DNA from: Gammaproteobacteria bacterium
GTDB taxonomy: Bacteria; Pseudomonadota; Gammaproteobacteria; Eutrophobiales; Eutrophobiaceae
Reading direction: 5' to 3'
DNA length: 53,845 bases
Assembly (NCBI GenBank): GCA_016179185.1
Contig: JACORW010000069.1
Span: 1-53,845, forward strand
Under the pieces are notes generated by a model. That model made no database searches, was not told the DNA's origin, and saw nothing but the letters and a program-made list of their open reading frames with translations. Below are positions 1-53,845 of the stretch, piece after piece (the stretch's first letter is position 1; every line of letters begins with the position of its first letter). The translations under genes and the position numbers were made by a program.

Positions 1-6
1 CTGCGA

Positions 7-276
7 CCGCCATGGATGGCGGGAATGCAGAAACTGCCGGGAGCAAGTTTCTGCCATTTTCAATGACTGCAAGTCATTGAAAATGTGAGGCACTCGAAAA
101 CCGCGCTGTTGTCGCAAACCGTCCCGGGTTTGCGCCATGCGGGCGCCCTTCGGGCGACCCGATTTGTTCCGGACAAATCGGTCGCTTGCTGACCGCCAGG
201 GATGGCGGAAATGCAGAAAATGCAGGAGCAATTTTCTGCCTTGCTCTGACAAGCCCAGGATGGGCTTGTTCAGAGC
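7..276. repeat. Chain of about nine consecutive palindromic hairpins
   Basis: Back-to-back inverted repeats fill this stretch: 7-22 (stem CCGCCA/TGGCGG), 27-54 (GCAGAAACT/AGTTTCTGC), 55-85 (14-bp stem CATTTTCAATGACT), 113-134 (CGCAAACC/GGTTTGCG), 141-160, 161-179 (GATTTGT/ACAAATC), 193-208, 213-239 (GCAGAAAAT/ATTTTCTGC) and 243-276 (GCTCTGA...TCAGAGC around ACAAGCCCA). Related units recur at 28773-28820 and 53704-53845. There is no convincing coding sequence here. This resembles REP/BIME-like intergenic repeats, but I do not recognise a named family. Confidence 0.8.
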
Positions 277-294
277 GTTACCTGACACGCTGTT

Positions 295-335
295 GAAAAA
301 CAAAAGGCCACGGGCCCATTTGTCCCATGGCCTTT
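295..335 (-). terminator. Rho-independent terminator of the HU gene
   Basis: Read on the minus strand, AAAGGCCA and TGGCCTTT form a stem that extends through a wobble pair and three G-C pairs. It is followed by TGTTTTTC. It lies about 80 nt after the HU stop codon and is the expected shape of an intrinsic terminator. Confidence 0.75.
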
Positions 336-412
336 GGATCGCCAGGACGTACCGGGGATCAGCGCAACGCCGGATTCACCGGCCGCTGAAAAACCAGATG
401 TTCGGCAGCCCG

Positions 413-748
413 TTAACCTGCCGCCATGTCCTTCAGCGCCTTCAGCGCGATGGCGCGCACGGAGTTCGTGGCCGGCTTGGCCTTGATCATTATCTCCGCG
501 CCGGTAAACGGGTTGATACCCTTGCGTGCGGCACGGGCCGGCTTTATCACTCGACGCAGCTTCACGGAAAGCGAGGGCACGGTGAATTCGCCGGAACCCT
601 TCTTGTTCAGGTGGCAGCGCGCGAGATCCGTCATGGAGTCCAGCACTGCCCCAACCTGCTTTTTCGTCAGGCCCGTGTCCTCCGAGATGGAGCTCAGGAT
701 CTGCGACTTGGTCTGCTTGGTGGTGATAACTGATGGTTTCTTGGCCAT
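413..748 (-). CDS. HU/IHF-family DNA-binding protein
   Basis: Small basic nucleoid protein of 111 aa. The N-terminal helices (roughly 10-45) are followed by the beta-arm region, which carries the family signature as GINPFTGAEI, a close form of the usual RNPxTG. The family binds and bends DNA as a dimer. At 111 aa it is somewhat longer than classical HU (about 90 aa), so it may belong to an HU-like subfamily rather than HupA/HupB. The start ATG at 748 has a purine-rich GAGGA about 9 nt upstream. The gene is monocistronic, with its own terminator downstream and a promoter candidate at 840-867. Confidence 0.9.
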   Translation of the reverse strand: MAKKPSVITTKQTKSQILSSISEDTGLTKKQVGAVLDSMTDLARCHLNKKGSGEFTVPSLSVKLRRVIKPARAARKGINPFTGAEIMIKAKPATNSVRAIALKALKDMAAG

Positions 749-839
749 TGATAGGTCCTCGATTATTCTGCTGGTGATATGGAATTGGTCTTCCCCAGAA
801 TGCCCCAGGCGGTGCGCGGCCCGAAGGTCAATGCTGTCT

Positions 840-867
840 GTTTTATTGTTGCTTCAAGGCACGTCAA
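840..867 (-). promoter_or_regulatory. Candidate sigma-70 promoter for the HU gene
   Basis: On the minus strand, TTGACG (862-867) and TAAAAC (840-845) are separated by 16 bp, about 90 nt upstream of the HU start codon. The -35 match is good and the -10 is mediocre. Confidence 0.45.
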
Positions 868-880
868 TTATCCTATGTAA

Positions 881-947
881 CCTCTGAACAAGTCCATCCT
901 GAAGGCGTTTAGCAGGGTTATGCAACACTCCGATTTGCATCACCCTG
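881..947. repeat. Degenerate relics of two hairpin repeat families
   Basis: CCTCTGAACAAGTCCATCCTG (from 881) resembles the unit at 53704-53737 but has lost its right arm. Positions 913-947 are a decayed copy of the first hairpin of the 16.1-kb element: CAGGGTTATGCAA on the left against TTTGCATCACCCTG on the right, with mismatches in the stem. It lies between the HU promoter and the 3' end of parA. Confidence 0.6.
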
Positions 948-978
948 ATGCGCACGGATGGATTTTTGCGTCAATTTC

Positions 979-1791
979 TCAGACATCCGCTTCCGGCGCT
1001 GTCTGAATGTCATCCGGGTCGCTCGCAACTTTCCGGGGTTCAGGTTCAATACGTTCCTGCACTTCCCGCCATAGGGTATTGAATGCAGCGCTGATTTCGC
1101 TGCCTGGGGCACAGACCTGAAGCGGCGCGCGATGACGCCCCATCCGTTCCACCGCCGCGGAATACCAGATACGCGTATTCAACAGCTCCGGGTGATTGCG
1201 CGCAGCCTGTTCCATCGTTTCCCGATGCACGCGCCGGCGTCGATCGGCCATGGAAAAAAACGGCAGCAGCCTTACCTCGAACTCCACGTGCTTCAGAAAC
1301 CAGGTCTTGAGCCGCTCATATACACGCACCGACAGGTAGGTCGGGATGAGAGGAATCAGAAGCGTATCCGCGGCCCGGAATACATTCTCGGACACCAGCG
1401 ACAGGGCCGGCGGGCAATCCAGGATTACATGATCGTATTCGTGCCGCACCGGAACGATCAGTTTGGCCAGTCGTCCGGCCCGCTTCCGTTTTGCGGCCAG
1501 CTGGCGTTCCAGCTTGCGATAGGAAAAATCCGCGGGCATCAGGTCCAGCCCGGGATAATTGGTGGCCTTGATGAAGTCCTTCAGTTCACTCCTGCCTTTG
1601 AGCAGTTCCTTGCCGCCGCCGCGTACTTTGGGTTTGATCCGGAAGAAGAACGTGGCGGCCGCCTGCGGATCCAGATCCCAAAGCAAGGTCGTGCTGCCTG
1701 CGCTCGACGCCGCGTAGGCGAGATTCACCGCTGCCGTGGTCTTGCCGACCCCCCCTTTCAGGTTGTAGCAGGCGAGTACCCGGCCGGTCAT
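979..1791 (-). CDS. ParA-family ATPase, orphan, next to a CHAD protein
   Basis: ParA/MinD-superfamily ATPase of 270 aa. The deviant Walker A motif KGGVGKTT is at residues 12-19 with the signature lysine at 12. A DLDPQAA motif follows near residue 40, and the Walker B region reads HVILDCPP. Such ATPases form dynamic patterns on the nucleoid and position plasmids, chromosomes or protein cargos. The ATG at 1791 is preferred because GGGAGGGG lies just upstream and the ATPase fold begins immediately. No ParB gene is visible nearby. The gene starts 40 nt after the CHAD gene on the same strand, so it is probably co-transcribed with it. That suggests a role linked to the CHAD protein rather than to DNA partition; this is inference. 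Confidence 0.85.
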   Translation of the reverse strand: MTGRVLACYNLKGGVGKTTAAVNLAYAASSAGSTTLLWDLDPQAAATFFFRIKPKVRGGGKELLKGRSELKDFIKATNYPGLDLMPADFSYRKLERQLAAKRKRAGRLAKLIVPVRHEYDHVILDCPPALSLVSENVFRAADTLLIPLIPTYLSVRVYERLKTWFLKHVEFEVRLLPFFSMADRRRRVHRETMEQAARNHPELLNTRIWYSAAVERMGRHRAPLQVCAPGSEISAAFNTLWREVQERIEPEPRKVASDPDDIQTAPEADV

Positions 1792-1831
1792 GGACCCCTC
1801 CCTGACAGCCTGATGCCAGACCCGTCCCGCA

Positions 1832-3388
1832 TCAGCCTGCCGCCAGCAGACGATCGACGGACTGCCGCACCGGCGCCGACGCAAAGCGCTCAAAGCGCCG
1901 GAGGAACCCCTGTTGCGCATCGTGTTCAAGCCGGTCCAGTTCCGCGCCGAGTGCAGTCATCGCCACCAGCGTCGGCGGCTCCGCGCCCGGCTGCGCCGCA
2001 AGCTCCTGCTGCCATTGCATCAACCACTGGCGCTGCACGTGGTAGTCCACTATCTCGCCCAGCACGCCCTGGAGCTTTCGCAGCCTTCCGACGACCATGT
2101 CCACGTCCGCTGGCGGATACAGGCTTCGGAACGCCTCCAGCAGGTAGCGCAGTTTCTTGCCGTCCTTGCGCAGTTCATGCAGCTCCGCGCTGTACAACCC
2201 GACACCACAACGTACCCCGGTGCGCAGCAGGCGCCGGTGCAGGCGCCGCAATGCTTCATTGGCGACATCGAGCGCACGGGGCCCCACGGCGGGCTGCGGG
2301 GCGCGCGTTCCGGCAAATCCTTCCAGATAGCGCCGCCACTCGGGGATGAAGTCGCGAAACCGCGGCTCCGACATTGCATGCAGAAGCCGTTCACGTTCTT
2401 CGTGCCGCCGCTGTCTGAGCAGCGTTTCGAGCGGCGCCAGCGCGCCGCGGTGCCGATCGCCGAGTTGCGCCGCCAGACCGGGCAGGGCCGCGAGAAACAC
2501 GTCCAGGTCGCGCTGCGGCGAAGTGATCCGGCTCAGCCACGCGAACGTCTCGCGAAAGTTTGCCGCGCCCTGGGAAGGGAATGCGCCGCGCACCTGGATC
2601 AGCAACGATCGGCTGCGCCGGCAGGCAACGCGGAAATCATGCAGAAATTCGTAATCCGTGTCGGCGCGTATGCCGTCCACGTTGGATTCGATGATACGGA
2701 GCTGGCTGAGCAGCAACCGCCCCAACGCGCGCCCGGCGGACTGGCGCGGCAGCAGCAGCAGTGGTTCCTTCGGTGGAGGCTTGGCCACCCGACCGCGGCC
2801 CTGACCGCAGAATGACTCCGCCGGATCCTGTTCCGCGCGCGGATTCTCCAGCGCCGCCGCCAATTCCTCATGCAGGCGCCGGCAGGACTTCTCATACCCG
2901 CGCAGTGGCCTGATGCGCAGGACGTGCGCCAGCGTCTTGCGGCGCGCCGCAGGATCCGCCTCGAGCACCTGTTCGCGAGTCAATGCAGCGCGGATCTTTC
3001 CCTCGCCATCCACCAGGTCAAACTCCCAGGCGCGAATACGAACTTCACGCCGGCGCAGCAATGCGCGGCCGCCGCATAACGGCAGCAACGCCTGCTGCAC
3101 CGGCCCCGCCGCCACTGCCAGCGGCTCGGCCGGCTCCCGCTCCAGGACCTGTTCCAGATACTCGGTGTCGGGTCCGGTTCCGCGCAGCAGGAGCCGCGCG
3201 CCGCCGTTCACGTCCAGTTCCAGCCAGCGTCCCGCCTCGCGCAGCCGGTAATCGAAAGTATCCACCACGCTGCGCCGGAACTCGTGGCGCCTGCCGGGGA
3301 CGAGGTTGAAAGAGGATTCAGCGATGCGCCGGACTTCCAGGAACTCCCGCCGCGCCGACAGCAGACGCTGAAAAAGCCGTCCCTTCAT
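1832..3388 (-). CDS. CHAD-domain protein with degenerate CYTH-like N-terminus
   Basis: Protein of 518 aa. The C-terminal half (roughly 230-510) is a CHAD domain, a histidine- and arginine-rich helical bundle with the typical FLHDFRVACRRSRSLL segment and a second half containing LHELRKDGKKLRYLLEAF. CHAD proteins bind polyphosphate and associate with polyphosphate granules. The N-terminal about 200 residues resemble a CYTH domain (DTFDYRLREAGRWLEL; RIRAWEFDLVDGEGKI), but I cannot see a clear EXEXK catalytic motif, so it may be inactive. The ATG at 3388 has GGGGAGGGGA upstream. The gene leads a pair with parA and lies 13 kb from the ppx/ppk genes. Confidence 0.85.
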   Translation of the reverse strand: MKGRLFQRLLSARREFLEVRRIAESSFNLVPGRRHEFRRSVVDTFDYRLREAGRWLELDVNGGARLLLRGTGPDTEYLEQVLEREPAEPLAVAAGPVQQALLPLCGGRALLRRREVRIRAWEFDLVDGEGKIRAALTREQVLEADPAARRKTLAHVLRIRPLRGYEKSCRRLHEELAAALENPRAEQDPAESFCGQGRGRVAKPPPKEPLLLLPRQSAGRALGRLLLSQLRIIESNVDGIRADTDYEFLHDFRVACRRSRSLLIQVRGAFPSQGAANFRETFAWLSRITSPQRDLDVFLAALPGLAAQLGDRHRGALAPLETLLRQRRHEERERLLHAMSEPRFRDFIPEWRRYLEGFAGTRAPQPAVGPRALDVANEALRRLHRRLLRTGVRCGVGLYSAELHELRKDGKKLRYLLEAFRSLYPPADVDMVVGRLRKLQGVLGEIVDYHVQRQWLMQWQQELAAQPGAEPPTLVAMTALGAELDRLEHDAQQGFLRRFERFASAPVRQSVDRLLAAG

Positions 3389-3463
3389 GGGATCCCCTCC
3401 CCATGATCGAAGCGGCCTGCGCCCGTCTCCGGCGCGACATACCGGCACACCAGGGGAGGCTGA

Positions 3464-4750
3464 TCAGCTTCCAGACAGCGCCCGGTGGCCGATGTCCCGG
3501 CGGCAGAACATGCCGGGCCAGCGGATCCGGCCCACTGCGGCATAGGCGCGCTGCCGCGCGTCGGCCACGTCACGGCCCAGCGCGCCCACGCACAATACGC
3601 GTCCGCCGCTGGTGACGGTCTCCCCGTCGCGCGCGGCCGTGCCCGCGTGAAATATTTTGACGTCCGGATCAAAGTTGTCCTCCAGTCCCTGAATAACGTC
3701 GCCTTTACGCGGCTCATCGGGATACCCCGCCGCCGCAAGCACCACGCCGAGCGCGATGCGATCATCCCATTGCGCCCGGTATTCGCCGAGCCGGCCATCC
3801 ACCGCCGCCAGGCACAGCTCCACGAGACTGCTTCGCAACCGCAGCATTACCGGCTGCGTTTCCGGATCGCCCATACGGCAGTTGAACTCGAGCACCCGCG
3901 GCGCGCCGTCGGGACCGATCATCAGACCCGCGTACAGAAACCCGACGTACGGGCGTCCTTCGGCCGCCATTCCGGCAATCGTCGGCAGAATGATCTCCGA
4001 CAGTGCGCGTTGATGCACCTCCGGCGTTACCACCGCGGCGGGCGAGTACGCCCCCATGCCGCCGGTATTCGGCCCGCGATCGCCCTCATCGCGGGTCTTG
4101 TGATCCTGGGAGCTGGCCAGCGGAACCACGCGGGCACCGTCACTGACCACGATGAAACTCGCCTCTTCGCCGGGCAGAAAATCCTCGACGACCACGCGGC
4201 GACCCGCCGCACCGAAGCGGTTGCCCGCCAGCATGTCACGCGCGGCAACCCCGGCCTCGCCCTGATCCGCGGCAACCACAACCCCCTTGCCGGCCGCAAG
4301 CCCATCGGCCTTGACCACCACGCGCCCGGGCCGGGTGCGCAGGTAATCCAGGCACGCATCCAGTTCGGTGAAACTGCGGTACGGGGCCGTGGGGATCCCG
4401 TGCCGCGCCAGAAAATCCTTGCTGTAGGTCTTTGATCCCTCCAGTTCGGCCGCCGCCGCCGTCGGCCCGAAACACTTCAGACCACGAGATTGAAAGTGAT
4501 CCACGATGCCGGAGACCAGCGGCGCCTCCGGCCCGATAATCGTAACCGTCACCGCCTCGCGCACCGCAAAATCGGCCAGACCATCGAAATCGTCGGTACG
4601 GATCGGGGCATTGACGAGTTTCGGTTCCCGGAGAGTTCCCGCATTTCCCGGCGCGACGAACACCCGTTCCACGTCCGTGTCCTGGGCCGCCTTCCACGCC
4701 AGCGCGTGCTCGCGCCCGCCGCCACCGACGACCAGTACCGTTTTCGTCAC
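3464..4750 (-). CDS. purD: Phosphoribosylamine-glycine ligase (GAR synthetase)
   Basis: Second step of de novo purine synthesis: ATP-dependent joining of 5-phosphoribosylamine and glycine in the cytoplasm. The 428-aa length matches the family. The start VLVVGGGGREHALAWK is the PurD N-terminal signature; the ATP-grasp nucleotide-binding segment VVKADGLAAGKGVVVA follows mid-protein, and the C-terminus ends with GMFCRRDIGHRAL. It uses a GTG start at 4750, 14 nt after the purH stop, and forms the last gene of dusB-fis-purH-purD. The CHAD gene begins 75 bp downstream on the same strand. Confidence 0.97.
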   Translation of the reverse strand: MTKTVLVVGGGGREHALAWKAAQDTDVERVFVAPGNAGTLREPKLVNAPIRTDDFDGLADFAVREAVTVTIIGPEAPLVSGIVDHFQSRGLKCFGPTAAAAELEGSKTYSKDFLARHGIPTAPYRSFTELDACLDYLRTRPGRVVVKADGLAAGKGVVVAADQGEAGVAARDMLAGNRFGAAGRRVVVEDFLPGEEASFIVVSDGARVVPLASSQDHKTRDEGDRGPNTGGMGAYSPAAVVTPEVHQRALSEIILPTIAGMAAEGRPYVGFLYAGLMIGPDGAPRVLEFNCRMGDPETQPVMLRLRSSLVELCLAAVDGRLGEYRAQWDDRIALGVVLAAAGYPDEPRKGDVIQGLEDNFDPDVKIFHAGTAARDGETVTSGGRVLCVGALGRDVADARQRAYAAVGRIRWPGMFCRRDIGHRALSGS

Positions 4751-4764
4751 GGGTCACCCGGCAG

Positions 4765-6324
4765 TCAATGACGGAAGTGCCGCATGCCGGTGAACACCAT
4801 CGCGATGTCATGTTCGTCCGCCGCTGCTATCACCTCATCGTCACGCACCGAGCCTCCGGGCTGGATCACGGCGCGGATCCCGGCCGCGGCCGAGGAATCG
4901 ATCCCGTCCCGGAACGGGAAAAATGCATCCGATGCCATGACCGCGCCGCGCACCTCCAGCTTTTCGTCCGCTGCCTTGATGGCCGCGATGCGCGCGCTGT
5001 ACACGCGGCTCATCTGCCCGGCGCCAATGCCGATGGTCCGGCGATCACGCGCGTAGACGATGGCGTTGGACTTCACATACTTGGCCACGCGCCAGGCAAA
5101 CAACAAGTCCGTAAGTTCGTCCGGCGTGGGTTCACGCCGGCTGGCAATCTTCAAATGTTGCGGGCCGATGACCCCGGAATCACTGTCCTGGATCAACAAT
5201 CCGCCACTTACCCGCTTCATTTCCAGTTGCGACAGCGGCCGGCCCCGGCTGCCGGTGACCAGCACCCGAATGCCGGCCTTGTTCGCCGTAACGCGGAGCG
5301 CCGCGTCGCTGACCACGGGCGCAAGAATCACCTCCACGAACTGCCGCGTAACGATGGCCTGTGCCGTGGATTCATCCAGCGGCCGATTGCATGCGATTAT
5401 CCCGCCGAAGGCGGACGTGGGGTCGGTCGCGTAGGCGTTTTCGTAAGCCGCCAGAAGCGTATCCGCCTCGGCGACACCGCAGGGGTTGGCGTGCTTGACG
5501 ATGACGCAGGCAGCGCCGGCGAACGCCAGCACGCATTCCAGCGCTGCATCCGCATCGGCAATGTTGTTGTAGGAAAGTTCCTTGCCCTGCAGCTGGCGCG
5601 CGCCTGCCAGCGAGCCCGCGGGCGGCTGTGACTCGCCGTACAAGGCGGCCGACTGGTGCGGATTCTCGCCATAGCGCAGATCCTGCAGCTTGCGGAACTG
5701 CATCGTGAAAGTGCGCGGAAAATTCAGGTGCGTCCCGTCGGCGCCGATGGCCCCCAGATAATTGGAAACGGCGGCGTCATATTCGGCCGTGTGCGCGAAA
5801 ACCTTTTGCGCCAGGCGAAAACGCGTCTCCGCGGACAAGCCGCGTTCAGGTCCGGCCAGTTCACGCAGCACTGCGTCATAATCCGCGGCGTCAACGATAA
5901 CGCCGACGCGGGCATGATTCTTTGCGGCGGCCCGCAGCATTGCCGGTCCGCCGATGTCGATGTTCTCGACCGCTTCGGCCAGCGTGCACTCCGGGCGGCT
6001 CACCGTGGCGACAAAGGGATAGAGATTGACCACCAGCAAATCGATGGGATCGATACCATGCTCTTGCATGACCGCCTCGTCCATGCCGGAGCGGCCAAGC
6101 AATCCGCCGTGCACCTTCGGATGCAGCGTCTTCACGCGGCCATCCATGATCTCGGGGAAGCCCGTGTAGTCGGAAATGTCGCGCACTGCGACCCCGGCGT
6201 CGCGCAGCAGCCGCGCCGTACCGCCGGTTGAAAGGATTTCGACGCCGAGACCGGACAGCCCGCGTGCCAGCGCGACGACGCCGGTCTTCTCGGAAACACT
6301 GATGAGCGCCCTGCGGACCGGCAT
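4765..6324 (-). CDS. purH: Bifunctional AICAR transformylase / IMP cyclohydrolase
   Basis: Catalyses the last two steps to IMP. The N-terminal MGS-like cyclohydrolase domain begins [18 protein letters not shown] and carries [14 protein letters not shown]. The C-terminal transformylase domain has the catalytic Lys-His segment [12 protein letters not shown] and ends [14 protein letters not shown], as in the family. The ATG at 6324 (519 aa) is preferred over a TTG 15 nt upstream because the conserved domain starts four residues later. It sits between fis and purD, an arrangement common in gammaproteobacteria. Confidence 0.97.
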
Positions 6325-6357
6325 GCACCTGACGCTCAATTCGTCACGCCGGCAGCA

Positions 6358-6621
6358 TCAGGCTTTAATGCCGTATTTTTCCAGACGACTGCGCAACGTG
6401 GCGCGGTTCAATCCCAGCATCTGTGCCGCGCGACTGAGGTTGCCGCGGGTATTCTCCATGACCACCTCAAACAGCGGCCGTTCCACTTCGGCGAGAAACA
6501 GATCATACAGCCCGGCGGGATCGTGGCCGTCCATGTCCCGGAAATAGCGCTCCATCGCTTCCCGGACGTTGTCACACAGGCTCGCAACCGCGCGTTCGCC
6601 GGATTTGCGCGCCGCGTTCAA
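6358..6621 (-). CDS. fis: DNA-binding protein Fis
   Basis: Nucleoid-associated regulator of 87 aa. The C-terminal helix-turn-helix reads NLSRAAQMLGLNRATLRSR, the strongest Fis signature, after a central dimerisation region. Fis bends DNA and tunes rRNA, topology and growth-phase genes. The start is a TTG at 6621 that overlaps the dusB stop as TTGA, so translation is probably coupled; the next in-frame ATG would remove about a quarter of the protein. The dusB-fis order is the classical enteric arrangement. Confidence 0.93.
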   Translation of the reverse strand: MNAARKSGERAVASLCDNVREAMERYFRDMDGHDPAGLYDLFLAEVERPLFEVVMENTRGNLSRAAQMLGLNRATLRSRLEKYGIKA

Positions 6622-7598
6622 GCCGCCGCCTCCAGCATGTCGCCCGTGAACCAGTCTGTGAGCGCGGCCAATTGTTCACCGGCGCGCCCGGCCAGGTTGA
6701 CCCGGGTGCGCACGGATTCCGTTCCGCCTGCTGCACGCAGATACCAGCCGACATGCTTGCGCGCCACGCGCACACCCTGAAGCTCGCCGTAGAACCCATA
6801 CAATCGTTCCAGATGCCGTCGCAGAATCGCCCATATTTCCCCTCTTGAAGGCGCGGGCGGCGGCGCGCCGGTGGCGAGAAAGTGGGCGATTTCGTGGAAG
6901 ATCCACGGGCGCCCCTGGGCCGCCCGGCCGATCATCAGGCCGTCGGCCCCCGAATGCGCAAGCACAGCGCGCGCCGCCCCGGCGCTGTCTATATCGCCGT
7001 TGGCCAGGACCGGGATTGACACCGACGCCTTGACCGCGCGCACCGTGTCATGCTCCGCATGGCCGGCGAACGCGCACGCCCGTGTGCGCCCGTGCACGGC
7101 CAGGGCCTGTACGCCGGCACCCTCGGCAATGCGCGCCACGCGCACGGCGTTCCGGCTCGCACCATCCCACCCGGTACGGATCTTCAATGTCACGGGGACC
7201 GGGACGGCGGCAACCACGTGTTCGAGAATGCTCGCGACCAGGGCCTCATTGCGCAACAGTGCGGACCCGGCCGCCACGTTGCACACTTTGCGTGCCGGGC
7301 AACCCATATTGATGTCGATGATTTGCGCGCCGTGATCCACATTGAAGCGCGCGGCCTGCGCCATCTGAATCGGATCGGCGCCGACGATCTGCACCACCCG
7401 CGGCTCGGGTTCACCGGCATGATCGCGGCGCAGGCGTGTCCTGCGGCTACCCTGCAATTGCGGGTCGCTGGAGACCATTTCCGATATGGCCATGGCAGCG
7501 CCCAGTTCGCGGCACAGCACGCGAAATGGCCGATCGGTGATACCGGCCATGGGCGCCAACACCAGGTTACCCCGTAGCGAATACCGTCCTATTTTCAT
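6618..7598 (-). CDS. dusB: tRNA-dihydrouridine synthase B
   Basis: FMN-dependent enzyme that reduces specific uridines in tRNA, 326 aa. The N-terminal TIM-barrel start LVLAPMAGITDRPFR is characteristic. The catalytic cysteine lies in NMGCPARKVCN, and the NGDIDS flavin-site segment follows. It is the first gene of dusB-fis-purH-purD and overlaps fis by 4 nt. The ATG at 7598 gives the standard DusB N-terminus. The upstream leader is about 200 nt and contains an imperfect hairpin. Confidence 0.96.
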   Translation of the reverse strand: MKIGRYSLRGNLVLAPMAGITDRPFRVLCRELGAAMAISEMVSSDPQLQGSRRTRLRRDHAGEPEPRVVQIVGADPIQMAQAARFNVDHGAQIIDINMGCPARKVCNVAAGSALLRNEALVASILEHVVAAVPVPVTLKIRTGWDGASRNAVRVARIAEGAGVQALAVHGRTRACAFAGHAEHDTVRAVKASVSIPVLANGDIDSAGAARAVLAHSGADGLMIGRAAQGRPWIFHEIAHFLATGAPPPAPSRGEIWAILRRHLERLYGFYGELQGVRVARKHVGWYLRAAGGTESVRTRVNLAGRAGEQLAALTDWFTGDMLEAAA

Positions 7599-7710
7599 CC
7601 ACGTCCAGAACCGCTTGTCGTTGTTTTTGCCGAATCGCCCGCACGGACCGGCGTGGCCGGCGCTGTAACGTGGCGGGCAAGGCGCAGATCGGGCGATCTG
7701 TTTGTCGACT

Positions 7711-7747
7711 GCCGGAATCGAAACTGAAATTGCAATTCGTTTCCGGC
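7711..7747 (-). other. Inverted repeat in the dusB leader
   Basis: GCCGGAA-T-CGAA (7711-7722) pairs with TTCG-T-TTCCGGC (7736-7747): eleven base pairs with a single T/T mismatch and a 13-nt loop. It would form in the 5' untranslated region of dusB if the upstream promoter is used. There is no U-run on the minus strand, so it is not an obvious terminator. Confidence 0.45.
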
Positions 7748-7806
7748 GCCGGCTTCAGCAGATTGTCGAGAAATGCAGTCTTTCAACGAACCCTCTGTGC
7801 CCCGCA

Positions 7807-7834
7807 ATAATAGCGATTGGCACGTTGCGTTGAA
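7807..7834 (-). promoter_or_regulatory. Candidate promoter of the dusB-fis-purHD operon
   Basis: On the minus strand, TTCAAC (7829-7834) and TATTAT (7807-7812) are 16 bp apart. The -10 is good and the -35 is weak. It would give a leader of about 200 nt. Confidence 0.35.
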
Positions 7835-7935
7835 AGCCGCGGACGGAAAAAATTTTCTGCGCCGAGTTGCGCCGCAAACTTCAACCGCGCATGTCACGGG
7901 AATCAAACAGTTGCGCGTCACACCACCGAAGAGAG

Positions 7936-8715
7936 TTATCTGAATCCGATCTCGAAGCTCACCGCTTCCGCGCCGACACCGGCGATCTCAAGCACCACAT
8001 GCACGGGGGCGTCGGGCGCCATGCCGCGCCGGCGATCAATGCTGTCATCCAGATACTCATCCGGCGCAAAGGCGCGCGCAGCGATGACCGTGCCGCTGGT
8101 ATCGGACAACGCCAGCTGAATGAGCGGGAAGGACTGCGCAAACGATGCAGTGTTGGAAAGCGTGGCATTGACGAGCAGCGCATCCTGGTAGCGCGGATGG
8201 GCGCGCACGTCCCGGTTCAGCACCGAAATCGCGGAAAGATCCCGTTGCCGCAGGACGCTGCAACCGATGCGCGCGCACAGCCATTCCGCATGGGTAAACA
8301 GGCCGGGATATCGCGCCAGAACCGCATCGCGCTGAAACCAGGCAATCTGCGCGGTCCCCGCCAGCAGCAGGACCAGCGCCACCGCAGTCCAGGCCCGTCT
8401 GCGGCCGGGATATCCCCCGTCCTCCGGTTCCCCGTCGTCAATGGACGGCGACCAGCGATTAGCCTGGCGCGCCGTGGCGGGTTGTTCTACTGACACCGGA
8501 CCTGGCGCTATATCGAACTCCGGCTCGTCCGCGCCGGGATTCGCCGCCGGCGATTTTCCCTGGATCGCGCTCCGTTCCAATGGCACATCCCGCAGCCGCG
8601 ACAGGGCGTTGAACTGCGCGCCGCAGAACCCGCAGCGGACCTCGCCCGCGGCGGCGGAGAGATGACCGGCGCTGAGGCGGAACTGGCGCCCGCAACTGGG
8701 ACAGTCGGTGAACAC
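7936..8715 (-). CDS. MJ0042-type zinc-ribbon, DUF3426-like membrane protein
   Basis: Protein of 259 aa. An N-terminal zinc ribbon (CPSCGRQFRL...CGFCGAQF) is followed by an acidic linker, one transmembrane helix (AWTAVALVLLLAGTAQIAWF), and a C-terminal domain of the DUF3426 type with SVLNRDVRAHPRYQDALLVNA. The function is not established; the topology suggests a cytoplasmic zinc ribbon and a periplasmic domain. The GTG at 8715 is chosen because the zinc ribbon starts four residues later and the gene then lies 22 nt after prmA. Upstream in-frame ATGs fall inside prmA. This position between prmA and dusB is common in gammaproteobacteria. Confidence 0.85.
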   Translation of the reverse strand: MFTDCPSCGRQFRLSAGHLSAAAGEVRCGFCGAQFNALSRLRDVPLERSAIQGKSPAANPGADEPEFDIAPGPVSVEQPATARQANRWSPSIDDGEPEDGGYPGRRRAWTAVALVLLLAGTAQIAWFQRDAVLARYPGLFTHAEWLCARIGCSVLRQRDLSAISVLNRDVRAHPRYQDALLVNATLSNTASFAQSFPLIQLALSDTSGTVIAARAFAPDEYLDDSIDRRRGMAPDAPVHVVLEIAGVGAEAVSFEIGFR

Positions 8716-8737
8716 CGGATCGGGGCCGCCGGCGCGC

Positions 8738-9616
8738 TCAGAGCCTGCGCACGCCCTGCACCAGGACCCACTCGTTGCGAAACACCATGGGGCCCATGCT
8801 AAACCACGGTTCATAGGCGGCCAATCCTTCCTCCGCCTGGGTGGCGAGCAGGCCTGACAGGGCGATCTCGGCGCCCGGCCGCGTCACGCTCGCGAAGTAC
8901 GGCGCCAGTTCGCGCAGCGGCCCAAGCAGGATATTGGCCACGAGCACATCCGCCGGCACCGGTAGCGGTGCGCGCGGTTCGAGATAGTGGAGCCGATCCA
9001 GCAGACCGTTCCGCTCTGCGTTGGCGCGGCTGGCCGCCAGTGCCTGCGGGTCGCTGTCCGCCATCCACACCCTGTCTGCACCCAGCAGGGCTGCGGAGAG
9101 ACCCAGTACCCCGGACCCGCAGCCGTAATCAACGAACGTGCAGCCGCGCAGATCCCGGGAGGCGATCCATTCCAGACACAGTGCCGTCGTGGGGTGCGTG
9201 CCGCTGCCGAAAGCGAGCCCCGGATCCAGCGTCAAAACCAGCCGCGCGGGAGGCGGCGCGATCCAGCTGGGGCAGATGCACAAACGCTCGCCGAACAGCA
9301 GCGGCTCCAGCCCGCTTTGACCGCTCCCGGACCAGTCCTGATCCGGGACGGCGGCGACCGACACCGACGCAGCGGGCCCCGGACCGAGGTGATTGCGCAG
9401 GCAGGCCAGCAGGACGTCCACATCGGCGTCCGCGGGAAACAAGGCCCGTACCCGGCAGCATTGCCAGTATTCCGGCGCCGCCGGGTCATCGCCGAACAAC
9501 TGGCGGTCGTCGCCGGCGGAGATGCTGACGGAGCCGGCACCGAGACGATCGAGAAACTCCGTCAAGCGGTCCACGTCCGCCTGCGCGCAGTCCATGGATA
9601 TGCATAGCCAGGCCAT
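8738..9616 (-). CDS. prmA: Ribosomal protein L11 methyltransferase
   Basis: SAM-dependent methyltransferase (292 aa) that trimethylates ribosomal protein L11. The catalytic-domain entry LDPGLAFGSGTHPTTALCLEW and the SAM motif VDYGCGSGVLGLSAALLGA are both diagnostic of PrmA. The N-terminal L11-recognition domain starts MAWLCISMDCAQADVDRL. The ATG at 9616 is chosen because the family begins there; an extension to 9733 would add 39 non-conserved residues. The gene follows accC by about 120 nt. Confidence 0.95.
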   Translation of the reverse strand: MAWLCISMDCAQADVDRLTEFLDRLGAGSVSISAGDDRQLFGDDPAAPEYWQCCRVRALFPADADVDVLLACLRNHLGPGPAASVSVAAVPDQDWSGSGQSGLEPLLFGERLCICPSWIAPPPARLVLTLDPGLAFGSGTHPTTALCLEWIASRDLRGCTFVDYGCGSGVLGLSAALLGADRVWMADSDPQALAASRANAERNGLLDRLHYLEPRAPLPVPADVLVANILLGPLRELAPYFASVTRPGAEIALSGLLATQAEEGLAAYEPWFSMGPMVFRNEWVLVQGVRRL

Positions 9617-9736
9617 TTCGGCGCTTCGGGTCCCGCTATTCCGGCTAGCCGGCACACCGAACCTGAACACGCCTGTCGGTGCCTCCCGCCTGCCGGGTTG
9701 ATGGAAAACCGCGATTTGAATCAGCCTGCCCAACCG

Positions 9737-11080
9737 TCAGCGCTGCACCAACTTGCCCTGCAGGTAATGAATATCCGTGCCGCCGGCCACAAACGCCGCG
9801 TCGTGCAGGATGGTCTGGTGCAGCGGGATGTTGGTCTTGATGCCGTCAATCACGATCTCGGCCAGCGCCGTGCGCATGCGCGCAATGGCAAAGTCGCGTG
9901 TTTCCGCGTGGGCGATCAACTTGCCGATCAGGGAATCGTAATGGGGCGGTACACGATATCCGTCATAAACATGGGTATCGACGCGGATCCCCGGCCCGCC
10001 CGGGTGGTGGACGTGCTCGATGAGGCCGGGGCACGGCAAAAATGTCTCCGGATCTTCGGCGTTGATACGGCACTCGATCGCGTGGCCGCGAATCCGGATG
10101 TCCTGTTGCCGGTAGCTGAGCGGATCGCCATTGGCTATGTAAAACTGCTCCTTGACGATGTCGACGCCGGTAACCATCTCCGTTACCGGGTGCTCCACCT
10201 GGATGCGCGTGTTCATCTCGATGAAATGAAACTCGCCGTCCTGGTACAGAAATTCCATCGTGCCGGCGCCGCGGTAGCCTATGCCGGCGCACGCTTCCAC
10301 GCAGCGTTCCCCGATCTTTTTCCTCAGTCCCGCATCGATCCCCGGCGCCGGCGCTTCTTCCAGCACCTTCTGGTGGCGGCGCTGCATCGAGCAGTCGCGT
10401 TCGCCCAGATAAATGACGTTGCCGTGCTGGTCCGCCAGGATCTGGATTTCGACGTGGCGCGGATGTTCGAGAAACTTCTCCATGTAGACCGTGTCGTCGC
10501 CGAACGCGGCCTTGGCTTCGGCGCGCGTCAACTGCACCGCATTGCGCAGGAACGCCTCGCTGTGCACGACGCGCATGCCGCGCCCGCCGCCGCCGCCGGA
10601 TGCCTTGATGATCACGGGAAAACCGATGCGCCGCGCGGTCCGCGCCAGTTCCTCGGCGTCGTCCGATAACGGCCCGTCCGAGCCCGGCACGCACGGCAGA
10701 CCCGCGTCCCGCATCGCCTTGCGGGCGGCAATCTTGCTGCCCATGAGCCGGATGGTCTCCGCCTTCGGCCCGATGAAGATGAAGCCGCTCTGTTCCACGC
10801 GCTCGGCGAAGTCCGCATTTTCCGCCAGGAACCCGTAGCCGGGGTGGATGGCCACCGCATCGGTCACCTCTGCCGCGCTGATCACTGCCGGAATATTGAG
10901 ATAACTCTGTGCCGATGGCGCCGGCCCGATGCACACGGCTTCATCAGCGAGCAGGACATGTTTCTGCTCACGATCCTGCTCGGAAAACACCGCGACCGTG
11001 CGGATCCCCAGCTCGCGACAGCTGCGCAGGATGCGCAGTGCGATCTCGCCGCGATTGGCAATGACAACCTTCTCTAGCAT
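9737..11080 (-). CDS. accC: Acetyl-CoA carboxylase, biotin carboxylase subunit
   Basis: ATP-dependent carboxylation of biotin on AccB, the first committed step of fatty acid synthesis. The 447-aa length is typical. The N-terminus [19 protein letters not shown], the ATP-binding glycine loop [12 protein letters not shown] and the segment [20 protein letters not shown] are all biotin carboxylase hallmarks. In most proteobacteria accC follows accB by only a few nucleotides. Here the gap is 195 bp and contains a 141-bp repeat element. Confidence 0.97.
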
Positions 11081-11134
11081 TGCGTACGCCCCGTGCCGCA
11101 GGAGTTACCGCGTATTGAATAGTCAGGGTGGCGG

Positions 11135-11275
11135 CAGGTTGATGCAAAACGTCATGAGCGCAGCCAGTACAAGGCGCGAGCCCCCCCGAAACCGGAGCGT
11201 ACACGATAGTACGTGAGGATTTCGCGGGGGCGAGCAACGCCGTAATGGCAAGCGCAATAGTTTTGCATCAACCTG
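11135..11275 (-). repeat. 141-bp hairpin element between accB and accC (copy A)
   Basis: The ends are inverted repeats: CAGGTTGATGCAAAAC at one end and GTTTTGCATCAACCTG at the other. A second nested inverted repeat (GCCCCCGCGAAA against TTTCGGGGGGGC) lies inside. The minus-strand sequence matches 52270-52410 over its full 141 bp without gaps (123 identities). It begins on the nucleotide after the accB stop codon. TCAGGGT occurs on both sides (11123-11129 and 11276-11282), which may be a target duplication, but the left copy is 5 bp from the element end. No transposase is encoded. Confidence 0.85.
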
Positions 11276-11722
11276 TCAGGGTTCACGGATGACAAACAGC
11301 GGCTGCCCGTACTCGACCGGCTCACCGTTCTCCACCAGGATCTTCGCGACCACGCCGCCGACGTCGGCCTCGATCTGGTTCATGATCTTCATGGCCTCGA
11401 TGATGCACAGGACATCGCCCTTGCGCACGGTCTGTCCCAGTGACACGAATGCCGGCTTGTCCGGCGCCGCCGCTTCGTAGAACAATCCCACCATGGGCGC
11501 GCGCACCAGGTGGCCATCCGGCTGGTTCCGGTCCGCCGCTTCCACCGGCATCGCCGGACCGGGCGAGGCCGCCTGCGGAACCGAGGCGCCGGCCGCGCTT
11601 GCAGCGTTCGCCGTTCCGGCGCGGCTGACACGCACGGATTCCTCCCCTTCATGAATCTCGATCTCCGATATGCCGGACTCCTCCAGCAGTTCGATCAGTT
11701 TCTTGACCTTGCGAATGTCCAT
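11276..11722 (-). CDS. accB: Acetyl-CoA carboxylase biotin carboxyl carrier protein
   Basis: Carries biotin between the carboxylase and carboxyltransferase sites. The 148-aa protein has an N-terminal region ([20 protein letters not shown]), an Ala/Pro-rich linker (about 36-68) and a C-terminal biotinyl domain with [12 protein letters not shown]; the biotin-accepting lysine is K112. Isoleucine replaces the second methionine of the usual AMKM. It follows aroQ by only 3 nt. Its stop codon directly abuts repeat copy A. Confidence 0.96.
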
Positions 11723-11725
11723 CGC

Positions 11726-12175
11726 CTACCCGTCCCGTGTCCGCAACTGCTGATCGGCAGCCCGCAACGCCAGTTCATACCCGTAGACCCCCAGTCCGCT
11801 GACAATTCCGACCGCCACGTCGGTCAGATAGGAATGGTGCCGGAACGGCTCTCTGGCAAAGACATTGGAAATATGGATCTCGACAAAGGGGATCCCGACC
11901 CCGAGCAGCGCATCGCGCAGCGCGATGCTCGTGTGCGTCAGCGCGCCGGGATTGATGAGGATGAACCCGGCCTGTTCGGTGCGGGCTTGCTGCACGCGGT
12001 CCACCAGCTCATGCTCGGCATTGCTCTGGAAACAGACGACGGAATGACCCAATTCCCCCGCCAGCCGGGCCAGTCTGGACTCGACGTCCGCCAGCGTGGC
12101 CGTGCCGTAGACATCAGGCTCGCGGGCTCCAAGCAGATTCAGGTTGGGTCCGTTCAGGACAAGTATTTTCGCCAT
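11726..12175 (-). CDS. aroQ: Type II 3-dehydroquinate dehydratase
   Basis: Third step of the shikimate pathway, converting 3-dehydroquinate to 3-dehydroshikimate. The 149-aa length fits the small dodecameric type II enzyme. The signatures are [15 protein letters not shown] at the N-terminus, [16 protein letters not shown] and the histidine segment VEIHISN. It is the first gene of aroQ-accB-accC, a common proteobacterial operon. The upstream 134 bp separate it from the thioredoxin gene and probably hold its promoter. Confidence 0.96.
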
Positions 12176-12309
12176 TGGATGCGTGGAGATGGAGAAATTT
12201 AGCGGCGTTTCGCCGTCTTTTTCCAGATATTAACAGAAGTTCTTCCAATCAAGAAAGAACTGCGGGGGCCGCTGCAGGGGCTGCGGGAACAGTTTTTTTC
12301 AGCGCACGC

Positions 12310-12882
12310 CTACAGAAGCGGGGACAGCGCCGATTCGGCGCGCTCCACGGAGAGGGGCCCCGCCTGGACAAATGCGATGCGTCCATCCCGCCCGATAATG
12401 ACGGTGTAGGGTAAGGTGCCGACGTGGTTGCCGTAGGCCTCCGCGACCCTGATGACCTCCATCTCGCCTGTCAGGATCGGGTAATTCACCTGGTATTCCA
12501 CGACGAATCGGCGCACCGGTTCCGGCTGCTCCAACGCAACGCCCAGAAACTGCAGCCCGCGGTCGCCGTACTTCCGCTGCAGGGCCACGAATTCCGGGAT
12601 TTCCTTGCGACACGGCGGACACCACGTCGCCCAGAAATTGATCGCGAGTACCTTGCCGTCCCATTCGCTGACCTGCCGTGTCACGCCGTCCAGATCCGGC
12701 AGGCTGAAGTAGGGCCGCGCGGTGCCGATGATGCCTGCGGCATGGATGGCCGCCGTTGCCGATTCGGCAGTCGCCGGCGCCGTTGCCTGGGCGCCCTGCT
12801 GCCAGCGCGCCAGGAGAAACCCTCCGGCCGCAGCCAGCACGGACAGGCATCCCGCGAGGATGCCCGCGTGCCAACGCGTCAC
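12310..12882 (-). CDS. TlpA/ResA-type membrane-anchored thiol-disulfide protein
   Basis: A 190-aa periplasmic thioredoxin-like protein. An N-terminal anchor or signal helix (about 7-25) is followed by a thioredoxin fold with the active site WCPPC at residues 87-91 (cysteines 88 and 91) and a cis-Pro segment GTLPYTVII. Such proteins reduce or isomerise disulfides, often with DsbD as electron donor. That fits here: the GTG start overlaps the dsbD stop (GTGA), so the two genes are translationally coupled. The exact substrate is unknown. Confidence 0.9.
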   Translation of the reverse strand: MTRWHAGILAGCLSVLAAAGGFLLARWQQGAQATAPATAESATAAIHAAGIIGTARPYFSLPDLDGVTRQVSEWDGKVLAINFWATWCPPCRKEIPEFVALQRKYGDRGLQFLGVALEQPEPVRRFVVEYQVNYPILTGEMEVIRVAEAYGNHVGTLPYTVIIGRDGRIAFVQAGPLSVERAESALSPLL

Positions 12883-14729
12883 GAGCTGACGGCCCCGGCG
12901 AGGTGCGCGACGAAGTCGTCGGCGTCAAGGAATCCGCCCAGCCGCCGGTGGCGCAGTTCACGGGCCTGCACATCAAAGAACAGGATGGCAGGTGGGCCGT
13001 ACAGACCGAATTCATTCAGCAACTGCCGATCGGCGCTGTTATAGGCGGTCACGTCCGCCTGCAACAGAACGACATCCGTGAGGCGCGCGCGTACGCGCGG
13101 ATCGGGAAATGTCTCGCGCTCAAGATCCTTGCAGGTAATGCACCAGTCGGCGTAAAAATCGAGCATCACGGCACGTCCCTCGGCCCGCGCATGCTCAAGC
13201 TCCGTCTGCAGGCCGGCAAGTGAACTGACGCGCTTGAACGGGAGCCGCGCCGGCTGTGCGGCGGCAGCGGTGCCGGAGTCGGCAAGCGACGCCAGCGGCC
13301 GCAGCGGATCGTCGCCGCCGCTGGCTGCGCCCACCACCAGCGTGGACCCGTATACCAGAAACGCGAAGCCCAGCGCCTGGCCCACGCGGCGCCACGGCAT
13401 TGCGCCGTCGAGCCGATCCAGCGCGCCCAGGAAATTTGCCGCGACGAGAAACAGAACGCCCCACAGCAGCAGGGTCACCGGCCCCGGGAGGACGCGCCCC
13501 AGGAACCATATCGCCACGCCGATCATGATAAGACCGCATGCCTGCCGCACCGATTCCATCCAGTATCCGGCGCGCGGCAACAAATAACCTGCGGACAGGC
13601 CCAGGACCAGCAGCGGGGCGCCCATGCCGAGCCCGAGGGCGAATAACGCGGAGCCGCCCAGCAGCGCGTCGCCGGTCTGGGTTATGTACAGGAGCGCTGC
13701 GGCCAGCGGCGGCGCCACACATGGGCCGACGAGCAGCGCCGACAACACGCCCATGACTGCGGTTCCGCGAAACGTGCCGGCGTGCTGGTGGCTGGTAATC
13801 GCCGCAATCCAGCTCTGTACGCGCACCGGCATCTGCAACCTGAACAGCCCGAACATGGACAGCGCGAGTAACAGAAAGACGGCACTGAACAGTACCATTG
13901 CCCAGGGCGCCTGGGCCGCCGCCTGCAGATTGAACCGGGTCAGCCCCGCGAACACGCCCAGGGCCGCATAAGTGGCCGCCATGGCGACCACATAGACCAG
14001 CGACAGCAGGAATCCGCGGACGTGGGTCACATGTTCGCCGCCCCCGAGGATGATGCCTGACAGGATGGGAACCATCGGGAAGATGCACGGCGTCAGCGAC
14101 AGCAGGATGCCGAAGGAGAAAAACGCGATGAGATTGGCCATAAGGCCGGCGCCATTCAATCCGGCCAGCGTGCCCCAGGTCGCCGGATGCGCCGTGCCGC
14201 CCGCCGATCGGACCGTCCCGGCCGCAACGGGGGACGGCGGCAGCGTCACGTCGAGCTCCTGCACCTGCGGCGGATAGCACACGGAACCGTCCTTGCATCC
14301 CTGATACCCGACGCGCAGTCGCAGCGGGAGTTCGCCGGCATGATTGCGGATGACCGGGACCTCGACAGTCAGCGGGCTGAAATGCACTTCCACACGGCCG
14401 AATGCCTCGTCTTCCTTGAACGCCCCCCTCGGCAACGACAACGCGGCCGCATCCACAACCGCGTCGCCCTCGACGACCGCAAACGAAAATTTCTCCCGGT
14501 AGAGGTAATAGCCGTCCTGGATGTCCCAGGTGAGGCCGACGCCTGACGCGTCGGGCGCGACGGACAACGGAAAGGCCCGCTCCGGCGGCAGGATCTCGTC
14601 GTCCGCCGTGCCGGCGCCGACCAGTTCCCGCAGGCGATCGCTTACCGACGCCGCTTGCAGAGGCGCGGTGACCAGGGCAAGAACCAGCGCGATACCAACG
14701 CCGTTCAGTTTCCGGAAGGCTCCGTACAA
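12879..14729 (-). CDS. dsbD: Thiol:disulfide interchange protein DsbD
   Basis: Membrane reductant conduit of 616 aa that passes electrons from cytoplasmic thioredoxin to periplasmic proteins. All three modules are visible: a signal sequence and N-terminal periplasmic domain with its cysteine pair (GYQGCKDGSVCYPP), a multi-helix core with the paired cysteines LSLTPCIFPMVPI and LVGPCVAPPLA, and a C-terminal thioredoxin domain with DWCITCKDLE. The start is a TTG at 14729 overlapping cutA by 25 nt. The start is less certain than the identity. Confidence 0.95.
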   Translation of the reverse strand: MYGAFRKLNGVGIALVLALVTAPLQAASVSDRLRELVGAGTADDEILPPERAFPLSVAPDASGVGLTWDIQDGYYLYREKFSFAVVEGDAVVDAAALSLPRGAFKEDEAFGRVEVHFSPLTVEVPVIRNHAGELPLRLRVGYQGCKDGSVCYPPQVQELDVTLPPSPVAAGTVRSAGGTAHPATWGTLAGLNGAGLMANLIAFFSFGILLSLTPCIFPMVPILSGIILGGGEHVTHVRGFLLSLVYVVAMAATYAALGVFAGLTRFNLQAAAQAPWAMVLFSAVFLLLALSMFGLFRLQMPVRVQSWIAAITSHQHAGTFRGTAVMGVLSALLVGPCVAPPLAAALLYITQTGDALLGGSALFALGLGMGAPLLVLGLSAGYLLPRAGYWMESVRQACGLIMIGVAIWFLGRVLPGPVTLLLWGVLFLVAANFLGALDRLDGAMPWRRVGQALGFAFLVYGSTLVVGAASGGDDPLRPLASLADSGTAAAAQPARLPFKRVSSLAGLQTELEHARAEGRAVMLDFYADWCITCKDLERETFPDPRVRARLTDVVLLQADVTAYNSADRQLLNEFGLYGPPAILFFDVQARELRHRRLGGFLDADDFVAHLAGAVSS

Positions 14730-15043
14730 GACTTAATCCACGCAAGATATCCGGCCAGGCCGTCACTTACAGGGACAGCCACGACTTCCGGAAGTTCATA
14801 GGGGTGCAGCGCCTGGATGCGATCCTGGACGGCCTGATAACGGTCCGCCGTGGTCTTGATAAGCAGCAGATGCTCCTCCTTGTTATCCACCTTGCCCACC
14901 CAGCGGAAGAACGACTGGACTCCGGGGATGATCTGCACGCAGGCGGCCAGCTGATCTGCCACCAAATCGTTGGCGATCTTCTTGGCGGTGATGGACCCCG
15001 GGCAAGTGCTGAGCACCAGCAGGAATTTGGGTTTGTTGGGCAT
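14705..15043 (-). CDS. cutA: Divalent-cation tolerance protein CutA
   Basis: Small trimeric protein of 112 aa with the family pattern: VLSTCPGSITAKKIANDLV near the start, ACVQIIPGVQSFFRWVGKV in the middle, and the C-terminal HPYELPEVVAVPVSDGLAGYLAWI. It has been linked to copper/divalent-metal tolerance, but its precise biochemistry is uncertain. The gene precedes dsbD in the same transcription unit, an order seen in many gammaproteobacteria. Confidence 0.95.
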   Translation of the reverse strand: MPNKPKFLLVLSTCPGSITAKKIANDLVADQLAACVQIIPGVQSFFRWVGKVDNKEEHLLLIKTTADRYQAVQDRIQALHPYELPEVVAVPVSDGLAGYLAWIKSCTEPSGN

Positions 15044-15168
15044 TTTGCGCTGTTGTCTCTGCGGCGGCGATTTTACCGCGAAATTCGAGGCTACATTTTG
15101 AATTTCTTCCCGGTCAGGTCACCGTGGTGCATGCCGCCGATCCGGGGCTGCCCTCCGTGATCCGGCCG

Positions 15169-15196
15169 TTCGCCGGGCCGGGTCCGATGCTAGAAT
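15169..15196 (+). promoter_or_regulatory. Candidate promoter for the methyltransferase gene
   Basis: TTCGCC (15169-15174) and TAGAAT (15191-15196) are 16 bp apart, 20 nt upstream of the first ATG. The -10 is good and the -35 is weak. Confidence 0.35.
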
Positions 15197-15215
15197 CCGC
15201 GTCCCCGGCAAATTC

Positions 15216-16088
15216 ATGAGACTCACGGAGGAGCGCTTCCCGCCCAGGCGGGCGCCAACAGCGATGACCAGAAGGTCCCGGAAAAAAACCGGCCGGCGCA
15301 CGCTGGCGGAACGCAGCGATCGGCATGTGCTGTACGAACGCACCGTACAGGATGCCGAAGCCGAGATTGATTTAATTGACGCCACGTTCACGGCGTTGCG
15401 CGGACGCCGCGCGGAGCGACTGCGCGAAGACTTCTGCGGTACTGCAAACACGGCCTGCGCCTGGGTTCGCCGGCGCGGCGGCAATTTCGCCTGGGCCGTG
15501 GACCTGGACCCGCACGTTCTCGACTGGTCGCGGACCCACAAGCTTACGCAGCTCGCCCCGCGACAGCGGCAGCGGCTGCGGCTGCTGAATCTGGATGTGA
15601 TGCGCGTGCGTACCAGGCCGGTGGACATCGTGCTGGCGCTGAATTTCAGTTACTGGGTGTTCCGTGATCGCAGCACGATGAAGAAATATTTCCGGCGCGT
15701 GTACGCCGGGCTGGCACCGGACGGCGTGCTGTTTCTGGATGCCTTCGGCGGGTACGAGGCGTACCAGGAAATGAAGGAGAACACCGCACACGGCACCTTT
15801 ACCTACATCTGGGATCAGGCACGCTTCAACCCCGTCAACAGCGAAATCACCTGCCACATCCATTTCAGGTTCCGCGACGGCTCGCGCCTCGACAATGCCT
15901 TCACCTATCACTGGCGATTGTGGACGCTGCCGGAATTGACCGAGATGCTGGAGGAGTCCGGATTCCGCGCCACCGTGTATTGGGAAGGCACGGATCGGAA
16001 CGGCGAGGGCGACGGCAATTTCACCCCGGCCGCGGAAGGCGAGGCCGATGCCGGCTGGATCGCCTACGTCGTGGCGGAAAAAGAGTGA
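15216..16088 (+). CDS. Class I SAM-dependent methyltransferase, substrate unknown
   Basis: A 290-aa Rossmann-type methyltransferase. The SAM-binding region reads REDFCGTANTACAW...WAVDLDPHVLDWS and is followed by DIVLALNFSYWVFRDR and FLDAFGGYEA. The C-terminal half has a DNAFTYHWRLWTLPELTEML segment resembling small-molecule methyltransferases. I cannot assign the substrate. An alternative ATG at 15264 would remove a basic 16-residue N-terminus; neither start has a strong Shine-Dalgarno sequence. It is divergent from cutA and separated from sixA (opposite strand) by a repeat element. Confidence 0.8.
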   Translation: MRLTEERFPPRRAPTAMTRRSRKKTGRRTLAERSDRHVLYERTVQDAEAEIDLIDATFTALRGRRAERLREDFCGTANTACAWVRRRGGNFAWAVDLDPHVLDWSRTHKLTQLAPRQRQRLRLLNLDVMRVRTRPVDIVLALNFSYWVFRDRSTMKKYFRRVYAGLAPDGVLFLDAFGGYEAYQEMKENTAHGTFTYIWDQARFNPVNSEITCHIHFRFRDGSRLDNAFTYHWRLWTLPELTEMLEESGFRATVYWEGTDRNGEGDGNFTPAAEGEADAGWIAYVVAEKE

Positions 16089-16109
16089 TGGCGGACCTGG
16101 TGCAGTTAG

Positions 16110-16273
16110 CAGGGTGATGCAAAACTCCGTTTTGCATCACCCTGGTGGCGCCCCAGGGATGGGACGCAGCATTTATCAAGCATGCAAGTGCTTGATAAAT
16201 GGAGCAAGGCCGAAGCTCCGCTTTGGCCGCAGCGCGAGGCAAAAGTCCATGGATGGACTTTTGCATCAACCTG
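16110..16273. repeat. Five-hairpin composite element (copy C)
   Basis: Consecutive hairpins: 16111-16143 (stem AGGGTGATGCAAAA, 14 bp), 16148-16167, 16170-16201 (CATTTATCAAG/CTTGATAAATG), 16208-16228 (GGCC-AAGC) and 16239-16264 (GCAAAAGTCC/GGACTTTTGC). The whole is bounded by CAGGGTGATGCAAAA and TTTTGCATCAACCTG, the same terminal motif as the 141-bp elements. The first four hairpins recur inverted at 41054-41171. It lies between convergent genes. Confidence 0.8.
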
Positions 16274-16287
16274 TTAGGGGTTCCGGA

Positions 16288-16854
16288 TCAGGCTGCCGGG
16301 GGAACGGGTGGAGTTCCGTCCGGCGAATCGGTTGCGGACGCCTTCAGATCCTTCGGCCGCACCAGATGCAGCAGCCTGGCGCTGCGCCGCTCAGCGCCGA
16401 TGCGCCCGCGGAATTCGAGCACCGCCGCCGCCGCGGTGGTCATCAGCTTGCCGCGGTCGTTCCGCGCCACCGGGTCAGATGCGAGGTGCAGGAGCAATTC
16501 TTCCAGGCCCGGATTGTGCCCGATCAGCAGCAGCGTGCTGCTGTCGGCCCCATGGCCGGCCACGACCTCAAGCAGCCGGCGCAGGCCTGCCTCGTAAATC
16601 CGCTCATCCAGCACGATGCGCTTTTTCCGGATGCGCAGTTTTTCCGCCACAATTTCCGCGGTGGCGCGCGCCCGCAGCGCCGGTGAGCTGATCAGCTTGT
16701 CCGGGATCAGACCGTTTTTGCGCAACCATCTGCCCATGCGCGGCGCGTCCCTTTCCCCGCGCCGCGCCAGTGGGCGATCAGCGTCCCGGCGCACTTCGTC
16801 GGGCCAGTCCGATTTCGCGTGGCGCATCAAGATGAGCAGACTCTTCCTGGACAT
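16288..16854 (-). CDS. sixA: SixA-type phosphohistidine phosphatase
   Basis: Histidine-phosphatase superfamily protein of 188 aa. The catalytic RHG-type motif is LILMRHAKSDW near the N-terminus, the second conserved histidine is in LLLIGHNPGLEELLLHL, and SSPALRARATAEIVAE lies between. E. coli SixA removes phosphate from histidine phosphotransfer proteins. The ATG at 16854 is preferred because AAGGAAA lies upstream. It is divergent from ppx, 66 bp apart, so the two may share a control region. The C-terminal tail (DGTPPVPPAA) is not conserved as far as I can tell. Confidence 0.88.
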   Translation of the reverse strand: MSRKSLLILMRHAKSDWPDEVRRDADRPLARRGERDAPRMGRWLRKNGLIPDKLISSPALRARATAEIVAEKLRIRKKRIVLDERIYEAGLRRLLEVVAGHGADSSTLLLIGHNPGLEELLLHLASDPVARNDRGKLMTTAAAAVLEFRGRIGAERRSARLLHLVRPKDLKASATDSPDGTPPVPPAA

Positions 16855-16920
16855 TGCTGTTTCCTTCGCCGTCCGCAACCCGCCTTATTATAGCGCTCCA
16901 CCTCCGGAGATCCGGGCCAC

Positions 16921-18417
16921 GTGAATCAGACCGCCGTCGAATCGTTTGCCGCCGTGGATCTGGGCTCGAACAGCTTCCACATGGTCGTGGCCAGTTACGC
17001 CGAAGGTCGGCTGCAGATCATCGATCGCATGAAGGACATGGTGCGCCTGGCCTCGGGCCTCGATGAGGCGCGTCAACTCACCGCAGACTCCATGGACCGC
17101 GCGATCCAGTGCCTGGAACGGTTCGGCCAGCGCATCGGCGAGGTGCCCCGTTCCAACGTGCGCGCGGTCGGCACGAATACGTTGCGGCAGGCGCGCAACG
17201 GCACGGCGTTCCTGGCACGGGCGCGCAAGGCCCTCGGGCACCCCATCGAGATCATCGCCGGGCGCGAAGAGGCGCGGCTCATTTATCTCGGCGTTTCCCA
17301 TGCCGTCTACGGCGCCGGCGAACGCCGGCTGGTCGTGGACATCGGCGGCGGCAGCACCGAAGTGATCATCGGCCGCGGCTTCGAGCCCCGTCTCATGGAG
17401 AGTCTTTACATGGGCTGCGTCGGCGTGAGCGAACGCTATTTCGGCGAAGGCGAGATCACCGCCAAGCGCATGCGCCGCGCCATGCTGTTCGCCCAGCAGG
17501 AACTCGAGACCATCGAGACCACGTATCGCAAGACAGGCTGGGAGGCGGCCATCGGCGCGTCCGGGACGATCCTCGCCATCAACGATGCCATCCGCGCCAA
17601 GGGGTGGGGAGAGAACGGCATCTCGGCCGAGAGTCTGCAGAAGTTGCGTGAACTGCTGGTGGAGGCCGAGCGCGTGGACAAGCTGTCGCTGGAAGGCGTT
17701 GCGGAACGGCGCATGCCGGTGTTTCCGGGCGGCGTCGCTATCTTAAGCGCGGTATTCGAGTCGCTGGGCATCGAGCAGATGCTGGTGTCGGATGGCGCAT
17801 TGCGCGAGGGACTGCTGTACGAGTTGATTGGCCGCACCGAGGACAAGGACACGCGCGACAGCACCATCGCCGAGCTGGCGCAGCGCTACGGCGTGGACAT
17901 GGATCAGGGCAAACGCGTCGCCGCCACCGCGACGCGCCTGTTCAAGCACGTGCAGGGAAACTGGGAACTGGATGCACGCAGCGATCGGAAGCTGCTGGAG
18001 TGGGCGGCGCAGCTCCATGAGATCGGACTCGCCGTCGCCCATGCCCAGCATCATCACCACGGCGGATACCTGCTGACGTTTTCCGACATGGCCGGATTCT
18101 CGCGCCAGGAACAGCGGCACCTGGCCGTGCTGGTGCGCCTGCACCGGCGCAAGTTCGACGATGTCGAGCTGGCTGGCATGGCCGACGACGAGCGCGAACG
18201 TCTCGTGCGCCTGTGCGTGCTGCTGCGGCTCGCCGTGGTGCTGAACCGCAGCCGATCCACCGAGACACCGCCGTCCATCGGCGCCGAGGTCGAGAAGAAC
18301 CGTATCTCGCTGCGCTTCGCGTCCCGTTACCTCACCGATCACCCGCTGACGCTGGCGGACCTCGAAAGCGAACAGGAAATGCTGAAGTCCGCCGGCATTG
18401 AACTGGCCTTCGAGTAG
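16921..18417 (+). CDS. ppx: Exopolyphosphatase, Ppx/GppA family
   Basis: Removes terminal phosphates from polyphosphate, 498 aa. The actin-like ATPase N-terminus AAVDLGSNSFHMVVA and the phosphate loop VVDIGGGSTEVIIGRG are diagnostic. The C-terminal half carries an HD-like helical region with LHEIGLAVAHAQHHHHGGYLL. The start is a GTG at 16921. GppA (pppGpp hydrolase) is the alternative, but convergence with ppk1 favours Ppx. The 3' end faces ppk1 with a 32-bp gap. Confidence 0.93.
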   Translation: MNQTAVESFAAVDLGSNSFHMVVASYAEGRLQIIDRMKDMVRLASGLDEARQLTADSMDRAIQCLERFGQRIGEVPRSNVRAVGTNTLRQARNGTAFLARARKALGHPIEIIAGREEARLIYLGVSHAVYGAGERRLVVDIGGGSTEVIIGRGFEPRLMESLYMGCVGVSERYFGEGEITAKRMRRAMLFAQQELETIETTYRKTGWEAAIGASGTILAINDAIRAKGWGENGISAESLQKLRELLVEAERVDKLSLEGVAERRMPVFPGGVAILSAVFESLGIEQMLVSDGALREGLLYELIGRTEDKDTRDSTIAELAQRYGVDMDQGKRVAATATRLFKHVQGNWELDARSDRKLLEWAAQLHEIGLAVAHAQHHHHGGYLLTFSDMAGFSRQEQRHLAVLVRLHRRKFDDVELAGMADDERERLVRLCVLLRLAVVLNRSRSTETPPSIGAEVEKNRISLRFASRYLTDHPLTLADLESEQEMLKSAGIELAFE

Positions 18418-18428
18418 CCTATGAACCG

Positions 18429-18448
18429 GCCGGCGGCGCGGCGCCGGC
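18429..18448. terminator. GC hairpin between convergent ppx and ppk1
   Basis: GCCGGCG and CGCCGGC are separated by six bases, placed between the two stop codons. It could act in both directions. There is no long T-run, so a Rho-independent role is only plausible. Confidence 0.4.
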
Positions 18449-18449
18449 A

Positions 18450-20528
18450 TTATTGGTAGAAATTGCAGTAATGCTCGAGCAGCGCGCGCTGCGCCGAGCG
18501 CGGTTTGTGACTGCCGGCCCTGAGCCGGCGGTAACCCCCGTCGCCCTGCAGGACCCACGCCTGCGTGTTGTCGGCGAGATAATTCTTCAGACCGAACTCG
18601 ATGATCTGTTCCCGCGGCCGTTTCTCGTCTATGGGGAAACACGCCTCGACGCGATGGTGCAGATTGCGCGGCATCCAGTCGGCGCTGGAACAGAACAGCA
18701 GTTCCTCGCCCCCGTTCAGGAAATAGAACACGCGGCTGTGTTCCAGGAAGCGCCCGACGATGCTGCGCACCTGGATGTTCTCGGACACGCCCCTGATTCC
18801 CGGCCGCAGACAACAGATGCCGCGGATGATGAGGTCGATCTTTACGCCCGCCTGTGAGGCCCGGTACAGGGCCTGAATGATGTCCGCGTCCACCAGCGCG
18901 TTCATCTTTGCGATGATGCGCGCGTCCCTGCCGGAAAGGGCGTTCTGCATCTCGGTCTCTATGTTGCCGAGGATCCCCTTGTAAAACGTGAACGGCGACT
19001 GCAACAGCTTTTTAAGCCGCCCGGCCCGCCCCAGCCCGGTGAGCTGGTGGAACATGCGGTTGACGTCCTCCACCATCGCCTTGTCGCAGGTCAGCAGGCT
19101 GTAGTCGGTGTATTGGCGCGTGGTGCGGGTATGGTAGTTGCCCGTGCCAAGATGCGCGTACCGGCGCAGCCTGCGGCCCTCGCGCCGCACGACCAGAATC
19201 ATCTTGGCATGCGTCTTGTAGCCGACCACACCGTACACCACGTGCGCGCCCGCTTCCTGCAGCTCGTTGGCAAGCTCGATGTTCTGCTCCTCGTCGAAGC
19301 GGGCACGCAGTTCCACCACCACCGTGACTTCCTTGCCGGCGCGGGCTGCGTCCTTCAGAGGATCCACGATCGCCGAATCATTGCCGGTGCGATACAGCGT
19401 CTGCTTGATGGAGAGAACATCCGGATCCGCCGCCGCAGTGCGCAGGAAATCTATGACCGGCGCGAAAGACTGGAACGGGTGATGCAGCAGGATGTCGCCG
19501 TTGCGCAGCACGTCGAATATGTTCTCTTCCTTCTGCAGCCGCGGCGGCAGATCGGGCGTGAACGGTGGATAGAACAGTTCCGGGCGCTTAACCAGCTCAT
19601 AGATGGCCAGCAGCCGGTTGAGATTCACCGGGCCGTTCACCTTGTACAGATCGCGGTTCTCGAGCCCGAATTTCTGCAACAGAAACTGGCTCAGATCGTC
19701 CGGGCAGTTGTCCGCCACTTCCAGCCGCACGGCGTCGCTGAAACGGCGCGACGGCAGTTCGCCCTGCAGCGCGCGCAGCAGGTCGTCCACTTCCTCGTCA
19801 TCCACCAGCAGGTCGCTGTCGCGTGTGACCTTGAACTGGTAACAGCCGGTGGCCTTCATGCCGGGGAACAGATCGCCCACATGCGCATGAATGATCGCGG
19901 ACAGCAGCACGAAGTCGTGCGGACCACCGCCCTGAACTGCCGGCACGTGCACGACGCGCGGCAGCGAGCGCGGCGCCTGCACGATGGCCAGCCGAGTCTC
20001 GCGGCCGAAGGCATCCTTGCCGTCCAGCGAGACGATGAAATAAAGATTCTTGTTCAACACGCGCGGAAACGGGTGCGCCGGGTCAAGTCCGATGGGACTC
20101 AGCACCGGCAGCACGTTCTGGTTGAAATAGTTGCGCACCCAGCGCGCGGTGCCGGGTGTCCACTCCGATCGGCGCAGGACGCGGATGCGCTCGCGGACCA
20201 GCGCCGGCTGCACCACCTCGTTCAGAACCCGGTATTGTTCCTCGACCAGCGAGTGCGCCAGGCTGCTGATGCGGCCGAGGAGTTCCTGGGGCGCAATGTT
20301 GTCGGGACCCCACTGGGTGGAACCGTACTTGACCTGCTGCCGGATGCCGGCGACGCGGATCTCGAAGTACTCGTCCAGGTTGGTGCTGGCAATGCACAGG
20401 AACCGCAGCCGCTCCAGCAGCGGCACCTCCTCGTCCTTGGCCTGATCGATGACGCGCCGGTTGAACTCCAGCAGACTGAGCTCGCGATTGATGTACAGCT
20501 CGGGATTCTTGAGGTTTACGACGTCCAT
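18450..20528 (-). CDS. ppk1: Polyphosphate kinase 1
   Basis: Makes polyphosphate reversibly from ATP, 692 aa, the usual PPK1 length. The N-terminal signature is LYINRELSLLEFNRRVIDQA. The histidine that carries the phosphate lies in VVYGVVGYKTHAKM, followed by RRYAHLGTGNYHTRTTRQYTD. The C-terminal region has SADWMPRNLHHRVE. The gene is the last of the phoB-to-ppk1 run, 104 bp after phoU. An FNR-like palindrome sits in that gap. Confidence 0.97.
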   Translation of the reverse strand: MDVVNLKNPELYINRELSLLEFNRRVIDQAKDEEVPLLERLRFLCIASTNLDEYFEIRVAGIRQQVKYGSTQWGPDNIAPQELLGRISSLAHSLVEEQYRVLNEVVQPALVRERIRVLRRSEWTPGTARWVRNYFNQNVLPVLSPIGLDPAHPFPRVLNKNLYFIVSLDGKDAFGRETRLAIVQAPRSLPRVVHVPAVQGGGPHDFVLLSAIIHAHVGDLFPGMKATGCYQFKVTRDSDLLVDDEEVDDLLRALQGELPSRRFSDAVRLEVADNCPDDLSQFLLQKFGLENRDLYKVNGPVNLNRLLAIYELVKRPELFYPPFTPDLPPRLQKEENIFDVLRNGDILLHHPFQSFAPVIDFLRTAAADPDVLSIKQTLYRTGNDSAIVDPLKDAARAGKEVTVVVELRARFDEEQNIELANELQEAGAHVVYGVVGYKTHAKMILVVRREGRRLRRYAHLGTGNYHTRTTRQYTDYSLLTCDKAMVEDVNRMFHQLTGLGRAGRLKKLLQSPFTFYKGILGNIETEMQNALSGRDARIIAKMNALVDADIIQALYRASQAGVKIDLIIRGICCLRPGIRGVSENIQVRSIVGRFLEHSRVFYFLNGGEELLFCSSADWMPRNLHHRVEACFPIDEKRPREQIIEFGLKNYLADNTQAWVLQGDGGYRRLRAGSHKPRSAQRALLEHYCNFYQ

Positions 20529-20581
20529 GGGATCCGCGGTATGAGGTCAGGAAATTCCACCATGACGTCCCGGGTCCGCGC

Positions 20582-20595
20582 TTGACTCAGATCAA
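20582..20595. promoter_or_regulatory. FNR/ANR-like palindrome upstream of ppk1
   Basis: Read towards ppk1 this is TTGATCTGAGTCAA, matching the FNR/ANR consensus TTGAT-N4-ATCAA at nine of ten positions. It lies 54 nt upstream of the ppk1 start codon, between phoU and ppk1. It suggests oxygen- or redox-responsive control, which would need experimental support. Confidence 0.45.
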
Positions 20596-20632
20596 GCTTC
20601 GGCCGCGGGCCAGGGTGCCATCGGCATGAATG

Positions 20633-21352
20633 TCAGCGGCTGGTGCGCAACTGTTCCTCGATCTCCTCGAAACTGATGTGGCGCACATCCTTGCCTTCGA
20701 CGAAATAGATCACGCTCTCGCAGATATTGCGCGCGTGATCGCCGATACGTTCCATGGCGCGCGCCACCCAGATGGCGTCCATGGCGCCGCCGATATTGCG
20801 CGGATCCTCCATCATGTAGGTAATCAGCTGGCGCAGGATCGCATCGTACTGCTCGTCCGAATCCGGTTCCTTGCGCGCCACGGCCAGCGCCGCCTGGGTA
20901 TCCATGCGCGCAAATGCGTCCAGCGCGTCATGCACCATGCGGCGCACGAAGGTGCCCATCGCACCGATGCCGATGTAGTATTCCCGCGGCCCCTGTTTCT
21001 CGGCCAGGTCGATCGCCATCTTTGCGATTTTCTCCGATTCATCGCCGACCCGCTCGAGGTCGGTGATGGTCTTGGCCACCGCCATGACCAGACGCAGATC
21101 GCCGGCCGCCGGCTGGCGCCGCGCCAGGATGTTCGTGCAGTCCTCGTCTATGGCCACTTCCAGCGAGTTGACCTTGTATTCGTTCTGCAGCACCTTTTCG
21201 CCGAGCTCGGTGTTGGAGTCGGCCAGGGCGCGCAGCGCGTCGATCAGCTGCTGCTCCACCAGGCCGCCCATGCCGAGCACGCGCGTGCGGATGTGTTCGA
21301 GATCGTTGTCGTACTGCCGGGAGATGTGCTGGGGGATGGTGCCGATTGCCAT
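20633..21352 (-). CDS. phoU: Phosphate-signalling protein PhoU
   Basis: Two-repeat helical-bundle protein of 239 aa that links Pst transport to PhoR signalling. The repeats are recognisable by VDEDCTNILARRQPAAGDLR-type segments: AIDEDCTNILARRQPAAGDL in the first half, and AMERIGDHARNICESVIYFVEG in the second. The ATG at 21352 gives the conserved N-terminus with HISRQYDNDLEHIRTRVLGMGGLVE. It follows pstB by 13 nt. Confidence 0.97.
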   Translation of the reverse strand: MAIGTIPQHISRQYDNDLEHIRTRVLGMGGLVEQQLIDALRALADSNTELGEKVLQNEYKVNSLEVAIDEDCTNILARRQPAAGDLRLVMAVAKTITDLERVGDESEKIAKMAIDLAEKQGPREYYIGIGAMGTFVRRMVHDALDAFARMDTQAALAVARKEPDSDEQYDAILRQLITYMMEDPRNIGGAMDAIWVARAMERIGDHARNICESVIYFVEGKDVRHISFEEIEEQLRTSR

Positions 21353-21365
21353 GGGCGCGTTCCGA

Positions 21366-22259
21366 TCAACCGTAACGACCGGTGATGTAATCCTCGGTCA
21401 TTTTTTGCGAGGGATTGGTAAACAACGTGTTGGTATCCTTGAATTCGATCAGCTCGCCGAGATACATATAGGCCGTGTAGTCGGAAACGCGCGCCGCCTG
21501 CTGCATGTTGTGCGTCACAATGATGATCGTGTAACTGTCCTTCAATTCGTAGATGAGTTCCTCGATCTTCAGCGTCGAGATCGGGTCCAGCGCGGAACAC
21601 GGTTCGTCCAGCAGCACAACCTCGGGTTCTATGGCAATGGCGCGGGCAATGACCAGGCGCTGGGCCTGGCCCCCGGACAAGCCAAGCGCGTTGTCGTCCA
21701 GCCGATCCTTGACCTCCTCCCAGAGCGCGGCGTTGCGCAGCGATTTCTCCACGACGGCATCCAGCGTGCGCCGGTCATTGACGCCCTGAATGCGCAGGCC
21801 GTAGGCGACGTTTTCGTAAATGGACTTCGGGAACGGGTTCGGCTTCTGGAACACGATGCCTACCCGCCGCCGTAACTCGGACACATTCACCTCTTTGCCG
21901 ACGATACTCTGGCCGTGCAGCGAAATCTCTCCTTCCGTGCGCACGTCGTCAATCAGGTCGTTCATGCGGTTGAAGCAGCGCAGCAAAGTGGATTTGCCGC
22001 AACCGCTCGGCCCGATGAACGCCGTTACGCGCTTCTCCGGCAGCAGCATGTCAACATTTTTCAGCGCCTGCTTTTCCGCGTAATAGAGATTGAGCCCATG
22101 CACTTCGATGCACGGCTTTTCGCGATCCAGACTAAGCCGCTTCTGCGCCTGGGGCAACGCCGACAAATTGATGGCATGGGAAGGCACATCCTCGCGATCG
22201 GCGGCCGCCAGCACGGACACGGCCGGCCTGCCGGAATTCTCGGTCAGGGGCGCTGGCAT
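21366..22259 (-). CDS. pstB: Phosphate ABC transporter ATP-binding protein
   Basis: ATPase of the high-affinity phosphate importer. Visible are Walker [11 protein letters not shown]-loop [21 protein letters not shown] signature LSGGQAQR, Walker [14 protein letters not shown] and the H-loop [14 protein letters not shown]. The ATG at 22259 (297 aa) lies 4 nt after the pstA stop. A GTG at 22283 would overlap pstA. About 45 residues precede the ABC domain, which is longer than in E. coli PstB. Confidence 0.97.
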
Positions 22260-22263
22260 GGGT

Positions 22264-23931
22264 TCAGTTCTGCTCGGCGGCACGGTACTTCTGCCTTAGC
22301 CTATTACGAATGCGGATGGCTGTCAGGTTCAGGACCACGACGATGAACACCAGCAGCAAAGCGCTTGCGTACACCAGCGGCCGGGCGGCCTCGACGTTGG
22401 GACTCTGGAAGCCAACGTCATAGATATGGAACCCGAGATGCATGAATTTTCGATCCAGGTGCAGGAATGGGGCGTTGCCGTCCAGCGCCAGTGACGGTGC
22501 CAGCTTGACGACGCCGACCAGCATCAGCGGTGCGACCTCGCCCGCGGCGCGGGCCACGGCCAGGATGAGCCCGGTCATCATTGCGGACGCGGTCATAGGC
22601 AACACGGTGCGCCACAATGTCTCGGCCTTGGTTGCGCCCAACGCCAGACTGCCCTCGCGGATGGCGCGCGGCACGCGCGTCAGCCCCTCCTCGGTGGAAA
22701 CGATGACCACCGGCACGGTCAGCAACGCCAGTGTCAGCGAGGCCCACAACAGTCCCGGGGTGCCGAAGGTGGGAGCCGGGAGGGACTCGGCGAAGAACGC
22801 CGCATCAATGCTGCCGCCCAGGAAGTAAACGAAGAAGCCCAGGCCGAACATGCCGTACACGACGGACGGCACACCGGCCAGGTTATTAACGGCGATACGG
22901 ATGAGTCGCGTCAGCGTTCCCTGTTTGGCGTACTCGCGCAGGTACACGGCGGCCATGACGCCGAACGGCGTCACCAGCACAGCCATGATCATGACCATCA
23001 ACACCGTGCCGAAGATGGCCGGGAAGATCCCGCCTTCGGTGTTGGCCTCGCGCGGCTCATCGGCCATGAATTCCCACAGCTTGAGCGCATAGAAGCCCAG
23101 TTTGCCCGGCAGCGGCATTTCATTCGGACGATAGGCGCGCACGATTTTGGCGATCGGGAGCTCGTGTTCGCTGCCGTCGGCCAGCCGGATGACATAGGTG
23201 GCCTCGTTGAGTCGCGCGTACAGCTCCACCAGCCGGCCGGTGTGCCGTTCGTATTCCACCTTTAATCCGGTCCTTTCACCGTGAATACGTGCGCGCTTCT
23301 GCGCGTCGTCTACATGGTTCAGTTCCAGCCCACGCTCCTCGAGACGCAGGCGCTCCATGCGGTAATTTGCCGCCCCGATGAGATCACGTTCGACGTGACG
23401 GATGGTGTCGAAGACAGCGCCGGTTTCCTCTATCTGGCGGCGCAATACCGGCCAGGGATCAGTGTCATTAACCAGGGATTTGCCGGCGCGTTTTACCGCC
23501 ACCAGGTAGCCGTACAGGTTGCCCCATTCGCGCCTTTCGACCGCCATGACATCGGTCGGAAATGTGACATTTCCCATGCCCGCGCCCAGCACCCAGCGGA
23601 AATCGATTCCGAGAAAATCGCGGTTCCCGGTCTTGATGAGGCGCCGCTCCACCAGTTCCTGCTCCGCCCGGATGCGCGGATCCGCCTGACCGAGGCGCGC
23701 GCGCGGCACGATCTCGCGGTCGGCGAATTCGCCCAGCACGTGTTCCACGGCGCCGTTCTCGTCGGTGTAGGAGAAACCGGCGATTGGTCCGGGCCAGAAG
23801 TGACCCAGGCCGTGCACCGCAATCAGCAGCAGCAGGCCGGCGACCATGATCACCGACACGCTGACCGCGCCGGCGTTCAGCCAGATGTACGGTCCGCCCG
23901 CGTCAATCCACTCTTTCAGGTTCCGCGTCAT
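22264..23931 (-). CDS. pstA: Phosphate ABC transporter permease PstA, long form
   Basis: Inner-membrane permease of 555 aa, about twice the size of E. coli PstA. An N-terminal transmembrane helix (about 17-43) is followed by a large extracytoplasmic insert, then the six-helix permease core with the EAA-type loop [20 protein letters not shown]. The N-terminal extension is typical of pseudomonad-type PstA proteins (DUF3333-like). It overlaps pstC by one base (TAATG) and pairs with the long PstC. Confidence 0.95.
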
Positions 23932-26207
23932 TACAGGTTGCTGTACTTGGCGCGCAGGCGCTGGCGCACGACTTCGGCGACAGTGTTGAACAGGAACGTG
24001 GCCAGGAACAGCACCAGCCCGGCGAGGAACAGGATGCGGTAGTGGGTGCTGCCGACCTCGGATTCCGGCATTTCGACGGCGATGTTCGCGGACAGGGCGC
24101 GGAAACCCTGAAAGATATTCAGCTCCATGACCGCGGTGTTGCCGGTTGCCATGACGACGATCATCGTCTCACCGACGGCGCGGCCGAGACCGATCATCAC
24201 CGCCGAGAATATCCCCGGGCTCGCGGTCAGCAGGACCACGCGCACCATGGTTTGCCACAACGTCGCGCCCAACGCGAGGGACCCGGTGGTGAGGTGCTTT
24301 GGCACGCCGAAGATCGCATCTTCGCTGATGGAGAAAATTGTCGGAATGACCGCGAAACCGATGGCGAGCCCGACCACGAGCGAATTGCGCTGGTCGTAGG
24401 TTATGCCGAACTCGCGCGTCAACCACAATGGCATGTTTCCGCCGAAGAACATCACTTCCACCGTCTGGCTGAGCGAGACGGCGATGGCGAAGCAGACCGC
24501 CAGTACCGGGAGCAACAGCAGCGCTTCCGAGCCTTCCGGCACCCGCTGGCGCAGACGTTGCGGCAGCATGGCCCAGAGACTCCCGAATGCCAGGATGGAG
24601 ACGGGGATGCTGACCAGCGCGAGAAATACCCCGGGCAGGTGGTTCTCGACGAACGGCGCGAACCACAGCCCGGCGAGAAACCCGAGAATGACCGACGGCA
24701 ACGCCGCCATGATTTCAATGGTCGGCTTCACCAGGTCGCGCATCCACGGCTGCATGAAGTATGCGGTGTAGATGGCGCCCATGATGGCGAGCGGCACGGC
24801 GAACAGGCTGGCGTACAACGCCGCCTTCAGCGTGCCGAACGCCAGCGGCGTCAGGCTGAACTTGGGCTCGAAATCGCTGCTGGCGGAAGAAGATTGCCAG
24901 ATGTATTCCGGCTGCTCCCGGCTCTCGTACCAGACCTTGCCCCATAACGACCGCCAGGAAATCTCCGGGTGCGGGTTTTGCACGGCCCATACACTGAGGC
25001 GTCCGCCGGGTCGTTCCGCCAGCAGTGCATCGGCCCGCGGCGCAATCGCCATCCGTTCCACGACCCCGTCCGCCGCCTGCACCAGCGCGACCGTGCGCTC
25101 CGCGGTCGTGTGGTAGAGTCCCACGCGCCCGGAGGCGTCCGAGGCGACGAATCCCTTGCGAAAATATTCCGGCACCAGCGCGGATATCGGGCGGGTCTGG
25201 GAACTGAAGAACCGCGCGCTTCGCAGCCGATACTCGTTCTCCGCGTCGCGCACCGGGAACCATTGCGTGATCCGGCCGCGGCTGTCGCCGACCAGCATGG
25301 AGATGCCGCCGCTGAGAAATGCCAGCGCCGTGATCCGTTCGCTGTCCGGCACTGCGGCAACCCGATCGACGAGGCGTGGTTCCGACTTGTCGGTGATGTC
25401 GAAGTAATACAGATTGCCGCGGGTATCCGCCACGTACAGTTCGCGCTGATCCACGTCCACGGCGAGGTAAGTCACGGGGTATTCCACGGACAGCTTGGAC
25501 CGCGTGCGTACCGTTTCCATCTCCTTGCCGGCCGGAGACTTGCGCTTGCGCACCAGCGATACGAGCCACAGACGTTCCTCGTCGGTGGCGGCGGCAATGG
25601 TAGTCTGCCGGTCGTCGGACTCCGCGCTTATCACCCGCAGCGGCCGGCCGCCGGCGTCCACCGAAATGGGATTCTTCCCGGCGGGATAATCCAGGCGCGG
25701 GCTGATGACACGCACATCATTGGGCCAGGTAACGTCGTAGGCATGGCGCGCCAGGATGGCACTGCCGTTGGACATGCCGGCCGCCAGCAGACCGCGCGCC
25801 GGGTCGCCGGCCGAGAATGCGGTGATGGCCGCAGGCGCCGAACCGGTCAGCGATTTTCGCGCCAGCACCGCGCCGTCCCGCAAGGCGAAGAACAGCGCCT
25901 CGCCCGCGGCGGTCACCCGCAGGCCGATCTCCCGTTGCTCCTCCAGCGCATAGTGCAGTGTGGCGGCACCGGTGCCGCCCGGGAGCGTGAACTCGATCCT
26001 TTCCGTCATGCGCGCCGGGCGAAACAGGGGGGTGACCACGTACACGAGATAAAACGCAATCAGCACGATGGAAAGAATGATGCCGATTCCGCCGATGGCC
26101 ATGACCCAGGCGGTCAGGCGGTCCTTGATGCCGCGCCAGCGCCGGTACCGCGCCGAGGCTGGAGAACGGAAATCGGGCAATACGACGCTGGGATCAACGG
26201 CGACCAT
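23931..26207 (-). CDS. pstC: Phosphate ABC transporter permease PstC, long form
   Basis: Permease partner of PstA, 758 aa. A transmembrane helix (about 33-57) precedes a roughly 400-residue extracytoplasmic domain (VYVADTRGNLYYFDI, ITALAFLSGGISMLVGDSRGRI) that looks beta-propeller-like. The C-terminal permease domain contains ALAFGTLKAALYASLFAVPLA and [20 protein letters not shown]. Long PstC forms occur in Pseudomonas and relatives. The ATG at 26207 is preferred over an adjacent TTG. A Pho-box candidate lies 22 nt upstream, so the mRNA may be almost leaderless. Confidence 0.95.
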   Translation of the reverse strand: MVAVDPSVVLPDFRSPASARYRRWRGIKDRLTAWVMAIGGIGIILSIVLIAFYLVYVVTPLFRPARMTERIEFTLPGGTGAATLHYALEEQREIGLRVTAAGEALFFALRDGAVLARKSLTGSAPAAITAFSAGDPARGLLAAGMSNGSAILARHAYDVTWPNDVRVISPRLDYPAGKNPISVDAGGRPLRVISAESDDRQTTIAAATDEERLWLVSLVRKRKSPAGKEMETVRTRSKLSVEYPVTYLAVDVDQRELYVADTRGNLYYFDITDKSEPRLVDRVAAVPDSERITALAFLSGGISMLVGDSRGRITQWFPVRDAENEYRLRSARFFSSQTRPISALVPEYFRKGFVASDASGRVGLYHTTAERTVALVQAADGVVERMAIAPRADALLAERPGGRLSVWAVQNPHPEISWRSLWGKVWYESREQPEYIWQSSSASSDFEPKFSLTPLAFGTLKAALYASLFAVPLAIMGAIYTAYFMQPWMRDLVKPTIEIMAALPSVILGFLAGLWFAPFVENHLPGVFLALVSIPVSILAFGSLWAMLPQRLRQRVPEGSEALLLLPVLAVCFAIAVSLSQTVEVMFFGGNMPLWLTREFGITYDQRNSLVVGLAIGFAVIPTIFSISEDAIFGVPKHLTTGSLALGATLWQTMVRVVLLTASPGIFSAVMIGLGRAVGETMIVVMATGNTAVMELNIFQGFRALSANIAVEMPESEVGSTHYRILFLAGLVLFLATFLFNTVAEVVRQRLRAKYSNL

Positions 26208-26229
26208 CAATACAGTCTAGGTCGCCGTC

Positions 26230-26247
26230 ATGACAGTACTGTTACCG
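26230..26247 (-). promoter_or_regulatory. Pho-box candidate upstream of pstC
   Basis: Read towards pstC: CGGTAAC-AGTA-CTGTCAT. The second half-site is a perfect 7/7 match to the consensus CTGTCAT and the 4-bp spacer is correct; the first half-site is weak (4/7). Ten bases downstream is TAGACT, a plausible -10 at the spacing expected for PhoB-dependent promoters, only 6 nt before the ATG. Confidence 0.6.
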
Positions 26248-26381
26248 TCGCAGGTTCTTGAAAAAACAGGACAATTGCCATCGTCCGGGGAGCGTGGCGC
26301 AGGACCCCGTCCGGCGTAACCGGTTCCGCCCCGCGTGCACGCCAGCGCGACGGGTGGGCCAAGAAGGGGTTTCCGCGCAGG

Positions 26382-27347
26382 TTACCGGAGTTGCTGGATC
26401 TGTTCGGCGGCCAGCGTTGCGGGCAGCGGAATGTAACCGTCGCGCAGCACCACTTCCTGGCCGATCTTTGACAGGATCATCTTCATGAATTCCAGCTCCA
26501 GCGGCGGCAACGGTTTGTTGGGCGCTTTGTTGACATAGACATACAGCAGCCGCGACAGCGGGTAATCGCCGGCTACCGCGTTCTCCGGCGTGGCATCCAC
26601 GAATTTTCCTCCTTCGGCCGCCAGCGGAAGGGCGCGGATACCGGAGGTCTTGTAACCGATGCCGGAATAGCCGATGCCGCTCAGCGACTTCGTCACCCCC
26701 TGCACCACCGAAGCCGATCCGGGCTGTTCATTGACGTTGTTCTTGAAGTCGCCCTTGCACAAACCGAATTCCTTGAAGTAGCCATAAGTGCCGGACACCG
26801 AATTGCGGCCGTAAAGCTGGATCGGTTTTGCCGCCCAATCTCCCGTCAGCCCAAGCTGGCCCCAGGTCTTCACGTCTTCCCTGTAGCCGCATTTGCGCGT
26901 GGCGGAGAAAATCGCGTCCACCTGCTGAATGCTCAGCCCCGCCACGGGGTTATCTTTGTGCACATAGACCGCCAGCGCGTCAATGGCCACGCCGACCGCG
27001 GTCGGCTTGTAGCCGTGTTTGTTCTCAAAGGAGGCAATTTCCTCCGACTTCATCTCGCGGCTCATGGGCCCGAAATTCGCCGTGCCTTCGGTCAATGCCG
27101 GCGGCGCCGTTGACGAGCCCGCGGCCTGGATCTGCACGTTGACGTTCGGGTAAAGCTTCTTGAAATCCTCCGCCCACAACGTCATGAGATTCGCGAGTGT
27201 GTCGGAACCGGCGCTGTTCACGTTGCCCGAAACGCCGCTGGCCTTGGTGTATTCCGGCAACGCCGGATCCACTCCGGCCGCGATGCTGCCGGCGGACACG
27301 AGCATGGCTGCTGCCGCAGCCGCTGCCTTTGCGAAATTCATGTTCAT
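26382..27347 (-). CDS. pstS: Periplasmic phosphate-binding protein
   Basis: Substrate-binding protein of the Pst importer, 321 aa. A cleavable signal peptide is evident ([20 protein letters not shown]...). The phosphate-binding loops are visible in [30 protein letters not shown] and [14 protein letters not shown]. The first in-frame ATG (27395) lies in the promoter region, so the ATG at 27347 with GAGGAG upstream is preferred. It is followed by pstC after 174 bp. Confidence 0.96.
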
Positions 27348-27395
27348 GGGGTCATGTCTCCTCAGGTTGATTGAGCGCCAGTCTGGCGGCCCCAT

Positions 27396-27413
27396 GTGAC
27401 AGGCTTGTTACGG
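27396..27413 (-). promoter_or_regulatory. Pho-box candidate upstream of pstS
   Basis: Read towards pstS: CCGTAAC-AAGC-CTGTCAC. The second half-site matches 6/7 and the first 4/7, with the 4-bp spacing of a Pho box. CAGACT lies 10 bp downstream, resembling the TAGACT found at the same distance in front of pstC. Confidence 0.5.
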
Positions 27414-27440
27414 CGCGATTACCGCTGCGCGACACCGGTA

Positions 27441-28766
27441 TCAGGAAACGCCCGCCGCGGTGTGGCGCGGCTCGGGACGCCGCACGATACGGGCAACGGG
27501 AAAATGACAGATGAATGTGCTGCCCTTGCCCGGTTCGCTCTGGATCTCCAGTGTCGCGTCGTGCCGGGCCAGCGCATGTTTGACGATGGCGAGCCCGAGC
27601 CCGGTGCCGCCGTAGGCACGGGAGCGTCCTTTGTCCACGCGATAGAAGCGCTCGGTCAGCCGCGGGATGTGCTCGGCCGGGATCCCCTCGCCCTGATCGG
27701 TGACCGCCAGATGCGCGCCGCGCTCGTCGCTGAACCAGCGCATGCGGATGCCGCCCCCGGCGGGCGTGTATTGCACGGCATTGAAGACGATATTGGAAAC
27801 GACGCTGTACAGATCGCGCTGGCTGCCGCTGAGGCACAACCCCGGTTCAGCTTCGACGCTGATCCGGTGGCCGGATGCGCCGCTCAGCGTCTGGGCCTCC
27901 CGCTGCACGTTCAGCAGCAGCTCGCCCACCGCGGTCTCTTCGCTGTACGGCTGCTCACCGGCGCTCTCCAGCGTGGACAGCTGCAACAGATCGTCTATCA
28001 GCCGCTGCATGCGCAGCGCCTGGCCGCGCATCTGCCGGATCTTCGGGCCCCAGTCCGGCGGGCAGCCCTGCGGACCGTCCTCGAACGCCTCCAGGTAACC
28101 GGCGATGACGGTCAGGGGCGTGCGCAGTTCATGGGAGGCGTTGGCGATGAAATCGCGCCGCATCCGATTGAGGCGCTGCAGATCGGTGACGTCACGGGCC
28201 ACAAACAGCGTGTCGGCATCGCCGTAATCGGCGACGCGCAGCTCCAGCAGCAAATCCTCGCGCATCGGCGACGGCAGTTCCAGTACGCGCGGGGCGGGGT
28301 GCGCCTCATTCGCGCCCATTACCTCCGCCAGCGATGGATGACGCACCAGATTCGCGATGCGCTGACCGGCGTCGCGGGGAAATTCGATGCCCAGATAGGG
28401 GCGCGCGCGGTCATTGGCCCATTTGATGCGCCCGCTGCGATCGGTAACGATGACGGCGTCCGGCAACGCCGCGGCGGCGTCGCGAAAGCGCGACAGGTAA
28501 TCGGTGAGTTTTGCCTCCCACTCCGCGTGATGGGCGTGGGCGGTTTCGAATTCGCGGCCCAGGTCATTGATAACGCCGGGTACGTCGGGGAGGCTCTCAG
28601 GGGCCCCATGGTGCACGCATTCCGCCACCTTGCGCAGGGACCGCATGTACCAGACACACAGGCCGGCCAGCGCAAACGAGACCAGCATGAACGGGTGCCC
28701 GGTCCAGAGCCCGGGGATCAGAGCGCCCGCCACCACCGCCAGCGCGCGCAGCAGGTCAGCGCGCAT
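27441..28766 (-). CDS. phoR: Phosphate-regulon sensor histidine kinase
   Basis: Membrane sensor kinase of 441 aa. Two N-terminal membrane segments (about 5-22 and 24-41) are followed by a PAS-type domain (LPDAVIVTDRSGRIKWANDRA, about 101-121), the HisKA motif ASHELRTPLTV with phospho-accepting H212, and a C-terminal HATPase domain (GGTGLGLAIVKHAL). Its cognate response regulator PhoB is immediately upstream, separated by a repeat element. The ATG at 28766 is preferred; 39 further upstream nucleotides would be repeat-encoded. Confidence 0.96.
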   Translation of the reverse strand: MRADLLRALAVVAGALIPGLWTGHPFMLVSFALAGLCVWYMRSLRKVAECVHHGAPESLPDVPGVINDLGREFETAHAHHAEWEAKLTDYLSRFRDAAAALPDAVIVTDRSGRIKWANDRARPYLGIEFPRDAGQRIANLVRHPSLAEVMGANEAHPAPRVLELPSPMREDLLLELRVADYGDADTLFVARDVTDLQRLNRMRRDFIANASHELRTPLTVIAGYLEAFEDGPQGCPPDWGPKIRQMRGQALRMQRLIDDLLQLSTLESAGEQPYSEETAVGELLLNVQREAQTLSGASGHRISVEAEPGLCLSGSQRDLYSVVSNIVFNAVQYTPAGGGIRMRWFSDERGAHLAVTDQGEGIPAEHIPRLTERFYRVDKGRSRAYGGTGLGLAIVKHALARHDATLEIQSEPGKGSTFICHFPVARIVRRPEPRHTAAGVS

Positions 28767-28767
28767 G

Positions 28768-28865
28768 GACGACCGCCAGGGATGGCGGAAGTGCGGAAAA
28801 TGCATGGAGCAATTTTCCGCCGCTTGACAGGCCGCCGAAAAACGAGTTTTTCAACGGTCTGTCAA
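28768..28865. repeat. Hairpin element filling the phoB-phoR gap
   Basis: Three consecutive inverted repeats: 28773-28788 (CCGCCA/TGGCGG), 28793-28820 (GCGGAAAAT/ATTTTCCGC) and 28824-28865 (TTGACAG...CTGTCAA around GAAAAAC/TTTTTC). The first part is nearly identical to 53811-53845. It occupies almost all of the 101-bp gap between the phoB stop and the phoR start. Confidence 0.75.
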
Positions 28866-28867
28866 AC

Positions 28868-29605
28868 TCACATTGCCGAAAATCGGTAGCCGACACTGCG
28901 CACGGTCTGAATGAGGCGATCGTAACCGAACGGCTCGAGCGTCTTGCGCAGGCGCCGGATATGCACATCCACCGTGCGTTCCTCCACATACACGTTCTGG
29001 CCCCAGACTTGATCCAGCAATTGCGCCCGGCTGTAGACCCGCTCCGGATGCGTGATGAAAAAGTGTAGCAGGCGGAACTCAGTCGGGCTGACATCCACAG
29101 GATTATGGTCGGCGGTGACCCGGAACGTCTCCGTGTTCAGCTTGAGCCCGGCGAAGGTGACCACGGCGTCAGTGGGCCCGGAGGCGGCGCGCCGCAGCAG
29201 GGCGCGCACCCGGGCCAGCAATTCCCGCGTGGAAAACGGCTTGGTGATGTAGTCGTCGGCGCCGGTGTCCAGCGCACGCACCTTGTCCGCTTCGTCACTG
29301 CGCGCGGTGAGCATGATGACGGGAATATCGCGGGTTTGCGGGTCATTGCGCATGCGGCGCGCGTAATCCATGCCGCTGATGCCCGGCAACATCCAGTCCA
29401 TCAGGATCAAATCCGGCTTCTGGCGCGCTATCAGCGGGCGCGCCTGTTCCACGTCCCCGGCCTCCTCGACCTGAAAGCCTTCCTTGATCAGCGCATAGCC
29501 CAGCATCTCGCGGATTGCGGCCTCGTCCTCGACGATGAGCACGCGTCCCTTCACGGGCGCTGCGACGGCGGAAAAAAACATGGACGCATATTGAATAACG
29601 ACCAT
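28868..29605 (-). CDS. phoB: Phosphate-regulon response regulator
   Basis: OmpR-family two-component regulator. The receiver domain begins RVLIVEDEAAIREMLGYALI and contains the phospho-acceptor aspartate in LILMDWMLPGISG. The C-terminal winged helix shows LTPxE-like DVSPTEFRLLHFFITHPERVYSRAQLLDQVWG. The ATG at 29605 gives 245 aa, but a GTG at 29554 places the aspartate at residue 53 and matches the usual PhoB length (about 229), so it is probably the real start. Neither has a clear ribosome-binding site. It is divergent from the porin. Confidence 0.96.
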   Translation of the reverse strand: MVVIQYASMFFSAVAAPVKGRVLIVEDEAAIREMLGYALIKEGFQVEEAGDVEQARPLIARQKPDLILMDWMLPGISGMDYARRMRNDPQTRDIPVIMLTARSDEADKVRALDTGADDYITKPFSTRELLARVRALLRRAASGPTDAVVTFAGLKLNTETFRVTADHNPVDVSPTEFRLLHFFITHPERVYSRAQLLDQVWGQNVYVEERTVDVHIRRLRKTLEPFGYDRLIQTVRSVGYRFSAM

Positions 29606-29682
29606 ATTACCGTTTCATGACTTTCCAGGTAACCCGTTGCCGCGGGCCGGAACCTGCGCCCGCGGGGGTTGCCGGCAGGGTG

Positions 29683-29700
29683 CTGTCACGGGAATGTCAT
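29683..29700 (+). promoter_or_regulatory. Pho-box candidate between phoB and the porin gene
   Basis: CTGTCAC-GGGA-ATGTCAT: two 7-bp direct repeats, each differing from CTGTCAT at one position, with a 4-bp spacer. It is the best full Pho box in the window. Its orientation points to the porin, whose start is 146 nt downstream. I see no good -10 at the expected 10-bp spacing, so the exact promoter is unclear. Confidence 0.6.
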
Positions 29701-29846
29701 CATTCCTTCAGCACGCGGTCACAGAAGGTTAATTGCCGCGTAACACCCCATCCTTATCGTCGTTCTCTGATTCCCCGCGTCCGGCCCCAGGGCTTCCGGC
29801 CGCGAGCAGACCAACCTAAATCAGTTCAGGAAAAAGGAGAGCGCGG

Positions 29847-31256
29847 ATGATTGGCAAAGAAAAATTTCCCATTCTGTCCCGAGCGGCGGTGCTGGGCGTG
29901 GCGGCAGTGTTAACGGGGCCCGCATTCGCGGCGAACGACGCCATGCTGGACCTGCTGAAACTGCTGAAGGACAAGGGCAGTATCACACAGGAGGAATACG
30001 AGTTGCTGAGCAGCGCGGCCAAAGCGGACGCCGAGCAAATCGAGGGCAATGTCGGTGAAGTCAAGGCCGTGGCCGCAACCCTGCCCAGGGTCGAAGTGCA
30101 GGACAAGATTGTCATCGGTTCCCAGGACGGAGACTTCAAGTGGCAGCCCATTGGCCGTGTGATGGCTGACTACATCTGGACCGACGAAGACGAGACAGAA
30201 CTGGAGAGCGGCGGCGAACTCAGGCGCGCGCGACTGGGCATGGAAGCTACCTTGTGGAAGCGCTGGGTTGGCAAGCTCGAGGTGGACTTCGGCGAGGATG
30301 AAGTCGACATCAAGGATGCCTTTGTCGGGTACGAAAGCGGCTGGAGTGGCGGCAAATGGTGGGTGAAGGCCGGCCAACAGCATGTGCCGTTCGGTTTCTC
30401 CACGCTGTCCAGTTCCAAGTACATGACCTTCCTGAACCGGCCCATTTACGCGGACAATGAGATACAACCCGCGCGCCAGGTGGGCGTGGCGGCATTCATC
30501 AATGGCGCGCGCTGGACGGCCCATGCCGGTGTGTTTACCAGCAATCTGGATGAACCCGAGGACTGCGTATTCGGGGAGGAGAACGGCGGCGAAGGGGAAT
30601 GTGATCAGGAGTTTGCATTCGGCGCGCGCGTCACCGGCGTGCCGTTCATGGTTGATCCCGCCAGGCTGCTGCAACTGGGCGCCGGGGTCCTGTACAAGAA
30701 CCCCAATGGTACGACCATCGACATCGATCAGCGCGACGCGATCATCCACATCATCGACAGCAAGAACCTGAATGCGGACTTCAAGGGCCTGGCCGACGAC
30801 GCCTTTGCGTTCAACCTCGAGGCAGTGGGCGTCTATGGACCGGCGCATTTCAAGGCCGAGTACGCGAACATGAACGTGAGCCGAAACGTATCGGTACTGG
30901 ATAATGTGACCCTGCAGGCCTGGTCGGCGGATGTGGGTTTCTTCCTGACCGGGGAGTCAAAGAATCTCGACATTGCCAAGGCCCAGTACGGCGGGATCAA
31001 GCCCAAGAGTATCGTCGGCAAGGGCGGGATCGGGGCGTGGGAGATCGCGCTGCGGTACGAACAGGCGGATTACACCGACGACGACATTCTCGGCGGCGAA
31101 ACGGATCTCCTCACCGCAGGACTGAACTGGTACGTCAATAACACGATGCGCTTCATGGCCAACTATGTCACGACGCTCGATTACGACGAGCCCGGCGGCA
31201 GCGACGACAACGACGAACCAAACGCGTTCATGGTGCGCAGCCAGATCTACTGGTAA
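29847..31256 (+). CDS. Phosphate-selective porin, OprP/OprO family
   Basis: Outer-membrane beta-barrel of 469 aa. A signal peptide (about 1-28) is followed by a short helical region (AMLDLLKLLKDKGSITQEEYELL) typical of this family. The barrel includes GELRRARLGMEATLWKRWVGKLEVDFGE and ends in the aromatic C-terminus VRSQIYW expected for outer-membrane insertion. The anionic selectivity is inferred from family and from the neighbouring Pho regulon. The start ATG has AAGGAGAG 7 nt upstream. A Pho box lies in the divergent promoter region. Confidence 0.9.
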   Translation: MIGKEKFPILSRAAVLGVAAVLTGPAFAANDAMLDLLKLLKDKGSITQEEYELLSSAAKADAEQIEGNVGEVKAVAATLPRVEVQDKIVIGSQDGDFKWQPIGRVMADYIWTDEDETELESGGELRRARLGMEATLWKRWVGKLEVDFGEDEVDIKDAFVGYESGWSGGKWWVKAGQQHVPFGFSTLSSSKYMTFLNRPIYADNEIQPARQVGVAAFINGARWTAHAGVFTSNLDEPEDCVFGEENGGEGECDQEFAFGARVTGVPFMVDPARLLQLGAGVLYKNPNGTTIDIDQRDAIIHIIDSKNLNADFKGLADDAFAFNLEAVGVYGPAHFKAEYANMNVSRNVSVLDNVTLQAWSADVGFFLTGESKNLDIAKAQYGGIKPKSIVGKGGIGAWEIALRYEQADYTDDDILGGETDLLTAGLNWYVNNTMRFMANYVTTLDYDEPGGSDDNDEPNAFMVRSQIYW

Positions 31257-31264
31257 AGAAAAAG

Positions 31265-31342
31265 CAGCCACAAGTTACAAGCAACAAGGTTGGCTCCGTG
31301 CAATATTTCCCTTGTAGCTTATGGCTTATTGCTTGTAGCTGC
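31265..31342. repeat. 7-bp periodic inverted array after the porin gene
   Basis: The left arm (31265-31289) repeats units of the form CACAAGT, TACAAGC, AACAAGG. The right arm (31309-31342) repeats CTTGTAG, CTTATGG, CTTATTG, CTTGTAG. The arms are reverse complements apart from one extra unit, with a 19-bp spacer. It starts 8 nt after the porin stop codon. Confidence 0.75.
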
Positions 31343-31518
31343 CTTCAGTCACAACCCCGCCCCGTGAGCAGCCCTCTCCCCCATCTCCCGGCGCGGGGAA
31401 TTTCCTTTCCCCCTTCTGAGGTATGTTCCGGCCCGGCGTCGAATTGCGTAGCATTCGCGCCGTGGCTCATGGCCACGTGGAATGATAAGGAATACAACAA
31501 CCGATCAAGGAGGCAAGT

Positions 31519-34603
<3,085 letters not shown>

Positions 34604-34670
34604 ATTTGCGCGGCGGGCGCGTGCCATTGGGGCGGTTCAGTGCAGCGCCCGCTCCTGCTATTCTTGCAAT

Positions 34671-35201
34671 ATGGCCCGCCTGAATCCCGGCTTACTGGTG
34701 CCCGTGCTGGTCGGCATAGCCGCTGCCGGTTGCGGGCTGCATTTGCGCGGCAGCAGTACCGAGGCAGAACAGCTCCAAAACAAGAGCATTCACCTCGATC
34801 AGGACAAGGCTCCCAACGTAGCCCTGGAACTGCGCGAGATACTGACCGCGTCGGAGGTGCGCCTGGCCGGAAAGATCAAGGAAGCGGACTACGTTATTCG
34901 TGTGGCCGGAGAAAAGATCACGCGCGACGTGCTCAGCGTGTCCCCGCAGACCGGCAAGGTGGAGGAATTTCAGCTCACGTATCTGGTCCGCCTCACCGTG
35001 CTGCGCCCGGGCGCGAAGGCTTTGCTGGAAAATGTCCCGATTACCCTGCAACGCGATTTCACCTTCGATCAGGACGCCGTGCTGGGAAATTTCAGCGAGG
35101 AGGAAACCCTGCGCGACGAGATGGCACGGGAGGCCGCCGAACAGGTCCTGCGGCGCAGTTCCGCCGCCATCAGCCGGGATAAACAGACAGCCGCCCGATA
35201 A
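34671..35201 (+). CDS. lptE: LPS-assembly lipoprotein LptE
   Basis: Outer-membrane lipoprotein that plugs LptD and helps insert lipopolysaccharide. The 176-aa precursor has a signal with the lipobox ending at C21 (IAAAGCGLHLRG), then the family pattern SEVRLAGKIKEADYVIRV and QLTYLVRLTVLR, with an RDFTFDQDAVLGNFSEEETLRDEM segment. Sequence conservation in this family is low; the position between leuS and holA is the strongest support. Confidence 0.93.
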   Translation: MARLNPGLLVPVLVGIAAAGCGLHLRGSSTEAEQLQNKSIHLDQDKAPNVALELREILTASEVRLAGKIKEADYVIRVAGEKITRDVLSVSPQTGKVEEFQLTYLVRLTVLRPGAKALLENVPITLQRDFTFDQDAVLGNFSEEETLRDEMAREAAEQVLRRSSAAISRDKQTAAR

Positions 35202-35249
35202 CCCGCGTGCAACGCCACCACGCATCTCCCTGTTTGATTTCCGATCCTC

Positions 35250-36293
35250 ATGCGACGGAAGGTTGATCAGCTGCACGCGCAGTTGAAGCGGGGACCGCTG
35301 GCGCCGCTTTATCTGATACACGGCGACGAACCGTTGCAGTTGCTGGAGGCCGCCGATGCCGTCCGGCACAGGGCCCGCGCCGACGGACACGCCGACCGGC
35401 AGGTGCTGGAAGTGCAGCGCGAGTTCGACTGGCGCGAGCTCGCCCACGCCGGCGCGAGTCTGTCGCTGTTTTCGGAACGGCGCATCATCGAACTGCGGCT
35501 CGGCGGGTACGCGCCCGGGAAAGAGGGGGGCCAGGCGTTAACGGACTACTGCGCGCGCAGGGACGCCTCGACCGTGCTGCTGATCACCGCCGATCGGCAG
35601 GACGGCAGGGCGCAGCAGGCGCGCTGGTTCAAGGCGCTGGACAAGTTCGGCATCATCGTACAGGTGCGGCCCGTGGATCCGGCGCAGTTGCCGGACTGGA
35701 TCGCGCGCCGCATGGAACGCCACGGCAAAAGACTGGAAGCGGACGCGGCCGAATTGATCGCCCAGCGCGTGGAGGGAAATCTGCTGGCCGCCTGCCAGGA
35801 GGTGGACAAGCTGGCCCTGCTGGTGGATGCAGCGGCAATCACCCTTGCCGACGTGGCCCGCGCCGTCACCGACAGCGCGCGCTATGAAGTGTTTGACATG
35901 CTGGACGCCGGTTTTGCCGGCCACGCCACGCGCGTAAAGGCGATGCTGCGCGGCTTGCGGCAGGAAGGTGCCGAGCCCCACGCCGTGTTCGGTGCGTGCA
36001 TGTATCAACTGCGCCGCCTGTGCGCCATGGCCGCCGCGACGGGCACCGGCACGCCGGTGGAGAACGTGCTCGCGGACTTCCATGTCTGGAATGAACACGC
36101 CCCCGCGGTACGCACTGCGCTGAAGCGCATCTCCGCCTCCAGGGCGGCCCGGTTTTTGCGCGAGGCCGCGCACGTTGACCGGGCGCTGAAAGGTGCCATC
36201 CGGCTGGATCCCTGGCTGTCGCTGGAAGCGCTTTTGTTGAGGATCGCGGGCGCCGGGATAGAATCGCCCCTGGCACTGATGCGATCGCACTGA
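35250..36293 (+). CDS. holA: DNA polymerase III delta subunit
   Basis: Clamp-loader subunit that opens the sliding clamp, 347 aa. The N-terminus PLYLIHGDEPLQLLEAADAVR and the middle segments FSERRIIELRLGG and AELIAQRVEGNLLAACQEVDKLALL are family hallmarks. It begins 48 nt after lptE and is followed immediately by proA. Confidence 0.95.
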   Translation: MRRKVDQLHAQLKRGPLAPLYLIHGDEPLQLLEAADAVRHRARADGHADRQVLEVQREFDWRELAHAGASLSLFSERRIIELRLGGYAPGKEGGQALTDYCARRDASTVLLITADRQDGRAQQARWFKALDKFGIIVQVRPVDPAQLPDWIARRMERHGKRLEADAAELIAQRVEGNLLAACQEVDKLALLVDAAAITLADVARAVTDSARYEVFDMLDAGFAGHATRVKAMLRGLRQEGAEPHAVFGACMYQLRRLCAMAAATGTGTPVENVLADFHVWNEHAPAVRTALKRISASRAARFLREAAHVDRALKGAIRLDPWLSLEALLLRIAGAGIESPLALMRSH

Positions 36294-36296
36294 ATC

Positions 36297-37571
36297 ATGG
36301 GCACACAAATGCAACCGGACATCCAGAGCCTGGTGCTGGAACTCGGCCGGCGCGCCCGTGCCGCGTCCCGGATTATGGCCACGGCCGAAACCTGCGCCAA
36401 AGATCGGGCGCTGGAGGAGATCGCGCTGCGGCTGGTGGCTGAACGGGAGACGCTGCTGTCCGCCAACGCCCGTGATCTGGCTTCCGGCAGGGAGACAGGG
36501 CTGGAAGCAGCGCTGATGGATCGGCTGGAACTGAATGACGGCCGTATCGGGGAAATGGCCGCCGGTCTGCGGCAGGTCGCGACGTTGGGAGACCCGATTG
36601 GCGAGATCACGGATCTGCGCTTCCGCCCCACCGGTATCCAGGTGGGACGGATGCGCGTGCCTCTGGGCGTGATCGGGATCATCTATGAATCCCGCCCCAA
36701 CGTCACCGCCGATGCCGCCGCGCTGTGCCTGAAATCGGGCAATGCCGCGATCCTGCGCGGCGGTTCCGAGGCTTTGCATTCCAATCGCGCGATTGCCGCC
36801 TGCATCCGCGCCGGTCTTGCGGCGGCAAAATTGCCGGAATACGCAGTCCAGATCATCGACACGGCCGATCGCGGCGCGGTGGGCGCGTTACTGGCGCTGC
36901 GGGACTTCGTGGACGTGATTGTGCCGCGTGGGGGGAAGGGGCTTATCGAGCGCGTCAGCCGCGAGGCGCGCATGCCGGTGATCAAGCATCTGGACGGAAT
37001 ATGTCACGTGTACATAGACGACCGCGCCGATCCGGACAAGGCAGTGGCCGTGGCGTTCAACGCCAAGACCCAGCGCTACGGCACCTGCAACACGATGGAG
37101 TGCCTGCTTGTGGCCCGCGACGTGGCGGTTCCGGTGCTGCAACGTCTGGTGCCGATGTACCTCGACAAAGGCGTCGAGATCCGCGGCTGCGAGGAGTCGC
37201 GGGCGATGTTTGCGGGCATCAAGGCGGCCAGTGAGCAGGATTACCGGACCGAGTATCTGGCGCCGATCCTGTCGCTGCGAATCGTCGCCGGACTGGACGA
37301 GGCCATGGAGCACATCGAGACTTACGGTTCGCATCATACCGACAGCATTGTCACCGAGGATCTGCCGCGCGCGCGCCGGTTCCTGCGCGAAGTGGATTCA
37401 AGTTCGGTGATGGTGAATGCCTCCACGCGTTTCGCCGACGGGTTCGAATACGGCCTCGGTGCCGAGGTGGGGATCAGCACCGACAAGTTCCATGCCCGCG
37501 GCCCGGTGGGGCTGGAGGGGCTTACCAGCCAGAAGTGGGTGGTGATCGGGGATGGGCACGTAAGACAGTGA
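36297..37571 (+). CDS. proA: Gamma-glutamyl phosphate reductase
   Basis: NADPH-dependent reduction of gamma-glutamyl phosphate in proline synthesis, 424 aa. It is an aldehyde-dehydrogenase-fold enzyme with the catalytic cysteine in [14 protein letters not shown]. Also diagnostic are [27 protein letters not shown] and [19 protein letters not shown]. An ATG at 36309 is an equally likely start. proB is not in the window. A heptamer repeat array begins just after the stop. Confidence 0.97.
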
Positions 37572-37573
37572 AA

Positions 37574-37685
37574 GACAGCTACAAGCCACAAGCAACAAGC
37601 TACAAGGTGAGGCACATTTCAATTTACGACCATGTTGCGATCCAGGGTTTACTTGTTGCTTGTAGCTTGTCGCTTGTAGCTTGTC
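37574..37685. repeat. 7-bp periodic inverted array between proA and nadD
   Basis: Left arm 37574-37607 consists of units ACAAGCC, ACAAGCA, ACAAGCT, ACAAGG. Right arm 37650-37685 consists of ACTTGTT, GCTTGTA, GCTTGTC, GCTTGTA, GCTTGTC. The right arm ends 4 nt before the nadD start codon, leaving no space for a Shine-Dalgarno sequence. Confidence 0.8.
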
Positions 37686-37689
37686 GGAT

Positions 37690-38337
37690 ATGACTCGGGT
37701 TATAGGCCTTCTCGGCGGCACCTTCGATCCCATCCACCATGGTCATCTCCGGCTCGCAATGGAATGCGCCGCGGCCGCAGGTTGTACCGAGACGCGGCTG
37801 ATCCCCGCGTACCTGCCGCCGCACCGGCCGCCGCCGGTGGCGACGCCGGGGCAACGGCTGCGCATGGTTGAGCTCGCGGTCCGCGGCGAGGCCGGCCTGC
37901 GTGTCGACGCGGTTGAGGTGCGGCGGAACGGCACCTCCTATTCCGTGGATACGCTCGCAGGACTGCGCGGCAGCGCCGGTTCGGATCCCCTGTGTCTGAT
38001 AATCGGACACGACGCCTTCCTGGAATTGCATACCTGGCGCGCCTGGGACCGATTGCTGGATTATGCCCACCTCGTCGTTGCATCGCGTCCGGGCGCGGAA
38101 TCGGATGAAATGGTCCCGGCGCTGCGCGAACTCGAGCGGCGTCATGGCGCCGCCGATGCCGCTGCCCTGCGCGCCGGCCCGGCCGGCTGCGTCCTGCGGG
38201 TTACCATTCCGGCGCTCGATATCTCCTCCTCGCGCATCCGGCGGATGATCGGCGCCGGACGGAGCGTGCGCTACCTCGTACCCGACGCGGTCATGCAGTT
38301 CATCCACGAGGAAGCCCTTTACCGGACATCCCGATGA
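37690..38337 (+). CDS. nadD: Nicotinate-nucleotide adenylyltransferase
   Basis: Converts NaMN to NaAD in NAD synthesis, 215 aa. The nucleotidyltransferase signature GGTFDPIHHGHLRLA carries the HxGH motif and the C-terminal ISSxxIR motif appears as DISSSRIRRMI. The ATG at 37690 is chosen over a TTG at 37681, which lies inside the repeat arm. No ribosome-binding site is apparent. It overlaps rsfS by 4 nt. Confidence 0.96.
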   Translation: MTRVIGLLGGTFDPIHHGHLRLAMECAAAAGCTETRLIPAYLPPHRPPPVATPGQRLRMVELAVRGEAGLRVDAVEVRRNGTSYSVDTLAGLRGSAGSDPLCLIIGHDAFLELHTWRAWDRLLDYAHLVVASRPGAESDEMVPALRELERRHGAADAAALRAGPAGCVLRVTIPALDISSSRIRRMIGAGRSVRYLVPDAVMQFIHEEALYRTSR

Positions 38338-38684
38338 GACCCGCCACCGTTGCCAGGAAAATCGCCGCCGCGCTCGATGACATGAAGGCGCTGGACGTGC
38401 GCGTCATTGACGTGCGCAAGAACACCACCATCGCCGACATGATCATCATCGCCAGCGGCCGCTCCGACCGGCATCTGCGCTCGCTGGCGGATGCCGCCGC
38501 CGACACCGGGCGCCGCTGCCGGCTGCGCGTTCTGGGCACCGAGGGTGAGCACACCGGCGAGTGGGTGCTCGTGGACCTGGGCGACATCATCGTGCATCTG
38601 ATGCACCCGGCCACGCGCGCCTATTACCAGCTGGAGAAACTGTGGAGTGACGGCGGGCAGGGTCGCGCCGCCGCCAGGAAGTAG
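38334..38684 (+). CDS. rsfS: Ribosomal silencing factor RsfS
   Basis: A 116-aa Iojap/RsfS protein that binds L14 on the 50S subunit and blocks subunit joining in stationary phase. Typical features are IADMIIIASGRSDRHLRSLAD and the C-terminal EWVLVDLGDIIVHLMHPATRAYYQLEKLW. It overlaps nadD (ATGA) and precedes rlmH by 3 nt; the nadD-rsfS-rlmH order is conserved in proteobacteria. Confidence 0.97.
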   Translation: MRPATVARKIAAALDDMKALDVRVIDVRKNTTIADMIIIASGRSDRHLRSLADAAADTGRRCRLRVLGTEGEHTGEWVLVDLGDIIVHLMHPATRAYYQLEKLWSDGGQGRAAARK

Positions 38685-38687
38685 GCA

Positions 38688-39164
38688 GTGCCGTTGCAAC
38701 TGACCGTGGTGGCCGTCGGGCGGCGCGGCCCACGCTGGCTTCAGGATGCCTGCGCTGAGTATGCGCGCCGTCTGCCCGCGGAGATCGGATTGCGCCAGGT
38801 GCAGCTCGCGCCGGCACGGCGCAGCAAGCTTGAACCCGGGGAACAGGTGCGCCGCGCGGAAGCGAAGCAGTTCCGCGCCGCACTGCGCGCCGGGCAGCAG
38901 GTGATCGTGCTCGATGAGACCGGCAAGGCGCTGACCACACGCCAACTGGCGTCGCAGCTGCGCCGTTGGATCGATGCCGGAGACAGCGTGGCGCTGATCA
39001 TCGGCGGCGCCGACGGGCTCGACCCGGCGCTGCGCAGGGAGGCAATGGCATGTTGGTCACTCTCGGCGCTGACGCTGCCTCACGGCCTGGTGCGATTGCT
39101 GGCGCTCGAACAGATCTACCGCGCCTGGAGCATACTCAACCGTCACCCCTATCACCGTGATTGA
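38688..39164 (+). CDS. rlmH: 23S rRNA pseudouridine-1915 N3-methyltransferase
   Basis: SPOUT-class methyltransferase acting on helix 69 of 23S rRNA, 158 aa. The SAM-binding knot FIIGGADG-type motif is present as [14 protein letters not shown], and the C-terminus [22 protein letters not shown] is near-invariant in the family. It uses a GTG start and overlaps maf by 8 nt. Confidence 0.97.
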
Positions 39165-39747
39165 CTGCGCCCTGTATCTTGCCTCGCAATCTCCGCGCCG
39201 GCGCCGGCTGCTGCACCAGCTCGGCGTGCGATTCGACTGCCTTGATGCCGCCGTGGACGAAACGCCGCGAACCGGCGAAACCGCCCGGGAGCTGGTGGCT
39301 CGTCTGGCCCTGGCGAAGGCCTGTGCCGGCCGGGCGAAGGCGTTGCAACCGTTGCCGGTGCTCGGCGCCGATACGGAAGTCGTTCTGGATGGAGAGGTGC
39401 TGGGGAAACCCGGTGACGCCGCCGGCGCCGCGCTCATGCTGGCGCGGCTGTCGGGACGCGGTCACGACGTGATGTCCGCCGTGGCCCTGGTCACAGCCGA
39501 TGCCGAATCCGTCCTGATCAGCGCCAGCCGCGTGCGATTTCGGCGCCTCGCACGCACCGAGATCGATCGCTATTGCCGCAGCGGCGAGCCGCTGGGAAAG
39601 GCCGGGGCCTATGCCATCCAGGGCCTTGCCGCCGCGTTCATCGAACATCTGGAAGGCAGCTACAGCGGCGTCGTGGGTTTGCCGCTGTTCGAGACGGCGC
39701 AGTTGCTGCATCGTGCGGGCATAGCCATCGGGGGAAGTGAAAAGTAG
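39157..39747 (+). CDS. maf: Maf-family nucleoside triphosphate pyrophosphatase
   Basis: House-cleaning nucleotide pyrophosphatase of 196 aa. The N-terminal [19 protein letters not shown] and the [18 protein letters not shown] segment are family signatures, and [29 protein letters not shown] lies near the C-terminus. It resembles the YhdE (dTTP/UTP) branch more than YceF, but I am not certain. GTG start. The last codons (SEK-stop) are part of a heptamer repeat array. Confidence 0.94.
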
Positions 39748-39862
39748 GAAAGTGAAAAGTGTAAAGGGAAAGATGTACTTGCGCTTTCCCGGAACCGAAG
39801 AGAGTCCCCGGATCTCCCGCTTACCACTTTTTACTTTTCACTTTCAACTTTCCACTTTTCTC
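39734..39862. repeat. 7-bp periodic inverted array overlapping the 3' end of maf
   Basis: Left arm 39734-39772 is GTGAAAA/GTGTAAA-type and purine-rich. Right arm 39824-39862 shows ACTTTTT, ACTTTTC, ACTTTCA, ACTTTCC, ACTTTTC with exact 7-bp spacing. The left arm encodes the last residues and stop codon of maf. Confidence 0.8.
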
Positions 39863-39902
39863 TTGTTAATTCTGGCGCCTGTCCGGGAACCGGGCACAAA
39901 CG

Positions 39903-40433
39903 TCAACCCTCTTCAGCGCGCAACAATTCCACCTTGAGAAGCGGCCGGCCCAGCGCATGCTGATGCGGCACGCATTCGGCCTGGTCGGCAATGACTTCGG
40001 CGCCAATCTTTGCCAGCAGGCCGTCGCGCAGCTGCTCCACAAGCTCGCAGTCGCCCGCGTCCAGTTCCCGCGGGCTGCGGGGACTCAACGTGACGGTCCC
40101 GGGGCTGGCCGGAAACGCCCCGGGATCCGCGGCGCCCCCGGGCAGTAATTCGGGAAACGCGGCTTGTATGTGCACGCGGGGCGACGGGGCCACGCCGCCG
40201 CCGATGTTGCAACCGGTGGCGCGAACCTGATAACCCGGCCGCGCGCCCAACGCTTTCAGGATGGTCTTCACCTTGTACTTCAATCCGTCGCAGGAATACC
40301 GGGTGGTAAATCCATGGTAGGTAAAGCTCACCTCGCGATCCTTCCACACCGCCGGGGCGGGCTGTACCAGGGCCGGATACATCGCCAGCAGGACCGCCAG
40401 GGCACGCACTGAAACCGGTGTGTCAGCAGGCAC
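39903..40433 (-). CDS. Secreted protein of unknown function
   Basis: A 176-aa protein starting at GTG 40433, supported by GGAGG nine nt upstream. The N-terminus is hydrophobic (ALAVLLAMYPALVQP) and probably a signal peptide ending near AVWKD. The mature part has two cysteines in the first half (YSCDGLKYKVK; RATGCNIGGG) and one each in GDCELVEQL and AECVPHQHALG, so disulfides are possible. I do not recognise the family. It is followed upstream on the same strand by another small secreted protein. Confidence 0.7.
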   Translation of the reverse strand: MPADTPVSVRALAVLLAMYPALVQPAPAVWKDREVSFTYHGFTTRYSCDGLKYKVKTILKALGARPGYQVRATGCNIGGGVAPSPRVHIQAAFPELLPGGAADPGAFPASPGTVTLSPRSPRELDAGDCELVEQLRDGLLAKIGAEVIADQAECVPHQHALGRPLLKVELLRAEEG

Positions 40434-40499
40434 GACTGTTCCTCCGTGGGAATTCCAAAATTCGACCGGGGAACGCCCGGCGGGTTCCGTTGGCGCTGC

Positions 40500-40982
40500 T
40501 CAAAATCGTCGTGGCAGACAAACCCCGAGATAGTGATCCACGATGAAGTAATAGATGGCGCGCCAGTCCGGCTGCCGGTTTTCGTCCGTCGGCCACCACA
40601 ATTTCCGATCCACCCAGTAGTGATGGTAATGGCGGGCGCACATGCCCAGCGCCTGCTCATCCAGGGCGGTCAGTGGGGCATCGACGGCCTGCTCACCCTG
40701 AAAATAAAGCGTAAGCGCCGGGATGTAGCTGCGGTCCAGGCGCGGTCGCCGGCCGTCCTGCCACCCCGCGCGATCGGCGCCGGCCGCAAATTGCTCCGCG
40801 TAGGCATCGAGCCGCGCAATCCGGTCCACCCCGGGCTGCGCCGACCGGATCCGCGCGCAGGCTTCAGTATCCCCCTGCGCGCACTTGTCGCGCCAGAAAT
40901 CCAGCAGACTTACCTCCCTGGCCGGTGCGCCGGCCGCAGCCAGTGCCGGGAGCAATATGATCGGCGCCAGATTCATCGTCAT
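40500..40982 (-). CDS. Small secreted protein of unknown function
   Basis: A 160-aa protein with a short signal-like N-terminus (MTMNLAPIILLPALAAAGAPA). The mature part is rich in Trp, Tyr and Asp (LLDFWRDKCAQGDTEACARIR; CARHYHHYWVDRKLWWP). The CxxxDTEAC spacing slightly resembles a Sel1-type motif but there is no repeat. Function unknown. It lies 66 bp upstream of the previous gene on the same strand and next to the hairpin element before rimB. Confidence 0.65.
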   Translation of the reverse strand: MTMNLAPIILLPALAAAGAPAREVSLLDFWRDKCAQGDTEACARIRSAQPGVDRIARLDAYAEQFAAGADRAGWQDGRRPRLDRSYIPALTLYFQGEQAVDAPLTALDEQALGMCARHYHHYWVDRKLWWPTDENRQPDWRAIYYFIVDHYLGVCLPRRF

Positions 40983-41040
40983 TCAGAGTGCCCAACAACC
41001 ACGTCTACCGCAACGGGATTTCCGGAGCGTGCGGCGCCCC

Positions 41041-41171
41041 TGCCTCTGGCTTCGGCCAAAGCGCAGCTTCGGCCTCGCTCCGTTTATCAAGCACTTGCGT
41101 GCCTGATAAACGCTGCGTCCCATCGGGTAGGCGCCGCAGTTTGATGCAAAACCCCGTTTTGCATCAAACTG
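41041..41171. repeat. Four-hairpin element, inverted truncated copy (copy D)
   Basis: Hairpins at 41054-41074, 41081-41112 (CGTTTATCA/TGATAAACG), 41115-41134 and 41137-41171. The last is a perfect 15-bp stem, CAGTTTGATGCAAAA against TTTTGCATCAAACTG, with a CCCCG loop. In reverse complement it follows 16111-16228 module by module, but the fifth hairpin and far terminal repeat are missing. It ends 7 nt before the next start codon. Confidence 0.8.
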
Positions 41172-41178
41172 CCAAAGC

Positions 41179-41649
41179 ATGTCCGGTAAAGTGACAGAAG
41201 ACGCAATCCTGCTCGGCTGGCGCGAATGGGTGTCGCTTCCGGACCTGCGTATCCCGGCCATCAAGGCCAAGGTGGATACCGGCGCGCGCACTTCGGCGCT
41301 GCACGCGTTCCGCATGGAAAGTTTCGAACGCATGGGAGAAGAGCACGTGCGCTTCTGGATCCACCCGCTGCGCCGGCACGATCTACAGGTGGAATGCGAG
41401 GCACCGGTGCTGGATCGGCGGCTGGTGCGCGATTCCGGCGGCCACACCGAAGAACGGCCGGTGATACTGACCAGCGTGCACGCCGGGACGCGGCACTGGC
41501 GCGTCGAGGTCACCCTCACCGCCAGGGACGACATGCTGTTCCGCATGCTGCTCGGCCGTGCGGCGCTGGCCGCCGGCGGATTTGCGGTGGACCCGCGGTC
41601 CTCGTATCGGCTCGGGCGGCGCCTGGCGCGCGCGTACCGCAAATCATGA
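41179..41649 (+). CDS. Retropepsin-like protease, RimB type (DUF785)
   Basis: A 156-aa single-domain aspartyl protease-like protein. The catalytic motif DTGA is at residues 33-36 in [15 protein letters not shown], and the family C-terminus [17 protein letters not shown] is present. No signal peptide is seen, so it is probably cytoplasmic. The Pseudomonas RimB that acts with RimK belongs to this family. It overlaps rimK by 4 nt (ATGA). No Shine-Dalgarno sequence is visible because a 15-bp hairpin ends 7 nt upstream. Confidence 0.88.
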
Positions 41650-42551
41650 AGATCGGCATCCTGTCGCGCAATCCGCGCCTCTACTCCACGCGCCGTCTGG
41701 TGGAGGCTGCCATGGATCGCGGCCACAAGGTGCACGTACTGGACGTCTTGCGCTGTTACATGAACATCGGCTCGCGCCAGCCCACCATCCATTACAAGGG
41801 CCGCAAGCTCGAGGGGTTCGATGCCGTTATTCCGCGCATCGGCGCCTCCGTGACCGCCTACGGCACCGCCGTGCTGCGCCAGTTCGAGATGATGGGCGTA
41901 TATCCACTGAATGAATCCCTGGCCATCAGCCGCGCGCGCGACAAGCTGCGCGCAATGCAGATCCTGGCCCGGTCCGGCATCAGGCTGCCGGTTACCGGGT
42001 TTGCCCATCAACCGGACGACATCAGCGACCTCATTGACATGGTCGGCGGCGCCCCGCTTGTGATCAAACTGCTGCAGGGCACCCAGGGCATCGGCGTCAT
42101 GCTGGCGGAAACACGCCAGACCGCGGAAAACATGATCGAATCGTTTCTCGGACTGAAGGCGAATGTGCTGGTGCAGCAGTACATTCGCGAGGCGAACGGC
42201 GCCGATATCCGCTGCTTCGTGGTCGGCAACCGGATAGCGGCGGCGATGCAGCGTCAGGCGCGCGAGGGGGATTTCCGTTCCAATCTGCATCGCGGCGGCA
42301 AGGGCACCGCGGTGCGCATCACGCCCGATGAACGGGTCATGGCGGTGCGCGCCGCCGCGACCATCGGCCTGAAGGTAGCCGGCGTGGACATTCTGCGATC
42401 GGACCAGGGACCCATGGTGCTGGAGGTGAATTCCTCGCCGGGGCTGGGCGGCATCGAGCGCGCCACCGGCAAGGACATCGCCGGCCAAATCATCCAGTTC
42501 GTGGAGAAGAACGCGCGCGACGGCCGCAAGCGCAATCGGGGCGGGGGCTGA
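41646..42551 (+). CDS. rimK: RimK-type ATP-grasp glutamate ligase
   Basis: ATP-grasp ligase of 301 aa (E. coli RimK is 300). It begins [18 protein letters not shown], carries the nucleotide-binding segment [18 protein letters not shown] and the metal-binding [16 protein letters not shown]. RimK adds glutamates to the C-terminus of ribosomal protein S6. Whether this copy modifies S6 or another substrate cannot be told from sequence. It overlaps both the upstream protease and the downstream deacylase, so co-translation is likely. Confidence 0.93.
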
Positions 42552-43597
42552 TGCGCGCCGGCTTTCGCCTCGCGGGAGTCACGATCCGGGCCGGGGAACG
42601 GCAGGCCGTCAACCTGGACGTTCCCGATTTCTACACCCACACCGGCATGACACTGCCGGTACAGGTGGTACACGGCCGCCGCGACGGGCCGGTCCTGTTC
42701 CTGTCCGCGGCCTTGCACGGCGACGAGATCAACGGCGTCGAAATCATCCGGCGCGTCCTGCGTCAGCGCGTGCTGGCGCGGCTGCAGGGCACGCTGGTCG
42801 CGGTCCCGATCGTCAACATCTACGGTTTCATTCACAAGAGCCGTTATCTGCCCGATCGGCGCGATCTGAACCGGTCCTTTCCCGGTTCGGAGACCGGATC
42901 ACTGGCCGCGCGCATGGCGCACCTTTTCCTGCATGACGTGGTCGCCCGTTGCACCCACGGCATTGACCTGCACACCGGCGCCATCCACCGCGAAAACCTG
43001 CCGCAGATCCGCGCGCTGATGGATGACCGGGAGACCGAGCGCATGGCACACGCGTTTGCACTGCCGGTGATTCTGAACACCGGCATCGTCGCCGGTTCGC
43101 TGCGCAACGCCGCGGAAAAGATGGGCATCACCGTCATCGTCTACGAAGCGGGAGAGGCGCTGCGTTTCGATGAGGTCGCCATCCGTGCCGGCGTCACCGG
43201 CACCGTAAACGTGATGCGTGCCATCGGTATGCTGCCGGCCGCGCGCGCGCGCCGGCGCGCGCCCGCCCCGCTGGTGGCGAATTCGAGCACCTGGATGCGC
43301 GCGCCCCGGAGCGGCATACTGCGCACGTTGAAACCCCTCGGCGCCCGCGTGCACGAGGGCGCATTGCTCGGCGTCATCAGCGATCCGCTCGGCGCCAACG
43401 AGGTCCCGGTGCGGGCCACCGCCCCCGGTGTCATCATCGGCCGCAGCACCACTCCCCTGACCAACGAGGGCGAGGCAGTGTTTCACATCGCCCGGTTTGG
43501 CGACCCGGACAGGGTCGCCGGGCGCGTCGAAGAAGTACAGCAGGAGCTGAACCCGGCCACCGACGAGCTGCCGCCGGTGGAACCGCCGATCGTGTAG
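42551..43597 (+). CDS. Succinylglutamate desuccinylase/aspartoacylase-type zinc hydrolase
   Basis: A 348-aa M14-fold zinc hydrolase. Zinc ligands are evident as H56 and E59 (ALHGDEING) and H141 (GIDLHTG), with the substrate-binding DLNRSFPG segment at about 105-112. A C-terminal barrel-sandwich-like domain (LGARVHEGALLGVISDPLG) follows a basic linker. The family cleaves N-acyl amino acids; this type often lies beside RimK. Its start codon overlaps the rimK stop by one base. Confidence 0.88.
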   Translation: MRAGFRLAGVTIRAGERQAVNLDVPDFYTHTGMTLPVQVVHGRRDGPVLFLSAALHGDEINGVEIIRRVLRQRVLARLQGTLVAVPIVNIYGFIHKSRYLPDRRDLNRSFPGSETGSLAARMAHLFLHDVVARCTHGIDLHTGAIHRENLPQIRALMDDRETERMAHAFALPVILNTGIVAGSLRNAAEKMGITVIVYEAGEALRFDEVAIRAGVTGTVNVMRAIGMLPAARARRRAPAPLVANSSTWMRAPRSGILRTLKPLGARVHEGALLGVISDPLGANEVPVRATAPGVIIGRSTTPLTNEGEAVFHIARFGDPDRVAGRVEEVQQELNPATDELPPVEPPIV

Positions 43598-43628
43598 GTC
43601 GCCGCCCCGGACATTCTGTCCCCGGCTT

Positions 43629-43733
43629 GCAGGTGAAAAGTGGAACGCAGAAAGTAAAAACACTCTTCGTCCGAATTGTCTGGCAGCGGGAAGTGACTTG
43701 CCTTGCACTTTTCGCTTTCCACTTTTCACTGCC
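43629..43733. repeat. 7-bp periodic inverted array after the deacylase gene
   Basis: Left arm 43629-43660 is GTGAAAA/GTGGAAC-type and less regular. Right arm 43698-43733 reads ACTTTTC, GCTTTCC, ACTTTTC, ACTGCC at 7-bp spacing. It separates the deacylase from the second protease gene. Confidence 0.7.
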
Positions 43734-43793
43734 GTTTGCCATTATGATCACGCTCCCGATCTGCGCCCCTGCCTCTACATCAATATTGAGCGT

Positions 43794-44297
43794 ATGAGAA
43801 GCGTCGTTCTGCGCCTGCTGGCCAACCTGTGCGCGCTTGCCGTCCCTTGCGTGCGCGCGGATCTTCCCGACCGCGTGGGTTGGGTCGAGATGGCCCGCAT
43901 CAATCCCGGCAAGATGTTGTTCGTCGCCAAACTGGACACCGGCTCCAAAAGTTCGTCCATCAACGCCCACAACATCGAGTACTTCGAAAAAGACGGCCAG
44001 CCATGGGTGCGATTCGACGTGATCAACCGGCTGAAACGCACGCTGACGCTGGAACTGCCGCAGGTGCGCGATGTGATCATCAAGCGCCATGAGGGAGAGA
44101 AAGAAGAGCGGCCCGTGGTCATGCTTGGGATCTGCCTCGGCAAGGTATACGCGGAAACGCCGGTGTCGCTGGTGGACCGCACCGGCTTTCTTTACCCGCT
44201 GCTCGTCGGGCGCAGCTACCTGGCCGGCAATTTTGCCGTCGAAACCGCGCGGAAATTCACCACCAGCCCGGAGTGCGAGGAAACCCGGCGGCCGTGA
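43794..44297 (+). CDS. Exported retropepsin-like protease, RimB type
   Basis: A 167-aa paralogue of the protease at 41179, with a signal peptide (about 1-22, RSVVLRLLANLCALAVPCVRA) and DTGS at residues 48-51 within VAKLDTGSKSSS. The C-terminal LLVGRSYLAGNFAVETARKF corresponds to the family glycine-rich end. It is predicted periplasmic. The ATG at 43794 is chosen because upstream in-frame sequence lies in the repeat array. It overlaps the next gene by 4 nt (GTGA). Confidence 0.85.
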   Translation: MRSVVLRLLANLCALAVPCVRADLPDRVGWVEMARINPGKMLFVAKLDTGSKSSSINAHNIEYFEKDGQPWVRFDVINRLKRTLTLELPQVRDVIIKRHEGEKEERPVVMLGICLGKVYAETPVSLVDRTGFLYPLLVGRSYLAGNFAVETARKFTTSPECEETRRP

Positions 44298-45829
44298 GTA
44301 ACCGGCACGTTTATGTCCTGGCGGCGCTGCTGGTGGCGGCTGGCCTGGGACTGTTTCTTTACAAGACGGTGCGGCTGGATTTTCCCCTGTCCCCGGAGGT
44401 TGCGTCCAATGCCTGGGAAGTGGAGGTCAAGGTCGAATTCGAGACCCATGGCAACCCGGTGCGGGCGGAATTGCGAGTGCCGGCGAGCCGCGGCCCCCTG
44501 CCCATTCTGAACGAATATTTCGTGTCGCGCGGCTTTGGCCTGACCACCACCCGCACCGAGAATCAGCGCCTCGCGATCTGGTCCAGGAGCCGGCCGGAAG
44601 GTCTGCAGACCCTGTATTACCGCGCGCTTGTGGAGATGCGCCCAACCGCGGACCAGGCGGGCCCCGGCCGGGCGCCTGAACTCGAAAAACCCGATCTGAA
44701 AGGGGCCGATCTCGTCGCCGCCGGGGCGATCCTGGATGAGGCGCAACAGAAATCCGCGGACCTGGACACGCTGGTGGCGCAGCTTGCGCAACGCTTCGAA
44801 AACCGGTCCGCGCAGGACCAGAACATCGCGTTGCTTCTGGATCGACATTCCAGCGCGCGTGAGCGCGTTGAGCGCATCGTGGAGATCCTGGGTCTGGCGG
44901 ATTACCCGGCGCGGTCGATGCACGGGATCCATCTCGCCCAGGTCGGCCGCGGCAGCGCGGAGCTGTCTCACTGGCTGGAAGTCTGGGATCGGGATCGCTG
45001 GAGGGCCTACGACGGCGCGACCGGCGCGACCGGCGACATGGGGGATTACCTGATTTTCTGGCGCGGCCCCGGCCAACTGGTTCACGTTGACGGCGGCGAT
45101 CGCCTGAGCTGGACCATGACGACGGAACCGGTGCAGATGGGCGGGCTGACCGCAGCAGCGTCCCGCGAGCGCCTGTTCAGCCCGGACCTGTGGGCCTATT
45201 CCCTGTCCAACCTGCCGCTGGCTACACAAAATGTCTACCGGGTCCTGCTGCTCATCCCGGTTGGTGCATTTGTGATCCTGGTGATGCGCAATATTGTCGG
45301 CTTCAAGACCTTCGGCACGTTCATGCCCGTTCTGATCGCGCTCGCCTTCCGCGAGACGCACCTTCTGGCCGGGATTATCCTGTTCAGCGTGCTGATCACG
45401 CTTGGGCTTTCCATCCGCTTCTACTTGGACCGGCTGAAGCTGCTGCTGGTCCCCCGGCTCGCCGCGGTGCTGATCGTCGTGATCCTGCTGATGCTCACGG
45501 TCAGCGTCATCTCGCACCGCCTCGGCATCGAGAGCGGTCTGTCCGTGGCGCTGTTCCCGATGGTGATCCTCACGATGACCATCGAGCGCATGTCGGTCGT
45601 GTGGGAAGAGCGCGGGCCGCGGGAGGCCGTGCAGGAGGGGGTCGGCAGCCTGTTCACGGCGACCCTGGCGTTCGCCGCCATGAGCTCGACGCAGCTTAAC
45701 CACTTGATCACGACTTTCCCCGAGTTGCTGCTGGTCCTGCTGGCGGCAACCCTGCTGCTCGGCCGCTATTCCGGTTACCGGCTGCTGGAGTTGCGGCGCT
45801 TCAAGGTGCTGGCTGGAGGCGCCGGATGA
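44294..45829 (+). CDS. Inactive transglutaminase fused to a seven-helix membrane domain
   Basis: A 511-aa membrane protein. An N-terminal helix (about 6-24) leads to an extracytoplasmic transglutaminase-like domain (about 35-300) without a convincing catalytic cysteine, then about seven membrane helices from roughly residue 310 (VYRVLLLIPVGAFVILVMRN ... LLLVLLAATLLLG). This matches the Pfam pair Transglut_i_TM and 7TM_transglut. The GTG at 44294 has GAGGAAA upstream; an earlier GTG at 44273 is possible. The family is known to accompany ATP-grasp ligases and retropepsin-like proteases, as here. Confidence 0.85.
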   Translation: MSNRHVYVLAALLVAAGLGLFLYKTVRLDFPLSPEVASNAWEVEVKVEFETHGNPVRAELRVPASRGPLPILNEYFVSRGFGLTTTRTENQRLAIWSRSRPEGLQTLYYRALVEMRPTADQAGPGRAPELEKPDLKGADLVAAGAILDEAQQKSADLDTLVAQLAQRFENRSAQDQNIALLLDRHSSARERVERIVEILGLADYPARSMHGIHLAQVGRGSAELSHWLEVWDRDRWRAYDGATGATGDMGDYLIFWRGPGQLVHVDGGDRLSWTMTTEPVQMGGLTAAASRERLFSPDLWAYSLSNLPLATQNVYRVLLLIPVGAFVILVMRNIVGFKTFGTFMPVLIALAFRETHLLAGIILFSVLITLGLSIRFYLDRLKLLLVPRLAAVLIVVILLMLTVSVISHRLGIESGLSVALFPMVILTMTIERMSVVWEERGPREAVQEGVGSLFTATLAFAAMSSTQLNHLITTFPELLLVLLAATLLLGRYSGYRLLELRRFKVLAGGAG

Positions 45830-46773
45830 TGCTGGCACTGGCGCGCAGATTGCGGGCGGCGGGAGTGCTGGGGATCAACCGGCGCAACGCCGATTTCATC
45901 GCCGCCTGGAACCCGCGCCACCGCTACCCGCTGGTGGACGACAAGCTGTTGACCAAGCAACTTGCCATCCAGGCGGGGATTGCGGTTCCGGAACTCTACG
46001 GCGTCATCGAAATCGAGCATCAGATCCGGGAGCTTGCCGGACTGCTGGAACAGCACGGCGAGTTCGTCATCAAGCCTGCGCACGGCAGCGGCGGGATCGG
46101 CATCCTCGTGATCACCGGCCGCATCCGGAAACTGTTCCGCAAGGCCAGCGGCGATTTCATCACGCAGGAAGAGCTGGATCATCACATCTCGAACACGCTG
46201 AGCGGCCTGTTCAGCCTGGGCGGAGCGCAGGACAAGGCGCTCATCGAGGCGCGGGTGCATTTCGATCCCGTGTTCGAGGCCGTGACTTATCAGGGCGTTC
46301 CGGACGTGCGCATCATCGTGTTCCGCGGCGTGCCGGTCATGGCCATGGTCCGGCTGCCGACCCGCGCCTCCGACGGCAGGGCCAACCTGCACCAGGGCGC
46401 CATCGGCGCCGGCGTCGACATGGCCACCGGCCGCACGCTGACGGCTGTGTGCGGCAACGATGTCGTCACCGAACATCCGGATACGCACCAGCCGGTGACC
46501 GGTGTCGAAATCCCCAACTGGCAGGTCCTGCTCGGCATCGCCGCGCGCTGCCACGATCTGACACAACTGGGCTACGTGGGCGTGGACCTGGTGCTGGATC
46601 GCATCCGCGGCCCGCTGATGCTGGAGCTGAACGCGCGCCCCGGGCTTAACATCCAGATCGCCAACCGCTGCGGATTGCTGACACGACTCGAGGTCGTGGA
46701 ACGGGAGATCGGGTCGCTGAGCACCATAGATGACCGTGTCGTCTTCGCCATGCGCCAGTTCGGAATAAATTAA
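45826..46773 (+). CDS. RimK-related ATP-grasp ligase
   Basis: A 315-aa ATP-grasp protein of the alpha-L-glutamate-ligase-related type. The nucleotide-binding loop is FVIKPAHGSGGIGILVI and the metal-binding strand is GPLMLELNARPGLNIQIANR. It starts NRRNADFIAAWNPRHRYPLVDDK, differing from RimK. The gene overlaps the 7TM gene by 4 nt (ATGA), so they probably work together. Its stop directly abuts the stop of convergent hppA. Confidence 0.88.
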   Translation: MMLALARRLRAAGVLGINRRNADFIAAWNPRHRYPLVDDKLLTKQLAIQAGIAVPELYGVIEIEHQIRELAGLLEQHGEFVIKPAHGSGGIGILVITGRIRKLFRKASGDFITQEELDHHISNTLSGLFSLGGAQDKALIEARVHFDPVFEAVTYQGVPDVRIIVFRGVPVMAMVRLPTRASDGRANLHQGAIGAGVDMATGRTLTAVCGNDVVTEHPDTHQPVTGVEIPNWQVLLGIAARCHDLTQLGYVGVDLVLDRIRGPLMLELNARPGLNIQIANRCGLLTRLEVVEREIGSLSTIDDRVVFAMRQFGIN

Positions 46774-48777
46774 TCAGATCAGCGGGACGATCAGCAGCGC
46801 GACGATGTTGATGATCTTGATGAGCGGGTTGACCGCCGGACCGGCAGTGTCCTTGTAGGGATCTCCGACGGTATCGCCGGTGACCGCGGCCTTGTGGGCG
46901 TCCGATCCCTTGCCGCCGTGGTGTCCGTCCTCGATGTACTTCTTGGCATTGTCCCAGGCGCCGCCGCCGGTGGTCATCGAAATCGCGACAAACAGGCCGG
47001 TGACGATGGTGCCGATGAGCAGGCCGCCCAGTGCCTCGGGGCCGAGCACGTAGCCGACGATCACGGGCACCAGGACCGGCAGTAGCGACGGCACGATCAT
47101 TTCCCTGATGGCCGCCCTGGTCAGCATGTCCACGGCGAGCGAATAGTCGGGCTTGGCCGTGCCTTCCATGATCCCGGGGATCTCCCTGAACTGACGCCGC
47201 ACTTCAATCACCACGGACCCCGCGGCGCGGCCCACGGCCTCCATGGCCATGGCGCCGAACAGGTACGGAACCAGCCCGCCAAGAAACAGGCCGATGATGA
47301 CCATGTGGTTGGACAGGTCAAAGCTCGTGCCCTTGCCGATGGCCTCGAGGTTGTGCGTGTAGTCCGCGAACAACACCAGCGCCGCGAGACCGGCCGAGCC
47401 GATGGCGTAGCCCTTGGTCACGGCCTTCGTAGTGTTGCCCACCGCGTCCAGCGGGTCGGTGATACGGCGGACCTCCGGGGGAAGTTTCGCCATCTCGGCG
47501 ATGCCGCCGGCGTTGTCGGTAATGGGGCCGTAGGCGTCCAGCGCCACGATCATCCCGGTCATGGACAGCATCGAGGTGGCCGCGATGGCGATGCCATACA
47601 GACCGCCCAACGCGTGCGCGCCCCAGATCGACAGGCACACCGCTGCAACCGGCGCGGCCGTCGCCTTCATGGACACGCCCAGACCCGCGATGATGTTGGT
47701 GGCGTGCCCGGTCGTGGAAGCCGCGGCCACGTGGCGCACCGGCGCGTACTCGGTGGCCGTGTAGTACTCGGTGATGACCACCATGGCTGCCGTCAGCGCG
47801 AGCCCGATCAGCGCGCAGAAATAGAGATCCGCGGCGTGCTCGCCCATGAACCTGGACGTTATGAAATAAAACATTACCGCGGCGAGCAGGCCCGAGACGA
47901 TCACACCCTTGTACAGCGCATTCATGATCTTGCCACCCTCCTTGGCGCTGACGAAGAACGTGCCGATGATGGAGGCAATGATCGAGGCGCCGCCCAGCGC
48001 CAGCGGATACATGACGCCGTTGGCGCCAACCTCGTCCGCCATCAGGCCGCCGAGCAGCATGGTTGCGATCAGCGTTACCGCATAGGTCTCGAACAGATCC
48101 GCAGCCATGCCGGCGCAGTCGCCGACGTTGTCGCCGACGTTGTCGGCAATCACCGCCGGATTGCGCGGATCATCCTCGGGGATGCCGGCCTCCACCTTGC
48201 CCACCAGGTCCGCGCCGACATCCGCGCCCTTGGTGAAGATCCCGCCGCCGAGACGGGCGAAGATGGATATCAGCGAGCCGCCGAAGCCCAGACCCACCAG
48301 TGCGTGCAGCGCATCGGACTCTTCCAGCCCCATCTTCAGCAGGATGCCGAAATACCCGGCCACCCCCAGCAGCCCGAGCCCGACCACCAGCATGCCCGTA
48401 ACGGCGCCGCCGCGGAACGCGATCGCGAGCGCCGGGTTCAGCCCCCGGCGCGCGGCCTCGGCGGTGCGCAGGTTGGAACGCACGGAAATATTCATGCCGA
48501 TGTAGCCCGCCAGCCCCGAGAAAATCGCGCCGATCACGAAGCCCGCAGCCGTCTGCCACGGCAGGACCAATGCGATGATCACCGCGAGCACCGCGCCTAC
48601 GATGCTGATGGTGGTGTACTGGCGATTCAGGTAGGCGCGCGCCCCCTGCTGCACGGCGGCGGCGATCTCCTGCATGCGCTCATTGCCCTGCGGCTGCTTC
48701 AGGATCCAGGTGACCGACCAGACGCCGTAAACAATTGCAGCAACGGCGCAGGCGAGGGCGATGGTGATGGCTGACAT
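46774..48777 (-). CDS. hppA: Membrane proton-pumping pyrophosphatase, K+-independent type
   Basis: Multi-helix membrane enzyme of 667 aa that hydrolyses PPi and pumps protons. The catalytic segment [31 protein letters not shown] is intact. In [15 protein letters not shown], lysine K451 occupies the position that distinguishes K+-independent from K+-dependent enzymes (alanine in the latter), so it is predicted not to need potassium. GGGGAT lies 7 nt upstream of the ATG. It follows pfp by 130 nt, with a terminator-like hairpin between. Confidence 0.96.
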
Positions 48778-48815
48778 GACGTTATCCCCAAAGAAAAGAC
48801 GTTGAATTCATTTGC

Positions 48816-48842
48816 AAAAATTAAGGGGCACTGCGGCCCCTT
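48816..48842 (-). terminator. Terminator or attenuator between pfp and hppA
   Basis: Read on the minus strand: AAGGGGC-CGCAGT-GCCCCTT followed by AATTTTTG. The 7-bp GC-rich stem and T-run look like an intrinsic terminator 39 nt upstream of the hppA start codon. Either pfp is terminated here or hppA is attenuated. Confidence 0.6.
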
Positions 48843-48907
48843 GAGCAGATTGTTGAAAAAACGCGCAAATTCTACTTAGCGAACCACAGAAAAACCAGCA
48901 GAAAACG

Positions 48908-50176
48908 TCATTTCGGCTGCGCCCACGGCGGCAGCTTCTTCGGCACCGCCTCGTTCTTAAGCGTCGCGTAGCAGGGCATGCCGTCGCGGTAGGGCGGGTA
49001 ATCCTCGCCCTGGATCAACGGCGCGAGATAGCGCCGGCAGGCCGGCGTGATCCCGAAACCGTCCTCGGAGATGAACTCGCGCGGCATCTTTTTCTCCACG
49101 TTCGCGACCTCCGACAGCGGGGCCTCGCCGATCTCCCAGCGGTAGGGTTCGTCGGACACGCGCACAATGGTCGGCATGATTGCGCTCTTGCCCTGCAGTG
49201 CCTTCTCCACCGCGGCCTGGCCCACGGCGTAGGACTGTTCCACGTCGGTCTTCGAGGCGATGTGCCGCGCGGAACGCTGCAGGTAGTCGGCCACGGCCCA
49301 GTGATACTTGTAGCCGAGGGCGTCCTTGATCATGTTCGCCACCAGCGGCGCCGCGCCGCCCAGTTGCGCATGACCGAACGCGTCGCGCGTGCCCTGTTCC
49401 GACAGGAACTGTCCGTCGCGCCCCTTGGCGCCTTCCGATACCACGACCGTGCAGAACTGGCGCCGCTCCACGTTGTCGCGGACGCACGCCAGAAATCCGT
49501 CCCGGTCGAATTCAATCTCCGGAAACAGGATCACCACCGGGATGTCCCCGCCGAGATCGGACGCCAGTCCGCCGGCCGCCGCGATCCAGCCGGCGTGCCT
49601 GCCCATGACCTCGATGACGAACACGCGCGTGGAGGTACTGGCCATGGAACGCACATCGAAGGACGCCTCGCGCGTGGAGACGGCAATGTATTTGGCCACC
49701 GATCCGAACCCGGGGCAGTTGTCGGTGACCGGCAGATCATTGTCCACGGTCTTCGGGATGTGGATGGATTGAATGGGAAACCCGAGTTTTTCCGACAACT
49801 GCGACACCTTGTGGCAGGTATCGGCGGAATCGCCGCCGCCGTTGTAGAAGAAGTAGCCGATGTTGTGCGCGCGGAATACCTCCACCAGGCGTTCATACTC
49901 GGCCCGATTCTGCTCCAGGCCCTTCAGCTTGTAGCGGCAGGACCCGAACGCGCCGGAAGGCGTGTGGCGCAGGGCGGCAATGGCGGCATCGCTCTCCCGG
50001 CCGGTGTCGATCAGGTCTTCGGCCAGCGCACCCAGGATGCCGTTCCTGCCGGCAAACACGGCGCCGATGCGATCCCGGTGCCGGCGCGCGGTTTCGATCA
50101 CGCCGCAGGCGCTCGCGTTGATGACGGCCGTGACACCGCCGGACTGGGCGTAAAAGGCATTCCTCAAATCCGTCAT
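48908..50176 (-). CDS. pfp: Pyrophosphate-dependent phosphofructokinase
   Basis: Phosphorylates fructose 6-phosphate reversibly with PPi, 422 aa. PPi specificity is indicated by NGGGDSADT, where Asp replaces the Gly of ATP enzymes (GGDGS), and by PKTVDNDLP, where Lys replaces the Gly of PGTIDND. The EVMGRHAGWIAAAGGLAS active-site segment is also present. Pairing with hppA recurs in methanotrophs and sulfur oxidisers. Confidence 0.95.
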   Translation of the reverse strand: MTDLRNAFYAQSGGVTAVINASACGVIETARRHRDRIGAVFAGRNGILGALAEDLIDTGRESDAAIAALRHTPSGAFGSCRYKLKGLEQNRAEYERLVEVFRAHNIGYFFYNGGGDSADTCHKVSQLSEKLGFPIQSIHIPKTVDNDLPVTDNCPGFGSVAKYIAVSTREASFDVRSMASTSTRVFVIEVMGRHAGWIAAAGGLASDLGGDIPVVILFPEIEFDRDGFLACVRDNVERRQFCTVVVSEGAKGRDGQFLSEQGTRDAFGHAQLGGAAPLVANMIKDALGYKYHWAVADYLQRSARHIASKTDVEQSYAVGQAAVEKALQGKSAIMPTIVRVSDEPYRWEIGEAPLSEVANVEKKMPREFISEDGFGITPACRRYLAPLIQGEDYPPYRDGMPCYATLKNEAVPKKLPPWAQPK

Positions 50177-50220
50177 GTTGTCGGCCTCGCCGCCTGATTT
50201 TTCCTGTAGTCACACACGGG

Positions 50221-50259
50221 AGCCCGGCGCCTGACGTCCGGTTGCTGCCTTGCCGGGCT
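50221..50259. other. Inverted repeat in the pfp/bepA divergent region
   Basis: AGCCCGGC and GCCGGGCT, 8 bp, separated by 23 bases, lie 45 bp upstream of pfp and about 107 bp upstream of bepA. It could be an operator or an RNA hairpin; I cannot tell. Confidence 0.4.
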
Positions 50260-50263
50260 GCAC

Positions 50264-50291
50264 ATTCACTCAATTATTGTTGTGCTAGACT
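50264..50291 (+). promoter_or_regulatory. Candidate promoter for bepA-soxYZ
   Basis: ATTCAC (50264-50269) and TAGACT (50286-50291) are 16 bp apart, 74 nt upstream of the bepA start codon. Both matches are moderate. Confidence 0.3.
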
Positions 50292-50365
50292 GCCCTGCAA
50301 GTCCGCGGAACTGCCAGGCCCCCCGGCAATCCAATGATTTGGGCGCCACTCGATCCGCCTGCACC

Positions 50366-51829
50366 ATGAGAACGATCCTTCTGCTTCTGTGCGCGTGGCT
50401 GTACGCCGCGCCCTGCCTGGCTGAAACCACGACGCTGGACCTCCCCAGCATCGGCGACTCCACCGGCAGTATCTTCTCGCCGGAGTACGAGCGCCGCCTC
50501 GGGCAGGCGTTCCTGAACCACGTCCGCAAGCAGGCGGACATCATAGACGATCCGGAAATCGAGACCTACGCGCAATCGGTCGGTTACCGGCTCGTGGCCA
50601 ACAGCGACAACAACACCCAGGCGTTCACGTTCTTCGTCATCAACGATCCTTTGATCAACGCATTCGCGGCCCCCGGCGGCATTGTCGGCCTCAATGCCGG
50701 CACCATCATCAACGCCGGCAGCGAAAGCGAGCTGGCCGGGGTCGTTGCCCATGAAATCGCGCACGTGACGCAGAAGCACATGGCGCGTTCCGCCGAGATG
50801 CAGTCAAAGCTGTCGCTGCCTTTGATGGCGGCGCTGCTGGGCGCCATCCTGATCGCCACGCAGAACCCCGACGCCGGCATGGCCGCCATCACCGCCGTAC
50901 AGGGCGGGGCGGCGCAGGCGCAGATCAATTTCACCCGCCACAACGAGGAAGAAGCCGATCGCGTCGGCATGCAGCTTCTGGAGCGCGCCAACTTCGACCC
51001 GCAGGGGATGCCCGGCTTCTTCGAGAAACTGCAAAAAAACAGCCGCTACTTCGCCCAGGCGCCGGAGTTCCTGCGTTCGCACCCGCTGACCACGCGCCGC
51101 ATCGCCGACTCCCAGGCGCGCGTCGCCGCCATCCCGCGCAAGGACAAGTACGACGAAAGCGCCGCCTTTGCGTTGATCCGCGCCAAGCTCCTGGTACAGG
51201 GCTTTCGCAAGCCTGACGATGCCGTGAATCACTTTCGCGACAAACTGGCGCAGGTGGAGAACGTGGACCCGGACGGCGTGCTGCGCTACGGACTGGCGCT
51301 GGCCCTGCTGGAAGACAAGCAATACGACGGCGCGCGCGAACTGCTCAACGGTCTGCTGGCCGAACGCAGGGAAAACGTGTCGTTCCTGCTGGCAGCCGCC
51401 GAGGTGGAGGTGCGCCAGAACCGCTTCGCCGAGGCAATCAAGATCTACGAACGCGCGGAAAAGCTCTATCCGGACTACCGGCCGCTGGTGCTGAATTTCA
51501 GCCGCACGCTGTTGCAGGCGCGGCAGCCGGAGCGCGCCCGCGACCTGCTGAAAAAGTACGGCAAATACGCCGAGCCGGACCTCACCTATTACGATTATCT
51601 GACCCGGGCCGAGGCGGAATCCGGGAATCCGGTCGAGGCCGGCATGGCCAACGCCGAATATTATTTTCTGTCCGGCGAAACCCGCGTCGCCATCGAGCGC
51701 CTGCGTTACATCATCACGCAGGAAAGGCCCCCGCCGGACTATTATCAGCAGGAACGGATCCGGGCCCGGCTCGCCTACTTCGAGCAGGAACTGCAGATCG
51801 AAATAGACCTCAAGCTGACGGAGCGATAG
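50366..51829 (+). CDS. bepA: Periplasmic M48 metalloprotease with TPR domain, BepA-like
   Basis: A 487-aa protease and chaperone for outer-membrane protein assembly. A signal peptide (about 1-19) precedes the M48 catalytic domain with zinc motif HEIAH (VVAHEIAHVTQKHM) and the third-ligand segment HNEEEADRVG. The regulatory SHPLTTRRI histidine segment follows, and the C-terminal half is made of TPR repeats. The ATG at 50366 is chosen because the signal peptide starts there. It is followed by soxY after 2 nt. Confidence 0.93.
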   Translation: MRTILLLLCAWLYAAPCLAETTTLDLPSIGDSTGSIFSPEYERRLGQAFLNHVRKQADIIDDPEIETYAQSVGYRLVANSDNNTQAFTFFVINDPLINAFAAPGGIVGLNAGTIINAGSESELAGVVAHEIAHVTQKHMARSAEMQSKLSLPLMAALLGAILIATQNPDAGMAAITAVQGGAAQAQINFTRHNEEEADRVGMQLLERANFDPQGMPGFFEKLQKNSRYFAQAPEFLRSHPLTTRRIADSQARVAAIPRKDKYDESAAFALIRAKLLVQGFRKPDDAVNHFRDKLAQVENVDPDGVLRYGLALALLEDKQYDGARELLNGLLAERRENVSFLLAAAEVEVRQNRFAEAIKIYERAEKLYPDYRPLVLNFSRTLLQARQPERARDLLKKYGKYAEPDLTYYDYLTRAEAESGNPVEAGMANAEYYFLSGETRVAIERLRYIITQERPPPDYYQQERIRARLAYFEQELQIEIDLKLTER

Positions 51830-51831
51830 CG

Positions 51832-52269
51832 TTGCGACGCCGCGCGCTGCTTCGGGCAACCGCGTTCCTGGCGCCGCTGCTGCGCCCGTTGCGGGCGCTG
51901 GCGCAATTGCGTTCGGGCGCGTTCTCCGCCACGAGCCTGGCGGAGGCGATGCGGGCGCTGTTCGGGGAGCGCGCGCCGGAGGCCTCCGACGCCGTGACGC
52001 TGGACGTGGAGCCGAAGATCGAAAACGGCGCCGTGGTGCCGGTGCAGATCAACGCCACCGTCGAAGGCGTCACGGCCATCAATATCTTCGCGGAACTGAA
52101 TCCCAACCCCCTGCTGGCGCGATTTCACCTCTCCCCGCGCTGCCGCCCAATTGTGGCAACGCGGGTCAAGGTCGGCGCGCCGTCGAATATTGTGATCGTT
52201 GTGGAGACCGAAGACCGGCTGCTGAGCACGAGGAAGTTCGTGGAGGTGGTCGAGGGCGGCTGCGGCTGA
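51832..52269 (+). CDS. soxY: Thiosulfate-oxidation carrier protein SoxY
   Basis: A 145-aa protein that carries sulfur intermediates on a C-terminal cysteine. It ends EGGCG, a form of the conserved GGCGG sulfur-binding tail, with C144. The N-terminus is basic with an RRR motif and a hydrophobic stretch, compatible with Tat export. The start is a TTG at 51832, 2 nt after the bepA stop; the ribosome-binding site is weak, so coupling is likely. soxZ follows after a 141-bp repeat element. Confidence 0.9.
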   Translation: MRRRALLRATAFLAPLLRPLRALAQLRSGAFSATSLAEAMRALFGERAPEASDAVTLDVEPKIENGAVVPVQINATVEGVTAINIFAELNPNPLLARFHLSPRCRPIVATRVKVGAPSNIVIVVETEDRLLSTRKFVEVVEGGCG

Positions 52270-52410
52270 CAGGTTGATGCAAAGCTATTGCGCTCGCCAT
52301 GACTTCGTTGCTTACCCCCGGGAAATCCTCACGTACTGGCGTGTACGCTCCGGTTTCCCGGGGGTTCGCGCCTCGTCCTGGCCGCGCTCATTACGCTTTG
52401 CATCAACCTG
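52270..52410 (+). repeat. 141-bp hairpin element between soxY and soxZ (copy B)
   Basis: Begins on the nucleotide after the soxY stop and ends 13 nt before soxZ. Ends are CAGGTTGATGCAAAGC and GCTTTGCATCAACCTG. The inner stem ACCCCCGGGAAA/TTTCCCGGGGGT is a perfect 12-bp match. It aligns without gaps to the minus strand of 11135-11275 (123/141 identical). Relative to the flanking operon the orientation is the same as in accB-accC. Confidence 0.87.
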
Positions 52411-52423
52411 TGCCTGACGGCAA

Positions 52424-52738
52424 ATGACCGGATCGATCCGCATTCGCACGACCCATCATGCCGGCTGGACCTCGGTGCGCAGCATCATCCGCCACCCGAT
52501 GGAGACCGGTTTTTCCGTGGACCCGGAAACCGGCCAGGTCATTCCTGCCCATTACATTACCGAGGTGCTGTGCCGGCACGGCGACGATCTGGTGCTGCGC
52601 TGTGAATGGAGCCGGGCGGTGTCGAGAAACCCGTACCTGTCCTTTGAATTCTCCGGGGCGCACCCCGGCGATCGTGTCACGCTATCCTGGACGGACAACC
52701 GCGGCGCATCGGATTCCGCCACGGTGGCCATTGCCTGA
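52424..52738 (+). CDS. soxZ: Thiosulfate-oxidation complex protein SoxZ
   Basis: Immunoglobulin-like partner of SoxY, 104 aa. Typical segments are RIRTTHHAGWTSVRSIIRHPMETGF, ITEVLCRHGDDLVLRCEWSRAVSRNPYLSFEF and the C-terminal GDRVTLSWTDNRGASDSA. It lacks a signal peptide, as expected, because SoxZ travels with SoxY. No other sox genes are visible in the window. Confidence 0.93.
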   Translation: MTGSIRIRTTHHAGWTSVRSIIRHPMETGFSVDPETGQVIPAHYITEVLCRHGDDLVLRCEWSRAVSRNPYLSFEFSGAHPGDRVTLSWTDNRGASDSATVAIA

Positions 52739-52781
52739 TCCGGGGGATCGCGGCGTCATCCCGCGCGGGCTCGCAATATCC

Positions 52782-53654
52782 ATGCAACGGGTTTGGCACT
52801 TCCCGGCGCTGATCGGCGCCACGCTGCTGGGCGGCGCATTGCTGGCGTGGCCGCTGTATGTACTGCTGCAACCGCTGTTCACGCCCAACTTTCAGAAACT
52901 GTTGACCATGGGGACGCTCGGCGTGGGGATCGCGCTCGCGCTGCTCTATGTGCTCCGCACCGGCCCCCTGAATCCCGTCGTGCTCGGGCTGCGCTGGCAG
53001 GAAAGGTTTTCGCGCGAGCCGGCGGCGGGTTTTGTGTGCGGGTTTCTGATCCTGGCGTTGATCGAGTTGAGCCTGCTGCTTCTCGATGTGCACGAGTTTC
53101 AGCACAATCGCGAATACGTGCGCATGTACGTCGTAACGGTGGTGGTGCAGGCGTTCATTTTTGGGCTGGTGATTGCGCTGGTTGAAGAGCTGTTCTTCCG
53201 CGGCGCCCTGTTCGCGGGTCTGCTGCGAACCTACGGGCGACTGACCGCCATGATCCTGACCAGCGCCACCTACGCCGCCGCGCATTTTCTCAAATACCCC
53301 GATCCGCTGCCGGGGCAGGAACTGCACTGGTACACGGGTATCGAGATGTTCCCCACGGCGCTGCGCTGGTTCGCCAGCACCGGCACGCCCCAGGAACTGC
53401 TGAGCCTGTTCCTTTTCGGTATGCTGCTGGCGCTGGTGCGGCTGCGCCGCGACAGCCTGTGGCCGTGCATCGGAATACATGCCGGGCTGGTCACCGGCTA
53501 CAAGATTGCCGCCTATTTCACCGATCGCGCACCGGGCTCGGCCTATGAATTTTTGCTCAGCAGCAACAGCCCGGTGCTCGGCTGGCTGGCCGTGGCGTGG
53601 ATTGGGGTTGCACTCGCCCTCTGCCACCGCTATTGCCCGCAACGAACGCGTTGA
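52782..53654 (+). CDS. CPBP-family intramembrane metalloprotease
   Basis: A 290-aa multi-helix membrane protein of the CAAX/Abi family. The motif EELFFRG (EExxxR) is in the core helix, with later conserved histidines in YAAAHFLK and GIHAGLVTGYK. Bacterial members include bacteriocin-immunity and processing enzymes, but no substrate can be assigned here. The ATG at 52782 gives an N-terminal membrane helix; upstream in-frame sequence overlaps soxZ in another frame. It lies 43 nt after soxZ. Confidence 0.82.
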   Translation: MQRVWHFPALIGATLLGGALLAWPLYVLLQPLFTPNFQKLLTMGTLGVGIALALLYVLRTGPLNPVVLGLRWQERFSREPAAGFVCGFLILALIELSLLLLDVHEFQHNREYVRMYVVTVVVQAFIFGLVIALVEELFFRGALFAGLLRTYGRLTAMILTSATYAAAHFLKYPDPLPGQELHWYTGIEMFPTALRWFASTGTPQELLSLFLFGMLLALVRLRRDSLWPCIGIHAGLVTGYKIAAYFTDRAPGSAYEFLLSSNSPVLGWLAVAWIGVALALCHRYCPQRTR

Positions 53655-53672
53655 CCGCCCGGGGTTCTGTGG

Positions 53673-53691
53673 GGCCGGGCTTTGCCCGGCC
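53673..53691 (+). terminator. GC-rich hairpin after the CPBP gene
   Basis: GGCCGGGC-TTT-GCCCGGCC is a perfect 8-bp stem, 18 nt after the stop codon. There is no continuous T-run afterwards (AACTTTAAGG), so a terminator role is only likely. Confidence 0.45.
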
Positions 53692-53703
53692 AACTTTAAG
53701 GAA

Positions 53704-53845
53704 CCTCTGAACAACCCCATCCTGGGCTTGTCAGAGGACGCAGAAACTTGCTCCTGGCAGTTTCTGCATTCCCGCCGTCCATGGCGGTCGCAGTGCATGC
53801 ATCTGACCGCCATGGACGACCGCCAGGGATGGCGGAAGTGCGGAA
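53704..53845. repeat. Hairpin-chain element at the window end
   Basis: Hairpins at 53704-53737 (CCTCTGA/TCAGAGG), 53740-53767 (GCAGAAACT/AGTTTCTGC), 53772-53787 (CCGCC/GGCGG) and 53820-53835 (CCGCCA/TGGCGG). The last segment (53811-53845) is nearly identical to the element at 28768-28800. The element continues past the window edge. Confidence 0.75.

Follow-up and report, generated by a model that had tools for sequence, protein, structure and literature searches.

The 141-bp palindromic element that lies between soxY and soxZ is a member of a superfamily of repeats spread over many bacterial phyla. Members of this superfamily have lineage-specific terminal inverted repeats and a conserved hairpin tip, occur in varying copy number and, in this and several other lineages, have a YTRR sequence on one side in fixed orientation, which is very often the gene's own stop. 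We see about an even chance that the element is a selfish, MITE-like repeat of the non-autonomous kind, active in the form of a folded single strand and joining DNA next to YTRR sequences, which resemble stop codons. The element, its parts, its neighbors and its second copy in the window (the whole 53,845-nucleotide stretch of DNA that was analyzed) are as follows.

52270..52410, plus strand: palindromic element of 141 bp, its CTCACGTAC tip in the orientation of soxYZ
52270..52285, plus strand: left terminal inverted repeat, CAGGTTGATGCAAAGC
52395..52410, plus strand: right terminal inverted repeat, GCTTTGCATCAACCTG, a perfect complement of the left repeat
52328..52353, plus strand: hairpin tip, CTCACGTACTGGCGTGTACGCTCCGG, the portion common to many phyla
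52267..52269, plus strand: soxY stop codon TGA, adjoined by the element
51832..52269, plus strand: soxY (Pfam PF13501, 1e-25), its product ending in GGCG*
52424..52738, plus strand: soxZ-like ORF, 13 nt past the element, named from the first-stage annotation and its position behind soxY
11135..11275, minus strand: second copy, in the accB-accC gap, post-stop and co-oriented like the soxY copy

The soxYZ element is a near-complete inverted repeat with perfectly paired 16-bp ends, and it contains no consistent reading frame. A sequence-only reading had proposed that it is a second copy of the accB-accC element, and an ungapped comparison of the two copies, both 141 bp long, bears this out with 123/141 identical positions (87%). 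As that reading also described, both copies start directly after a stop codon in a common orientation to transcription: the 3' end of soxY reads ...GGC TGC GGC TGA and that of accB ...GAA CCC TGA, the next base in each case being the first of the element. Pfam assigns the upstream proteins to SoxY and to the biotin carrier domain (accB). The differences said to preserve pairing were likewise recovered when the copies were compared; pair 15 changes from A:T to G:C on both sides, and an inner stem with one mismatch in one copy is perfect in the other. The predicted fold of the sense strand of the soxYZ element has an energy of -81.4 kcal/mol, compared with -42.9 kcal/mol for shuffles (z = -10.1). 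The SoxY C-terminus (52255-52269) reads GGCG* here and GGCS* in the genus mate; the SoxY carrier motif is usually written GGCGG. The element-free sister lacks the terminal residue as well, so the insertion did not cause its absence.

This genome holds five full-length copies as well as longer versions of 189-253 bp with extra hairpins, and the string TGATGCAAARC occurs in it 75 times, versus 0 in the reversed form. Many hairpins of ~35 nt with the element's ends are also present; one of them, CAGTTTGATGCAAAACCCCGTTTTGCATCAAACTG, is at window positions 41137-41171. Exact tip matches number 7 in this genome, 38 in one Mesorhizobium and 38 in one Listeria. Across two genomes of the genus, 15 of the 23 copies with a left arm start directly after the stop (TGA, TAG or TAA) of a frame that spans 130 codons or more, one copy overlapping the stop by three bases. 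Proteins encoded by the adjoining genes include, by Pfam, a GyrA C-terminal domain, an EPSP-synthase family member (MurA-like), a MoaA-like protein, an ammonium transporter, an AI-2E transporter, an RNase T-fold protein (oligoribonuclease-like) and a short-chain dehydrogenase. The host proteins tested are ordinary and mutually unrelated, with natural-looking C-termini. One copy, L009, is reversed and lies behind a phage-integrase-family gene.

The tip pattern CTCAYGTAC-N3-8-GTACRCTCCGS was found in 35 of 369 genomes of the class, covering 31 of its 272 sampled genera; the reversed pattern gave no match in the same 369 genomes. An all-species scan placed the tip in at least 117 stretches, and those listed include Bacillota, Chlorobi, Alphaproteobacteria, Rickettsia, Nitrospirae, Planctomycetes, Bacteroidales and others. 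About 20 chance matches are estimated for the whole 257-Gb collection, so that a lone tip match proves nothing. The surroundings of the tips are not a product of chance, as 138 of 211 tips extend into high-scoring palindromes of 100-215 bp. Tips sit centrally in imperfect palindromes of 120-165 bp with lineage-specific ends, conservation reaches beyond the search pattern (98% T at -2, 88% T at +11), and G/C positions flanking the tip co-vary proportionally. The tip thereby links Mesorhizobium, Listeria, Paenibacillus, Chlorobium, E. coli and many uncultured lineages.

Of 5426 E. coli genomes, 5375 carry a repeat of this family, at ~5 copies each, which may be the classical RSA repeat; our literature searches on RSA did not confirm that name for it. 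The enterobacterial intergenic repeat has the same tip and palindrome as the element but different arms, and the copy inspected lies ~44 nt behind the ucpA stop. Near a Klebsiella copy, Rfam places AsdA, an antisense RNA of dnaA mRNA (L140:2873-2953), which is probably an unrelated neighbor. Descriptions of short palindromic repeats usually concern a single genome at a time, and Rfam lists part of the present family under a Xanthomonas sRNA.

Placement and orientation, which the sequence-only reading had named as a check on its proposal, are far from random, both in the genus (15/23, above) and phylum-wide. Using simple ORF calls on 185 elements, we found, in 66 of 113 cases, the 3' end of a sense gene between -18 and +6 nt from the left end of the palindrome, compared with 12 of 77 for an antisense-gene 3' end at the right palindrome end (p = 2e-9, a value that ignores kinship). 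A stricter test considered stops that lie between -4 and +5 of an element end and close a frame of 100 codons or more. By this measure a sense stop adjoins 24/71 left ends versus 2/71 right ends phylum-wide and 18/25 left versus 4/25 right ends in Mesorhizobium, while control windows displaced upstream gave 0-5 and 0-2, respectively. Deposited annotation agrees for several of the plasmid copies, where genes for a replication initiator, an aldehyde dehydrogenase and a DUF3237 protein end at the element. Docking is not a universal property: the class-wide set shows it less strongly (11/63 left, 7/63 right), and one Listeria subfamily lies 2-4 nt behind some stops whereas another has no post-stop placement. 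A stop created by gene truncation was rejected as the origin of this arrangement; at the sites compared, stops align with those of empty orthologues and Pfam domains reach near the C-termini. Literature searches for post-stop repeats returned nothing matching, and no paper was found that prints two of four core strings.

The four bases that precede the element are mostly YTRR, and most targets in this genus are CTGA. In three copies on alphaproteobacterial plasmids (L518, L519, L523), a TAG adjoins the element and the annotated gene stop is 11-46 nt upstream; in L002, the adjoining TTAG ends only an 8-codon frame. Because such stop-like triplets adjoin the element without being gene stops, the motif belongs, at least in part, to the DNA sequence of the site. 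These same four copies, together with the Listeria subfamily that is not post-stop at all, make it very improbable that the element recognizes translation termination itself, whether through the mRNA stop or the terminating ribosome and, for example, by RNA joining followed by reverse transcription. Such recognition would be consistent with the use of all three stop codons, the fixed orientation and the location of most clean Mesorhizobium copies (18/25) at the stop of a long frame.

In Mesorhizobium, native stops predominate, which argues against a plain motif; by a rough estimate, YTRR preference combined with purifying selection predicts clearly fewer native stops than the 18/25 observed. 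There the triplet complementary to the stop often stands at the right end, and at three of the loci compared the kind of stop is not the one seen in the empty orthologues. It is possible, though we put this forward tentatively, that the elements form a non-autonomous hairpin class, spanning phyla, that selects native stop codons in fixed orientation, with a putative enzyme moving it via the antisense strand and docking serving as a harmlessness strategy; some lineages would carry the stop triplet within the terminal repeat. Oriented stop docking is a sharp, testable property, and if the element truly selects stop codons, it would represent an integration system that is safe by nature, with both neighboring genes left intact.

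Which strand folds bears on whether the hairpin acts in host mRNA. On the gene-sense strand, most mismatches in the stems are A.C, which correspond to G.U on the opposite strand, with A.C versus G.U counts on the gene-sense strand of 112 versus 6 in Listeria, 51 versus 8 in Mesorhizobium and 131 versus 41 in a third set. The consensus fold of 19 Mesorhizobium copies is -62 kcal/mol for the sense strand versus -83 kcal/mol for the antisense strand. The antisense strand folds better in 79/86 copies phylum-wide, 38/38 in Listeria and 23/25 in Mesorhizobium, also with DNA parameters; in the window's own genome it does so in 3 of 5 copies, a set too small and too uniform to settle the question of strand. 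Covariation, the other check named by the sequence-only reading, is strong where copies suffice. On the Mesorhizobium antisense strand, 97.2% of cells are paired and 18/53 pairs are changed on both sides, with 0/500 shuffles as high. A mini-ORF on the bottom strand (GGAG...RTGAG) was rejected, as frame 0 is no more open than frame 2 and lengths range over 3-51 codons.

Selection on a transcribed hairpin, as originally suggested, is thus upheld insofar as pairing is kept, covariation is present and placement is nonrandom, but not as regards a hairpin in the host-gene mRNA, given that the antisense strand folds better and copies decay. A single-stranded DNA hairpin would yield equal covariation, so covariation cannot separate RNA from single-stranded DNA. 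Overall, the fold is constrained, or undergoes correction in hairpin form, though not in the form of host-gene mRNA.

A cis-acting RNA in the 3' untranslated region of the upstream gene, affecting mRNA stability, termination or intercistronic control, would account for the sense orientation, the exact post-stop position and the strong covariation; the mRNA strand also folds stably, and the accB-accC and murA-like loci are occupied in two species. A further point in its favor is Rfam RF02228 (sX9), whose model, 76 nt long, spans the tip and the right arm in a relative of the element (L101; 51.6 bits, gathering 44). sX9 is a listed Xanthomonas sRNA with copper-responsive copies (PMC10924375) and is reported to be one of the annotated bacterial sRNAs with the highest prevalence (PMC9029176). 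The model differs from the element in representing the 3' half only, on the gene-sense strand, without the palindrome, the stop docking or the better-folding opposite strand; the window copy gave no match to it even at E = 10. We consider this explanation unlikely. Across the superfamily, the mRNA strand has A.C mismatches and is less stable (the few copies of this genus do not decide the matter), the host genes are unrelated, and orthologous copies are decayed or missing. Because the antisense strand folds well, orthologous copies decay and the sister soxYZ has no element, a function in the mRNA 3' untranslated region is unsupported.

In the genus mate, soxY has the same stop position (TAG), soxZ follows 15 nt on, and there is no element. 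This empty spacer of 15 nt, set against the 13 nt to the right of the element, indicates a clean insertion (or loss) with no visible duplication. The accB and MurA-like insertions are common to both species of the genus; at a third locus, this genome has a 253-bp version and the genus mate has only a hairpin of ~40 nt with the same ends and stop. Mesorhizobium likewise shows empty orthologous sites. A copy linked to NifU is degraded in one of its three carriers and missing from most relatives, and at a second locus compared a mere fragment is left in a relative. Decay of orthologous copies favors a selfish element, and together with the empty sites and the occurrence of the same ends at unrelated genes it supports a mobile selfish repeat. 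Counting against this reading, the stems are kept better than simple decay would leave them.

In the selfish-repeat reading that we prefer, the element would propagate in single-stranded, folded form, using the strand antisense to the adjoined gene, as the strand preference suggests. This form is probably a single-stranded DNA hairpin acted on by a putative transposase or recombinase, and joining would occur next to YTRR. Copies at stop codons may survive because both neighboring genes remain intact. At soxYZ, the element would then be a passenger that the host tolerates and that widens the gap between soxY and soxZ from ~15 nt to 154 nt. We know of no mobilizer that accounts for oriented docking at stop codons.

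Direct repeats of 4 bp flank 28 of 138 superfamily members, compared with 5 expected, in some lineages; a target duplication is missing at soxYZ and at most copies. Also in this genome is a composite element of ~160 bp that is flanked by 4-bp YTAR direct repeats (CTAA/CTAA, TTAG/TTAG, TTAA/TTAA). An example of ~164 bp at window positions 16110-16273 has TGATGCAAAAC ends with TTAG on each side and represents a further family class. An ordinary DDE-type MITE with a 4-bp YTAR duplication, in which TAA or TAG inside YTAR regenerates the left stop, selection preserves this left repeat alone and the right repeat drifts, would be consistent with the YTAR repeats around this related composite (six pairs), with the excess of 4-bp repeats, with one 141-bp copy flanked by TTAG/TTAG and with Mesorhizobium right flanks that, by eye, resemble worn YTAR. 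We nevertheless regard this origin as rather doubtful. Most targets in the genus are CTGA rather than YTAR, and of three copies, the near-identical L002 and L005 have no repeat whereas L004 has one. Moreover, because YTAR equals its reverse complement and the two ends are symmetrical, no orientation bias is expected unless selection acts, and without selection the 24:2 and 66:12 biases are unexplained. DDE_Tnp_1 was found neither in this genome (86% complete) nor in the 38-copy Listeria, and a resident DDE_Tnp_1 transposase was rejected as the mover.

No autonomous insertion sequence with the same ends was seen in the incomplete assemblies of this genome (G000), G004, Chlorobium, G165 and G378. 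The element resembles MITEs derived from DDE insertion sequences (YTAR or TNA targets) in being short, non-coding and multicopy, with terminal inverted repeats and some 4-bp duplications. It differs from them in that no parental insertion sequence was found in these assemblies, duplications are mostly lacking and orientation to the stop is fixed. We also rejected, for this genome, copying of the outer stems from host flanks, as the same ends stand at unrelated genes; nor was such copying seen in the empty sites.

Like REP, REPIN and BIME sequences, which are moved by RAYT (Y1_Tnp), the element is an intergenic palindrome with a single-strand hairpin and a fixed flanking tetranucleotide. It is longer, however, and its flank is YTRR, not the GTAG or CGTC tags given for REP-type sequences (PMC3733652). 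RAYT/Y1 was rejected as a universal mover, because Y1_Tnp is absent from a 22-copy genome and in G000 the corresponding genes have no repeat ends nearby.

Integron attC sites are oriented imperfect palindromes behind a gene's stop that are active as a folded bottom strand. The element differs from them in conserving its tip rather than its base, and no cassette array or integrase context was seen; its ends (CAGGTTG...CAACCTG) are, by eye, unlike the attC ends RYYYAAC...GTTRRRY.

In genome G371, which has 22 tip copies, the stretches L248-L256 have TATA-flanked ends (TATAGTCTTCGCACATG) and no clear stop docking, and offer a useful contrast. At L153:5244-6240, two members lie 850 bp apart behind UspA-like and NifU-like genes (names by eye); their tips are identical, and their self-complementary outer stems are quite different.
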